Origin: Clostridia bacterium
GTDB lineage: Bacteria; Bacillota; Clostridia; Oscillospirales; CAG-272
Length of the DNA: 48,945 nucleotides
Direction of reading: 5' to 3'
NCBI GenBank assembly: GCA_017646745.1
Contig: JAGCLY010000085.1
Location: 1-48,945, forward strand
Shown: piece after piece, positions 1 to 48,945 of the stretch
Numbering within the stretch: the stretch's first letter is position 1
How the letters are laid out: every line of letters begins with the position of its first letter
Program-made: the position numbers and the translations under genes
The notes under the pieces: model-generated
Told to the model about the DNA's origin: nothing
The model's database searches: none
Seen by the model: only the letters and a program-made list of their open reading frames with translations

Positions 1-374
1 ATAACCGTCTGCAGAGTATCGTAGGGGGTGCCTGTTATGTAGAGCAGGGTATCACCGGGCTTGCAAAGACCGCCGAGAGTTACTGCCAGAGCGTGAGTGC
101 CCGACATAAGCTGGGGACGTACAAGAGCATCTTCTGCGCCGAATACACGGGCATAAATTCGCTCCAGCTTATCTCTTCCTGAGTCGGTAAATCCATAGCC
201 TGTCACCTCGATAAAGTCGGAGGTGGACACCATACATTCCTGAAATGCGGAAAGCACCTTTGCTGAGCAAATAAGTGCGTTTTCCTCGATTTTTGCAAAT
301 ACTTCTTTACAATCCGCCTCTGCTTTTCTCGCTAAATCAGCAGTATAGTCGCTAATTTTGTATCCGTAGTACAT
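1..374 (-). CDS. Methionine gamma-lyase family PLP enzyme (YnbB-like), N-terminal part
   Basis: Partial gene: the ATG is at 374 and the reading frame runs off the left edge, so only about 124 N-terminal residues are present. My translation contains VTGYGFTDSGRDKLE, VRPQLMSGTHAL and LLYITGTPYDTL. These are the hallmarks of the aluminium-resistance/YnbB branch of PLP-dependent Cys/Met metabolism enzymes (Met_gamma_lyase_2 family). The PLP-binding lysine would lie outside the window. Members are annotated as carbon-sulfur lyases, but few have been assayed, so the substrate is uncertain. It begins 20 bases after the nucleotidase gene and probably shares that gene's promoter. Confidence 0.85.
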   Translation of the reverse strand, partial: MYYGYKISDYTADLARKAEADCKEVFAKIEENALICSAKVLSAFQECMVSTSDFIEVTGYGFTDSGRDKLERIYARVFGAEDALVRPQLMSGTHALAVTLGGLCKPGDTLLYITGTPYDTLQTV

Positions 375-393
375 TCTATAATCTTCCTTTTTG

Positions 394-1086
394 TTAATTT
401 ATACTGTTTAAAATCGGTATCAGCTCGTCAAGAGAGGTGATACTGTAATTGGGAATCACGGAGCCGTATTGTCTGCCCCTTGGATTAAAATGACAGGTAA
501 GGATACCTGCGTTTATTCCGCCGCGAATATCGGAGGTAAGGCTGTCGCCCACGATGATAGTCTCGGATTTTTTAAATCCATCGATTCGCTTAAAGCATTC
601 GTCAAAAAATTCCTTAGAGGGCTTAGCATATCCGATTTCCTCGGAGATAAAAAATCTGTCAAAGTAGTTTCCTATACCCGAGTCCTTTATTCTTGGATAC
701 TGCACACTTGGTATACCGTTGGTCGCCATAAAAATACGGTACTTACCCGAGGCGTAAAGCTCTTCGAGTAGCTCCTTGCCGCCCGGAATAAAGTCGTGCT
801 CGCCCGCAAGATAATTTTCGTAGATTTCCTGTGCCACTATGGCATCTGTGTCTATATTAAGCTCTTTAAATAACAACTCAAACCGACCGACCAGCACCTG
901 CGCCTTTGTCATCTCGCCACGCTCAAGGGCGCGCCAGCAGTCTAGGTTAATTTGTATATATCTTTCTATGGTCTCTTCGCTGTCAGGTATGTTTAGGCGG
1001 CAAAAGGTTTTACTTATGGCAGCCCGCTCGCCCTTCCTGAAGTCGAGGATCGTGTCATCAAGGTCGAGAAAAATATTTTTTATCAT
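394..1086 (-). CDS. yjjG: YjjG family noncanonical pyrimidine nucleotidase (HAD)
   Basis: A 230-residue HAD phosphatase. Motif I is DLDDT (nucleophile D8, acid/base D10), motif II lies in FMATNG near residue 121, the motif III lysine is in GYAKPS, and motif IV is GDSLTSDIRGG. The helical cap after motif I and the motif order match the YjjG/YfnB group, which hydrolyses nucleoside monophosphates, including noncanonical pyrimidines, as a cleaning activity in the cytoplasm. The ATG follows a CGGAGG ribosome site. A good promoter lies just upstream at 1110-1138, and the PLP-enzyme gene follows 20 bases downstream. Exact substrate is inference from the family. Confidence 0.85.
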   Translation of the reverse strand: MIKNIFLDLDDTILDFRKGERAAISKTFCRLNIPDSEETIERYIQINLDCWRALERGEMTKAQVLVGRFELLFKELNIDTDAIVAQEIYENYLAGEHDFIPGGKELLEELYASGKYRIFMATNGIPSVQYPRIKDSGIGNYFDRFFISEEIGYAKPSKEFFDECFKRIDGFKKSETIIVGDSLTSDIRGGINAGILTCHFNPRGRQYGSVIPNYSITSLDELIPILNSIN

Positions 1087-1109
1087 AATTCCTCCGTTTT
1101 AACTGATTA

Positions 1110-1138
1110 ATTCTAACATATTGAATGATAAAAATCAA
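1110..1138 (-). promoter_or_regulatory. Sigma-A promoter for the yjjG operon
   Basis: On the minus strand, TTGATT (1133-1138) and TAGAAT (1110-1115) are separated by exactly 17 bases. The start codon of yjjG lies 24 bases further on. Confidence 0.75.
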
Positions 1139-1176
1139 CACTATTAAATAAATATATTAAAAACATTTAATTTTTG

Positions 1177-1205
1177 TTGACTTGTGTTTTCTCAAATGAT
1201 ATAAT
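1177..1205 (+). promoter_or_regulatory. Sigma-A promoter for the lipoprotein/ABC unit
   Basis: TTGACT (1177-1182), a 17-base spacer and TATAAT (1200-1205) give a near-consensus vegetative promoter. Transcription would start near 1212, leaving a leader of about 95 bases before the lipoprotein start codon at 1307. Confidence 0.85.
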
Positions 1206-1227
1206 TAAAGCACAGATCAATGGATCT

Positions 1228-1272
1228 ATGAAGAAGAAAATAATCAAATATATAGCAAAAGCCGATTGGTAA
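1228..1272 (+). CDS. Putative 14-residue leader peptide
   Basis: A complete 14-codon reading frame (MKKKIIKYIAKADW, then TAA) lies inside the leader of the lipoprotein/ABC transcript. Its last six codons form the left arm of the hairpin at 1255-1288, so translation would disturb that structure. This is the arrangement expected of a translated attenuator. Weak points: no good ribosome site is visible (only GGA three bases before the ATG), and the preceding bases can pair with each other (1214-1227). A chance frame is quite possible. Confidence 0.3.
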   Translation: MKKKIIKYIAKADW

Positions 1273-1288
1273 AACAGTCGGCTTTTGC
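1255..1288 (+). promoter_or_regulatory. Strong leader hairpin
   Basis: GCAAAAGCCGA (1255-1265) pairs perfectly with TCGGCTTTTGC (1278-1288). Three further inner pairs extend the stem to about 14 bp with a six-base loop. No U-run follows, so it is not an ordinary terminator. It ends 18 bases before the lipoprotein start codon. Confidence 0.7.
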
Positions 1289-1306
1289 CGAATTAAAGAA
1301 CAGGCT

Positions 1307-2491
1307 ATGAGAAACAGTAGAAGGATAATCTCTCTTTTTCTTATCATTTCCATGCTGATTACATTTGTCAGCTGTAGTGACAGGGAAAATGAGTACGAAA
1401 AGGATATACTTTTTACCGATGACGTCCGTTTGCCCGATGAGTTGTATAAGAGGGCAGAGGAGGTCTTTTTCGGCTTGCTCTTGTGCTATGAAAGACAAAA
1501 GGTGACGCAAAATCCGTTAAGTACGTCTGAGCTTCGCGCTAAGGCATCCAGAGGAGTTGAGGCAATAGCCGAGCTTCCCGTATCACCCGAGGGCTTTGGC
1601 TATATGCTCGATATTCTTGAGCAGTACGGAGAGGCGGTTGTCATCGAGCTTGTTAGCTTAAACAAGGGCTTTACCAAGTCGCGTGAGCTTTATCTCTCGC
1701 TTTCTGCAGAGCTTGGGGCGGATTACGTCGGGTCGGCAATTTACCAGCTTTTAAGTCTTCATTATCAGTTAAGATATGAGAAAAATATGGCTGAGTACGA
1801 TAAGTACGGATACAACTATCTTCTTCTTGATGCCACGACCATGCTTGAAAACAGCAGGATTCTCTCCGAGGAGATCGGTCGTGAGAGCTTTTCTCGCTTT
1901 GTTATCAATGCACTTGCCGTTGGCGAGCTTTTCTTCGGCGAGGGACTGAAGGATAATTATGACAGCTTTTCGGACAGTGAGCTTCTGCTCTTTATTAACA
2001 GCCTGCGCTTTGATTTTGAGATAACGGCGGTGGGCTACGAATTTCTTGTGTACAACGTCATCGGTTATTTTGGCCCTGTAGGAGATAAAATTGTCGCCAC
2101 TGCGCGAAAAAACGGTGACAGCCTAAGACTTGCAGAGGAAATGGATGATCTTATGCTCTTGATATGCGAGCTTCAGTCGGTCCTTGTGGCAGAGGACATG
2201 GCATATATCAGAGAGGATAATGGAAGTATGGCTTTCAGCCTTGCGTTCTCAAGACTTAGCGACTCGGGTTGGCAGAGATTCCGGAAAATATGCGAGGCTT
2301 CTCAGCATACAGACGAGTATGATGCTATTATGATAAATTATTACGGTGCAAAATATATTAACCATTCGACAGGTATAACTCCAGTCTCCTTTGAGGAGCT
2401 TGTCTCAATGGCGGGGGGAGAAGAATTTTATGAAGGCTTTTTGGGATATCTCGGTGGCATCTGCCCCGCGTTTACCTTTGGTATAAAATGA
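1307..2491 (+). CDS. Uncharacterised lipoprotein, partner of an ABC transporter
   Basis: I do not recognise this 394-residue protein. It begins with a basic n-region, a hydrophobic stretch and a lipobox-like ITFVSC, with the likely lipidated Cys near residue 23, so it should be anchored on the outer face of the membrane. The remainder looks mostly helical, is rich in Glu, Leu and Ser, and has no catalytic motif I can name. Its stop overlaps the start of the ABC ATPase gene by four bases, so the three genes are surely co-translated. By analogy with lipoprotein-MacB-like systems it may be an accessory or substrate-presenting subunit; that is inference. The ATG has only a weak ribosome site, which fits control through the leader. 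Confidence 0.75.
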   Translation: MRNSRRIISLFLIISMLITFVSCSDRENEYEKDILFTDDVRLPDELYKRAEEVFFGLLLCYERQKVTQNPLSTSELRAKASRGVEAIAELPVSPEGFGYMLDILEQYGEAVVIELVSLNKGFTKSRELYLSLSAELGADYVGSAIYQLLSLHYQLRYEKNMAEYDKYGYNYLLLDATTMLENSRILSEEIGRESFSRFVINALAVGELFFGEGLKDNYDSFSDSELLLFINSLRFDFEITAVGYEFLVYNVIGYFGPVGDKIVATARKNGDSLRLAEEMDDLMLLICELQSVLVAEDMAYIREDNGSMAFSLAFSRLSDSGWQRFRKICEASQHTDEYDAIMINYYGAKYINHSTGITPVSFEELVSMAGGEEFYEGFLGYLGGICPAFTFGIK

Positions 2492-3144
2492 TGATCAGTG
2501 TAAGAAATATTGAAAAGGGATATAATGGCGAGCTCGTTTTACGCTCGGTGTCGCTTGATATCGCCAATGGCGAGTTTGTCTCGATTATGGGTGAGAGCGG
2601 TAGCGGAAAAAGCAGTTTGCTTTCGATTATAGGCGGATTTCTGTCTCCTGACAGCGGTCAGGTGCTATGGGATGGCAGGGATATATCTACCTTCAGCGAT
2701 AAGGAGATGTCCCGACTCAGATGTACGGGTCTCGGCTTTGTTTTCCAGAGCTTTAAGCTTATTCCTACCCTCAGCGCCCGTGATAACATTCTTCTTCCTG
2801 CATCTCTCGGAGAGGGAGTAAAGGATGAAACTCTTGAGTATATGAATACTCTCGCTACACGGCTCGGTATCGACGGTATGCTTGATAAATATCCCGATCA
2901 GCTATCGGGAGGTCAGTGTCAGCGCGTTGCCATTATCCGTTCTCTTGTGTATAAGCCGTCGTTTGTTATTCTTGATGAGCCTACAGGCGCGCTTGATAGC
3001 GAGAACGAGGATAAGGTTATGGTGCTTCTTGGCGAGATAAACGAGAAGCTTGGTACCACAATAGTTCAGGTAACGCATAGCCGCCGTGTTGCCGAATGCG
3101 GCAAGCGGATAATCAGGCTTTCGGACGGTAGGATCGCATTATGA
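2488..3144 (+). CDS. ABC transporter ATP-binding protein (LolD/MacB type)
   Basis: A compact 218-residue ATPase. It has Walker A (GESGSGKSS), a Q-loop in FVFQSFKLIP, the signature LSGGQCQRVAIIRSL, Walker B (VILDEPTGALD) and the switch histidine in QVTHS. The FQSF and DEPTGALD wording is typical of ATPases that drive FtsX-fold permeases (LolD, MacB, BceA, FtsE) rather than importers. It overlaps both neighbours by four bases (ATGA junctions), so it forms one translational unit with the lipoprotein and the permease. These families do mechanical work in the periplasm or envelope, or export peptides, lipids or antimicrobials. The substrate here is unknown. Confidence 0.92.
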   Translation: MMISVRNIEKGYNGELVLRSVSLDIANGEFVSIMGESGSGKSSLLSIIGGFLSPDSGQVLWDGRDISTFSDKEMSRLRCTGLGFVFQSFKLIPTLSARDNILLPASLGEGVKDETLEYMNTLATRLGIDGMLDKYPDQLSGGQCQRVAIIRSLVYKPSFVILDEPTGALDSENEDKVMVLLGEINEKLGTTIVQVTHSRRVAECGKRIIRLSDGRIAL

Positions 3145-5444
3145 GGCTGATTTTAAAGCATCTTTTCAGGACCGTCCGGCAAAGACCGACTCAGCCTATT
3201 ATACTGACGTTGACTCTAGCCCTGTCGGTTGTAGTGTCAATGTTTGCCCTGACTACCGATTCGATGATAATGTCGGAGATCATCATTGCTACGAGAGAAG
3301 AGTACGGTGAGAGTGATTTCACGGTTTCTCTCAACGCCGATTCGAATTCGAGATTTATGTTCAGCAGTCAGGTTCGTGATATTCTCGGTGATAGGGCTGA
3401 TGCTGTCGGTGCCTTCGAGCTTGCCGCATTTGTAGGTGATGACAGTCGTGCGGTGTTTGCCGTAGCAACCGAGCTTGATAAAATTTCATCTATTTTTGAT
3501 TTCAGATTTACAGAGATAAGTCCTATTTCTCCTTCATCGGTCGGCGAGTGCGTTTTCGTCAGCTCTGACTTCGCCCGCGAAAACTCGCTCTCTCTTGGCG
3601 ACAGCGTGGAGATTGAAATAGGCAGGGTAAAGCGGAGCTACATAGTTTGTGGTATATCTGATGCTAAATTTATGGCATCCTTTGACCTGATGCTTGACGT
3701 GGTTGGAGTTATGCGCATTCTCACATCCTCCTCTCCGATCCTTGCTCCTATGGCAGATTCCTTTAAGCCCGGCGGCACAATTTACGTTGATGCTTCAAGC
3801 GGTCTTGAGAATGAATGTATAGATCTTCTCCTGTCAGATGACAGCTTTTCCGACAAAGTCATTACTCGCGTCGAGGAGCAAGTCAGCGGTAATAATACCG
3901 TTAATTTTATTAATATTCCTATGAGAGTTGCGGTGCTTTTAGCTCTGCTGCTTTCAGCCGCTATTACATACACATGCTTTTATATTCTGTCCACCGAGCG
4001 TGTGGAGGAAAATATTGTACTGTCCTACGCCGGAGCAAACGGCAGAATGTTAAGCGGCCTTCAGTACCTTGAAGCGCTTGTTTATTGGTTGATTGGTGGC
4101 GGACTTGGATTGGCATTATCTCTGCCGATTCTTGGCAGCATAGCCGATTTCTCGGGCTTCAGATATGCCGAGGCTGTGACCAGCGGAAAAAATATATTTA
4201 TAAGCGAGCTTGGTATACTTGTCTCCTCGCTTGTTGCGGTGGCTGTATTTACCCATATGCCAAAGGAACATATAGGCAAGAAAATAAACAGACTGTCCGG
4301 TGTGATCGCGGTCACACTCGGCCTGGGCTTTATTATCAGCTATATTGCCGTGTTTCTTATGCCGCCAAGCTATACCTTCGCGCCATTTGTTGTCGGCGCT
4401 TGCTTCCTATTGCTTTTGATTTTGACCATAGTGCCCGGGATTCTTAAGTGGCTCTGCCACCTGATTGACAGCAGGATAGGGAAAACGCCTCGCAGCGCAT
4501 TTAAATATGCGGTAAAGAATCTCTTTAAGGTCAGCATACTTCATAATACCGGAAGGCTTGTTGCCGCAGTAAGCATAATTGTGATTACAATGCTGTTTGT
4601 TATAGGCTCTTATTTCGGCACTATAGAATCAAGCGCAGCTATGATATCGGGCGATTATGCCGTTCTCGGTGCTAATGCCCGGTGCTACGAGCTTATTTCC
4701 TCTTCTGAAAATGTGGAGTCGCTCTACGGGATTTATTATTCCAGAGAAAAAATCGGTTATTCCTACACCTCGGTTATTTCTGCAGATACCGTGGATAGTC
4801 TTTCTCCCGACCTTGGGGTTACTGAGCTTCCTGTCGGCAACGGTGCCATAATCTCGCGTGGCCATTCTAAGATGCTCTCGCTTGACGTTGGAGATAGCCT
4901 GAGTGTTGAGATTTCTGGAAGAAAGGTGGAGCTTCGGATTGTTGAAATAGCGAAATCCCCGACACAGTTCCTGCTTGTCGATGCAGACGGACTTGGAATT
5001 GCTCCCAATATGATTGTCGTTAACGGCGCAGACGGTGTCAGCGATTCCGAACTTTTTGAGGAGCTGTCCTTCGTCACCTCCCTTGAGATGGTGGCTGTAA
5101 CACCTCTTTTTGATCTTCTGAACGAGTGGGTAGAGCCCCTTCGTGTATTTCTCCGTGCAGCTCTTTTACTGCTGGCAATATCTGTTATCTTTGCTTCGAT
5201 AGGTATTCTGGATAACCTTGGCGAAAGCTACCGTGCCCGCAAGGGGGAGTTTGAGCTTTATCGTATGGCAGGTATGAGCCCCGTGGAGATAACCAAAATG
5301 AAGATGTATGAAATACTTGCTACATTTGGTGTAGGTATTTTAATCGGCGTACTCTTGTTTGTTGTAGAGATGTTTGCCGTTCACACAGCTATTTCTCACT
5401 TTGGATACGACGTATTTGCATCAATCGGTTATTTGCTTAAATAA
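3141..5444 (+). CDS. FtsX-like permease, duplicated MacB/BceB type
   Basis: A 767-residue membrane protein with an N-terminal transmembrane segment (about residues 20-40), a large extracytoplasmic region, and a cluster of hydrophobic helices at roughly 255-280, 300-330, 355-375 and 385-440. A second half follows: a helix near 475-495, another extracytoplasmic domain, then helices near 670-695 and 730-760. This is the duplicated FtsX-domain layout of large export or signalling permeases. The end of the gene is followed by a good terminator at 5451-5477. No histidine kinase or response regulator lies next to it, unlike classical BceRS-BceAB modules. Confidence 0.88.
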   Translation: MRLILKHLFRTVRQRPTQPIILTLTLALSVVVSMFALTTDSMIMSEIIIATREEYGESDFTVSLNADSNSRFMFSSQVRDILGDRADAVGAFELAAFVGDDSRAVFAVATELDKISSIFDFRFTEISPISPSSVGECVFVSSDFARENSLSLGDSVEIEIGRVKRSYIVCGISDAKFMASFDLMLDVVGVMRILTSSSPILAPMADSFKPGGTIYVDASSGLENECIDLLLSDDSFSDKVITRVEEQVSGNNTVNFINIPMRVAVLLALLLSAAITYTCFYILSTERVEENIVLSYAGANGRMLSGLQYLEALVYWLIGGGLGLALSLPILGSIADFSGFRYAEAVTSGKNIFISELGILVSSLVAVAVFTHMPKEHIGKKINRLSGVIAVTLGLGFIISYIAVFLMPPSYTFAPFVVGACFLLLLILTIVPGILKWLCHLIDSRIGKTPRSAFKYAVKNLFKVSILHNTGRLVAAVSIIVITMLFVIGSYFGTIESSAAMISGDYAVLGANARCYELISSSENVESLYGIYYSREKIGYSYTSVISADTVDSLSPDLGVTELPVGNGAIISRGHSKMLSLDVGDSLSVEISGRKVELRIVEIAKSPTQFLLVDADGLGIAPNMIVVNGADGVSDSELFEELSFVTSLEMVAVTPLFDLLNEWVEPLRVFLRAALLLLAISVIFASIGILDNLGESYRARKGEFELYRMAGMSPVEITKMKMYEILATFGVGILIGVLLFVVEMFAVHTAISHFGYDVFASIGYLLK

Positions 5445-5450
5445 AAAACA

Positions 5451-5477
5451 AAAGGACAGAGAATTTCTCTGTCCTTT
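5451..5477. terminator. Bidirectional terminator between convergent operons
   Basis: AAAGGACAGAGA (5451-5462) pairs perfectly with TCTCTGTCCTTT (5466-5477) around a three-base loop, with U-rich flanks on both strands. It ends the lipoprotein/ABC unit (plus) and the indolepyruvate oxidoreductase operon (minus). Confidence 0.85.
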
Positions 5478-5490
5478 TATTCGTCTGATA

Positions 5491-5916
5491 TTAGTGCAGC
5501 TTGCTTTCGTCAAGCAGCTCGATGCCGTTTTCTATAAGGATTTTGTCGGTTTCTTCGGTGTTGCCGGTACGCATTACCGAGTATGCCTTGCCCTCCTCGG
5601 AGGTTATAAGAGCATACATGTAGTCGATATTAACACCGTGACCCTCCAGCAGACTTAATACCTTTGCTAGTCCACCTGGCTGATCGGGAACTGCAAACGC
5701 ATTTACAAGTCGTACGTTTGCCGCATGGCCATCCTTGTCAAGCAGCTCCTTTGCCTTATCGGGGTCGTTTGCAATTATACGCACAATTCCGTAGTTAGAG
5801 GTGTCTGCCACGCACATAGAGCGCAGGTCTATATTTGCTTTTGCCAGGGCATCAGTTATATCGTGAAGCGAGCCCTGCTTGTTTTCTACGAATACAGATA
5901 ACTGTTTGATTGCCAT
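5491..5916 (-). CDS. Tandem ACT-domain protein
   Basis: A 141-residue protein made of two ACT modules: one starts at IKQLSVFVENKQGSLHDI, the second near residue 70 at VNAFAVPDQPGGLAKVL. The Gly in the turn before the first helix of each module (QGS, PGG) is the usual amino acid contact. Stand-alone tandem ACT proteins bind amino acids and act as allosteric regulators. It is the last gene of the operon, 13 bases after the phenylacetate-CoA ligase gene, a pairing commonly seen in anaerobes. A plausible role is sensing phenylalanine or another aromatic amino acid and modulating the ligase or oxidoreductase; this is inference. Confidence 0.85.
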   Translation of the reverse strand: MAIKQLSVFVENKQGSLHDITDALAKANIDLRSMCVADTSNYGIVRIIANDPDKAKELLDKDGHAANVRLVNAFAVPDQPGGLAKVLSLLEGHGVNIDYMYALITSEEGKAYSVMRTGNTEETDKILIENGIELLDESKLH

Positions 5917-5929
5917 AGTTTAGTCCTCC

Positions 5930-7279
5930 TTAGTCGTGTAGATTACGCTCGTCGACAACTCGCTTTGCCTTGCCCTCGCTTCTTGCGATGGTCTTTGGGG
6001 GCACGAGATGAACGGCGGGACCGATACCTATCATATTACGCATAGCATTTGCCAGTGACTTTTCCATAGCCGTGATATTCTTTACCGAGTCGTCAAACTG
6101 CTCGGGCTTCAGCTCTACGTATACGTCGAAGGTATCGCTGTTGTTTACTCTGCCCAGCTTGATCTGATAGTTTTCGGAGAAGCCCTCGGCCAGCAGAACA
6201 GCCTCGATTTGCGAGGGAAATACGTTAACGCCGCGAATGATCATCATATCGTCGCTTCTGCCCATAGGCTTTGCCATACGAACGTGGGTTCGACCGCAGG
6301 AGCAGGGCTCACGGTTGAGAACGCATATATCTCGTGTTCTGTATCTCAGAACGGGGAAGGCCTCCTTGTCAAGACAGGTGAATACCAGCTCACCCTTAGC
6401 TCCCTCGGGCAGGGGCTCTCCGGTTTCGGGGTTGATGATTTCAGCCAGGAAGTGATCCTCGTTTATATGCATACCGCCCTGTGCTGAGCATTCAAAGGCA
6501 ACTCCGGGGCCACTGATTTCGGTAAGTCCGTATATATCATACGCCTTGATGCCCAGAGTCTGCTCGATATTTCTGCGCATCTCCTGTGTCCAGGGCTCTG
6601 CGCCAAAGATGCCCGCCTTCAGCGGAATCTGATCGGGGGTGTATCCCTGTTCCTTAAGGCTCTCGCCGAGATATGCGGCATAAGAGGGGGTACAGCAGAG
6701 CACTGTCGCCTGCATATCCATCATAAACTGCAGCTGACGCTCGGTGTTACCCGAGGACATAGGCAGGGTAAGGCAGCCAACCTTATGCGATCCGCCGTTA
6801 AGTCCGGGGCCTCCGGTGAACAGCCCGTAGCCGTAGCTTACCTGTACAACGTCCTCTCTGTCTGCTCCTACCGCCACCAGCGCTCTTGCACAGCACTCCT
6901 CCCACAGATCTATGTCATGCTGGGTGTAGTATGCTATAACTCTTTTGCCGGTTGTACCCGAGGTGGACTGTATTCTTACGCAATCTGCCAGCGGTACCGC
7001 CAGCATACCGTTAGGATATGATTCTCTGAGGTCGCTCTTTTCGATAAAGGGCAGCTTGTACAGATCCTCAATGCCATGAATATCCTCGGGTTTAACACCC
7101 TTTTTGTCCATCAGATCACGGTAGTAGGGAACGTTGTTGTATACGTGCGCCACCTGCTTTACCAGCTTCTCGGACTGCAGCTTTTTTATTTCCTCAACGG
7201 GCATTGTTTCTATTGCCTCGTTGAAATATTTTCTATTTCCCATAAAATTAACTTTCTTGAACGGTTTATTTTCTTCCAA
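5930..7279 (-). CDS. paaK: Phenylacetate-CoA ligase family protein
   Basis: A 449-residue adenylate-forming enzyme of the PaaK family. It activates an aryl acid (phenylacetate, indoleacetate or similar) to its CoA thioester using ATP. Seen in sequence: the P-loop IQSTSGTTGKRV near residue 105, YGLTEISGPGVAFEC near 250, RYRTRDICVLNREPCSCGRTH near 315, and the C-terminal lid beginning IIRGVNVFPSQIE. The CXCGRTH stretch is characteristic of PaaK. The gene overlaps the end of iorB by 14 bases and lies between iorB and the ACT gene. In this context it links arylacetyl-CoA to free arylacetate. Length is slightly above the usual 430 or so. Confidence 0.93.
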   Translation of the reverse strand: MEENKPFKKVNFMGNRKYFNEAIETMPVEEIKKLQSEKLVKQVAHVYNNVPYYRDLMDKKGVKPEDIHGIEDLYKLPFIEKSDLRESYPNGMLAVPLADCVRIQSTSGTTGKRVIAYYTQHDIDLWEECCARALVAVGADREDVVQVSYGYGLFTGGPGLNGGSHKVGCLTLPMSSGNTERQLQFMMDMQATVLCCTPSYAAYLGESLKEQGYTPDQIPLKAGIFGAEPWTQEMRRNIEQTLGIKAYDIYGLTEISGPGVAFECSAQGGMHINEDHFLAEIINPETGEPLPEGAKGELVFTCLDKEAFPVLRYRTRDICVLNREPCSCGRTHVRMAKPMGRSDDMMIIRGVNVFPSQIEAVLLAEGFSENYQIKLGRVNNSDTFDVYVELKPEQFDDSVKNITAMEKSLANAMRNMIGIGPAVHLVPPKTIARSEGKAKRVVDERNLHD

Positions 7280-7835
7280 GGGTGAATGCCTTGATATTCA
7301 TCTGGGTGAATTTGGGAGCAACGCTCTTTTTGATAGCATCAATCCACTTTTCCTCGGGGATAGACATATACTTTGACAGTCGTCCCATCAGAACCATGTT
7401 TACCGCCTTTACCGAGCCTGCCTCCTTTGCAAGAGCAAGGGCGTCAATAGCGTCAACGTTGGATAAGCTGTCCTGAAGTCTATCAATAATATCAACAGGA
7501 TATTCTGCCGCACCGGTGATTACGGGCATGGGATCTATCTGCTGGGTATTAACGATAAATCTGCCTCCCTGCGCAAGGTTAGGAACGTACCTTGCCGCCT
7601 CCAGACCCTCAAACGCAACTATAAAATCTGCCTCGCATCTGTCGATGATGGGTGAATAAACCCTCTCGCCGAACTTAACGTACGTAACAACGCTTCCGCC
7701 ACGCTGGCTCATGCCATGCACCTCGGATACCTTTACGTCATATCCCTGATCAAGGAGCAGATTGCCCAGCAGCTTACTTGCCAACAGCGATCCCTGACCG
7801 CCTACTCCAACGATCATAATATTGGTGGTTTTCAT
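7266..7835 (-). CDS. iorB: Indolepyruvate oxidoreductase subunit beta
   Basis: A 189-residue gamma-domain subunit of the 2-oxoacid:ferredoxin oxidoreductase superfamily. It opens with IMIVGVGGQGSLLASKLL, followed by VSEVHGMSQRGGSVVTYVKFG, both diagnostic of IorB. It partners IorA in the reversible, CoA- and ferredoxin-dependent interconversion of arylpyruvates and arylacetyl-CoA plus CO2. Its start codon overlaps the iorA stop (TAATG), implying coupled translation and equimolar subunits. It is also overlapped by the start of paaK. Confidence 0.94.
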   Translation of the reverse strand: MKTTNIMIVGVGGQGSLLASKLLGNLLLDQGYDVKVSEVHGMSQRGGSVVTYVKFGERVYSPIIDRCEADFIVAFEGLEAARYVPNLAQGGRFIVNTQQIDPMPVITGAAEYPVDIIDRLQDSLSNVDAIDALALAKEAGSVKAVNMVLMGRLSKYMSIPEEKWIDAIKKSVAPKFTQMNIKAFTLGRK

Positions 7836-9565
7836 TATTTTGCACCTCCAATAGCGTCAAATGCACACAACTGTTTACATACATCGCATCCAACGCAGAG
7901 CGTTTCATCAATTTTTGCCTTTTCGCCCTTCATGCTTATGGCGGGACAACCGATCCTCATACACGCCTTGCAGCTGCGGCACTTGTCATTATCCACCGTA
8001 AGAGGGGCTCCCAGCTTTACGCTTTTCAGCAGTGCACAGGGGCGGCGGGATATGATTACCGATGGCTCGTCAGCTGCGATCTCCTCCATGATAACAGCCT
8101 CGGTGGTCTTAAGATCGTATGGATCAACTACCTTTACACGGTTAATGCCCAGGGCATGGCAGAGTGTCTCAAGATCGATCTTTGTCGCAGGATCGCCCTT
8201 GATATTATATCCGGTAGTAGGATTATGCTGATGTCCGGTCATACCGGTTATAGAGTTGTCAACAATGATTACGGTAGAATTTGTGCCATTGTAGGCGATG
8301 TTTGCAAGTCCGGTCATGCCCGAATGCATAAAGGTGGAGTCGCCAATTACGGCAACAGTCCTGCCTTCGCTTTCCTTGCCACGTGCCTTGTTAAAGCCGT
8401 GAACGCCCGAAACCGATGCACCCATGCAGAGCACAGAGTCAATGGCATTCAGCGGTGCGGCCGAGCCTAGGGTGTAGCATCCGATGTCGCCCAGCACGGT
8501 GATCTTTTTCTTTGCCAATGCATAGAACAGACCTCTGTGGGGACATCCTGCGCACATAACAGGGGGGCGTACAGGCAATTTTTCTGCCTCAGTATAGTTG
8601 CTTACATCGAGGCCCATTGCCTCTGCAATCATTCTCTGACTGAACTCGCCGCAGATGGGGAGTATATTCTTGCCCTCTACCTTAAGGCCGAGGCTCTTAC
8701 AGTAATTTTCAATATAAGGATCAAGCTCCTCAATAACCACCAGGCGTCCTGCCTTGCTTGCAAAGTCGAGTATAAGCTGCTCGGGCAGGGGATTTACCAT
8801 GCCCAGCTTGAGTATGGAAACACTGTCACCGAGGATCTCCTTAACGTACTGATAGCAGGTTCCCGAGGTGATAATTCCAAGCTCGCTGTCAGCATATTCG
8901 GCTCTGTTTACAGAGCAGGTGTTTGCATATTCACTAAGCTTTGCCTGTCTTTGTTCAACAATGGGGTGCTTTGTAATAGCATTTGCAGGTGCCATTATGT
9001 ATTTTTTAGGATTTTTTTCGTATTCCTTAAGAGGCATATTCTCTCTGTCACACAGCTCTACGGTGCTCTGTGAGTGTGCAATTCTGGTGCACATACGAAG
9101 CAGAACGGGGGTATCGTATTCCTCGGAAAGCTCGAATGCCAGTTTTGTAAACTCCTTTGCCTCGGCAGAGTCGGCGGGCTCCAGCATAGGCAGCTTTGCC
9201 GCCTCGGCATAATGGCGAGAGTCCTGCTCGTTCTGCGAAGAATGCATTCCGGGGTCATCTGCCACGCAGATTACAAGACCGCCGTTTACACCGGTGTAGG
9301 ACATGGTAAAGAGTGGGTCTGCCGCCACGTTAAGGCCCACGTGCTTCATACAGCATGCCGACCTTGCGCCGGCAAGAGATGCGCCAAAGGCAACCTCCAG
9401 ACCAACCTTTTCGTTAGGCGCCCATTCGCAGTACATTTCATCGTATTTAGCGGCGTATTCGGTTATTTCGGTAGAGGGAGTGCCGGGATAGCTGGATACT
9501 ATTTTGCATCCCGCCTCATACATGCCTCTGGCAACCGCCTCGTTTCCAAGCATTAGTTTTTTCAT
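7835..9565 (-). CDS. iorA: Indolepyruvate oxidoreductase subunit alpha
   Basis: A 576-residue catalytic subunit. The N-terminal third is the pyrimidine-binding part with SSYPGTPSTEI. The thiamine diphosphate site is clear in the middle: GDIGCYTLGSAAPLN, then AVIGDSTFMHSGMTGL, then IIVDNSITGMTGHQHNP. The C-terminus carries two ferredoxin-type Cys clusters (CRSCKACMRIGCP and CVGCDVCKQLC) for [4Fe-4S] centres. The enzyme oxidises indolepyruvate and phenylpyruvates to arylacetyl-CoA, or runs in reverse as a reductive carboxylation that makes arylpyruvates for amino acid synthesis. A GGAGA ribosome site precedes the ATG. The T-box upstream argues for the biosynthetic use. Confidence 0.95.
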   Translation of the reverse strand: MKKLMLGNEAVARGMYEAGCKIVSSYPGTPSTEITEYAAKYDEMYCEWAPNEKVGLEVAFGASLAGARSACCMKHVGLNVAADPLFTMSYTGVNGGLVICVADDPGMHSSQNEQDSRHYAEAAKLPMLEPADSAEAKEFTKLAFELSEEYDTPVLLRMCTRIAHSQSTVELCDRENMPLKEYEKNPKKYIMAPANAITKHPIVEQRQAKLSEYANTCSVNRAEYADSELGIITSGTCYQYVKEILGDSVSILKLGMVNPLPEQLILDFASKAGRLVVIEELDPYIENYCKSLGLKVEGKNILPICGEFSQRMIAEAMGLDVSNYTEAEKLPVRPPVMCAGCPHRGLFYALAKKKITVLGDIGCYTLGSAAPLNAIDSVLCMGASVSGVHGFNKARGKESEGRTVAVIGDSTFMHSGMTGLANIAYNGTNSTVIIVDNSITGMTGHQHNPTTGYNIKGDPATKIDLETLCHALGINRVKVVDPYDLKTTEAVIMEEIAADEPSVIISRRPCALLKSVKLGAPLTVDNDKCRSCKACMRIGCPAISMKGEKAKIDETLCVGCDVCKQLCAFDAIGGAK

Positions 9566-9593
9566 ATTATTCTCCGAAGTGTTTATCTGTATA

Positions 9594-11237
9594 TCAGCCC
9601 GAGATCTGCGCCTCTACCAGGCTTCCGCCACAGTATTTCTCGCGCAGTGCGGGCTTCTCGATCTTGCCTGTGGGATTTCTCGGCACGTCGGCAAAGATGA
9701 TTTTTCTCGGTCTCTTGTATTTCGGCAGGCCGAGGCAGAATTCGTTAACCTCATCCTCGCTGATGGTGCGGTCGCACTTTACCTCAATAATAGCCGCCGC
9801 TATTTCGCCAAGACGCTTGTCGGGCAGGCCGATTACAGCCACATCCTTTATACATTCGTGTCCTCTCAGATGGTCCTCTATCTGCACGGGGTAGATATTC
9901 TCGCCGCCGCTGATAATAACGTCCTTCTTTCGGTCAACGAGGTAGATAAATCCGTCCTCGTCCTCCTTGGCCATATCGCCTGTCATAAGCCAGCCGTCCT
10001 TGAGTATCTCGGCTGTGGCGTCGGGATTTTTATAATAGCACCTCATTACGCCGTTGCCCTTTACCGCCAGCTCGCCTACCTGACCGTTTGCTACAGGCTT
10101 ACCGTTTTCGTCTACAATAGCCGTCTGCCAGCCGTAACCCGCCTTGCCGATTGCGCCAACCTTATGCAGATTCTCTGTGCCGAGGTGAACGCATCCGGGG
10201 CCGATAGACTCGGACAGGCCGTAGTTGGTGTCATACTCGTGATCCGGGAAGCGGCCCTTCCACCTCTTAATAAGAGAGGGAGGCACAGGCTGTGCGCCAA
10301 CGTGCATAAGTCGCCATTGATCAAGATTGTGCTCGCTAAGATCAATTTCACCACGGTCTATTGCATCAAGAATATCCTGTGCCCAGGGCACCAGTAGCCA
10401 TACGATGGTAGCCTTTTCGTCCGACACGGTTTGCAGAACCCACTCGGGGCTTACACCTCGCAGCAGCACTGCGCGTCCGCCTACAACCAGCGAGCCGAAC
10501 CAATGCATCTTCGCTCCGGTGTGATACAGGGGAGGGATACATAAAAATACGTCATTTTTAGTCTGTCTGTGGTGATGCTGTTCGGTATAGCATGCGCATA
10601 CAAGAGCTCTGTGACTGTGCAAAATTGCCTTAGGGAAGCCTGTTGTGCCCGACGAGAAGTATATTGCCGCATTGTCGTCGTCGCAGATCTCTACCGGCGG
10701 AACGGTGGACGAGCAATAATACACCATCTCGGCATAATTGTCGGCGTAATCGGGTGTTTCGCACTGCTTGCCTACGAAGAAGAGGTTGTCTATCATGGGT
10801 AGGGTTCCCTGAAGCGAGGAAATTCGCTCTATAAACTCAGGGCCAAATACAAGCATTCTTACGTCAGCCAGATCAAGACAGTATCTGATCTCGTCTGCCG
10901 AATAGCGGTAGTTCATGGGAACTACTATTGCGCCTGTTTTCAGTATTCCAAAGTATATTGGCAACCACTCAAGGCAGTTCATCAGCAGCACGGCAACCTT
11001 GTCGCCCTTCTTAATACCTCTGGTGAAGAGCAGGTTGGCAAATCTATTGGCCTTGATGTCAAAATCGCGCCAGCTGATCTCTCTGCGATACTTGTCCGAG
11101 TCAGCCGCCGTTTCTATAAGGTTGTATTCTCGCCATGTTATATCCTTGTCCGGCTGACGCTCGGGGTTGATTTCAACCAGCGCCGTGTCGTTGGGATATA
11201 TTTTGGCGTTTCTTTCAAGAAAATCTGTGATAGGCAT
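9594..11237 (-). CDS. Acyl-CoA synthetase (AMP-forming), first gene of the T-box operon
   Basis: A 547-residue class I adenylate-forming ligase. Visible motifs are the P-loop YFSSGTTGFPKAI near residue 195, YGLSESIGPG near 340, the WLMTGDMAKEDEDGFIYL hinge region, DRKKDVIISGGENIYP, and the C-terminal catalytic lysine in NPTGKIEK. It resembles fatty-acyl or medium-chain/aryl acid CoA ligases more than PaaK, so the operon encodes two different CoA ligases. The substrate may be an arylpropionate, arylacetate or a branched or short acid; the sequence alone does not decide. The ATG at 11237 has a strong AGGAG site directly after the T-box terminator. Confidence 0.9.
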   Translation of the reverse strand: MPITDFLERNAKIYPNDTALVEINPERQPDKDITWREYNLIETAADSDKYRREISWRDFDIKANRFANLLFTRGIKKGDKVAVLLMNCLEWLPIYFGILKTGAIVVPMNYRYSADEIRYCLDLADVRMLVFGPEFIERISSLQGTLPMIDNLFFVGKQCETPDYADNYAEMVYYCSSTVPPVEICDDDNAAIYFSSGTTGFPKAILHSHRALVCACYTEQHHHRQTKNDVFLCIPPLYHTGAKMHWFGSLVVGGRAVLLRGVSPEWVLQTVSDEKATIVWLLVPWAQDILDAIDRGEIDLSEHNLDQWRLMHVGAQPVPPSLIKRWKGRFPDHEYDTNYGLSESIGPGCVHLGTENLHKVGAIGKAGYGWQTAIVDENGKPVANGQVGELAVKGNGVMRCYYKNPDATAEILKDGWLMTGDMAKEDEDGFIYLVDRKKDVIISGGENIYPVQIEDHLRGHECIKDVAVIGLPDKRLGEIAAAIIEVKCDRTISEDEVNEFCLGLPKYKRPRKIIFADVPRNPTGKIEKPALREKYCGGSLVEAQISG

Positions 11238-11253
11238 CGCTATACTCCTTGCT

Positions 11254-11553
11254 AAAAAAACGAAATCCCTGCGTTCGGTAGAACGCAGGGACGTAAAAAC
11301 AAATTACGTGATACCACTCTGCTTCACCCACTCCTCACGAAGAGGGCCTTATAGGGTGCCAACACACCCCGTGCGATATAACGGTCGCACCCGGTATCGC
11401 CTACGCACACAGCCTTTGTGCTGTCCTTCAGTGAACGGCTAACGAAGTGAATTCACACGGCAAGGATCTCCGTCTTGCACCAAACGACGGCTCTCTGCTC
11501 ACCCTTTATCCATGATACTATTCTTCGGTCAAACACCTTTAAAATAAAAATAT
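11254..11553 (-). promoter_or_regulatory. T-box leader, probable Phe (UUC) specificity
   Basis: On the minus strand this leader has the T-box parts in order. A Stem I region carries an AGAGAG bulge and an apical GGTGCAA. A specifier region reads GTGTGAA-TTC-A, with TTC at 11449-11451. The antiterminator T-box GAGTGGTATCACG lies in 11307-11319, and the UGGU within it would pair with an acceptor end carrying discriminator A. A perfect 11-bp terminator stem (11266-11276 with 11281-11291) is followed by seven U. Uncharged tRNA should prevent termination and switch on the ligase-iorAB-paaK-ACT operon. UUC as the specifier is my reading from position and flanking bases. This leader and its promoter fill the spacer between 11238 and 11602. 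Confidence 0.9.
11266..11291 (-). terminator. Regulated terminator of the Phe-type T-box
   Basis: Perfect stem TCCCTGCGTTC/GAACGCAGGGA with a four-base loop, followed on the minus strand by ATTTCG and seven U (11254-11260). Confidence 0.9.
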
Positions 11554-11559
11554 ACAATT

Positions 11560-11588
11560 ATTTTAGCAGAAATGACGAAATTTGTCAA
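11560..11588 (-). promoter_or_regulatory. Promoter of the T-box/ior operon
   Basis: Minus strand TTGACA (11583-11588), 17-base spacer, TAAAAT (11560-11565). It lies directly after the stop of the AIM24-family gene and immediately upstream of the T-box leader. Confidence 0.85.
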
Positions 11589-11602
11589 GGGAAAATGTAA
11601 AA

Positions 11603-12337
11603 TTATTCGTTGAATCCGAAGTTTATCCGTACATCATGGTTGTCGCCGTTTGATGATTTGTCCGAAACATTAATATATGGCTCAAGTCGCTCTGCGATAT
11701 GACTGAGAGGCATAGACTGTATGTATACCTTGCCGGGACCGGTAACTCTGGTGTGGAAGATACCCTCGCCGCCGAAGAACATATTTTTAATGCCCTTAAC
11801 CATCTGCACATCCATAATACAGCTCTCGGTCATTGCCGCCAGATATCCTGTATCTATAAGTATGGTTTCGCCTGCCTTGAGCTCAATCTCCTTGCAGTGT
11901 CCGTCGATCTCGACGAATACAAGTCCTTCTCCGCTTACCTTCTGCATAATAAGACCCTCGCCGCCAAAGATGCCGCCCAATCTTCTGTGGAAGTGTACCG
12001 ACAGATCAAGCCCCTTTTCCATAGCAAGGAAACCACGCTTCTGCACGATAATACCGTTGCCCGGTGTAACGTGGAAGGGAATGATAGAGCCGGGGAAGCT
12101 GGATGCAAAGGCAATCATGCCGGGGCCACCTTCAGCGGTATATTCGTTCATAAAGATAGATTCACCGGAAAACAGTCTGCCGAATACCTTTTTAATACCG
12201 CCGCCGGTATTTGTGTCCATTCTCATATTCGGGCTCATCCAGCTCATAGCGCCGCTCTCGGTGCAGAGTGCTTCTCCCGCCTCGGGATAGCAGATAACCA
12301 CGGGCAGGTTTCCGCCCTCAATTTCGTATTTGATCAT
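11603..12337 (-). CDS. AIM24 / TIGR00266 family protein
   Basis: A 244-residue protein of the AIM24 (TIGR00266) family, with Gly-rich beta-strand repeats such as FGRLFSGESIFMNEYTAEGG, RLGGIFGGEGLIMQKVSGEG and NMFFGGEGIFHTRVTGPG. The fold resembles the TRAP-like double-stranded beta helix. Function in bacteria is unknown, and the yeast namesake is a mitochondrial inner membrane factor. I chose the ATG at 12337 because it has a perfect AGGAGGT site. A longer open frame to 12397 would place its start inside the -35 box of the gene's own promoter. It is a single-gene unit downstream of the ABC exporter. Confidence 0.9.
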   Translation of the reverse strand: MIKYEIEGGNLPVVICYPEAGEALCTESGAMSWMSPNMRMDTNTGGGIKKVFGRLFSGESIFMNEYTAEGGPGMIAFASSFPGSIIPFHVTPGNGIIVQKRGFLAMEKGLDLSVHFHRRLGGIFGGEGLIMQKVSGEGLVFVEIDGHCKEIELKAGETILIDTGYLAAMTESCIMDVQMVKGIKNMFFGGEGIFHTRVTGPGKVYIQSMPLSHIAERLEPYINVSDKSSNGDNHDVRINFGFNE

Positions 12338-12368
12338 AGCGACCTCCTTTTGCTTAATATTTTTCTCT

Positions 12369-12397
12369 ATTATAGCATATGTTCTCGGTTTTCGCAA
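12369..12397 (-). promoter_or_regulatory. Promoter of the AIM24-family gene
   Basis: Minus strand TTGCGA (12392-12397), 17-base spacer, TATAAT (12369-12374), about 30 bases before the ATG at 12337. This settles the start codon choice. Confidence 0.8.
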
Positions 12398-12404
12398 GAG
12401 GTCA

Positions 12405-13136
12405 TTATTGCTTTTTGATCTGCCTTAGGAAAAACAGCACAGCCATTGTCATAAGCACTGCGTCGTATCCCAGCACCCATACCAAATGGGGGAGTGCATC
12501 TGCAAAATTACCAAGAAGCATGGCACGCTCCAGCTCTACAGAGTGAACAAAGGGTAAAAGATAGGCGATCCGTCGAAATCCGTCGCCCACCAGATCCAGG
12601 TCGAACCAAATGCCAGACAGCCATGCCGAAAGATTGGTTAGCATAGCGCCACAGATACCACCCACCTGCTTGTCATTCAGCAGACTGCCAAAGAGTAGCC
12701 CCATTGCTATATACAGCAGTGAGACAGGCAGAATAAACAAAATTGCATATAGTATTCCAACGGTAATATCAAGTCCGAGGATAACCGCCGCAATATAGCA
12801 TATCACCGTCTGTAAAAGCGAGATCGGTATCATGGGCAGAGTATATGCCAGTATAAAATCAATCGGTCTTACGGGTGTGGTGTACAGACGCTGCAACAGC
12901 GCCTGGCTTCTGTCCTTGGAAATTACCGTTGCTGTAAATAATGTCATAAATGAAAGCCCGAATACGCTGAGACCGGGCGTGATATGCTGTATTTCAAACA
13001 GATCTACCGGGATGTTTGCCTGTATTGCGCTGAACAGCAAAAGCAGAACCAGCGGAAAGCCCAGACCAAATGCCAAATTAAGCGGATCACGCAGTATTTC
13101 CTTTGCATTTCTTTGCGCCAAAGTCAGTATTTTCAT
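12405..13136 (-). CDS. ABC-2 type transporter permease
   Basis: A 243-residue integral membrane protein with about six hydrophobic segments. It begins cytoplasmic (LAQRNAKEILRDPLN) and contains the typical ABC-2 stretch around SKDRSQALLQRLYTTPVRPIDFILAY. This is the DrrB/NodJ-like permease fold used for export of drugs, lipids or glycans. It overlaps the ATPase gene by four bases and forms the second half of that exporter. No resistance or biosynthesis gene lies nearby to suggest a substrate. Confidence 0.9.
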   Translation of the reverse strand: MKILTLAQRNAKEILRDPLNLAFGLGFPLVLLLLFSAIQANIPVDLFEIQHITPGLSVFGLSFMTLFTATVISKDRSQALLQRLYTTPVRPIDFILAYTLPMIPISLLQTVICYIAAVILGLDITVGILYAILFILPVSLLYIAMGLLFGSLLNDKQVGGICGAMLTNLSAWLSGIWFDLDLVGDGFRRIAYLLPFVHSVELERAMLLGNFADALPHLVWVLGYDAVLMTMAVLFFLRQIKKQ

Positions 13137-13861
13137 TTTTCAGCCTCCCGTACGATATTAATAAAGGCTTTTTCAAAGCTGCTCTCGCCTGCGTGTGCCT
13201 TGATCTCTTCTGCCGTTGCACAGATAAGAAGCCTGCCGTCCTTCATAATTGCAATGCGGTCGGACAGCGCCTCTGCCTCCTCCATATAATGGGTTGTCAA
13301 AATCACAGTGACCTTTCCCTTGATAGAGCGTATCAAATCCCACAGCTCGCTGCGTGCAATAACGTCCAGCCCCAGCGTCGGTTCATCGAGAAACAGTATT
13401 TTTGGCTCGCTGATAAGCGCCATTGCAATGCTTAGCCTCCTTTGCCAGCCTCCCGATAGCTTGCCGCCCATCTTGTTTATTATAGGCTCAAGCCTCAGCA
13501 GGCGCACCATCTCGCTTATCCTCGCCTCACGCTTGTTTTTGCCAAAACCGTATACACCGCATATCAGCTCAAGGTTTTCACGCACCGTAAGCCTTGGTGC
13601 AATCGCAGTTTCCTGGGGAGAAACAGCAATCATAGCCTTTACGTCCATGCTTTCGGTAAGAATGCTTTTTCCGTACAGCAGGGCATCGCCCTCGGTCGGC
13701 TGTGTCAGGCAGGAGAGCATTTTTATAGTAGTGGTTTTTCCCGCTCCGTTTATACCAAGAAGTGATAGCAGCATTCCCTGTTCAACCTGTAAGTTCAGGT
13801 TATCTACCGCCAGGGTGTCTTTGTATTTTTTTGTTAAGTTAATAGCTCTTATAGCCTCCAT
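13133..13861 (-). CDS. ABC exporter ATP-binding protein (DrrA/CcmA-like)
   Basis: A 242-residue ATPase with Walker A GINGAGKTT near residue 36, a Q-loop in VSPQETAIAP, the signature LSGGWQRRLSIAMAL, Walker B KILFLDEPTLGLD and the switch His in LTTHYMEEAE. The LSGGWQRR and DEPTLGLD wording places it with ATPases of ABC-2 exporters. The ATG follows AAGGAGGAACAT, an excellent ribosome site. Co-transcribed with the permease. A multidrug, lipid or bacteriocin-like role is possible but not shown. Confidence 0.92.
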   Translation of the reverse strand: MEAIRAINLTKKYKDTLAVDNLNLQVEQGMLLSLLGINGAGKTTTIKMLSCLTQPTEGDALLYGKSILTESMDVKAMIAVSPQETAIAPRLTVRENLELICGVYGFGKNKREARISEMVRLLRLEPIINKMGGKLSGGWQRRLSIAMALISEPKILFLDEPTLGLDVIARSELWDLIRSIKGKVTVILTTHYMEEAEALSDRIAIMKDGRLLICATAEEIKAHAGESSFEKAFINIVREAEK

Positions 13862-13891
13862 ATGTTCCTCCTTGTGGTTGTTTACAGCTCC

Positions 13892-13922
13892 ATTATATCA
13901 CCTATTTTTTAGAAAATGTCAT
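13892..13922 (-). promoter_or_regulatory. Possible promoter of the ABC-2 exporter
   Basis: A perfect TATAAT (13892-13897) on the minus strand, 31 bases before the ATPase start. The best -35 is ATGACA (13917-13922), but the spacer is 19 bases, so the -35 is weak. Confidence 0.5.
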
Positions 13923-14040
13923 ATTTTGCATTATCGGCATCTTTTGCCGCTTCATCGGTATTTCCGAGCCCAACAAAGAGAATGAAAGTCGCGTCTTTTC
14001 TTTTTTTGATATATTTTTGTACTGTATTTTTACACAATGC

Positions 14041-14075
14041 AAAACCGACGAAAGTGCAATACTCTCGTCGGTTTT
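14041..14075 (-). terminator. lysS: Terminator after lysS
   Basis: AAAACCGACGA (14041-14051) pairs with TCGTCGGTTTT (14065-14075) downstream of the lysS stop. The U-run is four bases on the minus strand and longer on the plus strand, so it may work in both directions. Confidence 0.7.
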
Positions 14076-14102
14076 TTTGTGTTTTATGTTTGTTTTGTTA
14101 TA

Positions 14103-15611
14103 TTATACTTCAGGCTTCATAGTGGGGAACAGCAATACATCTCTGATAGAAGCGCTGTCGGTAAGAAGCATAACAAGTCTGTCGATACCGAAGCCGAGAC
14201 CGCCTGTGGGAGGCATACCGTACTCAAGTGCGGTAACGTAATCGTAGTCAACCTCTGCGGGGGAGTCGGGATCCTCTGCCTTCTTCTTTGCAACCTGGCT
14301 CTCAAATCTCTCACGCTGGTCGATAGGATCGTTCAGCTCGGAGAATGCGTTACCCATCTCAGTGCAGTTGATGAAGTACTCGAATCTCTCGGTGAAAGCA
14401 GGATTGGTGGGCTTTCTCTTTGCAAGAGGAGAGTTCTCAACGGGATAGTCGTAGATGAAGGTGGGCTGAACAAGCTTATCCTCAACGAATGCATCGAAGA
14501 ACTCTACAAGAACTGTACCCTTGGTTGCATCTGCGGGAACCTCAACGTGGTGCTTCTTAGCATCTGCTCTTGCATCCTCGTCGCTCTGCCAATCGTTGTA
14601 ATCAACGCCGGAATACTTCTTAACCGCGTCAACCATGGTAAGTCTCTCCCAGTTGCCGAGGTCGATCTCGGTGCCCTGGTAGGTGATCTTTGTATCGCCG
14701 CAAACTTCCTTTGCAAGCATCTTGTACATCTCCTCAACAAGGTCCATCATGCCGTAGTAATCGGTGAATGCCTCGTAGAGCTCGATGGTGGTGAACTCGG
14801 GATTGTGCTTGGGGTCCATACCCTCGTTTCTGAAGATACGGCCAACCTCGTATACCTTGTGCATACCGCCAACGATAAGACGCTTGAGATAAAGCTCGGT
14901 CTCTATACGAAGGTACATAGGAATGTCAAGGGTGTTGTGATGTGTCTTGAAGGAACGTGCAGAAGCACCGATCTCAATAGGAAGAAGGATAGGAGTATCA
15001 ACCTCAAGGTATCCCTTGCCGTCAAGATAGCTTCTGATAAGAGAAAGGATCTTAGATCTCTTTACGAAGGTGTCCTTAACCTCGGGGTTAACGATAAGGT
15101 CAACGTATCTCTGTCTGTATCTTGTCTCAAGGTCGGTAAGACCGTGGAACTTCTCAGGGAGGGGAAGGAGAGACTTAGCAAGAAGAGTAATGCCGGTTGC
15201 GTGGATAGAGATCTCGCCGGTTCTGGTGCGGAAGAGGTGACCCTCAACACCGATGATATCACCGATATCCCACTTCTTAAAGCCTGCGTAAACCTCCTCG
15301 CCAACGCCGTCACGTGCAACGTAAAGCTGGATCTTGCCCTGATCGTCGAGCATGTGAGCGAAGGACGCCTTACCCATAATACGTCTGCTTACCATTCTGC
15401 CCGCAAGGCGAACGTTGATAACCTCGCCCTCTGCAAGGGTAGCTTCCTTTTCCTCAAAGAGCTTGATTGCGTCACGGCTCTCGTGGGTTCTGTCATACTT
15501 GGTTATTTCAAAGGGGTTGTTGCCCGATTCATAAAGCGCATTAAGCTTTTCACGGCGAACTACAAGCTCACTAGTGCTGTTCTGCGCCTGATTCATATTT
15601 TCGTTTGCCAT
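14103..15611 (-). CDS. lysS: Lysyl-tRNA synthetase, class II
   Basis: A 502-residue class II synthetase charging tRNA-Lys. The N-terminal OB-fold anticodon domain (VRLAGRMVSRRIMGKASFAH) is followed by the catalytic core: motif 2 around FRNEGMDPKHNPEFTTIELYE and motif 3 in GGLGFGIDRLVMLL near the C-terminus. Length is normal for bacterial LysS. The ATG at 15611 follows GAAAGGA. It lies 31 bases behind greA, the usual Firmicutes greA-lysS order, and a terminator follows the stop. Confidence 0.97.
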   Translation of the reverse strand: MANENMNQAQNSTSELVVRREKLNALYESGNNPFEITKYDRTHESRDAIKLFEEKEATLAEGEVINVRLAGRMVSRRIMGKASFAHMLDDQGKIQLYVARDGVGEEVYAGFKKWDIGDIIGVEGHLFRTRTGEISIHATGITLLAKSLLPLPEKFHGLTDLETRYRQRYVDLIVNPEVKDTFVKRSKILSLIRSYLDGKGYLEVDTPILLPIEIGASARSFKTHHNTLDIPMYLRIETELYLKRLIVGGMHKVYEVGRIFRNEGMDPKHNPEFTTIELYEAFTDYYGMMDLVEEMYKMLAKEVCGDTKITYQGTEIDLGNWERLTMVDAVKKYSGVDYNDWQSDEDARADAKKHHVEVPADATKGTVLVEFFDAFVEDKLVQPTFIYDYPVENSPLAKRKPTNPAFTERFEYFINCTEMGNAFSELNDPIDQRERFESQVAKKKAEDPDSPAEVDYDYVTALEYGMPPTGGLGFGIDRLVMLLTDSASIRDVLLFPTMKPEV

Positions 15612-15642
15612 TTTAATCGTCCTTTCTTGTAGGATTCCTTAA

Positions 15643-16119
15643 TTAGTTTTCCTTAGCTCTGGTTACCTTAAGAACCTGAAGATGCTGTTCTCTTACGCCG
15701 GCAACAACAACCTCGTCACCCTCTTTTGCGCCGAGAAGTGCGATGCCTACGGGAGAGGAATCGGAGATCTTGCCGTTCTTGGGGTCGGTCTCATAGGAGC
15801 CAACGATGTGGTATGTTATGTCCATATTACGCTCTACGTTGTGAATGGTTACGATAGAGCCCACGCTGATTGCCTTCTCGTCGATCTGAGATTCGTCAAG
15901 GATCTTTGCGTGTGCGATCATTTCCTCAAGCTCTGCCTTTCTTGAGTGAAGCTTGCCCTGCTCCTGCTTTGCCTCGTCATACTCGGAGTTCTCCGAAAGG
16001 TCGCCGTAAGAACGGGCGGTGGAAATGTCCTTCTTGTTTACCTCAATCTTCTCGTTTATTTCAGCGAGCTCCTTTTGGAGCGCATCGTATCCTGCCTGGG
16101 TATAGGTCTTCTGTTCCAT
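15643..16119 (-). CDS. greA: Transcription elongation factor GreA
   Basis: A 158-residue GreA. The N-terminal coiled coil (about residues 1-75) carries the conserved tip DISTARSYGDLSENSEYDEAK with the acidic residues that reach the RNA polymerase active site. The C-terminal FKBP-like domain (DSSPVGIALLGAKEGDEVVV) docks on polymerase. It rescues backtracked polymerase by stimulating transcript cleavage. A TAGGAGAAA site precedes the ATG. It sits between the S41 protease gene and lysS in one probable operon. Confidence 0.97.
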   Translation of the reverse strand: MEQKTYTQAGYDALQKELAEINEKIEVNKKDISTARSYGDLSENSEYDEAKQEQGKLHSRKAELEEMIAHAKILDESQIDEKAISVGSIVTIHNVERNMDITYHIVGSYETDPKNGKISDSSPVGIALLGAKEGDEVVVAGVREQHLQVLKVTRAKEN

Positions 16120-16154
16120 TGTATTTTTCTCCTAAAAGATATATTTTGTAAATG

Positions 16155-17519
16155 TTAGTTGTCATTAATAAGCTTATTCATCTCTTCGAGGGCGGTGTTG
16201 AACTGCAGATCCTCGGTTGCGGTGTTCTCAACATAGATGTCGGGTGTTACGCCGATGCCATGATAATTCACTCCGCATGGGGGATTGTAATAAGCGACGG
16301 TAAGCGTTACCGTAGACTGATCGAGGGGATAATAATAGGTATTTTGCATAATACCCTTTTTGTAGGTGGTGGTGCCTACTATGGTGGCCTTGAGATCGCC
16401 CGCGTTGCGGTAATCTCTCATTGCGGCGGTAAATATCTCGCCTGCAGATGCTGTGTACTGATTGCAGAGCACTACGAAGGGAAGGTCGAGTACGTGATCC
16501 TTATCACCGTCGTCATCGGAGACCAGCTCCACAGCATCCTCAAACTTGTACTGATAGCTCATAACCGTCTTGCCGTCGGGAATAAGATAGGATATTACCG
16601 ATACCACGCTGTCAACGTAGCCACCGGGATTGCCACGCAGGTCAAAGATTACGCCCTTTACTCCTGCAGCCTCAAGGCTGTCGATAGCCTCCTTGAACTG
16701 GTCGAAGGTGTTGCCCTTAAAGGCAACGATCTGTACGTATCCGACAGTTTTATCCTCGGATATCTCGTATACGACGTTAAGCTCCTCTACCTCTGCTCTC
16801 GTAGCAACAACAGTAATAAGCTCCTCGCCTCTCAGCATGGTAAGCTCAACGTCTGTTCCGATTTCGCCTCTTACGTAGTTTACCGCATTGGTGTAGCCAA
16901 GCTCCTCAACGGTTTTGCCGTCAACGGCATGAATGTAGTCACCTACCTTGATTCCGGCCTTTTCAGCAGGAGAGTCGGGGTAAACGGTGTTGATCATAAT
17001 GCTCTCGTCCTGGTCATTGTACTCGACCATAACTCCGATGCCACCGAACTTGCCGCTCATATCGGTCATAAAGTCCTCGGCCTCAACAGGCGGACGGTAT
17101 GCAGAGTAGGGATCGCCGAGAGAAACAACGTAGCAATTAAGCAGGGCGTCTGTAACCGCTGTCTTGTCTGCCGTATCAATCTCGTCGTAGCATTCCTTAA
17201 GGAAAAGCTCAGCCGTCATTTTTGCGTGATCAAAGGTACTGGGCATTCCGCTCTCGTAGTTGAAAAGCTGGATGAAGCATTCCTCAAAGTATTGGAATTT
17301 CATTCTGTCAAAGGTGGGCATACCCCAGCGACGCAGGTAGTCGGAAACGTATCCGTAGCTTGAAATGTGCGATGCGCCGTCAAGGTTTTCCTGTATCTCC
17401 TCCTTGCTTTCTGCAACGTAAGAGAAAAGTCCGCAGGATGCAAGGGAAGAGAGAAGTATTGTTAATGTAAGGATCAGCAGAAGCAGTCTGCCGACCCCTC
17501 TCTGAATATGCTTTATCAT
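16155..17519 (-). CDS. S41 family C-terminal processing peptidase
   Basis: A 454-residue exported or membrane-anchored serine protease. An N-terminal hydrophobic segment ending in LLSSLASCG could be a lipobox (Cys about residue 30) or a signal anchor. A PDZ domain follows around residues 170-250 (KFGGIGVMVEY to GDYIHAVDGKTVEELG). The S41 domain has DLRGNPGGYVDSVVSV and then CNQYTASAGEIFTAAMRD, where the Ser in TASAGE is the nucleophile, with the usual Lys in TTYKKGIMQN. The ATG at 17519 is preferred over an upstream TTG because an AGAGG site lies 10 bases before it. It heads the greA-lysS cluster. Substrate unknown. Confidence 0.92.
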   Translation of the reverse strand: MIKHIQRGVGRLLLLILTLTILLSSLASCGLFSYVAESKEEIQENLDGASHISSYGYVSDYLRRWGMPTFDRMKFQYFEECFIQLFNYESGMPSTFDHAKMTAELFLKECYDEIDTADKTAVTDALLNCYVVSLGDPYSAYRPPVEAEDFMTDMSGKFGGIGVMVEYNDQDESIMINTVYPDSPAEKAGIKVGDYIHAVDGKTVEELGYTNAVNYVRGEIGTDVELTMLRGEELITVVATRAEVEELNVVYEISEDKTVGYVQIVAFKGNTFDQFKEAIDSLEAAGVKGVIFDLRGNPGGYVDSVVSVISYLIPDGKTVMSYQYKFEDAVELVSDDDGDKDHVLDLPFVVLCNQYTASAGEIFTAAMRDYRNAGDLKATIVGTTTYKKGIMQNTYYYPLDQSTVTLTVAYYNPPCGVNYHGIGVTPDIYVENTATEDLQFNTALEEMNKLINDN

Positions 17520-17555
17520 TAAGAACAAACCTCTTTAATTCAAATTACACATTTC

Positions 17556-17587
17556 GGGGTTGTCTATGCGCAAGGCACAGCAACCCC
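17556..17587 (-). promoter_or_regulatory. Hairpin upstream of the S41 protease gene
   Basis: On the minus strand GGGGTTG (17581-17587) pairs with CAACCCC (17556-17562), with an inner TGTGC/GCGCA stem. No U-run follows, so it is either a weak terminator after the regulator gene or a leader structure of the protease operon. Confidence 0.45.
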
Positions 17588-17653
17588 AAAATACGTTTGT
17601 TATATTTTATCACCGGCAATAGAAATCATACCGATTTCCCGGCAAAATGCGAA

Positions 17654-18739
17654 TTAATACTTGGTAGGCTTGTTGGAGAGATATTTCTTAACCATAAGCG
17701 CAACCTTGAAGGTAACTGCGTGGTCAAATTCTCTAAGGTCAAGGCCGGAGAGTTTTCTGATCTTCTCAAGGCGGTAAACAAGGGTGTTACGGTGTACAAA
17801 GAGCTTTCTTGAGGTTTCGGAAACGTTAAGATTATTTTCGAAGAAGCTCTGTACGGTCATAAGGGTCTCACGGTCAAGCGACTCAAGCGAGCCCTTCTTG
17901 AATACCTCGGAGAGGAACATCTCGCAAAGGGTGGTGGGAAGCTGATATATAAGTCTGCCGATGCCGAGATTCTCGTAGGAAATTACGGGCTTCTCAATGT
18001 CGAATACCTTACCAACCTCAAATGCGATTCTCGCCTCCTTATACGCACGTGCAAGATCCTTAAGATTGTCAACTACAGAGGAGATACCTACGGTAGCCTT
18101 AAGGCCGTGCTTCTGGTGCGCGGTTTCGATAAGATTGCGTGCATAGTCCTCCATATCCTTCGCATCGGTATCCTGGGGGATAGTTCTTACGATAACAACG
18201 TCCTGCTCGCTGATGTTGATAACGTAATCCTTGTCGCTGTTTCCGATGATCTCCTGTACGATCTCGTAGGGAGGAATAGAGGAGGTGCTGTGAACCTTGA
18301 TAACAAAAACGATGCGGTTCTCGTCATTGGAGAAGTGAAGCTCGTTAGATTTTATGTAAATGTCACTGGGTAATATGTTATCAAGAAGAATACTCTTGAT
18401 AAATGAGCCTTTGTCATATTTTTCATCGTAAAGGGTCTTCATGTTGCCAAGGAAGATGGCAAGAAGCTCTGCCATGCTGCCTGCGTGAGAATCGTCACCC
18501 TCGATAAAGCAAATGCAGTCGCTCTTATCGTTTACGTTAATAAAGCGGTAGGTATATCCCTCGTAAACAACTGCTTCGCCAGAGTAGGAAAGCTCCTCTC
18601 TGATTCTCTGTTTAGACTCTCCGATCTTAGAGAGCTCGCTGCAGGCGATTACGATTCCGTTCTCGTCAATGATACCGATGGTGCGTCCTATAACATCTTT
18701 CATTTGGTGAAGAACAGTCTGATATAAGCGGTTAGACAT
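17654..18739 (-). CDS. CdaR/PucR-family transcriptional regulator
   Basis: A 361-residue regulator. The N-terminal part (about residues 1-130) resembles the sugar diacid recognition domain of CdaR (GRTIGIIDENGIVIACSELS). A central domain with weak GGDEF-like character follows (KATVGISSVVDNLKDLARAYKEA). The C-terminus is the PucR-type helix-turn-helix: NNLNVSETSRKLFVHRNTLV, then YRLEKIRKLSGLDLR. CdaR proteins activate sugar-acid use genes, but no such target is adjacent; kduI-kduD lie 29 kb away. The ATG at 18739 fits AGAAAGGA better than an upstream TTG at 18748. It has its own promoter and an inverted repeat in its leader, suggesting autoregulation or attenuation. Confidence 0.85.
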   Translation of the reverse strand: MSNRLYQTVLHQMKDVIGRTIGIIDENGIVIACSELSKIGESKQRIREELSYSGEAVVYEGYTYRFINVNDKSDCICFIEGDDSHAGSMAELLAIFLGNMKTLYDEKYDKGSFIKSILLDNILPSDIYIKSNELHFSNDENRIVFVIKVHSTSSIPPYEIVQEIIGNSDKDYVINISEQDVVIVRTIPQDTDAKDMEDYARNLIETAHQKHGLKATVGISSVVDNLKDLARAYKEARIAFEVGKVFDIEKPVISYENLGIGRLIYQLPTTLCEMFLSEVFKKGSLESLDRETLMTVQSFFENNLNVSETSRKLFVHRNTLVYRLEKIRKLSGLDLREFDHAVTFKVALMVKKYLSNKPTKY

Positions 18740-18787
18740 TTTGCGCAATCCTTTCTAATTTAACCATATTAGTTATCTTTTTAAGTA

Positions 18788-18834
18788 AAAATTACCTTTG
18801 ATTGCCCTCGGTGGGGGGTCTCTTAGGTAATTTT
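18788..18834 (-). promoter_or_regulatory. Inverted repeat in the regulator's 5' leader
   Basis: AAAATTACCT (minus strand, 18825-18834) is perfectly complementary to AGGTAATTTT (18788-18797), enclosing 27 bases with a C-rich and a G-rich run. Five U follow the 3' arm, so it could act as an intrinsic terminator or attenuator, or serve as a dimeric operator. Confidence 0.6.
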
Positions 18835-18847
18835 GTGTATACTGTAC

Positions 18848-18876
18848 TATATTCTAACTTATTTTTAGACAAATTG
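18848..18876 (-). promoter_or_regulatory. Promoter of the CdaR-type regulator
   Basis: On the minus strand TTGCAA is followed by 17 bases and TAGAAT, just upstream of the inverted repeat. Transcription would start about 15 bases before the repeat. Confidence 0.6.
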
Positions 18877-18948
18877 CAATAGGTTTTTGAAAAAAATTCA
18901 AGAATTTATACAAAAAAATGAAAAAATCTTTGTAGAATTTAACGATAA

Positions 18949-19683
18949 TTACAATTCGAATTCATAGGAAAGGGCAGACAGAACAAAGGATGGAGCCGTT
19001 TCACAGCGAAGTATGCGATTGCCCAGCGATACCGATTTGCACCCCGCCTCTTTTGCTGCCTCAGCCTCCTCCGGGGAAAATCCACCCTCGGATCCGACTA
19101 TAATCGCAACAGATGCAGGTCGGTCTTTTCCGGAAATAAGATCCTTAACGGTCATACCGTCCTCGTTTTCATAGCATAACAGGGCCATATCCGCCACAAC
19201 AGCCTCCTTAAGCATCTGGTTAAATGACATGGGCTGTGTAACGCTGGGGATTCTTGCTCTGCCGCACTGCTTCGCCGCCTCCTCGGCAATTCTTGAAAGA
19301 CGGGCGCTCTGCTTTTCGGCCTTCTCGGCCTTGGGGCGCTTAATACAGCGTGAGGATTCGAAGGGAATTATTCTGCTTGCGCCAAGCTCCACCGCTTTCT
19401 GTATAACCACCTCCAGCTTATCGCCCTTGGGGTATGCCATACACAGCGTTATGTTAACAGCCGGCTCTGTGCCGGTGTTGATCTGCTCGACGATCTCGCA
19501 TATACACTCATCATCACGGATGCGGGTCAGGGTACAGCGGTATTCGCCGCCCTCGCCGTCGCATACCACGGCCTCGTCACCCTCTGCCATTCTCAGTGAC
19601 CTTGCTATATGATGAGCATCTGCGCCGTCTATAACTATTTTATTTTCGTCAATATTTTCCTTGTTTACGAAAAATCTTGCCAT
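18949..19683 (-). CDS. rsmE: 16S rRNA (uracil-1498-N3)-methyltransferase
   Basis: A 244-residue SPOUT-fold methyltransferase. It has an N-terminal PUA-like RNA-binding part (DAHHIARSLRMAEGDEAVVCDGEG) and the SAM-binding trefoil knot signature near the C-terminus (IIVGSEGGFSPEEAEAA, then SLGNRILRCETAP). It methylates U1498 in 16S rRNA helix 44. It directly follows prmA by 23 bases, a pairing common in Firmicutes, and is the last gene of the ABC-F-ribF-prmA-rsmE run. Confidence 0.96.
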   Translation of the reverse strand: MARFFVNKENIDENKIVIDGADAHHIARSLRMAEGDEAVVCDGEGGEYRCTLTRIRDDECICEIVEQINTGTEPAVNITLCMAYPKGDKLEVVIQKAVELGASRIIPFESSRCIKRPKAEKAEKQSARLSRIAEEAAKQCGRARIPSVTQPMSFNQMLKEAVVADMALLCYENEDGMTVKDLISGKDRPASVAIIVGSEGGFSPEEAEAAKEAGCKSVSLGNRILRCETAPSFVLSALSYEFEL

Positions 19684-19706
19684 TTTTGTTTCCTTATTAA
19701 TTAATA

Positions 19707-20621
19707 TTATACTCTGACCAGCATTCCAACCCAGTCGTTTTCTCTTATTTCCTTTTCAACGGTAAATCCGGTCTTGATAACCGCATTTCTTACCTCATCG
19801 GCTCTCTCACCGATAATGCCCGAGAGAATAAGGGGGGCGCCGCTCTTAACGTACTTTGTCACGTCGGGCAGCATTCTGATAATTATATCTGCTACGATGT
19901 TTGCGACGCAGAAATCGTATTTTCCCTCAGTCAGGTCAACACCCTTCAGCAGGTCGGAAACGCCAACCGTGATGTTAGTGCAGCCGTCGGCAATAGCGTT
20001 CTCTCTAGCCACCTTAACTGCCATGGGATCGATATCATATGCGTTACAGCTCTTTGCGCCAAGCTTGGAAGCACAGATAGAAAGTATGCCCGAGCCTGTT
20101 CCTACGTCGAGAACTCTCATATTTTCAAGGGGCTCGTCCTGCATAAGGCGTATAACAAGTCGGGTGGTCTCGTGTGTTCCGGTGCCAAATGCCATGCCGG
20201 GATCCATTTTGATAATAACCTCGCCGTCTTTTGCATCATAGCTTTCCCATGCGGGTACGATCGTCACCTTGCCGAGAGGCACGGGCTTATAATACTGCTT
20301 CCAGCTCTCTGCCCAGTCGTCCTCGTTCATGCCCTCAAGGCTGATCTCGCCATCAATGCCGAGGGCGGGGAGCCTTGTCTGTAAAAATTCTCTGTATTCC
20401 AGGGGATTTCTCTCCTCGGGTACAAACAGCGACACCTTCACCGCATCTCTGTCTGCGTTAAGTATAGATTCGTCAACCAGCTCGCCATACATTCCGTTAA
20501 GCGAAAAGTCGCTGTAATCCTCGATCATAAGACCGTTGTCCAGCATGCTCATTACCGCTACTATGCTGTCAAGATCCTTTGTGTGTCCGCTGACTGTTAT
20601 TTTAGTCCAAGCTCCTGCCAT
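19707..20621 (-). CDS. prmA: Ribosomal protein L11 methyltransferase
   Basis: A 304-residue SAM-dependent enzyme that trimethylates ribosomal protein L11. Seen: GMAFGTGTHETTRLVIRLM, the SAM loop VLDVGTGSGILSICASKLGA, the acidic strand end NAYDIDPMAVKVA, and CVANIVADIIIRMLP. The N-terminal 90 residues are the L11-recognition domain, slightly divergent. Its start overlaps the end of ribF by 25 bases, with a GGAGA site inside ribF, so the two are translationally coupled. Confidence 0.96.
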   Translation of the reverse strand: MAGAWTKITVSGHTKDLDSIVAVMSMLDNGLMIEDYSDFSLNGMYGELVDESILNADRDAVKVSLFVPEERNPLEYREFLQTRLPALGIDGEISLEGMNEDDWAESWKQYYKPVPLGKVTIVPAWESYDAKDGEVIIKMDPGMAFGTGTHETTRLVIRLMQDEPLENMRVLDVGTGSGILSICASKLGAKSCNAYDIDPMAVKVARENAIADGCTNITVGVSDLLKGVDLTEGKYDFCVANIVADIIIRMLPDVTKYVKSGAPLILSGIIGERADEVRNAVIKTGFTVEKEIRENDWVGMLVRV

Positions 20622-21535
20622 TTTGTATCTCCATTTTCTTTAATTGTGGTGTTTTTGTCAACATATATTTGCATTTTAAGCTCGTCTACCGAGTCAAAGC
20701 GCTTTTCTTCTCTCAAAAATCCGATCAGATATACACGGATTTCCTTGTCGTACAGATCTCCGCTATAGTCGATAAGGTGGGTCTCCAGCCTTATCTCATT
20801 TTCACCGAAGGTGGGACAGGTTCCCACATTGCACACGCTGTAGTATGCCTCGCCATCGACGGTGGTGATGGATCTGTACACTCCCATTTTGGGTACAACA
20901 CGGTCATCGCCGATTTTTATATTAGCGGTGGGGAATCCGATTTTGCTGCCGTCACGTCTGCCGTGCAAAACTCTACCTTTAATATAATATAGACCGCCTA
21001 AAAGGTTGTTTGCCTCGTAAACTCGGCCTTGGGAAATAAGATTTCGTATCAGCGTTGCCGACAGGGTAACGCCGTCTGCAGTTATCTCCTCGCATATACG
21101 GCACTCGCCGCCTGCCTCAGCCATTAGATTGCAGAGCATATTACTGTCACCGCTTGCGCCCTTGCCGAAGCGGAAATTAAAGCCCGCAACGCAAATTTTA
21201 CAGCTCAGATCGGCGCACAGTATGCTGTGAACAAAGTCCTTGGGCGAGGTATCGGCTATTGCGCCAAAGTCGGCATAAACAGTAAAGTCTGCGCCCATGG
21301 ATTCAAATATCTCTGCCTTTTCGCTATCGTTGTACAGCCTGCCTGCATGGGATTTGATACCTCCGTCGGATTTGAAGGTAAATACTCCGAAGGCAAGTCC
21401 CTTTTCCTTTGCGGCCTCACGTGCTTTTAATAGCAGATCACGGTGGGCGATATGCACGCCGTCAAAGAAGCCGAGAGCCAGCACGCTGTCGGGAATATTC
21501 AGTTTTTGCTTAAAGGGATATTCGTAAACAATCAT
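20597..21535 (-). CDS. ribF: Bifunctional riboflavin kinase / FAD synthetase
   Basis: A 312-residue RibF that makes FMN and FAD from riboflavin. The N-terminal nucleotidyltransferase domain shows LGFFDGVHIAHRDLL; the usual Gly before the second His is Ala here. The C-terminal riboflavin kinase domain starts near residue 185, with KGRVLHGRRDGSKIGFPTANI and ETHLIDYSGDLYDKEIRV. A GGAGA site precedes the ATG, 12 bases after the ABC-F gene. Confidence 0.95.
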   Translation of the reverse strand: MIVYEYPFKQKLNIPDSVLALGFFDGVHIAHRDLLLKAREAAKEKGLAFGVFTFKSDGGIKSHAGRLYNDSEKAEIFESMGADFTVYADFGAIADTSPKDFVHSILCADLSCKICVAGFNFRFGKGASGDSNMLCNLMAEAGGECRICEEITADGVTLSATLIRNLISQGRVYEANNLLGGLYYIKGRVLHGRRDGSKIGFPTANIKIGDDRVVPKMGVYRSITTVDGEAYYSVCNVGTCPTFGENEIRLETHLIDYSGDLYDKEIRVYLIGFLREEKRFDSVDELKMQIYVDKNTTIKENGDTKWQELGLK

Positions 21536-21546
21536 AAAATTCTCCG

Positions 21547-23469
21547 TTACATTACTAACTCGTAGAGCTCAAGCAGCTCCTCCTCGATCTCGGCCTTTCT
21601 TTCCTCAATCTGGGCGGCTCTTACGTAGTCTGTTGCCGCCTCGCCAAACAGCTCGGCCTCCAGTGATTCGAGCTCGCTTTCCAGCTCCTTTATTTTTGCC
21701 TCGGCACGCTCTCTTTTCTTTTCCTCACTGCGTGCTCTGGCCTTTTCTCTCTTCTTTTCCTCATAGTCAGCCCTTGCGTCGCTGACCTCTACCGTCTTTT
21801 TTGCGCCCTGGAGCATCAGATTTCTGCTCTCTCTTATACGCATGTATTCGGTAAAGGCGTCGTCATAGCTTTCCAGGGGATAGTCGATCATTCCGTTGTC
21901 ACGCTCGGGCGCAAGCTCGATTATTCTCGTGGCAATCTTGTTGATGAAATATCTGTCGTGGGATACGGCTATGATAGTTCCCTCAAAGCCCAGCAGAGCG
22001 TTCTCCAACGCATCGCATGAGCCGATATCCAGGTGGTTGGTGGGCTCGTCCATGACCAGCAGGTTGACCTTTTTCAGTATCAGCTTTGCCAGCGTCAGTC
22101 TTGCTCGCTCTCCGCCCGAAAGGGTAGAAACACTGCGCTGTATGTCGTCTGCATCAAACAGGAATAGGGCCAGGGTAGAGCGCAGCTCAAGATCGGTCTT
22201 GTCGGGATAAGCCTCTCGCAGCTCGCCGAATACCGTGTTTTAGTCGCTCAGGCCTCTGTTCTCCTGATCGTAGTATCCTATCTTTATATTATATCCTAAG
22301 GTTAATTTTCCTCTATTGGGTATAAGCATCGAGTTTATCAGCTTCATCAGCGTGGATTTACCCGTTCCGTTTGCGCCGAGGAACATAACTCGCTCCCCCC
22401 TTCTTATAAGGAAAGAGAGATTTTTTATCAGCACACGCTCACCGTAAGAGAAATCTAAATCCTTTGCCTCCAGCACATTGCCGGTGGATTCCTCTTCGGA
22501 TGCAAAGCGCACTCGAATGTTCTTCTCATCTCCGGGCGCCAGCTCAACCAGTTCCATTCTCGCCAACTGCTTTTCCTTTGCACGGATTGTAACGTAATTG
22601 TGCTCCTGGTTGCATCTGCGCTGAAATTCAATATTCGCCTTGATCCTGGCGATAACCTTCTGTTGCTCCTTATATCTCTTCTCCAGCGAGGCAGCCTCGG
22701 CATCGCTCTGCTCCTTGCATCTGGAATAGCTGCCGTTATACAGCCTTGCCTGACCGTATCTGAGCCAGAGCGTCTTGTTGGTTGTCTTATCAAGAAAATA
22801 TCTGTCGTGTGAGATGATGATAACCGTCTTTTTGTATCCTGCAATAAAGCACTCCAGCCAGTTAAGCGCATCAATGTCCAGGTGGTTGCTGGGCTCGTCC
22901 AGCATAAGTATATCCGGCTCGGTCGCCAGCAGTCTTGCCAGAGCAAGCCTTGTATACTGTCCACCGGAGAGGGTCTTTATTTTTCTGCCGATAAGCTCCT
23001 CGTCAAAGCCAAGGCGCAGCAGCATTCCACGGCACCTGGATCTAAATTCCAGGCCGCCCTCTGCGGCAAAGCGTGAATTCTGCTCGTTCAGTCTTGATGT
23101 GAGCGACATTATTTCCTGCGGATCGGTTGCGCCTGTAAGCGCCGCCTCGGTTTTCGCTATTTCACCCTCAAGGGCAAGCAGGGCTGGGTACGCTGTATAC
23201 ATATATTCAATACAGCTCAGCTCCTGGGGCAGTGAGCTCAGATCTGCATTCTGCTCCAGCACGCCAACGGTATGACCCTTCTGTACGTATATCGCGCCCG
23301 AGTCGGGAGTGTATTCGCCTGTGATTATTTTAAACAGCGAGGTTTTACCTGCGCCGTTAACACCGATAACGCCGAGTCTGTCGCCGTCGTTTATCGCAAA
23401 AGAAATATCCTTTAATATTATATCTGTCCCGAAGGAGAGATTGATGTCTGATGCCGATAATGCTATCAT
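21547..23469 (-). pseudogene. ABC-F family ATPase interrupted by an in-frame TAA
   Basis: Together the two pieces spell one normal-length ABC-F protein of about 640 codons. The first (23469-22240) holds nucleotide-binding domain 1 (GVNGAGKTS, LSGGQYTRLALARLL, LDEPSNHLDIDAL), the linker helix pair and the start of domain 2 (GANGTGKSTLMKLI). The second, in the same frame, continues with [38 protein letters not shown] and a C-terminal Glu/Lys-rich coiled coil. A single TAA at 22240-22242 separates them, directly after QENRGLSD, where a Glu or Lys codon is a one-base change away. ABC-F proteins act on the ribosome (translation factors or antibiotic protection). This could be a recent nonsense mutation, a base-call error or readthrough. 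Confidence 0.85.
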
Positions 23470-23572
23470 TATTATTTATATCCCGCCCGGGAGCCTTTCT
23501 AAAATTTATATGCGAGATTATTTGCGAGCGCAAAAAGCCATTTGTCAAAAGACCGCAAATTTTCACAATACT

Positions 23573-23601
23573 ATTCTATCACAAATGCCCGAAAAAATCA
23601 A
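23573..23601 (-). promoter_or_regulatory. Promoter of the ABC-F-ribF-prmA-rsmE run
   Basis: Minus strand TTGATT (23596-23601), 17-base spacer, TAGAAT (23573-23578). About 100 bases of leader precede the ABC-F start. This promoter and the ARG-box-like sites and plus-strand promoter described separately account for the 335-base spacer 23470-23804. Confidence 0.7.
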
Positions 23602-23614
23602 TATGCTGCATAAA

Positions 23615-23693
23615 CGAATAAATATGCAGAATAAAACATGCATATTCGCTAATAACCGATTAAAATTTGAAAAAAGTCGAATAAAAATTCAAA
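23615..23693 (+). promoter_or_regulatory. ARG-box-like operator sites upstream of the amino acid importer
   Basis: Three sites resemble arginine repressor boxes: CGAATAAATATGCAGA (23615-23630), TGCATATTCG (23639-23648, reverse half) and CGAATAAAAATTCAAA (23678-23693). The last matches the core GAATAAAAATTCAA of the Bacillus subtilis ARG box as I recall it. They end 28 bases before the -35 box of the importer promoter. AT-rich sequence makes chance matches possible. Confidence 0.5.
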
Positions 23694-23720
23694 AAAAGTG
23701 AATTTTTTTGCAAAAACCTA

Positions 23721-23749
23721 TTGACAAATCATTTTGTAGGGTGTATAAT
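23721..23749 (+). promoter_or_regulatory. Consensus promoter of the amino acid importer
   Basis: TTGACA (23721-23726), 17-base spacer, TATAAT (23744-23749): an exact sigma-A consensus, expected to be very strong unless repressed. Confidence 0.93.
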
Positions 23750-23804
23750 AGCCACGTTGAAACAAGTCGGTCATACCCGACCCAACAGAAAGAAGGAAAA
23801 TAAA

Positions 23805-24650
23805 ATGAAAAAAATTATTACACTTATTCTCGCAATTACTATGCTTCTTGCAATGGGCGCAAGCCTTACATCCTGCTTCGGCGGCGGTGAGATTTATGTA
23901 CAGACCAACGCATACTTCGCTCCGTTTGAATACTACAACGGTACCGATATCGTAGGCGTTGATATTGAGATCATGGAGAAGGTTGGTCAGAAGATGGGTA
24001 AGGACGTTGTTTGGACTGACGGCGACTTTGGTATCATTATTGACACCGTTGCTGAGGGCAAGACTGCTGACTGCGGTGCTGCAGGTCTTACTATCACTCC
24101 CGAGAGATCCGAGAAGGTTGATTTCTCCGATCCCTACTACACCTCTATCCAGTATGTTATTCTTCCTGCCGGCTCTGATGTAGAGACCAAGACTGCCGAT
24201 GGCACTACATACATCGTATGGGAAGCACTTGCAGGCAAGACTGTTGCTACTCAGACCGATACCACCGGTTGGATCTATGCGGATGCAGAGATCGACGGTG
24301 AGGGCGGTGTTCTTTACGGCACCAATACCAAGCACGAGGCTATGGATAGCGCTAACGTTGCTGCAGAGGCACTTGGCACCACCATCGACGCTATTATCGT
24401 TGACGAGCTTCCTGCACAGTACATCGTTTCTAACAGCACCAAGGGCTTTGTATGCTATCCTCTCTACTACTCCGGCGCAGAGGGTGAGGCTGACGAGCCT
24501 GTAATCGAGCACTATGCTATCGCAGTTACCAAGGGTAACACCGAGCTCCTTAATGCTATCAACGAGGTTCTTGCAGAGCTTCTTGTTGAGGATGCTAACG
24601 GCCAGACCGAGATCGAGAAGATGGTTATGGCTCACATGGGTATGAACTGA
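23805..24650 (+). CDS. Amino acid ABC transporter substrate-binding lipoprotein
   Basis: A 281-residue lipoprotein. Signal peptide MKKIITLILAITMLLAMG is followed by the lipobox LTSC (Cys about residue 24). The mature part is a family 3 solute-binding protein: TNAYFAPFEYYNGTDIVGVD near the start, DCGAAGLTITPERSEKVDFSDPYYTS in the middle, and an ending in ALGTTIDAIIVDELPAQYIV. It captures a polar amino acid outside the cell. The start at 23805 follows AGAAGGAAAA. ARG-box-like sites upstream hint at a basic amino acid such as arginine, but the ligand is not readable from sequence. Codon use is strongly biased, as in a highly expressed gene. Confidence 0.95.
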   Translation: MKKIITLILAITMLLAMGASLTSCFGGGEIYVQTNAYFAPFEYYNGTDIVGVDIEIMEKVGQKMGKDVVWTDGDFGIIIDTVAEGKTADCGAAGLTITPERSEKVDFSDPYYTSIQYVILPAGSDVETKTADGTTYIVWEALAGKTVATQTDTTGWIYADAEIDGEGGVLYGTNTKHEAMDSANVAAEALGTTIDAIIVDELPAQYIVSNSTKGFVCYPLYYSGAEGEADEPVIEHYAIAVTKGNTELLNAINEVLAELLVEDANGQTEIEKMVMAHMGMN

Positions 24651-24666
24651 TAAAATAACTATTATT

Positions 24667-24700
24667 GAAAAAGGACCGCGCCTCGGCGCAGTTCTTTTTC
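24667..24700 (+). terminator. Intercistronic hairpin (partial terminator) between binding protein and permease
   Basis: A 16-bp stem (24667-24682 with 24685-24700, one mismatch, one G-U) ends in five U and a C. It lies between the binding-protein stop and the permease start. Such hairpins lower expression of membrane subunits relative to the binding protein. Confidence 0.8.
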
Positions 24701-24721
24701 AGCGTTTATAAGAGGAAAAAA

Positions 24722-25414
24722 ATGAACTTTTTTAACAGTATAGGCGTTCTTATTACTAATGAAAAGTATATGGGAATGCTGTTTGAGGGCCTTGGCACAA
24801 CCCTGCTTATATCGGTGTTTGCGGCTCTGCTTGGCCTTGTTCTTGGAACGCTGGTTGCTATAGTCGGTATTTCAGGTGATAGCCCTATTATGAAGCTGCC
24901 TAAGCTTATATGCAAGCTTTACGTTACCATTATCCGAGGTACACCCATGGCGCTTCAGCTTTTCATTATGGCATACACTATATTTGCGATCCGTGGCTTC
25001 CCCAAGGAGATTACCGCTATAATTGCTTTTGGCATCAATTCCGGTGCATACGTTTCGGAGAACATCCGTGCGGGCATTCTCTCTGTAGATATTGGACAGA
25101 CTGAGGCCGGTCGTGCTCTTGGCCTTAACGGCAAGACTACTATGGTAAAGATCGTTATTCCTCAGGCTATCAAGAATGTTATTCCTGCTATCGGTAACGA
25201 GCTTATTGCTCTTATCAAGGAGACCTCTATCGTCAGCATGATCGGTATGTATGATCTTACCCAGGCGGCAAAGGTTATCGGTGCGGGCAACAATATGGCC
25301 AGCTACGTAGTTCCTATGTCGGTTGCGGCATGCTTCTATCTTGCCATAGTATATCTTCTTACCTTTGCGATCAAAAAAATAGAAGGGAAATTAAGAGCCG
25401 GTGATAAGCGTTAA
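24722..25414 (+). CDS. Amino acid ABC transporter permease
   Basis: A 230-residue HisM/GlnP-type permease with about five membrane helices. It contains [20 protein letters not shown] near the start of the core. The EAA-type coupling motif is [21 protein letters not shown], followed by [21 protein letters not shown], both family hallmarks. The ATG at 24722 has an AGAGGAAAA site; a longer frame from 24665 would begin inside the hairpin. It overlaps the ATPase gene by 14 bases. Confidence 0.95.
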
Positions 25415-26309
25415 AAATATAATCAAGACCTTTGAGGACGGTGTTACCGTTTTAAAGGGCGTGGACTGTGAGATAAAAAAGGGCGAGGTTGTTGCAATCA
25501 TTGGCCCATCGGGTAGTGGAAAGTCTACTCTTCTTCGCTGTATGAATCTTCTGTGCGTGCCTACCTACGGTGAGGTATGGCTTAAGGATAGTCTGCTTAC
25601 TCCTGTTGATCCTTATCTCCATACCGAGGTTATTGAGGCATCAAACACATATAAAAAGCTTATTGCCGAGGGTATGGATGGCTCCGAGGCAATAAAGAAA
25701 ATCAAGGCAGAGGACCTGCTTAAGGAAAAGTTTTCCTCCGCAGAGGGCAAGGCCTATAAGGCTGAAATTAAGAAAATCTATAACGAAAGTCATATAGATA
25801 TTAATCTGGCAAGACAGCGCATGGGCATGGTTTTCCAGCATTTTAATCTCTTTAACAACCTTACTGTAATGGAAAATCTTACTCTTGCTCCCACTCAGCT
25901 TAAGCTTAAGACTAATGAAGAGGCCGAGCAAATCGCTATGACCTTGCTTAAGAGAATCGGTCTTGAGGATAAGGCTGATGTATATCCCTCCACTCTGTCG
26001 GGCGGACAGAAGCAGAGAATTGCAATAGTCCGTGCTCTTGCAATGAATCCTGATATAATGCTCTTTGACGAGCCTACCTCCGCTCTTGACCCCGAAATGG
26101 TCGGCGAGGTTCTTGATCTTATGAAGCAGCTTGCCGGCGAGGGCATGACCATGGTTATCGTAACTCACGAAATGGGCTTTGCCCGTGAGGTTGCGGATAA
26201 AATTATCTTTATCGACGAGGGCATAATCAAGGAGCAGGGCACTCCCGCCGAGATATTCGGTAACCCCAAGGATGCAAGACTTAAGGACTTCCTCTCTAAG
26301 GTGCTCTAA
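25401..26309 (+). CDS. Amino acid ABC transporter ATP-binding protein with a central insert
   Basis: A 302-residue ATPase, about 60 longer than the family norm. It starts at GTG (25401) inside the permease end. Walker [10 protein letters not shown] is at residues 35-43. The Q-loop [11 protein letters not shown] is near 141-151, the signature [15 protein letters not shown] and Walker [15 protein letters not shown] follow, and the switch His is in [15 protein letters not shown]. The wording matches GlnQ/HisP-type polar amino acid importers. The extra length is a charged, probably helical segment at residues 67-130, between the strand after Walker A and the Q-loop ([14 protein letters not shown] to [13 protein letters not shown]). 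The core is intact, so the subunit should be active. Confidence 0.93.
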
Positions 26310-26315
26310 TAAAAC

Positions 26316-26351
26316 AAAAAGACTGTTTTCATGGAGAAAACAGTCTTTTTT
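26316..26351 (+). terminator. Terminator of the amino acid importer operon
   Basis: GACTGTTTTC (26321-26330) pairs with GAAAACAGTC (26336-26345), flanked by A and T runs with six T after the stem. The symmetric flanks suggest it also serves the convergent rluD-side operon. Confidence 0.88.
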
Positions 26352-26374
26352 CATACTTTAATTTACATTATTGT

Positions 26375-27313
26375 TTAAATCTGCTCTTTTTCGAGAAGCT
26401 CGAGCGCCTTTTTGAACTCGCTTGGCAGCTCGCATTCAAAGGTCATGCGCTCGCCGGTCTTTGGGTGGGTGAGCGTCAATCTCTTGGCATGCAGCGCCTG
26501 GCCCGAGAATAGGCTGGGATGCTTTTTCTCAAACTGAGTTTTGTTCTTTGCATACACCTCGTCACCCAGCAGAGCGTGACCTGTGTAGGACATATGCACT
26601 CTTATCTGGTGGGTTCTGCCTGTTTCCAGCTCGAGGGCAAGGTAGGATATTCCGCCGTATCTTGCAAGGACTGTGTAGTGTGTTATAGCCTCTCTTGCGG
26701 TGTGATCGCCCGAAAGTATAACCGCCATTTTCTTGCGGTCAACCGGGTGTCGGCCGATAGGATAATTTACAGTACCGTTATCCTCCTTAAATCCGCCTGT
26801 AACAAGGGCTCTGTACTCACGGACAATACCGTGGTGCTTCATCTCCTCGGACAGGGCATTGTGTGCCTCATCGCATTTTGCAACCACCAGCAGACCGGAG
26901 GTATCCTTGTCAATTCTATGCACAATACCCGGGCGCATAACACCACCGATGCCGGAAAGCGAGTCACGGCAGTGGTAGAGCAGGGCGTTTACCAGTGTGC
27001 CGGTATAATTTCCGGGCGCAGGATGTACGACCATTCCCTTGGGCTTGTTGATTACGATGATATAATCGTCCTCATAGACGATGTCCAGGGGTATATTTTC
27101 CGGCAGGGCCTCTGATTCCTTCACCTCGGGCAGGGTGATTTCAATAATATCACCGTTTTTAACCGAGTATTTTTTTGGCTCGGTGCGTCCCGAAACGCTT
27201 ACATGGCCCTCCTCGATAAGCCTCACAGCGGCAGAACGGGTAATTCCCGCTGCCTCGGCGGCAATGGCATCAAGACGCTTACCGACGTCGTCAGTAGCTA
27301 CTGTGTATATCAT
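26375..27313 (-). CDS. rluD: RluD-family 23S rRNA pseudouridine synthase
   Basis: A 312-residue RluA/RluD-type enzyme. An N-terminal S4 domain (KRLDAIAAEAAGITRSAAVR, EEGHVSVSGRTEPKKY) precedes the catalytic domain with VHRIDKDTSGLLVVAK, where the Asp of RIDKDTSG is catalytic. The ending LETGRTHQIRVHMSYTGHAL is conserved. It isomerises uridines in large-subunit rRNA. The ATG overlaps the lspA stop by four bases, the standard lspA-rluD (ylyB) order of Firmicutes. The exact target uridines are not readable. Confidence 0.93.
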   Translation of the reverse strand: MIYTVATDDVGKRLDAIAAEAAGITRSAAVRLIEEGHVSVSGRTEPKKYSVKNGDIIEITLPEVKESEALPENIPLDIVYEDDYIIVINKPKGMVVHPAPGNYTGTLVNALLYHCRDSLSGIGGVMRPGIVHRIDKDTSGLLVVAKCDEAHNALSEEMKHHGIVREYRALVTGGFKEDNGTVNYPIGRHPVDRKKMAVILSGDHTAREAITHYTVLARYGGISYLALELETGRTHQIRVHMSYTGHALLGDEVYAKNKTQFEKKHPSLFSGQALHAKRLTLTHPKTGERMTFECELPSEFKKALELLEKEQI

Positions 27314-27972
27314 TCTTCTGCCTTTGCTTCTTCCTCGGCGGGCTCGGTAATTTCCTCTGCCTCCGCTACGGGAAGAGTGCCTTCTTCAGCCTTAGGCGCT
27401 TCGGTACCTTCTGTTGCCTCAAGTGCTGCAGCCTTCTTTGCCTTTTCAAGGGCGTATTCCTTCTTCAGATCAATGATCAGCGCCAGAATAAGTAGACCTG
27501 CGCCAACGCATACAAAGGAATCCGCACCGTTGAATACAGCGCTCCAGATACCGCAGAAGTCGATAAAGTCAACCACCTCACCAAGGCCGGTGTTGGGGTT
27601 AACGTAGAATCCGATGCCAAGGCGGTCGATCATATTACCGATACCGCCGGAGATAACCATGGACAGAGCTACGCCGTAGAGTATATTCTCTGCGTGGCCG
27701 AGGTACAGGTATGCAACAAATCCGATGATGGCAACGCTGGATATCACGAGGAAAATCCATCTCTGATCCGGACTGTCCATCGAGCCGAAAGCGGCGCCGT
27801 CGTTGGTAAGATAGGTCAGGTGTAAAAAGCCCTTTATCAGCGGAATGGACTGATACAGGCTCATATATTTTGTTACGAGAAATTTCGTAAGCTGGTCAAG
27901 AATTATACCGATCAGGATAATCAGCGAGTATATTGTATAATCCTTTGCTGTTTTCTTTTTAAATAATGTCAT
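27310..27972 (-). CDS. lspA: Signal peptidase II with acidic C-terminal tail
   Basis: A 220-residue lipoprotein signal peptidase, an aspartic protease in the membrane that cleaves prolipoproteins after lipidation. Four membrane helices are visible. The catalytic aspartates are in GNMIDR (D116) and VFNGADS (D151). Residues 170-220 form an extra Ala/Glu/Lys-rich tail not found in ordinary LspA of about 150-170 residues. It would face the cytoplasm after the last helix. It would process the lipoproteins encoded elsewhere in this window. Overlaps rluD by four bases. Confidence 0.95.
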   Translation of the reverse strand: MTLFKKKTAKDYTIYSLIILIGIILDQLTKFLVTKYMSLYQSIPLIKGFLHLTYLTNDGAAFGSMDSPDQRWIFLVISSVAIIGFVAYLYLGHAENILYGVALSMVISGGIGNMIDRLGIGFYVNPNTGLGEVVDFIDFCGIWSAVFNGADSFVCVGAGLLILALIIDLKKEYALEKAKKAAALEATEGTEAPKAEEGTLPVAEAEEITEPAEEEAKAEE

Positions 27973-27985
27973 CTTTTACTCCTTA

Positions 27986-28261
27986 TCAAATGGCCGGCAG
28001 CAAGCTGCTAAGCAGCCAGAGGATAATATAGGTTATTGAAAATGCCCAGTCTATGGGCGAGTCCTGTCCGATATTCAGCCTTACCATAATTGCACGCACG
28101 GGTATAATAAACGGCTCGGTTATGAAAAAGGCTAAAACGTATAAACGGCTTTCGTTGGGATCAACGAAGAAGGGCAGGAGCATACGTATTATCATGGCAA
28201 AGGATACGACCTCCATGACAATAGATACGGTTTTGGCTAAAATGTAAAATATTTCTTCCAT
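27986..28261 (-). CDS. yggT: YggT family membrane protein
   Basis: A 91-residue protein with two membrane helices (VSIVMEVVSFAMIIRMLLPF and a C-terminal WAFSITYIILWLLSSLL). The family hallmark EPFIIPVRAIM lies between them. YggT/YlmG proteins sit in the division and cell-wall cluster downstream of sepF in Firmicutes; the chloroplast relatives affect nucleoid and division-site organisation. AAAGGA precedes the ATG. The usual ylmH and divIVA genes are missing from this copy of the cluster. Confidence 0.9.
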   Translation of the reverse strand: MEEIFYILAKTVSIVMEVVSFAMIIRMLLPFFVDPNESRLYVLAFFITEPFIIPVRAIMVRLNIGQDSPIDWAFSITYIILWLLSSLLPAI

Positions 28262-28281
28262 CTTTTTCCTTTATAAAACAT

Positions 28282-28313
28282 GGGCTGTCGCAAATCGGGA
28301 TTTGCGACAGCCC
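28282..28313 (-). terminator. Perfect 15-bp hairpin after sepF
   Basis: GGGCTGTCGCAAATC (28282-28296) is perfectly complementary to GATTTGCGACAGCCC (28299-28313). Only a short UGUUUU follows on the minus strand, so termination may be partial. It lies in the 157-base spacer between sepF and yggT, whose remaining bases show only a 5-bp CGGGA/TCCCG hairpin. Confidence 0.65.
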
Positions 28314-28418
28314 TCTGAGGCAGGTCGACTTGTATGTCACGCCTAAAAGCAGCCTCGGTAAATGTTTTGTGCTGTAAAACGATGCGGATCGGGAGATATG
28401 TTCCCGCCCTGCAAGGTC

Positions 28419-28829
28419 TTAGTTATCCTCGGAAACGTCTACGTTCTTGGGAGTTATGATGTAGGTGCTCTTAGCAACGTTCTTGATCTCTCCATCGGTG
28501 GAGTAAGTAACTCCGTTAAGGAAATCAAGCATACGTACGGTCTGTACGTTGTCAAGAAGCTCAAGGTTAAGAACTACGGTGCGACCCTCAATAAGATGAT
28601 CTGCGATCTCGCTAACCTCATCAAAGGATGCGGGGCGAACTACCTTAAGCTCGATGTTGCCGTCAGAATCGCCGGTGTTTGCTACAATAGGGGTAGCGGT
28701 TCTTCTAACTTCCTCGTGTCTTTCTGCGTTCATGGGTGAAACCTCCTCATATGCGGGGAAAGAGGGTACATCAGTGCTTTCGTCTGCGCCCTTTCCCTTT
28801 CTTATTTTTTTCATGAAATCCTCAAACAT
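28419..28829 (-). CDS. sepF: Cell division protein SepF
   Basis: A 136-residue SepF. The N-terminal helix (MFEDFMKKIRKG) is the membrane-binding amphipathic peptide, followed by a flexible linker and the FtsZ-binding core (about residues 58-130: IELKVVRPASFDEVSEIAD, ILEGRTVV-like IEGRTVVLNLE, then MLDFLNGVTYSTDG). It tethers FtsZ to the membrane and shapes the ring. It sits 32 bases behind yggS, the standard order. AAAGGA site eleven bases before the ATG. Confidence 0.94.
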   Translation of the reverse strand: MFEDFMKKIRKGKGADESTDVPSFPAYEEVSPMNAERHEEVRRTATPIVANTGDSDGNIELKVVRPASFDEVSEIADHLIEGRTVVLNLELLDNVQTVRMLDFLNGVTYSTDGEIKNVAKSTYIITPKNVDVSEDN

Positions 28830-28861
28830 TTTTGCGGCTTCCTTTCTTTATATGTCTTTTT

Positions 28862-29548
28862 TTATTTTACAAACAATTTTCGTCCCACACGGACCAGCGT
28901 TGAGCCTTCTTCAATGGCAACCCTGTAGCTGTCGCTCATACCCATGGAGAGTATTCCGTCGGTGAAGCATCCCTTTTTGTTCATGCTGTCAAACAGCTCC
29001 TTTGTCAGTTGGAAATAGGGACGAATTTCCTCCGGGTCATCGCACACCGGGCCCATGGTCATAAGACCTGCGACATCGATGGAGCTGAATTCCTTAAGGC
29101 TTTTATAAAATGCCTCTGTGTCCTCGGGCATTATGCCGCCCTTCTGCTCCTCACGGGCAGAATTGACTTCAATCAATACACGCACACGTCTGCCGACACG
29201 CTTCGCCTGCTTATCAATCTCCGCCGCCAGAGCAAGGCTGTCCAGCGAATGGATAAGATCAACCGACTCGATTATCAGCTTGACCTTGTTTCTCTGCAGA
29301 TTGCCTATCTCGTGAAGGCATGGCATATATCCTCTCTCACGAAGAAGATCGCCTCTGCGCCTCAGCTCACCCGGGCGGTTCTCGCCAATATGACTAACGC
29401 CTGCTGACGCCAGAGCAATTAGCTCCTCATCGCTTCCGCTCTTGGTAACAGCGACCAGGGCAACCTCACGTCCTGCCGATATACTAAGCTGTCTGATCTC
29501 ATCAAGAAGACTCAAATAATTGCTCTTAATGTAATCAAAGCCTTCCAT
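28862..29548 (-). CDS. yggS: YggS family PLP homeostasis protein
   Basis: A 228-residue alanine racemase-like barrel protein without the racemase partner domain. It contains VALVAVTKSGSDEELIAL near the start (the Lys of VTKS binds PLP), HIGENRPGEL, LIEVNSAREEQKGG and LSMGMSDSYRVAIEEGSTLVR. It buffers free pyridoxal phosphate in the cytoplasm. A GGAGG site precedes the ATG, and it is the first gene of the yggS-sepF-yggT-lspA-rluD run. Confidence 0.95.
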   Translation of the reverse strand: MEGFDYIKSNYLSLLDEIRQLSISAGREVALVAVTKSGSDEELIALASAGVSHIGENRPGELRRRGDLLRERGYMPCLHEIGNLQRNKVKLIIESVDLIHSLDSLALAAEIDKQAKRVGRRVRVLIEVNSAREEQKGGIMPEDTEAFYKSLKEFSSIDVAGLMTMGPVCDDPEEIRPYFQLTKELFDSMNKKGCFTDGILSMGMSDSYRVAIEEGSTLVRVGRKLFVK

Positions 29549-29608
29549 TTTGCGCCTCCAAAAGAGTTTTTGCGAGCTTTTTAGACAATTTGCATAATAC
29601 TTTATCTT

Positions 29609-29637
29609 ATTATAACATAAGAAAAAAGCTTTTGCAA
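29609..29637 (-). promoter_or_regulatory. Promoter of the yggS-sepF cluster
   Basis: Minus strand TTGCAA (29632-29637), 17-base spacer, perfect TATAAT (29609-29614). Confidence 0.85.
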
Positions 29638-29682
29638 GAGCAAAATAAAATTTTTTAATAAAAATATTATATTTATAAAGTA

Positions 29683-29711
29683 TTGATTTTACATAAATAA
29701 TGTGCTACAAT
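29683..29711 (+). promoter_or_regulatory. Promoter of the mrnC-hisS operon
   Basis: TTGATT (29683-29688), 17-base spacer, TACAAT (29706-29711), divergent from the yggS promoter. Confidence 0.75.
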
Positions 29712-29779
29712 GTAAATGTGAAAAGATGACTTTTTGCTCGGCTTGTAATGGCACGGGCATATTGAAATGGAGATTTACA

Positions 29780-30166
29780 ATGCACGATATACTTATCGGG
29801 GCAAGCCTGCCTACTGCGGCGGCGCTTGCATACCTTGGTGACGCACGTCACTCTCTTTACGTCAGACGTATGCTGGTGAAGAGGGGAATATGCAAATCCG
29901 GCGAGCTTAACGAGGCATCGCTTCGCTACGTTACCGCCGAGGCTCAGGCCGCTATGATGCGTAGGATTGAGCCTTTACTTCTTGACGACGAGCGTGATGT
30001 GTACAGGCGTGCGGCAAATTCCGGCCATCTCAATCGTCCGAGGCATGCATCAGCCGCCGATTACCGTGCGGCAACCGGATTTGAGGCGGTTATCGGTATG
30101 CTTGAGTGGATCGGAGATACCGAGCGTCTTGAGCTGCTTCTAAATGAAGCGCATAAAGAAGATTAA
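29780..30166 (+). CDS. mrnC: Mini-ribonuclease 3
   Basis: A 128-residue RNase III catalytic domain without a double-stranded RNA-binding domain. The motif LAYLGDARHSLYVR is the RNase III signature with its metal-binding Asp, and GHLNRPRHASAADYRAATGFEAVIGML carries the second conserved set. Mini-III trims the ends of 23S rRNA precursors in Firmicutes. I start at 29780 (GGAG seven bases upstream); a frame open from 29702 begins inside the promoter region. It usually follows cysS; here it stands first, 21 bases before hisS. Confidence 0.92.
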   Translation: MHDILIGASLPTAAALAYLGDARHSLYVRRMLVKRGICKSGELNEASLRYVTAEAQAAMMRRIEPLLLDDERDVYRRAANSGHLNRPRHASAADYRAATGFEAVIGMLEWIGDTERLELLLNEAHKED

Positions 30167-30187
30167 TGATTGATTGGAGATATAAAA

Positions 30188-31429
30188 ATGATTCAGAAGA
30201 TTAAAGGAACAATGGATATACTTCCCGAGGAGACTCCCCTGTGGCGTCACATCGAGGGCATTATGCGTGAGGAGGCAGAGAAGTACGGCTACGGCGAGAT
30301 CAGAACTCCCACCTTCGAGAACACAGAGCTCTTTGTAAGAGGTGTTGGCGATACCACCGACGTGGTACAGAAGGAGATGTACACATTTGCTGACAGAGAT
30401 GAGGGCAGAAGCATTTCGCTCCGTCCCGAGGGAACCGCATCTGTAGTTCGTGCTCTTATTGAGAACGGCAGATGCTCTGATCCTATGCCCCTTAAGTATT
30501 ACTATATTATGTCCTGCTTCCGTCACGAGAAGCCCCAGGCGGGCAGAAGCCGTGAGTTCGTTCAGTTCGGTACAGAGATGTTCGGCTCTCATAGCCCTGC
30601 ATCCGATGCTACCGCTATCGCTCTTGCTAACTCGGTGCTCAGAAGACTTGGACTTACTAATGTAAAGCTCCACGTTAATTCCATTGGATGCAAGGAGTGC
30701 CGTCCTAAGTACCGTGCGGCTCTTGTTGAGTATTACAACTCTCATCTTGACACCCTTTGCGATACCTGTAAGACCAGACTTGAGAAAAATCCTCTCCGTC
30801 TGCTCGATTGTAAGAATCCCGATTGCCATGCGCTGGCTGTTAATGCGCCCAAGACCGTGGATCACCTCTGCGAAGGCTGTCAGTCTAACTTTGACATGCT
30901 TAAGAGCGCACTTTCCGCAATGAACATAGATTATGTGGTTGACCCCTCTATCGTTCGTGGTCTTGACTACTATACCGGCACCGTGTTTGAGTTTATTGCC
31001 GAGGGTATCGGCGCACAGTCCACCGTTTGCGGCGGCGGCCGTTATGACGGTCTTGTTTCCTCGCTCGGCGGTCCCGAGCTTCCCGGCATCGGCTTCGGCA
31101 TGGGTATTACCAGGCTTATTCTCGCTATGCGTGAGCTTGGCCTTGACAACATAACTCCCAAGCAGCCTGTGGTATATATTGCGGCTCTTGGTGAGAAGGC
31201 GATGGTCAAGGGTCTTGAGATTACCGAGCGACTTCGCAGAGAGGGCAAGTATGCCGAGTGTGACGTTGTTGGCAGAAGCCTTAAGGCGCAGATGAAGTAC
31301 GCTAACAAGAAGGGCGCAAGATATACACTTATTATCGGTGACAGCGAGGTTGAGGCAGGTGTTGCCCAGCTTCGTGATATGGAAAACGGAGAGCAGAGAG
31401 AGGTTAACCTCGACAGCTTTGCTATTTGA
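30188..31429 (+). CDS. hisS: Histidyl-tRNA synthetase
   Basis: A 413-residue class II synthetase. The sequence opens IQKIKGTMDILPEE. Motif 2 lies around SLRPEGTASVVRALIE. The His-specific motifs are RGLDYYTGTVFEF and CGGGRYDGLVSSLGGP, and motif 3 is GIGFGMGITRLI. The C-terminal anticodon domain (PVVYIAALGEKAMVKGLE onward) is complete. The ATG at 30188 follows TTGGAGAT. No T-box is seen upstream. The stop is one base away from the YgiQ start, implying coupled translation. Confidence 0.97.
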   Translation: MIQKIKGTMDILPEETPLWRHIEGIMREEAEKYGYGEIRTPTFENTELFVRGVGDTTDVVQKEMYTFADRDEGRSISLRPEGTASVVRALIENGRCSDPMPLKYYYIMSCFRHEKPQAGRSREFVQFGTEMFGSHSPASDATAIALANSVLRRLGLTNVKLHVNSIGCKECRPKYRAALVEYYNSHLDTLCDTCKTRLEKNPLRLLDCKNPDCHALAVNAPKTVDHLCEGCQSNFDMLKSALSAMNIDYVVDPSIVRGLDYYTGTVFEFIAEGIGAQSTVCGGGRYDGLVSSLGGPELPGIGFGMGITRLILAMRELGLDNITPKQPVVYIAALGEKAMVKGLEITERLRREGKYAECDVVGRSLKAQMKYANKKGARYTLIIGDSEVEAGVAQLRDMENGEQREVNLDSFAI

Positions 31430-31430
31430 T

Positions 31431-33533
31431 ATGAAAAACAGACTTGATTTCCTTCCGGTAACGCCGGATGATGTTAAGGCCAGAAATTGGTTGGATGTCG
31501 ATTTCGTATATGTGACGGGTGATGCCTACGTGGACCACCCGTCCTTTGGCGTTGCTATTATTTCCCGTGTACTTGAGGCAGAGGGATTCAGGGTTGCCAT
31601 ACTTTCTCAGCCGGATTATAAGAGCACTGAGGATTTCAAGCGCTTTGGCAGACCGAGGCTCGGCTTCCTTGTTACCGGCGGTAACATCGACTCTATGGTT
31701 GCTCACTATACTGTGTCCAAGAAGCGCCGCTCCTATGACTACTATTCCCCCGGCGGAAAAATGGGACTTCGCCCCGACAGGGCGACTATCGTATACTGTA
31801 ACCGTATCCGTGAGGCGTACGGTGATATTCCGATCATTATAGGCGGACTTGAGGCATCTCTGCGTCGATTTGCCCACTATGATTATTGGGAGGACAGGGT
31901 GCGTCGCAGTATCCTCGTTGACTCCCGTGCGGACATTCTTACCTACGGTATGGGTGAGAATATTCTGAGAAGAATCGCTCGTCTGCTTGACAAGGGCGTT
32001 CCAATCAAAAAGATCCGTGACGTGCGTGGATGCGTATACCTTGCCAAGGCCGGTGACACGGTTCATTTTGACTCTGTTGAGGTTGGCGACTACGATCTGC
32101 TTAAGAGCGATAAGGCAGCATATGCCAAGGCCTTTGCCGTTCAGTATAAGAATACCGACTCGGTAAACGGTAAGGCTGTTATTGAGTATTACGGCGATAA
32201 GATGCTTGTACAGAATCCTCCTATGCCCCCTCTTGAGAGAGAGGAGCTGGATGCTGTATACGCTCTGCCTTATGCCAGAGATTTCCATCCCGACTACGAT
32301 GCCCTCGGCGGTGTTCCCGCTATAACCGAGGTCAAGTTCTCTATTACCCACAACCGAGGCTGCTTTGGCGCTTGTAATTTCTGCGCACTTGCCTTCCATC
32401 AGGGCAGAGAGGTTAGATCTCGCAGTGAGGAGAGCGTTATAACCGAGGCAATGAAAATTACCGCTCTGCCTGATTTTAAGGGCTATATTCACGATGTTGG
32501 CGGCCCTACTGCCAACTTCAGATATCCCTCTTGCGATAAGCAGAAGGAAATGGGTGTTTGTAAAAACCGTAAGTGTCTTTCTCCCACCCCATGTAAGCAT
32601 CTTAAGGTTGACCACACCGAGTATGCTCATATGCTCCGTGAGATCGAGGCGCTCCCCGGTATTAAAAAGGTCTTTGTCAGATCGGGCATTCGATTTGATT
32701 ATCTCATATATGACGATGACGACTCCTTCTTCAGACAGATGGTGTCGCACCATGTTTCGGGTCAGCTTAAGGTTGCCCCCGAGCATTGCGCAAACAACAC
32801 TCTTATGATGATGGGTAAGCCTCCTATTGAGGTTTACGAGAAATTCAAGAAAAAGTACTTCGCCCTCTGTGAGGAGGCGGGGCTTGAGCAGTATCTTGTT
32901 CCTTATCTTATGTCCAGCCACCCCGGCACCACCTTGACCGATGCGGTTGAGATGGCTACCTGGCTGAAGAAATGGGGATATATGCCCGAGCAGGTGCAGG
33001 ATTTCTATCCCACCCCCGGTACTATTTCCACAGTAATGTACTACACCGGTATCAATCCTATGAACGGAAAGACGGTGCAGGTTACTACCGATTATCATGA
33101 AAAGCAGCTCCAGCGTGCCCTCCTTCAGTACTCCAAGCCCGAGAATGCAAATCTGGTGCGAGAGGCGCTGAAGCAGGCCGGCAGAGAGGATCTTATTGGC
33201 AATACTCCCGATTGCCTTGTCCGTCCCTCCTTCTCAGGCGGCAGATACGTTCCTGAGAAAAAGACCGCCACAAGATCCAAGTCCTCCGGCAGTAAGAATA
33301 AGAGGTCATCAGCCAGACCTACTCCCGCAGGTGCGCACTCTGTTTTTAGCCATGCACCTGTAAAAAAGGGTAGGAGTAAGTTCGACAGGATTTTTGGCGA
33401 GGATGCCGACCGTATCCGCCGTGAGGCAGATAAAATGTCCTCCTCCCGTAAGGGTGGCTCGGGCAAGAGCAAGGGTGGAAAAAAGGATGTCTCCAAATTT
33501 ATAAAAACTTCCGGCAACGGTAAAAAACGCTAA
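31431..33533 (+). CDS. YgiQ family radical SAM protein
   Basis: A 700-residue UPF0313/YgiQ protein. The N-terminal part (DFLPVTPDDVKARNW, FVYVTGDAYVDHPSFGVAII) is the B12-binding-like region of this family. The radical SAM cluster is CFGACNFCALAFHQGR (CxxxCxxC) in the middle. Other family stretches are GGLEASLRRFAHYDYW, KVAPEHCANNTLMMMGKP and YFALCEEAGLEQYLVPY. A basic Ser/Lys-rich tail (about residues 605-700) follows the catalytic part and looks disordered. The reaction catalysed is unknown. The start at 31431 lacks a ribosome site and is probably translated by coupling to hisS. A weak hairpin terminator may lie at 33644-33657. Confidence 0.9.
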   Translation: MKNRLDFLPVTPDDVKARNWLDVDFVYVTGDAYVDHPSFGVAIISRVLEAEGFRVAILSQPDYKSTEDFKRFGRPRLGFLVTGGNIDSMVAHYTVSKKRRSYDYYSPGGKMGLRPDRATIVYCNRIREAYGDIPIIIGGLEASLRRFAHYDYWEDRVRRSILVDSRADILTYGMGENILRRIARLLDKGVPIKKIRDVRGCVYLAKAGDTVHFDSVEVGDYDLLKSDKAAYAKAFAVQYKNTDSVNGKAVIEYYGDKMLVQNPPMPPLEREELDAVYALPYARDFHPDYDALGGVPAITEVKFSITHNRGCFGACNFCALAFHQGREVRSRSEESVITEAMKITALPDFKGYIHDVGGPTANFRYPSCDKQKEMGVCKNRKCLSPTPCKHLKVDHTEYAHMLREIEALPGIKKVFVRSGIRFDYLIYDDDDSFFRQMVSHHVSGQLKVAPEHCANNTLMMMGKPPIEVYEKFKKKYFALCEEAGLEQYLVPYLMSSHPGTTLTDAVEMATWLKKWGYMPEQVQDFYPTPGTISTVMYYTGINPMNGKTVQVTTDYHEKQLQRALLQYSKPENANLVREALKQAGREDLIGNTPDCLVRPSFSGGRYVPEKKTATRSKSSGSKNKRSSARPTPAGAHSVFSHAPVKKGRSKFDRIFGEDADRIRREADKMSSSRKGGSGKSKGGKKDVSKFIKTSGNGKKR

Positions 33534-34005
33534 TCTTATTCGTAATAATTACTACATCTAAATATGACTTAAACAAGGGCAGAATTGCTTTTTGCGTAAG
33601 CGGTATGCGCAGGCTTAAAATGGACGCCTGATCAAAAAAGCGGAAAAGTATACTTTTTTCACTTTAATGCGCAAAAGTGAGCTCAAAAAATAAAAAATGT
33701 GGAAAACTCTGTGTTTTTTTGAAAAAACAGGGCAGAAATAAGCCAAAATGCGCTTTTCTGTTAAGACAGTTTTCCACATTGCTAACAATTACATTGTGGA
33801 AAACCTTGATTTTTAGGTGTCACATTTTGTCTGTAAAACGGCTTTGTATAATCTTGGGACTTAATTTGACATCTGACAATTATTTGATATTACCAATACC
33901 GCTGGGTAAATTTAAACGCACTCTTCGTAAAATATACGAAGATAAAAAGGCGCTTTTGCGCCACCGACAAATTTTATGCTAAAATAACGAAGGTTCGGTT
34001 TAAAA
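33534..34005. other. Hairpin-rich 472-base spacer with three DnaA-box-like nonamers
   Basis: No credible gene is seen; a 101-codon frame on the plus strand has no ribosome site and a low-complexity translation. The spacer holds CAGGC/GCCTG (33610-33630), a 14-base palindrome AAAAGTATACTTTT followed by more T (33644-33657, possible terminator of the YgiQ operon), and CACTTT/AAAGTG just after it. Three copies of TTTTCCACA lie at 33698-33706 (reverse), 33770-33778 and 33795-33803 (reverse). A possible pcrA promoter, TTGCGC-18-TAAAAT, lies within about 33955-33984. Confidence 0.6.
33696..33803. repeat. Inverted repeats built on TTTTCCACA
   Basis: AATGTGGAAAACT (33696-33708) and AGTTTTCCACATT (33768-33780) are perfect 13-base inverted copies. 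A third copy, CATTGTGGAAAAC (33793-33804 region), pairs with the second over ten bases. The core is one base from the consensus DnaA box TTATCCACA. Confidence 0.75.
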
Positions 34006-36429
34006 ATGCAGGATACAGTACAAAAATACCTTAAGGCGAAGCGTGCCCTTTTTGACAAGGTTTATGGCGCTAAGCTTAACCCCGAGCAATGCCGTGCGGT
34101 GTTCTCGGTAAACGGTCCGCTTCTCGTCCTTGCAGGCGCAGGCAGCGGAAAAACCACCGTTCTCGTTAACAGAATAGTTTATCTCATCAGATATGGCAAT
34201 GCATACTTCTCAGATTATGTTCCCGATGGCCTTACACCTGAAGCGGCAGAAATCCTTGAGGGCGCTATAGATATGGAGTGTGAGGAGATCGAGGAGATTT
34301 TGCCTCAGTTTATCGACAATCCCCCTGCGCCCTGGTCGGTTCTTGCCATCACCTTTACTAACAAGGCGGCGGGCGAGATCAGGGAGCGACTTCTCAATTC
34401 CTTTGGCGACGAGTCTGTTGCATCATCTATCTGGTCGGGTACCTTCCACTCGGTATGCCTCAGAATTCTCCGTCGATACGGCGACAGACTGGGCTATCGC
34501 GAGGGCTTTTCTATCTATGATACCGATGATAAGAAGCGTATGCTCACCCATTGTATGAAGGAGCTTGAGATCGACGAAAAGCGACTTGCAGTGAAGGCTG
34601 TTGCCAACGCTATCAGCATCGCAAAGGATGAGCTTAAGACTCCCGACGATGTGGACGTTACCCGCGACCCCAGAAGCAAGGATATTATTAATATCTATCG
34701 CCTGTATCAGAAAAAGCTTATGGAGAACAATGCCGTAGACTTTGACGATATTATTATGAAGACGGTAGAGCTTCTTGAAAATGATACCGAGGTGAGAGAG
34801 TATTATCAGAATAAATTCAAGTATGTGCTGGTAGACGAGTATCAGGATACCAACTATGCACAGTTTGTTCTTACCAAGCTCCTCTCGGATAAATACAGAA
34901 ATATAATGGTCGTTGGTGACGACGATCAGTCTATATATAAGTTCCGTGGCGCAACCATTGAGAACATACTTAATTTTGATACAACCTATCCCGATGCGGC
35001 GGTTATCAAGCTGGAGCAGAACTATCGCTCTACCGGCAATATTCTTGATGCCGCAAATGCGGTTATTCATCACAACTCCGGCCGCCGTGACAAGCGCCTC
35101 TGGTCCGAAAAGGGCGCAGGAGAGAAGATCATTCTTCACGAGTCTGATGATCAGAATGACGAGGGCAGATATATTATTGACAGAATTAATAAGGCAATAA
35201 AAAATGACGGACGAAAGTACTCCGACTTTGCCGTTCTGTACCGAATTAACGCTCTCGGCCGATCGCTGCAGACCTCCTTTGCCAAGAGCGGTGTGCCCTA
35301 CCGAGTAGTCGGTGATATGGGATTCTACGACCGTAAGGAAGTAAAGGATATGATGGCCTACCTTTCGGTGCTTGTTTCGCCCTTTGATAACCTCCGTCTG
35401 AAGAGAATTATCAACGAGCCAAAGCGTAAGATAGGCCAGACCACAGTTGATGCTATAGAGCAGATTGCTGCGGCCGTTGGCATCTCCATGTACGAGGTGG
35501 TTAAGAATGCTGCCGAGTATACCGCCCTTGCTAAAAGTGCGGATAAGCTTACTGCCTTCTCGGCAATAATAGAGAAGGTCAGGGAAGAGAAAAGCATTCC
35601 ATCCGAGATGATAAGTGCTCTCTTCGAGGAGTCGGGTTACAAGGATATGCTTGTAGCCGAGGGCTTTGAGGGCGAGGGCAAGATTGAGAACGTAAACGAA
35701 TTTATTGGTGCCGCCGTGGAATATGAATCGCGCTGCAAGGATACCGGCATCGAGCCCACTGCCACAGGCTTCCTTGAGGAAATCTCTCTTGTTGCCGATG
35801 TGGATAAGTATGACGAGAATGCAGATGCCGTCGTGCTTATGACCGTCCATGCGGCAAAGGGACTTGAGTTCCCGGTGGTATTCCTCGCAGGAATGGAGGA
35901 TGGAATCTTCCCGTCACTGCAGAATATCGGCGAGGAGGCTGAGATGAGTGAGGAAAGGCGCCTTGCATACGTTGCTATTACCAGAGCAAAGGAAATGCTC
36001 TATATCACCCATGCCAAGAACCGTATGATGTACGGTAAGACCACGTATAATCAGCTCTCACGGTTTGTGAAGGACGAGATGCCAAAGAGCCTTGTGTTTG
36101 AGGATGCTCCCCGCCGCCGTGAAAGACCGACATACGGCAGCTATTCCTCGGGCGGAAGCTCCTACGGTGGCTATAGCGAGCGTAAGGATTACTTTGCCGA
36201 GTTCCGCCGTCCCGTTGAAATTACACCTAAGAAGCGTGAGAAGCCCGGAGCCGCAGAGTATGGCATAATTCGCTTTGCTCCCGGCACCCGTGTCAGCCAC
36301 GATATGTTTGGCGATGGCGAGATACTCACCTCACGTGATATGGGCGGCGACGTACTCTATGAGGTGCGCTTTGACAACGGACAGACGAAGAAACTCATGG
36401 CAACCTTTGCTAAGCTGAAAAAAATATGA
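34006..36429 (+). CDS. pcrA: UvrD/PcrA family DNA helicase
   Basis: An 807-residue superfamily 1 helicase moving 3' to 5' on DNA in repair and in clearing the replication path. Motif I is GAGSGKT (residues 44-50), motif Ia AITFTNKAA, motif II VDEYQDTNYAQF, motif III VGDDDQSIYKFRGA, motif IV LEQNYRST, motif V TVHAAKGLEFPVVFLAGMED and motif VI RRLAYVAITRAKEMLYIT. The C-terminus is a Tudor-like module (VSHDMFGDGEIL, then VRFDNGQTKKLMATFAKLKKI) that binds RNA polymerase in PcrA. An extra acidic segment of about 40 residues lies between motifs I and Ia. Single-gene unit. Confidence 0.95.
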   Translation: MQDTVQKYLKAKRALFDKVYGAKLNPEQCRAVFSVNGPLLVLAGAGSGKTTVLVNRIVYLIRYGNAYFSDYVPDGLTPEAAEILEGAIDMECEEIEEILPQFIDNPPAPWSVLAITFTNKAAGEIRERLLNSFGDESVASSIWSGTFHSVCLRILRRYGDRLGYREGFSIYDTDDKKRMLTHCMKELEIDEKRLAVKAVANAISIAKDELKTPDDVDVTRDPRSKDIINIYRLYQKKLMENNAVDFDDIIMKTVELLENDTEVREYYQNKFKYVLVDEYQDTNYAQFVLTKLLSDKYRNIMVVGDDDQSIYKFRGATIENILNFDTTYPDAAVIKLEQNYRSTGNILDAANAVIHHNSGRRDKRLWSEKGAGEKIILHESDDQNDEGRYIIDRINKAIKNDGRKYSDFAVLYRINALGRSLQTSFAKSGVPYRVVGDMGFYDRKEVKDMMAYLSVLVSPFDNLRLKRIINEPKRKIGQTTVDAIEQIAAAVGISMYEVVKNAAEYTALAKSADKLTAFSAIIEKVREEKSIPSEMISALFEESGYKDMLVAEGFEGEGKIENVNEFIGAAVEYESRCKDTGIEPTATGFLEEISLVADVDKYDENADAVVLMTVHAAKGLEFPVVFLAGMEDGIFPSLQNIGEEAEMSEERRLAYVAITRAKEMLYITHAKNRMMYGKTTYNQLSRFVKDEMPKSLVFEDAPRRRERPTYGSYSSGGSSYGGYSERKDYFAEFRRPVEITPKKREKPGAAEYGIIRFAPGTRVSHDMFGDGEILTSRDMGGDVLYEVRFDNGQTKKLMATFAKLKKI

Positions 36430-36529
36430 TTTTTTGCCCTTTTTGTGTTCTGCTCGCTCGGAGTAGGTAACTACACCGTCGCTCTCACAACGAAAAATCA
36501 TCAAAAAATCAAGTTTTTTGTCCTTTTTT
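36427..36529. repeat. Repeat-like spacer element, copy 1
   Basis: Between pcrA and the M16 gene, GTAGGTAACTAC with nearby GCTCGCTCGG and TCGCT recurs in related form after kduD. The block is bracketed by TGATTTTTTG (36427-36436) and its inverted copy CAAAAAATCA (36502-36511). It is also bracketed by near-identical direct copies TTTTTTGCCCTTTTT (36430-36444) and TTTTTTGTCCTTTTT (36514-36528). Confidence 0.5.
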
Positions 36530-36595
36530 CATTTAATTTCAATAAATAATTTCGAATTTCGAATTACTAATTCCGAATTTCTGAGAGGAGCGAAT

Positions 36596-37861
36596 ATGTT
36601 TAAAGAAGAAAAAATAACAACCCAAAATGGCGTAGATATTTTTTATTACAAAAATCCTGGCATACACGGTTTTTACATCTCGCTCTTTCTTCGTGCGGGA
36701 AGCATGTACGAGCAGATTTCTGGTATAACCCATTTTCTTGAGCATGCTGCTATACGTAATGTGGGCGCTATTATGGACGGTCAGCTTTATCCCACCCTTG
36801 ATAGGTGCGGTATGGAGTTTAATGCATCGACCTATAGCGAGATGGTGCAGTTTTATATCACAGGCTCATCACCCCGATTTGCTCTTGCCTCCGAGATAAT
36901 CGCACGGGTTCTATCGCCTATAATACTGTCCGCCTCGGAGATCAAGACCGAGCGTGAGCGCATTAAGGCAGAGATTCGAGAGGGAGATGACAAGACATCT
37001 CTTGCTACCTTTAGTAACAATATCGTTTATCAGGGCACCACTCTTGCCAGAACCATCACCGGCACTCTCGGCGGGGTGGATAAGATAACCAAGACTGCTC
37101 TTGAGGCCTACCGCCGTGAGATAATGACTGCTGAAAATATGTTTTTCTACGTTACAGGCAACTTCAGCGAAGGCGATCTTGCCCACCTATGCGGTGAAAT
37201 AGAGAAGCATCAGCTTTCTCAAGGTGTGGCGCAGGAGAATATTGCCCCGGTGTGCGATGCATTTGGCAAGCGTGACGGCAGAGTGCATGTCAAAAATGCC
37301 GATTTCACCATGCTTCGCTTTGCCTTTGATATGGATATGTCCGTTATGACTATTTCCGAAACTGACCTGCTGTATGATATGCTGCTTGGAGGATATAATT
37401 CCCGCTTCTTTATGGAAATGAGCGAAAAGCGTGGGCTTTTCTATGATATTTCAGGCTCCAGCGAAAGATATAATAATATTGGTAGCTTTGTATTTTCATT
37501 TGAGGTGCGTGGCGGCTCAGTGTACGATTCTGTGCAGACGGTCGTAGACCTTCTTCGTGAGTTTAAGGCAAACGCCCCCTGTGAGGAGGCTATGATGAAG
37601 GCGGGCTACGTTGACAATGCTTACCTTCTATACGACGAGCCCCGTGAGCTGAACTTCACCTGCGGATATGATAATCATATTATGAATGCCGGCTATACCA
37701 GCGTTGAGGAAAGGGCAGAGAAGTATCGCTCTATTACCCCCGAGCGTATAAGAGAGGTAGCAAATATAATCTTCCGCCCCGAGAATCTTACGCTTACTCT
37801 TAAAGGAAATAAAAAGAAGATAGGCACTGTGTCTCTTGAGGATATTATCAAAAGGCTGTAA
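36596..37861 (+). CDS. M16 family zinc peptidase
   Basis: A 421-residue pitrilysin/processing-peptidase-like protein. The inverted zinc motif HFLEH is near residue 45, and the third ligand region RIKAEIREGDD lies about 75 residues later, as expected for an active enzyme. The second half (from about residue 215) is the noncatalytic partner fold, with LLGGYNSRFFMEMSEKRGLF and the conserved Arg/Tyr region. The ATG at 36596 follows GAGAGGAGCG; a longer frame from 36518 has no ribosome site. It is a stand-alone copy rather than the common two-gene pair. It overlaps no gene and precedes the phosphatase gene by one base. Substrate unknown; probably cytoplasmic, with no signal peptide. Confidence 0.92.
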   Translation: MFKEEKITTQNGVDIFYYKNPGIHGFYISLFLRAGSMYEQISGITHFLEHAAIRNVGAIMDGQLYPTLDRCGMEFNASTYSEMVQFYITGSSPRFALASEIIARVLSPIILSASEIKTERERIKAEIREGDDKTSLATFSNNIVYQGTTLARTITGTLGGVDKITKTALEAYRREIMTAENMFFYVTGNFSEGDLAHLCGEIEKHQLSQGVAQENIAPVCDAFGKRDGRVHVKNADFTMLRFAFDMDMSVMTISETDLLYDMLLGGYNSRFFMEMSEKRGLFYDISGSSERYNNIGSFVFSFEVRGGSVYDSVQTVVDLLREFKANAPCEEAMMKAGYVDNAYLLYDEPRELNFTCGYDNHIMNAGYTSVEERAEKYRSITPERIREVANIIFRPENLTLTLKGNKKKIGTVSLEDIIKRL

Positions 37862-37862
37862 A

Positions 37863-38528
37863 ATGACAACTAATATTAACAAAATAAAATGTGCCGTCTT
37901 TGACTTAGACGGCACTCTGCTTAATACTATTAAAACAATAAATCATTATCTTAACCTTGCTCTGTCAGAACATGGACTAGGATCGGTGTCCGAGGCGGAC
38001 TGTATGAGCTTTGTAGGTGACGGGGCAGTAAAGCTTATCGAAAGGGCGCTTGCAAGGGTGGGAGTGGATAACTCGCTCTTTGACAGGGTGTATAAAACCT
38101 ACAACGATGCCTATAATGCCTCGCCTTATTACCTTACCACCGTCTACGAGGGTATTACTGAGCTGCTTTCTGCTCTTAAAAGCAGGGGGATTAAGCTTGC
38201 CGTGCTTTCCAACAAGCCGGATTTTGCTGTTTGCAAGGCAGTAGACAAATTTTTGCCCGATACATTTGACATTATCCACGGCGGCAGAGATGGCATTCCG
38301 CTTAAGCCTGCTCCCGATTCTCTTTTTGAGATATTAAATGATCTTGGGGTAACTCCCATCGAGACCGCATACATCGGTGACTCAGAGCCCGATGTTTTGA
38401 CTGCTAAAAATGCAAATATAGCCCTGCCCATATTCGTTTCCTGGGGCTTCAGAAGCGTGGAGCAGCTAACATTCGCCGGTGCAGAAATCCTTGTTGATAA
38501 CCCCATGGAAATTATCAATTATATATAA
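37863..38528 (+). CDS. gph: HAD hydrolase, phosphoglycolate phosphatase-like
   Basis: A 221-residue HAD enzyme. Motif I is FDLDGTLLNT (D14, D16), motif II lies in LAVLSNKPD, the motif III Lys in LKPAPDSLFEIL, and motif IV is YIGDSEPDVLTAKNAN. The cap placed between motifs I and II and the SNKP wording match Gph/PGP phosphatases. Phosphoglycolate, phosphoserine or pyrophosphate are all possible substrates. It starts one base after the peptidase stop, so the two are co-translated. Confidence 0.85.
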   Translation: MTTNINKIKCAVFDLDGTLLNTIKTINHYLNLALSEHGLGSVSEADCMSFVGDGAVKLIERALARVGVDNSLFDRVYKTYNDAYNASPYYLTTVYEGITELLSALKSRGIKLAVLSNKPDFAVCKAVDKFLPDTFDIIHGGRDGIPLKPAPDSLFEILNDLGVTPIETAYIGDSEPDVLTAKNANIALPIFVSWGFRSVEQLTFAGAEILVDNPMEIINYI

Positions 38529-38555
38529 AAACGGTGCGACAAAATCGCACCGTTT
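38529..38555. terminator. Bidirectional terminator between gph and prfB
   Basis: AAACGGTGCGA (38529-38539) pairs perfectly with TCGCACCGTTT (38545-38555) around a five-base loop, between convergent genes. Confidence 0.88.
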
Positions 38556-38560
38556 AACTT

Positions 38561-39682
38561 TTATTTATTCTCACCGCCGGAAGAGATGTGCTTAAGATAT
38601 GCGTTAATAAAGCCGTCGATGTTACCGTCCATTACCGAGTCGATATTACCGTCCTCATAGCCGGTACGGGTATCCTTAGCAAGGGTGTAGGGCATAAATA
38701 CGTAGCTTCGGATCTGGCTACCCCACTCGATATTTGCCTTGTTGCCCTGAATATCCTCAATACGGTCCAGCTTCTCACGGAGCTTGATCTCCATCAGCTT
38801 TGCCTTCAGCATCTTAAGGGCGGTTTCCTTGTTCTGCAGCTGGCTTCTCTCGGTCTGACATCCTACTACGATACCGGTGGGCTTGTGCACGATACGGATA
38901 GCCGAGTCGGTCTTGTTGATGTGCTGACCGCCCGCACCGGAGGAACGGTGCGCTGTGATGTCGAGATCCTCGTCACGAAGCACGATGGTGTCGTCATCCT
39001 CAAACTCGGGCATAACCTCAACCGATGCAAAGGAGGTCTGTCGTCTGCCGGATGCATCGAAGGGTGATATTCTTACCAGACGGTGTACGCCGTTCTCGCT
39101 CTTCAGGTATCCGTATGCGTTCATACCCTCGATCATAATGGTAGCCGACTTGATGCCTGCCGCATCTCCGTCCAGCCAGTCGATAAGCTTTACGTTAAAG
39201 CCATGCTTCTCGCCCCATCTGGTATACAGACGGTAGAGCATGGATGCCCAGTCCTGCGCCTCGGTACCGCCTGCACCGGGGTGGAAGGAAACTATTGCAT
39301 TATTTTTGTCATAAGGGCCGGAGAGCAGAACCTCGATTCTCTTCGCCTCGGCCTCGTTTTCTATAGCCTCAGTCTCGGAAAGAACCTCCTCAACCGAGTC
39401 CTCGTCCTCTGCTTCAATAGCCATCTCGCAGAGGGTAAATGTGTCGTCAAGTCTTGACGCCAGCGCCTCGTAGCTCTCGTACTTGTCCTTCAGCTGCTTG
39501 ATCTCCTGCAGCTTTTTAGAGGACTTTTCGGCATCGCTCCAGAAATCCTGCACCATGGTTTCTCTCTCCAGCTCGGCGCATCTTTCCTTAACCTCGTCTA
39601 TTCTCAGCTGATTCTTAAGCTCGCCCACCACGTCGTAGAGCGCCGTCAGCTTTCTCTTTGCTTCATCAAGGGCAACTATCAT
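38561..39682 (-). CDS. prfB: Peptide chain release factor 2
   Basis: A 373-residue RF2 releasing nascent peptides at UGA and UAA. The specificity tripeptide SPF is seen in RISPFDASGRRQTSFASV, and the catalytic GGQ is in SSGAGGQHINKTDSAIR. The N-terminal coiled region is complete. The reading frame is continuous from ATG 39682 (AAAGGACA site), so the autoregulatory +1 frameshift near codon 25 found in many RF2 genes is absent here. It is a single-gene unit with its own promoter. Confidence 0.97.
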   Translation of the reverse strand: MIVALDEAKRKLTALYDVVGELKNQLRIDEVKERCAELERETMVQDFWSDAEKSSKKLQEIKQLKDKYESYEALASRLDDTFTLCEMAIEAEDEDSVEEVLSETEAIENEAEAKRIEVLLSGPYDKNNAIVSFHPGAGGTEAQDWASMLYRLYTRWGEKHGFNVKLIDWLDGDAAGIKSATIMIEGMNAYGYLKSENGVHRLVRISPFDASGRRQTSFASVEVMPEFEDDDTIVLRDEDLDITAHRSSGAGGQHINKTDSAIRIVHKPTGIVVGCQTERSQLQNKETALKMLKAKLMEIKLREKLDRIEDIQGNKANIEWGSQIRSYVFMPYTLAKDTRTGYEDGNIDSVMDGNIDGFINAYLKHISSGGENK

Positions 39683-39724
39683 TTTCTTGTCCTTTCAATT
39701 TATTGAAATTAGTGTAACAAGAGT

Positions 39725-39753
39725 ATTTTACCATAAACATTTTAAAAAGTAAA
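39725..39753 (-). promoter_or_regulatory. Promoter of prfB
   Basis: Minus strand TTTACT (39748-39753), 17-base spacer, TAAAAT (39725-39730), about 35 bases before the ATG. Confidence 0.6.
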
Positions 39754-39773
39754 GAGTAACTTTAAAATAAATA

Positions 39774-39802
39774 TTGATTTTTTCTACACAATATGGTATA
39801 CT
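39774..39802 (+). promoter_or_regulatory. Promoter of the DUF1858-trmK-nif3 operon
   Basis: TTGATT (39774-39779), 17-base spacer, TATACT (39797-39802), divergent from prfB. Confidence 0.8.
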
Positions 39803-39841
39803 AACTTTGTTATATATTTTTCTTATGAAAGGATTATTAAA

Positions 39842-40042
39842 ATGAAGGTAACAAAAGATAGCCTTATCGGCGACGTTCTTGACTTTGATGTAAACACTGC
39901 GCAGTTCTTCTTTGAGATTGGTATGCATTGTCTCGGTTGTCCTCATTCCAGAGGTGAGTCTATCGCAGAGGCTTGTGTAGTTCACGGCACCGATGCTGAC
40001 GAGCTTGTTAAGAAGATCAACGATTATCTGGCGAGCAAGTAA
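39842..40042 (+). CDS. DUF1858 domain protein
   Basis: A 66-residue complete protein, MKVTKDSLIGDVLDFDVNTA onward. CLGCPHS holds a CxxC pair (C30, C33), and the ending GTDADELVKKINDYL is conserved. DUF1858 domains occur alone or fused to hybrid-cluster-related proteins and are proposed to be redox-active disulfide modules. Role unknown. GAAAGGATT precedes the ATG and trmK follows two bases after the stop, so it is the first gene of that operon. Confidence 0.9.
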   Translation: MKVTKDSLIGDVLDFDVNTAQFFFEIGMHCLGCPHSRGESIAEACVVHGTDADELVKKINDYLASK

Positions 40043-40044
40043 TA

Positions 40045-40731
40045 ATGAAGAGCGCATTAAACGCGCGTCTGCTCTCAGCGGCAGAACTCGTGAGGCAGGA
40101 CGCGACCTTTGCCGATATTGGCACGGATCATGCGTACCTGCCTCTCTTTTTGCTCGACGAGGGACGCATAGGCTATGCATATTGCTGTGATATTAACGGC
40201 GGGCCATTGAACTCCGCACGTAGAAACGCCGAGGAGCGTGGCAGGGCAGAGCAAATGACCTTTATACTGACCGACGGTGCCGCCGCTTTGGCAGACAAGG
40301 GAATAACCGACTACGCTATCTGCGGTATGGGCGGCGAGCTTATCGCCGATATCATCGACCGAGCGCCACATCTTAAGGACGGGAACGTAAACCTTATTCT
40401 TCAGCCTATGACCAGGCAGGAGAAGCTTCGCAGCTATCTTGCTTCATCCGGCTTCAAAATCATGAGCGAAAGCTACAGCTTTGATGCTGGTAAATATTAC
40501 GTTTGCCTTTTAGCCTCCTTTGATGGGAAATGTCGGGAAATATCCGAGCTTGAAGCTATTGTGGGCTCTGACAAGTCGAGCTGTGTTGACCGGGATAACC
40601 GTCGTGCATACCTTGCCTCCAAGCTGAAATCGTTGGAAAACGCCCTTAACGGAAAGCGCGAGGCAGGTATTAACTGCGACGAGGATTCTAAGCTTATTGC
40701 ACAAATTAAAGAATATATAAGTAATATTTAA
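40045..40731 (+). CDS. trmK: tRNA (adenine-22-N1)-methyltransferase
   Basis: A 228-residue class I SAM methyltransferase of the TrmK/YqfN family. Seen are the SAM site FADIGTDHAYLPLFLL, the CDINGGPLNSARRNAEE acidic strand, the CGMGGELIADII motif and LILQPMTRQEKLRSYL, followed by a helical C-terminal tail. It makes m1A22 in tRNA. Its pairing with the Nif3-like gene downstream (yqfN-yqfO) is standard in Firmicutes and supports the call. Confidence 0.95.
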   Translation: MKSALNARLLSAAELVRQDATFADIGTDHAYLPLFLLDEGRIGYAYCCDINGGPLNSARRNAEERGRAEQMTFILTDGAAALADKGITDYAICGMGGELIADIIDRAPHLKDGNVNLILQPMTRQEKLRSYLASSGFKIMSESYSFDAGKYYVCLLASFDGKCREISELEAIVGSDKSSCVDRDNRRAYLASKLKSLENALNGKREAGINCDEDSKLIAQIKEYISNI

Positions 40732-40760
40732 GGCAGATACCTGCCCGAAAGGAATATTAT

Positions 40761-41525
40761 ATGAACGCAAAACAGTTGTATCAGAAATTTGCAGAGGCTA
40801 TTCCCGAGCATCTTCGTGAGCCCTGGGATAACGACGGCATTATGTGTTGTCCCGACGGCACCTCCGAGGTGTACCGTGTGCTGGTTTCTCTTGACGTGAC
40901 CGAGGAGATCGTTGACTATGCTATTGAGCGTGGCTTTGACCTCATCGTTTCCCATCATCCTCTTATTTTCAAGCCTATTTCCTCCCTCGACGAGGAAAAC
41001 CATATTGCCAGAAAGCTTATTAAGCTGGTTAGCAGCGGAATTTCTGTGTTCTCCTTCCACACCCGTGCGGATAAGCTTGTAGGTGGTGTAAACGACCGCC
41101 TTGCCGATATTCTCGGTATGAAGGACGTTGCTCCCTTTGGCGAGGGTGATCTTGGTAGAATCGGAACTATTGACGATACTATGGATATCCAGGACTTTGC
41201 ATATAGAGTAAAGCAGCTTTGCGGCTCGGATATTATCAGATATGCCGAGGGCCTCAGCGACGTGCACACCGTGGCTGTCGTTGGCGGTGACGGAAAGGGA
41301 TATGTAAAGGCGGCTATTGACGCAGGCGCAGATACCTACATCTCCGGCCGAATCGGATACAACGTTATGGAGGAGGCTTCTGAGATGGGTATTAACCTTA
41401 TCGAGGCAGGTCATTTCTTTACCGAGCAGCATATCTGTGAGTTCTTCCGTGAGCTGCTCAGCGACTTCGACCCTAACATATATGTTGAAATCGCAGATTC
41501 CAATATGATCAGAACCATTTCTTAA
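40761..41525 (+). CDS. Nif3-like dinuclear metal centre protein
   Basis: A 254-residue member of the Nif3/YqfO/YbgI family. It shows EPWDNDGIMCC near the start, the metal-binding HHPLIF in IVSHHPLIFKP, FHTRADKLVGGVNDRLADILG, and the second metal set EAGHFFTEQHICEF near the end. This is the short form without the inserted CutA-like domain found in B. subtilis YqfO. These proteins form hexameric toroids with two metal ions; hydrolase or metal-chaperone roles have been proposed. GAAAGGAA site before the ATG. Confidence 0.93.
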   Translation: MNAKQLYQKFAEAIPEHLREPWDNDGIMCCPDGTSEVYRVLVSLDVTEEIVDYAIERGFDLIVSHHPLIFKPISSLDEENHIARKLIKLVSSGISVFSFHTRADKLVGGVNDRLADILGMKDVAPFGEGDLGRIGTIDDTMDIQDFAYRVKQLCGSDIIRYAEGLSDVHTVAVVGGDGKGYVKAAIDAGADTYISGRIGYNVMEEASEMGINLIEAGHFFTEQHICEFFRELLSDFDPNIYVEIADSNMIRTIS

Positions 41526-41566
41526 AACAAAAGGAATGCTTCATTTAGGAATAACCAAACGAAAAA

Positions 41567-41598
41567 GGCAGGGGCACTGTTTAATAAGTGCCTCTGCC
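41567..41598 (-). terminator. Terminator of the TlpA-like gene
   Basis: A 12-bp stem, GGCAGGGGCACT (41567-41578) with AGTGCCTCTGCC (41587-41598), one G-U pair. Read on the minus strand it is followed by five U. Confidence 0.75.
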
Positions 41599-41617
41599 AT
41601 AAATATTATCTTCCGAG

Positions 41618-41656
41618 AGAAAATCTAAGGTTGAAAGCCTTTGGTTTTCTTTTTTA
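41618..41656 (+). terminator. Terminator of the DUF1858-trmK-nif3 operon
   Basis: A 13-bp stem with one mismatch and one G-U (41618-41630 with 41638-41650), then TTTTTT on the plus strand. Confidence 0.75.
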
Positions 41657-41663
41657 TTTAGTT

Positions 41664-42434
41664 TTATTTGTTAAGCGCACTTTCGATTAAATACACCAGT
41701 GTGCTGTAGCTCAGCATTCCGGAATCCGAGTAGATGATAACTCCGCTTTGGTCAATAATAGCTGTGTAGGGGACGAATCCGTTGCCTCCTGCCGCATTGT
41801 ATGCATCGCTGTAAACCGTGTCGTAGGCAAATACGATGTCGGTTTCGGGGAAGTTCTGATCCACGTATGCCTTTGCATTTCCGTATCCCGCATCTATGTC
41901 TGCGGCTATAATAACCACCTGATCCTTGTATTCGGTTGCTATCCTGCTAAAGTCGGGCAGCTCCTCCTTACAGGGTGGGCACCAGGATGCCCATGAATTT
42001 ATTATCACTATTTTACCACGCAGGTCTGCGGTGCTGATACTACCGCCCGCCATTGTTACGAGGGTAATATCGTTGAAACGGTCCCCCACTTCTGTTCCGA
42101 TCTCGGGCAGGGGTTCGGTGGGGTCATCGGTAGGATTATCGTCAGACGGGGTTTCCGTATTTTCATTCTTGTCGGGATTTTCGTTATTTTCGGGAATGCT
42201 GTCCTCTGTTTCGTCTTTTTTACCATCGGATTTGGGATTATCTTCCTGATCTTCCTTTGCATCTTCCTCGTTTTGGGGATCAGATTTATCACTATTTTGA
42301 GTGGGATTTTGCTCCTGATCGGCAATTTCGTCACCGTTGTTTCCATCGGTGGACTTATGAGGTATGTATTCACAGCCTACTATAAAAAGTGAAACTATAA
42401 GTGTTAGTATAAGAACAAGTAATCTGTTTTTCAT
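41664..42434 (-). CDS. TlpA-like thioredoxin-fold lipoprotein
   Basis: A 256-residue secreted lipoprotein. The signal peptide ends in the lipobox FIVGC (Cys 21). Residues 22-112 are a highly acidic, Asn/Asp/Glu/Pro-rich linker without hydrophobic residues, probably an extended spacer through the cell wall. From residue 113 a TlpA/ResA-like domain follows with the active site WCPPC (151-155) and the cis-Pro region GFVPYTAII. It should reduce or exchange disulfides, possibly in cytochrome or cell-surface proteins. It forms a single-gene unit; AAGGAGA precedes the ATG. Confidence 0.93.
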   Translation of the reverse strand: MKNRLLVLILTLIVSLFIVGCEYIPHKSTDGNNGDEIADQEQNPTQNSDKSDPQNEEDAKEDQEDNPKSDGKKDETEDSIPENNENPDKNENTETPSDDNPTDDPTEPLPEIGTEVGDRFNDITLVTMAGGSISTADLRGKIVIINSWASWCPPCKEELPDFSRIATEYKDQVVIIAADIDAGYGNAKAYVDQNFPETDIVFAYDTVYSDAYNAAGGNGFVPYTAIIDQSGVIIYSDSGMLSYSTLVYLIESALNK

Positions 42435-42502
42435 ATTGATTCTCCTTTCATTGTAGCATTATTATAGAATAAATAAGGAAGATCTTTCCGTGACAAGGTC
42501 AC

Positions 42503-42531
42503 AAAAGGGGCGAGAAAAACTCGCCCCTTTT
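42503..42531 (-). terminator. Terminator of the valS operon
   Basis: AAAAGGGGCGAG (42503-42514) pairs perfectly with CTCGCCCCTTTT (42520-42531), just downstream of the HAD gene. Confidence 0.88.
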
Positions 42532-42534
42532 CAT

Positions 42535-43197
42535 TTAAAATATAATTTTTCTTAAGTCCTCAATGCTACGGCAGAAATAATTGCAGTTTTTCTCCATGAA
42601 GTCGGCGATTTCCTTCACATTATGTGCCCAGGCCGCCGCCGCAATATCAACTCCTGCGCCTCTTGCCATGTCATATCCCGGCTTAAGGTCGTCTACTACG
42701 AGAATTTCCTCCGGAGCAAGATTGTATTTTTCCATAAGATCAAACAAGGTGCCGGGAGCAGGCTTGCGCATCTCCTTCGGAATATCCCAGCCATAAATAA
42801 TATCAGGCTCGGGCAGACCGTTTGCCTTGTAATCACGGATAATATTCTCACTCACCGAGTGGGAGTCAACGGCAATAATGCCGCCACCCGCCTTAAACTC
42901 GGCAATTATCTCCTTCATTCCGGGGTATGCGTTGGGAATATGGTTCTTCACGTACTCACGCCAGAACGCCTCTTCCTCTTTAAGCTCCTCGTCACTAAGG
43001 CCGATCTCATCGGTAAACAGCTCAAGAATTCCGGGATGAAAATTCTTCTCAAAATACTCCTCCAGAGTATACTTGTCGGCAAGATGAGGTCTTGCGATCT
43101 TAAGATATTCAACAAATGAGGGGTAGTGAATAGATGCCGAGCTATCCACCACAGTATCATCGTGGTCGAGAACCAGGCACTTGTATTTTTTGATCAT
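42535..43197 (-). CDS. HAD family hydrolase
   Basis: A 220-residue HAD protein with motif I LDHDDTVVDS (D11, D13), motif II in IIAVDSHSVSENI, the motif III Lys in MRKPAPGTLFDLM and motif IV VVDDLKPGYDMARGAG. The cap between motifs I and II is helical. Substrate unknown; phosphoglycolate phosphatase-like by layout. It starts four bases after the LRR gene with a GGAG site at that gene's end. It is the last gene of the T-box-controlled valS operon, which is unexpected for a general phosphatase. Confidence 0.85.
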   Translation of the reverse strand: MIKKYKCLVLDHDDTVVDSSASIHYPSFVEYLKIARPHLADKYTLEEYFEKNFHPGILELFTDEIGLSDEELKEEEAFWREYVKNHIPNAYPGMKEIIAEFKAGGGIIAVDSHSVSENIIRDYKANGLPEPDIIYGWDIPKEMRKPAPGTLFDLMEKYNLAPEEILVVDDLKPGYDMARGAGVDIAAAAWAHNVKEIADFMEKNCNYFCRSIEDLRKIIF

Positions 43198-43201
43198 TGT
43201 T

Positions 43202-44092
43202 TTACTCCAAATTCATAAACGAAAGTCTGGGTATCGAGGTTGTGAGATCGCTTTTCTGTATTGTAAGAACGTTGCCTCGCATTATGGATTCCCATTTCTC
43301 ACGGCTGCCGCCAAAGGATATCTCTGCCAGACTGTCGCATCCGCCAAAGGCATCAAGGTCCTCTATCTCTCTTAGATCCTTGGGAATGGCGATTCTCTTA
43401 AGCGACTTGCAATCGGCAAAGGCGTCAAACCCAATAACTCCGGTACTGACCGGGAGAATTAGATTTGCCAGAGCAGCACAGCCTTTGAAGGCTCTACGAC
43501 CGATTTTGACAAGTTTAGTTGGCATATCGACATATTTTAGCGATCTGCAGCCCTCAAATGTGGACTCATCAATAAGCCCCATGTTGCAGGACAGCTTTAT
43601 ACCCTCTAGCGAAAAACAGTTTGCAAAGGCATTGAATTCCACCAGCACACAGCTGTCGGGAATCTCGATTTCTGTAAGGTTAAAGCAGTAGGCAAAGGCG
43701 CTCGAGCCGATCATAACGATAGACTCGGATAGCTTTACTGAACTAAGCGAGGCGCAGGCCTCAAAGCAGCCCTCACCTATGCGTTTTACAGTATCCGGAA
43801 TTATAACCGAGGTAAGCGAGGAGCAGGAGGAAAACACTTCGTCAAGTATCTCCTCAAGTCCGTGCTGTATTTCGATGCGCTTAAGATTCTGGCAGGATGC
43901 AAAGGCACAGGCCGAAATTCTTTTCAGCGAGCGGGGCAGAACCACCTCGGTAAGATGTGCAAAGCCGCGAAAGGCATTTTCGGCAATCTCTTCGATCCCC
44001 TCGGCAATCACGATGCGGCTGTTCTCCTCGCAGTCCTCGTACTGTCCGGAGAACACAACCACTTCTTCTATATTTTTGTCATTTTTAGTCAT
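43202..44092 (-). CDS. BspA-type leucine-rich repeat protein, apparently cytoplasmic
   Basis: A 296-residue protein built from about ten repeats of the BspA/LRR_5 kind, each near 23 residues, such as IAENAFRGFAHLTEVVLPRS, RISACAFASCQNLKRIEIQ and IGEGCFEACASLSSVKLSES. There is no signal peptide or anchor, unlike most BspA-type surface proteins, so it should be intracellular. The ATG at 44092 is one base after the valS stop (TGATATG), implying translational coupling. It may be a protein-interaction scaffold; its partner is unknown. A frame open to 44116 would start inside valS without a ribosome site. Confidence 0.88.
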   Translation of the reverse strand: MTKNDKNIEEVVVFSGQYEDCEENSRIVIAEGIEEIAENAFRGFAHLTEVVLPRSLKRISACAFASCQNLKRIEIQHGLEEILDEVFSSCSSLTSVIIPDTVKRIGEGCFEACASLSSVKLSESIVMIGSSAFAYCFNLTEIEIPDSCVLVEFNAFANCFSLEGIKLSCNMGLIDESTFEGCRSLKYVDMPTKLVKIGRRAFKGCAALANLILPVSTGVIGFDAFADCKSLKRIAIPKDLREIEDLDAFGGCDSLAEISFGGSREKWESIMRGNVLTIQKSDLTTSIPRLSFMNLE

Positions 44093-44093
44093 A

Positions 44094-46721
44094 TCAGTTA
44101 AGCTTCGCGAGAGCAATGGAAAGCGACTCTCTTACTTCAAGATACTTTCTCAGCTTAGCCTTCTCGCCCTCAATAACGGCCGCAGGAGCCTTGGCTACAA
44201 AGCCCTCGTTTGCGAGCTTCTTCTCAATTCGCTCGATCTCGCCGTCGTTCTTCTTCATCTCGGCGGTAAGACGTGCGCGCTCCTTCTCAAAGTCGATAAC
44301 CTCTGCAAGAGGAATGTAAAGTCGACCTGCATCGGTTGCAATCATAACCGCATCGTCAGACTCATAGCTGTCGGTAAGGATAACCTCGGATGCGCTTGCA
44401 AGCTTCTCAAGAATCTTCGCTGCTCTCTCGAAGGTGTCTTCGTACTTTGTAACAACAAAGAGCTTTGCCTTCTTCGAGGGGGGAACGTTCATCTCGGCCC
44501 TGCGTGTTCTGATAGCGGTAATGCATGCGATGATTCTCTCTACGTCCTCCTCGGCGGAGCTGTAATCCAGCTTCTCATCGTACTGAGGATAAGCAGAGAT
44601 CATAATAGACTCGCAGGTATGGGGGATAGCCTGGTAGATCTCCTCGGTGATGAAGGGCATATAGGGATGAAGCAGACCGAGAATGCCGGAGAGAACCTTA
44701 ACGAGTGTTCTCTTTGCAGTAAGTGCAGGTGCGCCACCCTCGAAGATACGGCTCTTCGCCATCTCAATATACCAGTCGCAGAAGGTGTCCCAGGTGAAGG
44801 AGTAGATCTCAGCCAGAGCAACTCCAACCTCGTAGTTAGCGATATTGTCGTTTACACTCTTTGCCAGAGCGTTGAACTTGGAGAGGATCCACTTGTCCTC
44901 GATGGTAAGCTCGTCCTCGCTTGCAGCCGCAAGAAGCTCCTCGTCGCTCTCGGTCAGGTTCATAAGCACGAATCTGGATGCATTCCAGAGCTTGTTGGCA
45001 AAGTTTCTCGCCGCCTCGATCTTCTCGTCGGAAAATCTCATATCGTTACCGGGAGCGTTACCGGTTGCAAGAGCAAATCTGAGCGCGTCTGCGCCGTATT
45101 CCTCGATAACCTTAAGGGGATCGATGCCGTTGCCAAGCGACTTGGACATCTTGCGTCCCTGTGCGTCACGTACAAGACCGTGAATAAATACGGTAGAGAA
45201 GGGCTTCTCGTCCATATGCTCAAGACCGGAGAATATCATTCTGGATACCCAGAAGGTGATGATGTCATAGCCGGTAACAAGAGTGTCTGTGGGATAGTAT
45301 CTCTTGAGATCCTCGGTTTTGTCGGGCCAGCCAAGAGTAGAGAAGGGCCAAAGAGCAGAGGAGAACCAGGTGTCAAGAACGTCCTCCTCCTGTCTTACTG
45401 CGCCGCCACACTTGGGGCAGGCGGTAATATCGGTCTTGGAAACCTCCATATGACCGCACTCGTCGCAGTAGAAGGCGGGAATTCTGTGTCCCCACCAGAG
45501 CTGACGGGAGATACACCAGTCAAGGATGTTGTTCATCCAGTTAAAGTAGTTCTTAGAGAATCTCTCAGGAACGAAGTTGATAGAACCGTTCTGTACAGCC
45601 TCGATTGCGGGAGCCGCAAGGGGCTTCATCTTAACGAACCACTGATCGGAGGTAAGGGGCTCAACGGTAGTGCTACAGCGGTAGCAGGTACCAACGTTGT
45701 GATCGTGGGGCTCTGCCTTAACGAGATAGCCCTCTGCCTCAAGATCGGCAACAAGTGCCTTACGGCAGGTATATCTGTCCATGCCCTCATACTTACCTGC
45801 GTATGCGTTCATGGTAGCATCGTCGTTCATAACCTTGATCTGCTCCAGATTGTGGCGCTGACCAACAAGGAAGTCGTTGGGGTCGTGTGCGGGAGTGATC
45901 TTAACACAGCCGGTACCGAAGCCGATCTCAACGTAGTCATCTGCAATTACGGGGATCTCACGGCCAACGATGGGCAGTATAAGGGTCTTGCCGATAAGAT
46001 GCTTAGTATTTTCGTCCTCGGGGTTAACTGCAACCGCAGTATCACCGAACATTGTCTCGGGACGGGTGGTAGCTATCTCAACGTAGCCGTCCTCACCCTT
46101 GATGGGATATTTAATGTGCCAGAAGAAGCCGGGCTGATCCTTGTACTCAACCTCTGCGTCGGAGAGGGCGGTAAGGCATCTGGGGCACCAGTTGATAATT
46201 CTGTGACCTCTGTAAATAAGGCCCTTGTTGTAAAGGTTTACGAACACCTCTCTTACTGCTCTGGAGCAGCCCTCGTCCATAGTGAATCTCTGTCTGGACC
46301 AGTCGCAGGAGGCACCAAGCTTCTTAAGCTGACCGGTGATTCTCTCCTCATAGGAATCCTTCCACGCCCATACACGCTCAAGGAACTTCTCACGGCCGAG
46401 ATCGTATCTGGACAGACCCTCGTCTACACGAAGTCTTTCCTCAACCTTGATCTGTGTCGCAATACCTGCGTGGTCGGTGCCGGGTACCCAAAGAGTAGAG
46501 TAGCCCTGCATTCTCTTGGTACGAACAAGTATGTCCTGCAGGGTCTCGTCAAGCGCGTGACCCATGTGCAGCTGACCGGTTACGTTAGGCGGAGGGATAA
46601 CGATAGAGAAGGCAGGCTTCTTGTCGTCCTCATCGGGCTTGAAATAGCCCTTCTCACACCATTCACCGTATATCCTGTCCTCAAACTCGGCAGGATTGTA
46701 GTTTTTTGCAAGTTCTTTCAT
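44094..46721 (-). CDS. valS: Valyl-tRNA synthetase
   Basis: An 875-residue class I synthetase. The HIGH-like signature is in [25 protein letters not shown] is in [14 protein letters not shown], and the editing domain lies between them (about residues 190-330, [20 protein letters not shown]). A zinc-ribbon-like segment [20 protein letters not shown] is present near residue 430. The C-terminal coiled coil (from about 805) ends AKLN. GAAAGGACGA precedes the ATG. A T-box leader upstream makes expression responsive to uncharged tRNA-Val. Confidence 0.97.
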
Positions 46722-46750
46722 AATATAATCGTCCTTTCGGTTAAATAACT

Positions 46751-47002
46751 AAAAAAGCCCTAAGCAGAAATAAATCTGCTCAGGGCGAAAAAATCGCGGT
46801 ACCACCTGATTTTATGGATAAAAATCCACCTCATTACGCATATAACGGTGCTCACCGCCGAGTTCTAATAAGCATGTGTGCCGTTCTTCCCGGGATACTT
46901 TGGGCTACCTTCACGATTGCCGCTGTGAGCTTACACCAACCGCCCACTCTCTATAAGCCGACACTCTCGCTACTCCTCCCAAAGAGGATAAATCCTTGCA
47001 AT
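46751..47002 (-). promoter_or_regulatory. T-box leader of valS
   Basis: On the minus strand: Stem I with an AGAGAG bulge and apical GGTGTAA, a specifier region GTGAAG-GTA-GCC in which GTA (Val, 46906-46908) is the fitting codon, the canonical T-box AGGTGGTACCGCG (46795-46807), and a terminator GCCCTGAGCAG/CTGCTTAGGGC followed by six U. UGGU in the T-box suits discriminator A of tRNA-Val. With its promoter and the divergent kduI promoter this fills the spacer 46722-47173. Confidence 0.93.
46757..46786 (-). terminator. Regulated terminator of the valS T-box
   Basis: An 11-bp stem with one mismatch (46757-46767 with 46776-46786), followed on the minus strand by six U (46751-46756). Confidence 0.88.
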
Positions 47003-47008
47003 AAATGT

Positions 47009-47037
47009 ATTTTACCACAAAGCTTTCACTTTGTCAA
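47009..47037 (-). promoter_or_regulatory. Promoter of the valS operon
   Basis: Minus strand TTGACA (47032-47037), 17-base spacer, TAAAAT (47009-47014). Confidence 0.88.
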
Positions 47038-47081
47038 TATAAAAATAAACATTAAATACTTTATTTATTTTTACTAAAAGG

Positions 47082-47110
47082 TTGATTTTGTTAGATAAAT
47101 ATGTTAAAAT
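47082..47110 (+). promoter_or_regulatory. Promoter of kduI-kduD
   Basis: TTGATT (47082-47087), 17-base spacer, TAAAAT (47105-47110), divergent from the valS promoter. No clear operator is seen. Confidence 0.75.
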
Positions 47111-47173
47111 TGTATTGTGGATAAATATCCGCAACATTATTTTTTAGATAAATTACATAAAAGGAGATATATG

Positions 47174-48004
47174 ATGGAAGTCAGAGACGCAGCAAATGCT
47201 AAGGACGTCAAGTATTACACCACCGACAGACTGAGAGAGGAATTCCATATCTCGGGTCTTTTCCCCACCGACGAGGTTAAGATGGTTTACAGCCATATCG
47301 ACAGAATTATTGTTATCGGTATGAAGCCCGTAGCTAAGACCCTTACTCTTGAGGCAGGCAAGGAACTTGCCGCAGATTACTTCCTTCAGCGCCGTGAGCT
47401 CGGTTGTATTAATATTGGCGGCACAGGTGTTATCACCGTTGACGGTGTAGAGTATCACATGAATCCCCGTGACGGTATTTATATCGGCCGCGGTAACAAG
47501 GAGCTCAGCTTCAGAAGCCTTGATCCTGAGAATCCTGCTAAATTCTATTGCACCTCCTGTCCCGCACATACCGAGTATCCTATCGTTAAAATTGATATTA
47601 CCAAGGCACGTAAGGTTCCCTGCGGTAGTGTAGAGGACTGTAACAAGCGTGTTATTAATCAGTACATACATCCCGAGGTAATGCAGTCCTGTCAGCTTGC
47701 AATGGGTCTTACCCAGCTGGACGTTGGCTCTAACTGGAACACCATGCCCTCTCACACTCACGACAGACGTATGGAGGTTTATCTCTATCTTGATATGGGT
47801 GAGAATGATGCGGTATTCCACATGATGGGAGAGCCCAAGGAAACACGTCATATCGTAATGCACAACGAGGAGGCTGTAATCTCTCCCTCCTGGTCTATCC
47901 ACTCCGGTGTAGGTACTAAGAACTATTCCTTCATTTGGGCTATGTGCGGCGAGAACCAGGAGTTCACCGATATGGACCACATTCAAACTAAAGAATTAAG
48001 ATAA
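47174..48004 (+). CDS. kduI: 5-dehydro-4-deoxy-D-glucuronate isomerase
   Basis: A 276-residue cupin-type isomerase converting 5-keto-4-deoxyuronate (from pectin or glycosaminoglycan lyase products) to 2,5-diketo-3-deoxygluconate. The sequence follows E. coli KduI as I recall it: MVYSHIDRIIVIG near residue 42, YFLQRRELGCINIGG, WNTMPSHTHDRRMEVYLY with metal-binding His residues, ETRHIVMHNEEAVISPSWSI with further ligands, and the ending DMDHIQTKELR. Two adjacent ATGs exist; 47174 has the better seven-base spacing to AAGGAG and aligns with E. coli MDVR. kduD follows 14 bases later. Confidence 0.95.
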   Translation: MEVRDAANAKDVKYYTTDRLREEFHISGLFPTDEVKMVYSHIDRIIVIGMKPVAKTLTLEAGKELAADYFLQRRELGCINIGGTGVITVDGVEYHMNPRDGIYIGRGNKELSFRSLDPENPAKFYCTSCPAHTEYPIVKIDITKARKVPCGSVEDCNKRVINQYIHPEVMQSCQLAMGLTQLDVGSNWNTMPSHTHDRRMEVYLYLDMGENDAVFHMMGEPKETRHIVMHNEEAVISPSWSIHSGVGTKNYSFIWAMCGENQEFTDMDHIQTKELR

Positions 48005-48018
48005 AAGGAGAACATAAA

Positions 48019-48825
48019 ATGGCTAACACACAGATTTTCAACCTTGAGGGCAAGGTAGCTCTCATTACCGGCGCTTCCTACGGAATTGGCTTTGCTATTG
48101 CAAAGGGACTTGCTGCCGCAGGCGCAAAGATCGTTTTCAATGATATTAAGCAGGAGTTCGTTGATAAGGGACTTGCAAGCTATGCCGAGGCAGGTATTGA
48201 TGCTAAGGGCTATGTTTGCGACGTTACAGACGAGGATGCAGTAAACGAGCTTGTTGCCAAGATCGAAAAAGAGGTTGGCGTTATTGATATTCTCGTTAAC
48301 AACGCAGGTATTATCAAGCGTATTCCCATGATCGACATGAAGGCATCCGAGTTCCGTCAGGTTATCGACGTTGACCTTAACGCACCTTTCATCGTTTCCA
48401 AGGCTGTTCTCCCCTCTATGATCAAGCAGAGATCGGGTAAGATCATTAACATCTGTTCTATGATGAGTGAGTTCGGTCGTGAGACCGTTTCTGCATACGC
48501 TGCTGCAAAGGGTGGTCTTAAGATGCTTACCAGAAATATCGCATCCGAGTACGGTCAGTACAATATTCAGTGCAACGGTATCGGCCCTGGATACATTGCT
48601 ACTCCTCAGACTGCCCCCCTTCGTGAGCCCCAGGCTGACGGATCCAAGCATCCCTTTGACAGCTTCATCACCGATACCAAGACTCCCGCGGGTCGTTGGG
48701 GTAACCCCGAGGATCTCGCAGGTCCCGCCGTATTCCTTGCATCCGAGGCATCTGATTTTGTAAACGGTCAGATTCTCTACGTTGACGGTGGTATACAGGC
48801 ATACTTCGGCAAACAGCCCTCTTGA
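48019..48825 (+). CDS. kduD: 2-dehydro-3-deoxy-D-gluconate 5-dehydrogenase / gluconate 5-dehydrogenase-like SDR
   Basis: A 268-residue short-chain dehydrogenase. The nucleotide site is TGASYGIGFAIAKGL near residue 18, NNAG lies near 93, and the catalytic Ser and YxxxK are in ICSMMSEFGRETVSAYAAAKGG. The C-terminal VNGQILYVDGG is conserved. Following kduI directly, it should reduce 2,5-diketo-3-deoxygluconate to 2-keto-3-deoxygluconate with NAD(P)H. Sequence alone cannot separate it from gluconate 5-dehydrogenase (IdnO); the context decides for KduD. AAAGGAG precedes the ATG. The kinase and aldolase of the pathway are not in the window. Confidence 0.92.
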   Translation: MANTQIFNLEGKVALITGASYGIGFAIAKGLAAAGAKIVFNDIKQEFVDKGLASYAEAGIDAKGYVCDVTDEDAVNELVAKIEKEVGVIDILVNNAGIIKRIPMIDMKASEFRQVIDVDLNAPFIVSKAVLPSMIKQRSGKIINICSMMSEFGRETVSAYAAAKGGLKMLTRNIASEYGQYNIQCNGIGPGYIATPQTAPLREPQADGSKHPFDSFITDTKTPAGRWGNPEDLAGPAVFLASEASDFVNGQILYVDGGIQAYFGKQPS

Positions 48826-48837
48826 TAGGCATAAATT

Positions 48838-48945
48838 CCGCAATACTTCGTTGTCGGTCGATGCGCTCGGGTCGCCGTAGGTAACTACGTCTTTTCCTCG
48901 CTTACTCCCTTACGCCTTGTCTTGCAAAATTTCTGCTCTATCAAT
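48838..48945. repeat. Repeat-like spacer element, copy 2 (cut by window edge)
   Basis: After kduD, GTAGGTAACTAC recurs, preceded by GCGCTCGG and followed by CTCGCTTACTC, as in the spacer after pcrA. GTAG/CTAC can form a small hairpin around GTAA. No gene or clear terminator is seen here. Confidence 0.45.

Follow-up and report, generated by a model that had tools for sequence, protein, structure and literature searches.

A phenylalanine T-box heads an indolepyruvate oxidoreductase and arylacetate-CoA ligase operon in a gut clostridium and suggests salvage of arylacetates to phenylalanine

We analyzed a stretch of 48,945 nucleotides (here, the window; contig JAGCLY010000085.1 of assembly GCA_017646745.1) from a member of the Clostridia (Oscillospirales, CAG-272). 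Its minus strand carries an operon for two acyl-CoA ligases, the two subunits of an indolepyruvate oxidoreductase (IOR) and an ACT-domain protein, headed by a T-box leader. The features, in the direction of transcription, are the following.

11560-11588, minus strand: promoter-like site TTGACA-17-TAAAAT, lying 18 bases upstream of the leader match and called on consensus only (11 of 12 positions)
11284-11542, minus strand: T-box leader, match to RF00230 in a covariance-model search over model positions 1-219 of 219 (70.6 bits, below the Rfam gathering score of 93)
11435-11538, minus strand: stem I, containing an AGUA motif and, distally, AGAGA/GGUG elements, from the RF00230 alignment and covariation among 13 leaders
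11449-11451, minus strand: specifier UUC (Phe), as GAA-UUC-A adjoining the basal helix CGAAG/CUUCG
11282-11322, minus strand: antiterminator predicted by folding, with T-box bulge UGGU (11316-11313) complementary to the ACCA of tRNA-Phe
11255-11292, minus strand: predicted intrinsic terminator, mutually exclusive with the antiterminator (12-pair hairpin and U run)
9594-11237, minus strand: ACS-type AMP-forming acyl-CoA ligase, predicted arylacetate-CoA ligase (PF00501, 248 bits), first gene after the T-box
7835-9565, minus strand: iorA (TIGR03336, 722.5 bits; cut-off, 650.9), with two cysteine clusters
7266-7835, minus strand: iorB (NF005325, 276.4 bits; cut-off, 230)
5930-7279, minus strand: paaK-like phenylacetate-CoA ligase, start codon uncertain (best NCBIfam model TIGR02155, below cut-off)
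5491-5916, minus strand: tandem-ACT-domain protein (PF19571 ACT_8, 101 bits)
5446-5482, minus strand: predicted terminator-like hairpin at the operon end

The E value of the leader was 2.1e-15 when the stretch was searched and 1.8e-15 when the whole genome was searched with RF00230; a default scan of the window, which applies the gathering score, omits it. The basal helix fixes the register of the specifier, which lies in the internal loop of stem I, and the genome encodes the cognate tRNA-Phe(GAA) on contig 72, with an acceptor end (GGC-A-CCA) whose A73 matches the bulge, a form of UGGN. The terminator hairpin folded at -21.8 kcal/mol, an energy that none of 200 shuffles reached, and the antiterminator, which shares the terminator's 5' arm, at -9.5 kcal/mol, reached by 6 of 200. 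Stem I alone folded no better than shuffles (z, -0.16). Its helices covaried across 13 related leaders, in an alignment fitted to a model of those same leaders, with a score of 0.446 that none of 500 shuffles reached. The promoter scan returned 10 sites versus 7.5 expected, so that only a good match with the right placement counts. The score below the gathering cut-off would suit a chance T-box-like sequence in front of genes making arylacetyl-CoA for another product. We consider this extremely improbable given the genome-wide E value, the presence of every element and the recurrence of the same leader, with covariation, at locus L036 of a related genome and elsewhere. The preliminary description, drawn from the letters alone, had proposed a complete Phe T-box before ligase, iorA, iorB, paaK and ACT genes, and had held that a non-aromatic specifier would speak against it; the covariance-model alignment gives an aromatic codon, and the leader is confirmed, as far as sequence can tell, as a Phe T-box.

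Both IorAB subunits exceeded equivalog cut-offs (TIGR03336 and NF005325), while IorB fell below that of TIGR03334 IOR_beta (190.4 versus 205.8); substrate and direction of the enzyme are predictions. The second ligase reached 511.8 versus the TIGR02155 equivalog cut-off of 646.3, for which reason we call it PaaK-like. It has an AMP-forming fold (PF00501 and PF14535), and its best solved relative is the phenylacetate-CoA ligase 4r1l (E value, 3.6e-122). The ACS-type ligase passed no NCBIfam equivalog cut-off; both ligases are AMP forming (PF00501), the kind that activates acids.

T-boxes turn genes on when their cognate tRNA is uncharged. We consider it probable, from the sequence evidence, that this operon serves Phe T-box-driven salvage of arylacetates to phenylalanine, standing in for the missing prephenate dehydratase (PDT) and prephenate dehydrogenase (TyrA). 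In the proposed scheme, uncharged tRNA-Phe would switch the operon on through the transcriptional T-box, and the two ligases would activate scavenged phenylacetate, and perhaps also 4-hydroxyphenylacetate, to arylacetyl-CoA. IorAB, with reduced ferredoxin, would carboxylate the latter to arylpyruvates, from which an aminotransferase of the aro cluster would yield Phe and possibly Tyr. The ligase, the IOR and the aminotransferase are all encoded (window and contig 78). The sequence itself shows the T-box with its specifier and matching tRNA, the genes of the operon, the absence of the two enzymes and the recurrence of the arrangement, whereas the substrates, the flux direction, the dependence on arylacetates and sensing by the ACT protein are predicted parts of the scheme.

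The opposite direction has to be considered, since iorAB is usually annotated as fermentative, IOR is reversible in principle and the IOR of Bacteroides thetaiotaomicron was shown to participate in the conversion of Phe to phenylacetate (cited in PMC13285125). In such a fermentation operon, Phe would be transaminated and IorAB would oxidize phenylpyruvate to phenylacetyl-CoA, with the ligases reversed or acting on other acids and the T-box merely tuning expression. However, a Phe T-box would turn a Phe-degrading operon on under Phe scarcity, both ligases are AMP forming, and leaders of this T-box class are also found in front of pheS, tyrS, DAHP synthase and aromatic transporter genes, making fermentation very unlikely. 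The anabolic direction, already favored in the preliminary description, gains support from comparison at the sequence level: aromatic T-boxes recur on the same genes, the last Phe and Tyr steps are missing, and the four other T-boxes found in the genome precede tRNA synthetase genes (ileS, valS, tyrS and thrS), so that among the T-boxes seen there only that of the ior operon controls a metabolic operon.

A search of the whole genome gave no match to PF00800 (prephenate dehydratase) or PF02153 (TyrA), and PF01264 (AroC) did match. The preliminary description had suggested checking for a complete pheA route, and the outcome was split: the chorismate route is present, but its two continuations were not found. 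Its expectation of an aminotransferase encoded elsewhere proved correct. Contig 78 carries, in order, an aminotransferase, an in-frame chorismate mutase (CM)-AroB fusion, AroC, AroE/K, AroQ, AroA and AroF, and in some relatives an aminotransferase gene lies beside the ior operon. In four sister genomes (G146, G085, G150 and G010), the corresponding places are occupied by full CM-PDT and TyrA genes. The genome is a metagenome bin of 101 contigs, 88.9% complete, which would favor an assembly artefact. Against this, both gaps lie within one contig with intact neighbors, the CM-AroB junction is open and in frame, no copy of either gene was found elsewhere in the genome, and two further genomes (G019 and G087) independently have CM without PDT; an artefact is accordingly improbable.

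Missing PDT and TyrA could also mean plain amino acid auxotrophy, with Phe and Tyr mainly imported and salvage a mere supplement. Thirteen family genomes have AroC and lack PDT and TyrA; six of them have a true IorA, six have none and one (G062) has only a 41% paralogue. We therefore rejected the missing enzymes as a marker of IOR users, and their loss does not require IOR. The supplement reading is favored by six genomes with AroC but without TyrA and IorA (G018, G019, G058, G072, G082 and G126; PDT none or weak matches) and by G146, the nearest T-box relative (L036), which has the T-box yet keeps the complete route and so counts against replacement. Tryptophan synthesis (IGPS) is absent from G000, with no match over cut-off in all 8 genomes searched, so the cell probably imports at least one aromatic amino acid. 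No SSS symporter was found in the genome, which leaves the salvage reading without a candidate route of uptake and counts against it. On the other side, no transporter with a T-box was found in the genome, whereas the ior operon has one, and we regard mere supplementation as somewhat unlikely. In G092, with a Tyr T-box on SSS-ACS, no TyrA was found, but its aro contig ends. In our preferred reading, arylacetate salvage would replace both enzymes in this species.

Among 80 named ior loci, 12 had a T-box on an ior-operon gene, seven with UUC (Phe) and five with UAC (Tyr), placed before ACS (eight), iorA (two) or paaK (two). The specifiers of L036, L108, L113, L174, L184 and L236 were read by eye where the automatic reader failed or differed, and for L041, L063 and L065 that reader gave a second, shifted Ser reading. 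Further family genomes with a T-box were G130, G098 and G120 (all UAC) and G059 (UUC). Among the ior loci with >350 bases upstream (n = 68), 56 yielded no T-box, which counts against the anabolic reading. The operon adjoins an aminotransferase gene in L038, L053, L106, G130 and G064 and a DAHP synthase gene in L041 and L043/G002. A second IorA paralogue in G080 and G017 has T-boxes read as UGG (Trp); the discriminator of tRNA-Trp is G73, and the G080 bulge, UGGC, fits it. Mapped onto a tree of IorA, the Phe and Tyr labels each needed 4 changes versus a shuffled mean of 4.2, so there was no clustering and the specifier carried no signal of lineage; repeated T-box acquisition is suggested solely by the existence of three leader positions. 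Two core matches were discarded as chance, L054 inside an antisense ligase gene and L047 inside a TrpR-like gene where Rfam finds nothing. The T-boxes of L055 (17.6 bits), L045 (13.8 bits) and L062 (score unlisted) precede another gene rather than the ior operon start and were not counted; that gene looks isopropylmalate-synthase-like by reading alone.

Across the order, we took the best T-box per genome from the 30 top family genomes and, for nine other families, from their 23 top genomes (n = 53), using a search model (R2) that superseded a first one (R1, 5 pairs only). Forty of the 53 preceded SSS (18), PaaK (11), ACS (10) or IorA (1). Specifiers sorted by target, with UUC in 11/11 PaaK and UAC in 18/18 SSS symporter and 9/10 ACS leaders (two of the ACS readings made by eye), a purity partly built in, as R2 was trained on UUC/UAC leaders. 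The sole UUC among the ten ACS T-boxes was that of the window. Biosynthetic genes also lay behind such T-boxes, with pheS under UUC and a DAHP synthase gene directly behind one UUC T-box, and TrpX-like ABC transporters had six UUC and three UAC T-boxes. L179 and L236 were dropped as DAHP synthase and tyrS targets, since another gene intervenes. The operon would then represent a local variant of an aromatic T-box regulon spread across the order.

The chemistry from arylacetate to amino acid is already known from rumen bacteria and methanogens. Allison is said to have described Phe formation from phenylacetate in rumen bacteria in the 1960s, and iorA mutants of Methanococcus maripaludis reportedly point to an anabolic IOR. 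The methanogen route has the same steps (arylacetate, arylacetyl-CoA, reductive carboxylation by IOR and transamination), but here the operon is bacterial and under T-box control, with Phe-, Tyr- and Trp-specific leaders. The IOR of Methanobacterium was likewise proposed to work in reverse (PMC13285125). Rumen bacteria make Phe from phenylacetate (PMC7356843), the same net reaction as proposed here; the part of that source covered names no genes or regulator, and many of the loci compared here come from ruminant gut MAGs. For Bacteroides, an AMP-forming arylacetate-CoA ligase accompanying IOR was assayed and a biosynthetic role suggested from its AMP-forming kind alone; the word T-box is absent from the text of that paper (PMC13285125), whereas the operon here has one. 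The oxidative Stickland Tyr pathway of Clostridium scatologenes (HpdDEFG/J/K, PMC13285125) also uses a 2-oxoacid:ferredoxin oxidoreductase on arylpyruvates, but gains ATP through a phosphotransacylase and a kinase where this operon has AMP-forming ligases. T-boxes on amino acid biosynthesis and transport genes, including Phe and Tyr T-boxes and one-base specifier switching, have been described (Wels 2008, PMC2494555; TBDB, PMC7778990). Their architecture, specifier logic, tRNA 3'-end bulge and terminator/antiterminator are as found here, while iorAB, arylacetate-CoA ligases and the SSS symporter are not mentioned as targets in the portions of these two sources covered. Our literature search found no paper describing this T-box regulon.

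We lean, with modest confidence, toward an order-wide T-box regulon for arylacetate salvage in gut Clostridia, split by specifier: PaaK for phenylacetate to Phe, ACS and SSS for 4-hydroxyphenylacetate to Tyr, and the second IorA with Trp T-boxes for indoleacetate to Trp. It would have replaced the last Phe and Tyr steps here, in a bacterium living on the fermentation waste of its neighbors. The specifiers would then predict the substrates of unnamed ligases and of the symporter, and make arylacetate cross-feeding directly testable. Genes and a regulator would also be on offer for the decades-old rumen phenotype of Phe from phenylacetate. Gut genomes with iorAB and paaK are usually taken as producers of phenylacetate, 4-hydroxyphenylacetate and indoleacetate, compounds with host effects; should the operons instead use up arylacetates when aromatic amino acids run short, that interpretation would carry the wrong sign in T-box-bearing lineages.

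Five minus-strand genes in the window follow one another with hardly any gap, or none, behind a leader that matches the T-box model of Rfam over its full length.

Features of the operon and its leader
11284-11542, minus strand: T-box leader (Rfam RF00230, full model length)
9594-11237, minus strand: ACS-type AMP-forming acyl-CoA ligase, first gene of the operon
7835-9565, minus strand: iorA
7266-7835, minus strand: iorB
5930-7279, minus strand: paaK-like ligase
5491-5916, minus strand: tandem-ACT gene

The leader scored 70.6 bits against RF00230 (E of 2.1e-15 in the stretch and 1.8e-15 in the genome). Because this falls below the Rfam gathering score of 93, a standard scan omits it and lists only the T-box at 46778-46989 (minus strand, 104.6 bits, specifier GUA), which precedes valS (44094-46721). 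The specifier loop, GAA-UUC-A, whose position is set by the helix CGAAG/CUUCG, reads as Phe, and the bulge UGGU is complementary to the ACCA terminus of this genome's tRNA-Phe (anticodon GAA). The terminator hairpin (-21.8 kcal/mol; none of 200 shuffles as low) has its 5' arm in common with the antiterminator. Stem I alone folded no better than shuffles (z of -0.16), and its covariation is present across 13 related leaders. Thus, both the covariance-model match and the aromatic codon, UUC, bear out the preliminary description of a complete T-box with a TTC specifier before the ligase-iorA-iorB-paaK-ACT genes. The whole-genome scan gave five T-boxes, this leader included. The remaining four precede synthetase genes, namely ileS, valS, tyrS and thrS (the thrS match is weak, at 28.3 bits), so that no metabolic operon in the genome other than this one was seen to carry a T-box. 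The specifiers of these four, read by eye as a control, were AUC, GUA, UAC and ACC, respectively.

A scan of named genomes with IorA yielded 80 loci (L numbers), chiefly from Clostridia MAGs of ruminant and other guts. A T-box immediately preceded an ior-operon gene in 12 of them: ACS (L036, L038, L053, L106, L108, L110, L112 and L113), iorA (L041 and L043) or paaK (L063 and L065). Seven specifiers were UUC and five UAC (L036, L108 and L113 by eye). A specifier-blind T-box core pattern matched 13 times in 200 gene-start regions, versus the 2.3 that its density in the loci would predict; the matches were these 12 T-boxes and L047, which is a chance match. No T-box was found in 56 of the 68 ior loci with >350 bases available ahead of their first recognised gene, nor in the close relatives L037 and L040 (L039, with too little upstream DNA, was left out). 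In L045, L055 and L062 (ca. 1700-2000), a T-box precedes a gene that lies two genes upstream of iorA and whose sequence we read as isopropylmalate-synthase-like. A TrpR-related (YerC/YecD) gene lies in or beside the ior operon at 10 of the 80 loci, none of these with a T-box (L047, 5639-5932; L048, L050, L051, L054, L056, L059, L061, L064 and L105), which hints again at end-product control.

R2, a T-box search model built from the 13 related leaders, was applied to 146 family genomes and to 295 genomes from the order. We classified the best T-box per genome in the best 30 family genomes and the best 23 outside it (nine other families), taking as target the nearest same-strand downstream gene among the query set. 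The 53 targets were the SSS symporter (18, UAC in 18/18), PaaK (11, UUC in 11/11), ACS (10, UAC in nine, the window being the single UUC), a TrpX-like ABC transporter (9; six UUC, three UAC), DAHP synthase (2, both UUC; in L179 it is 1.3 kb off with another gene intervening), IorA (1, UUC) and TyrRS (1, UAC by eye; in L236, 0.7 kb off, again with a gene intervening), while the one T-box without a query-set target precedes pheS (UUC; TIGR00468, 237.2 bits versus a cut-off of 237.45). That all specifiers are aromatic is partly built in, because the leaders used to train R2 had UUC or UAC, whereas their sorting by gene is not. In G391, a genome of another family, a Tyr T-box heads SSS-ACS-iorA-iorB-paaK. 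Judging by the Tyr and Phe leaders of the relatives, 4-hydroxyphenylacetate may be the substrate of ACS and SSS, and phenylacetate that of PaaK; no SSS symporter was found in the genome of the window (G000). A second IorA paralogue (41% identity), adjoining IorB-like and PaaK-like genes, has T-boxes with UGG (Trp, by eye) in G080 and G017 (L191, 1225-1328; L192, 5389-5490), the bulge in G080 being UGGC. This set perhaps converts indoleacetate to Trp. Indole-3-glycerol phosphate synthase was above the cut-off in none of eight genomes searched (G000 and seven relatives), and Trp synthesis therefore seems absent from them.

The search of G000 (1.70 Mb, 101 contigs, 88.9% complete) for a complete pheA route recovered chorismate synthase and neither prephenate dehydratase (PDT; PF00800, no match at E up to 1) nor prephenate dehydrogenase (TyrA; PF02153, no match at E 0.001). 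Contig 78 carries, in order, an aminotransferase, a chorismate mutase-AroB fusion, AroC, AroE/K, AroQ, AroA and AroF; an aminotransferase encoded outside the operon had been predicted. The in-frame fusion of a chorismate mutase domain to AroB, 3-dehydroquinate synthase (L142, 9976-11280), is a remnant left after loss of the PDT and ACT domains. G146, G085, G150 and G010 have the same gene order with a full chorismate mutase-prephenate dehydratase gene and a TyrA gene. Chorismate mutase is also kept without PDT and TyrA in L207 (G019) and L205 (G087); the latter has, in a row on one strand, the SSS symporter, a tyrS-like gene, AroB, AroA, AroC and chorismate mutase, AroB being separated from the tyrS-like gene by one extra gene.

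PDT and TyrA were both missing, with AroC present, in 13 of the 146 family genomes (G000, G018, G019, G029, G049, G058, G062, G064, G072, G082, G087, G126 and G131), weak partial PDT matches of 60 to 70 residues being scored as absent. True IorA occurs in six (G000, G029, G049, G064, G087 and G131), G062 has only the 41% paralogue, and the remaining six lack any IorA, so the loss of PDT and TyrA does not go hand in hand with IOR. Among the true-IorA genomes, four (G000, G029, G049 and G064) carry an aromatic T-box that precedes ior, ACS or SSS genes.

According to one report, cultures from the rumen are able to form Phe from phenylacetate (PMC7356843). For Bacteroides, another suggests that IOR, together with an AMP-forming arylacetate-CoA ligase, acts in biosynthesis, and also cites evidence for a part of IOR in Phe breakdown (PMC13285125). 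The portions available of PMC2494555, PMC7778990 and PMC3766115 name no ior, arylacetate ligase or SSS genes as T-box targets. In the open-access literature we found no paper tying T-boxes to IOR or phenylacetate, although an earlier mention elsewhere is possible.

A T-box lets transcription through when its cognate tRNA is uncharged; therefore, Phe shortage would lead to synthesis of IorAB and both AMP-forming ligases. Ligases of this type favour formation of the acyl-CoA, and from methanogens IOR is known to work in the reducing direction. The ligases would convert arylacetate to arylacetyl-CoA, IorAB would convert this to arylpyruvate, and the aminotransferase retained beside the damaged aro cluster would then form Phe. 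What the enzymes act on, which way they run and what the ACT protein does are our inference, and the reading that fits is that the operon would build Phe from arylacetate by way of arylacetyl-CoA and arylpyruvate.
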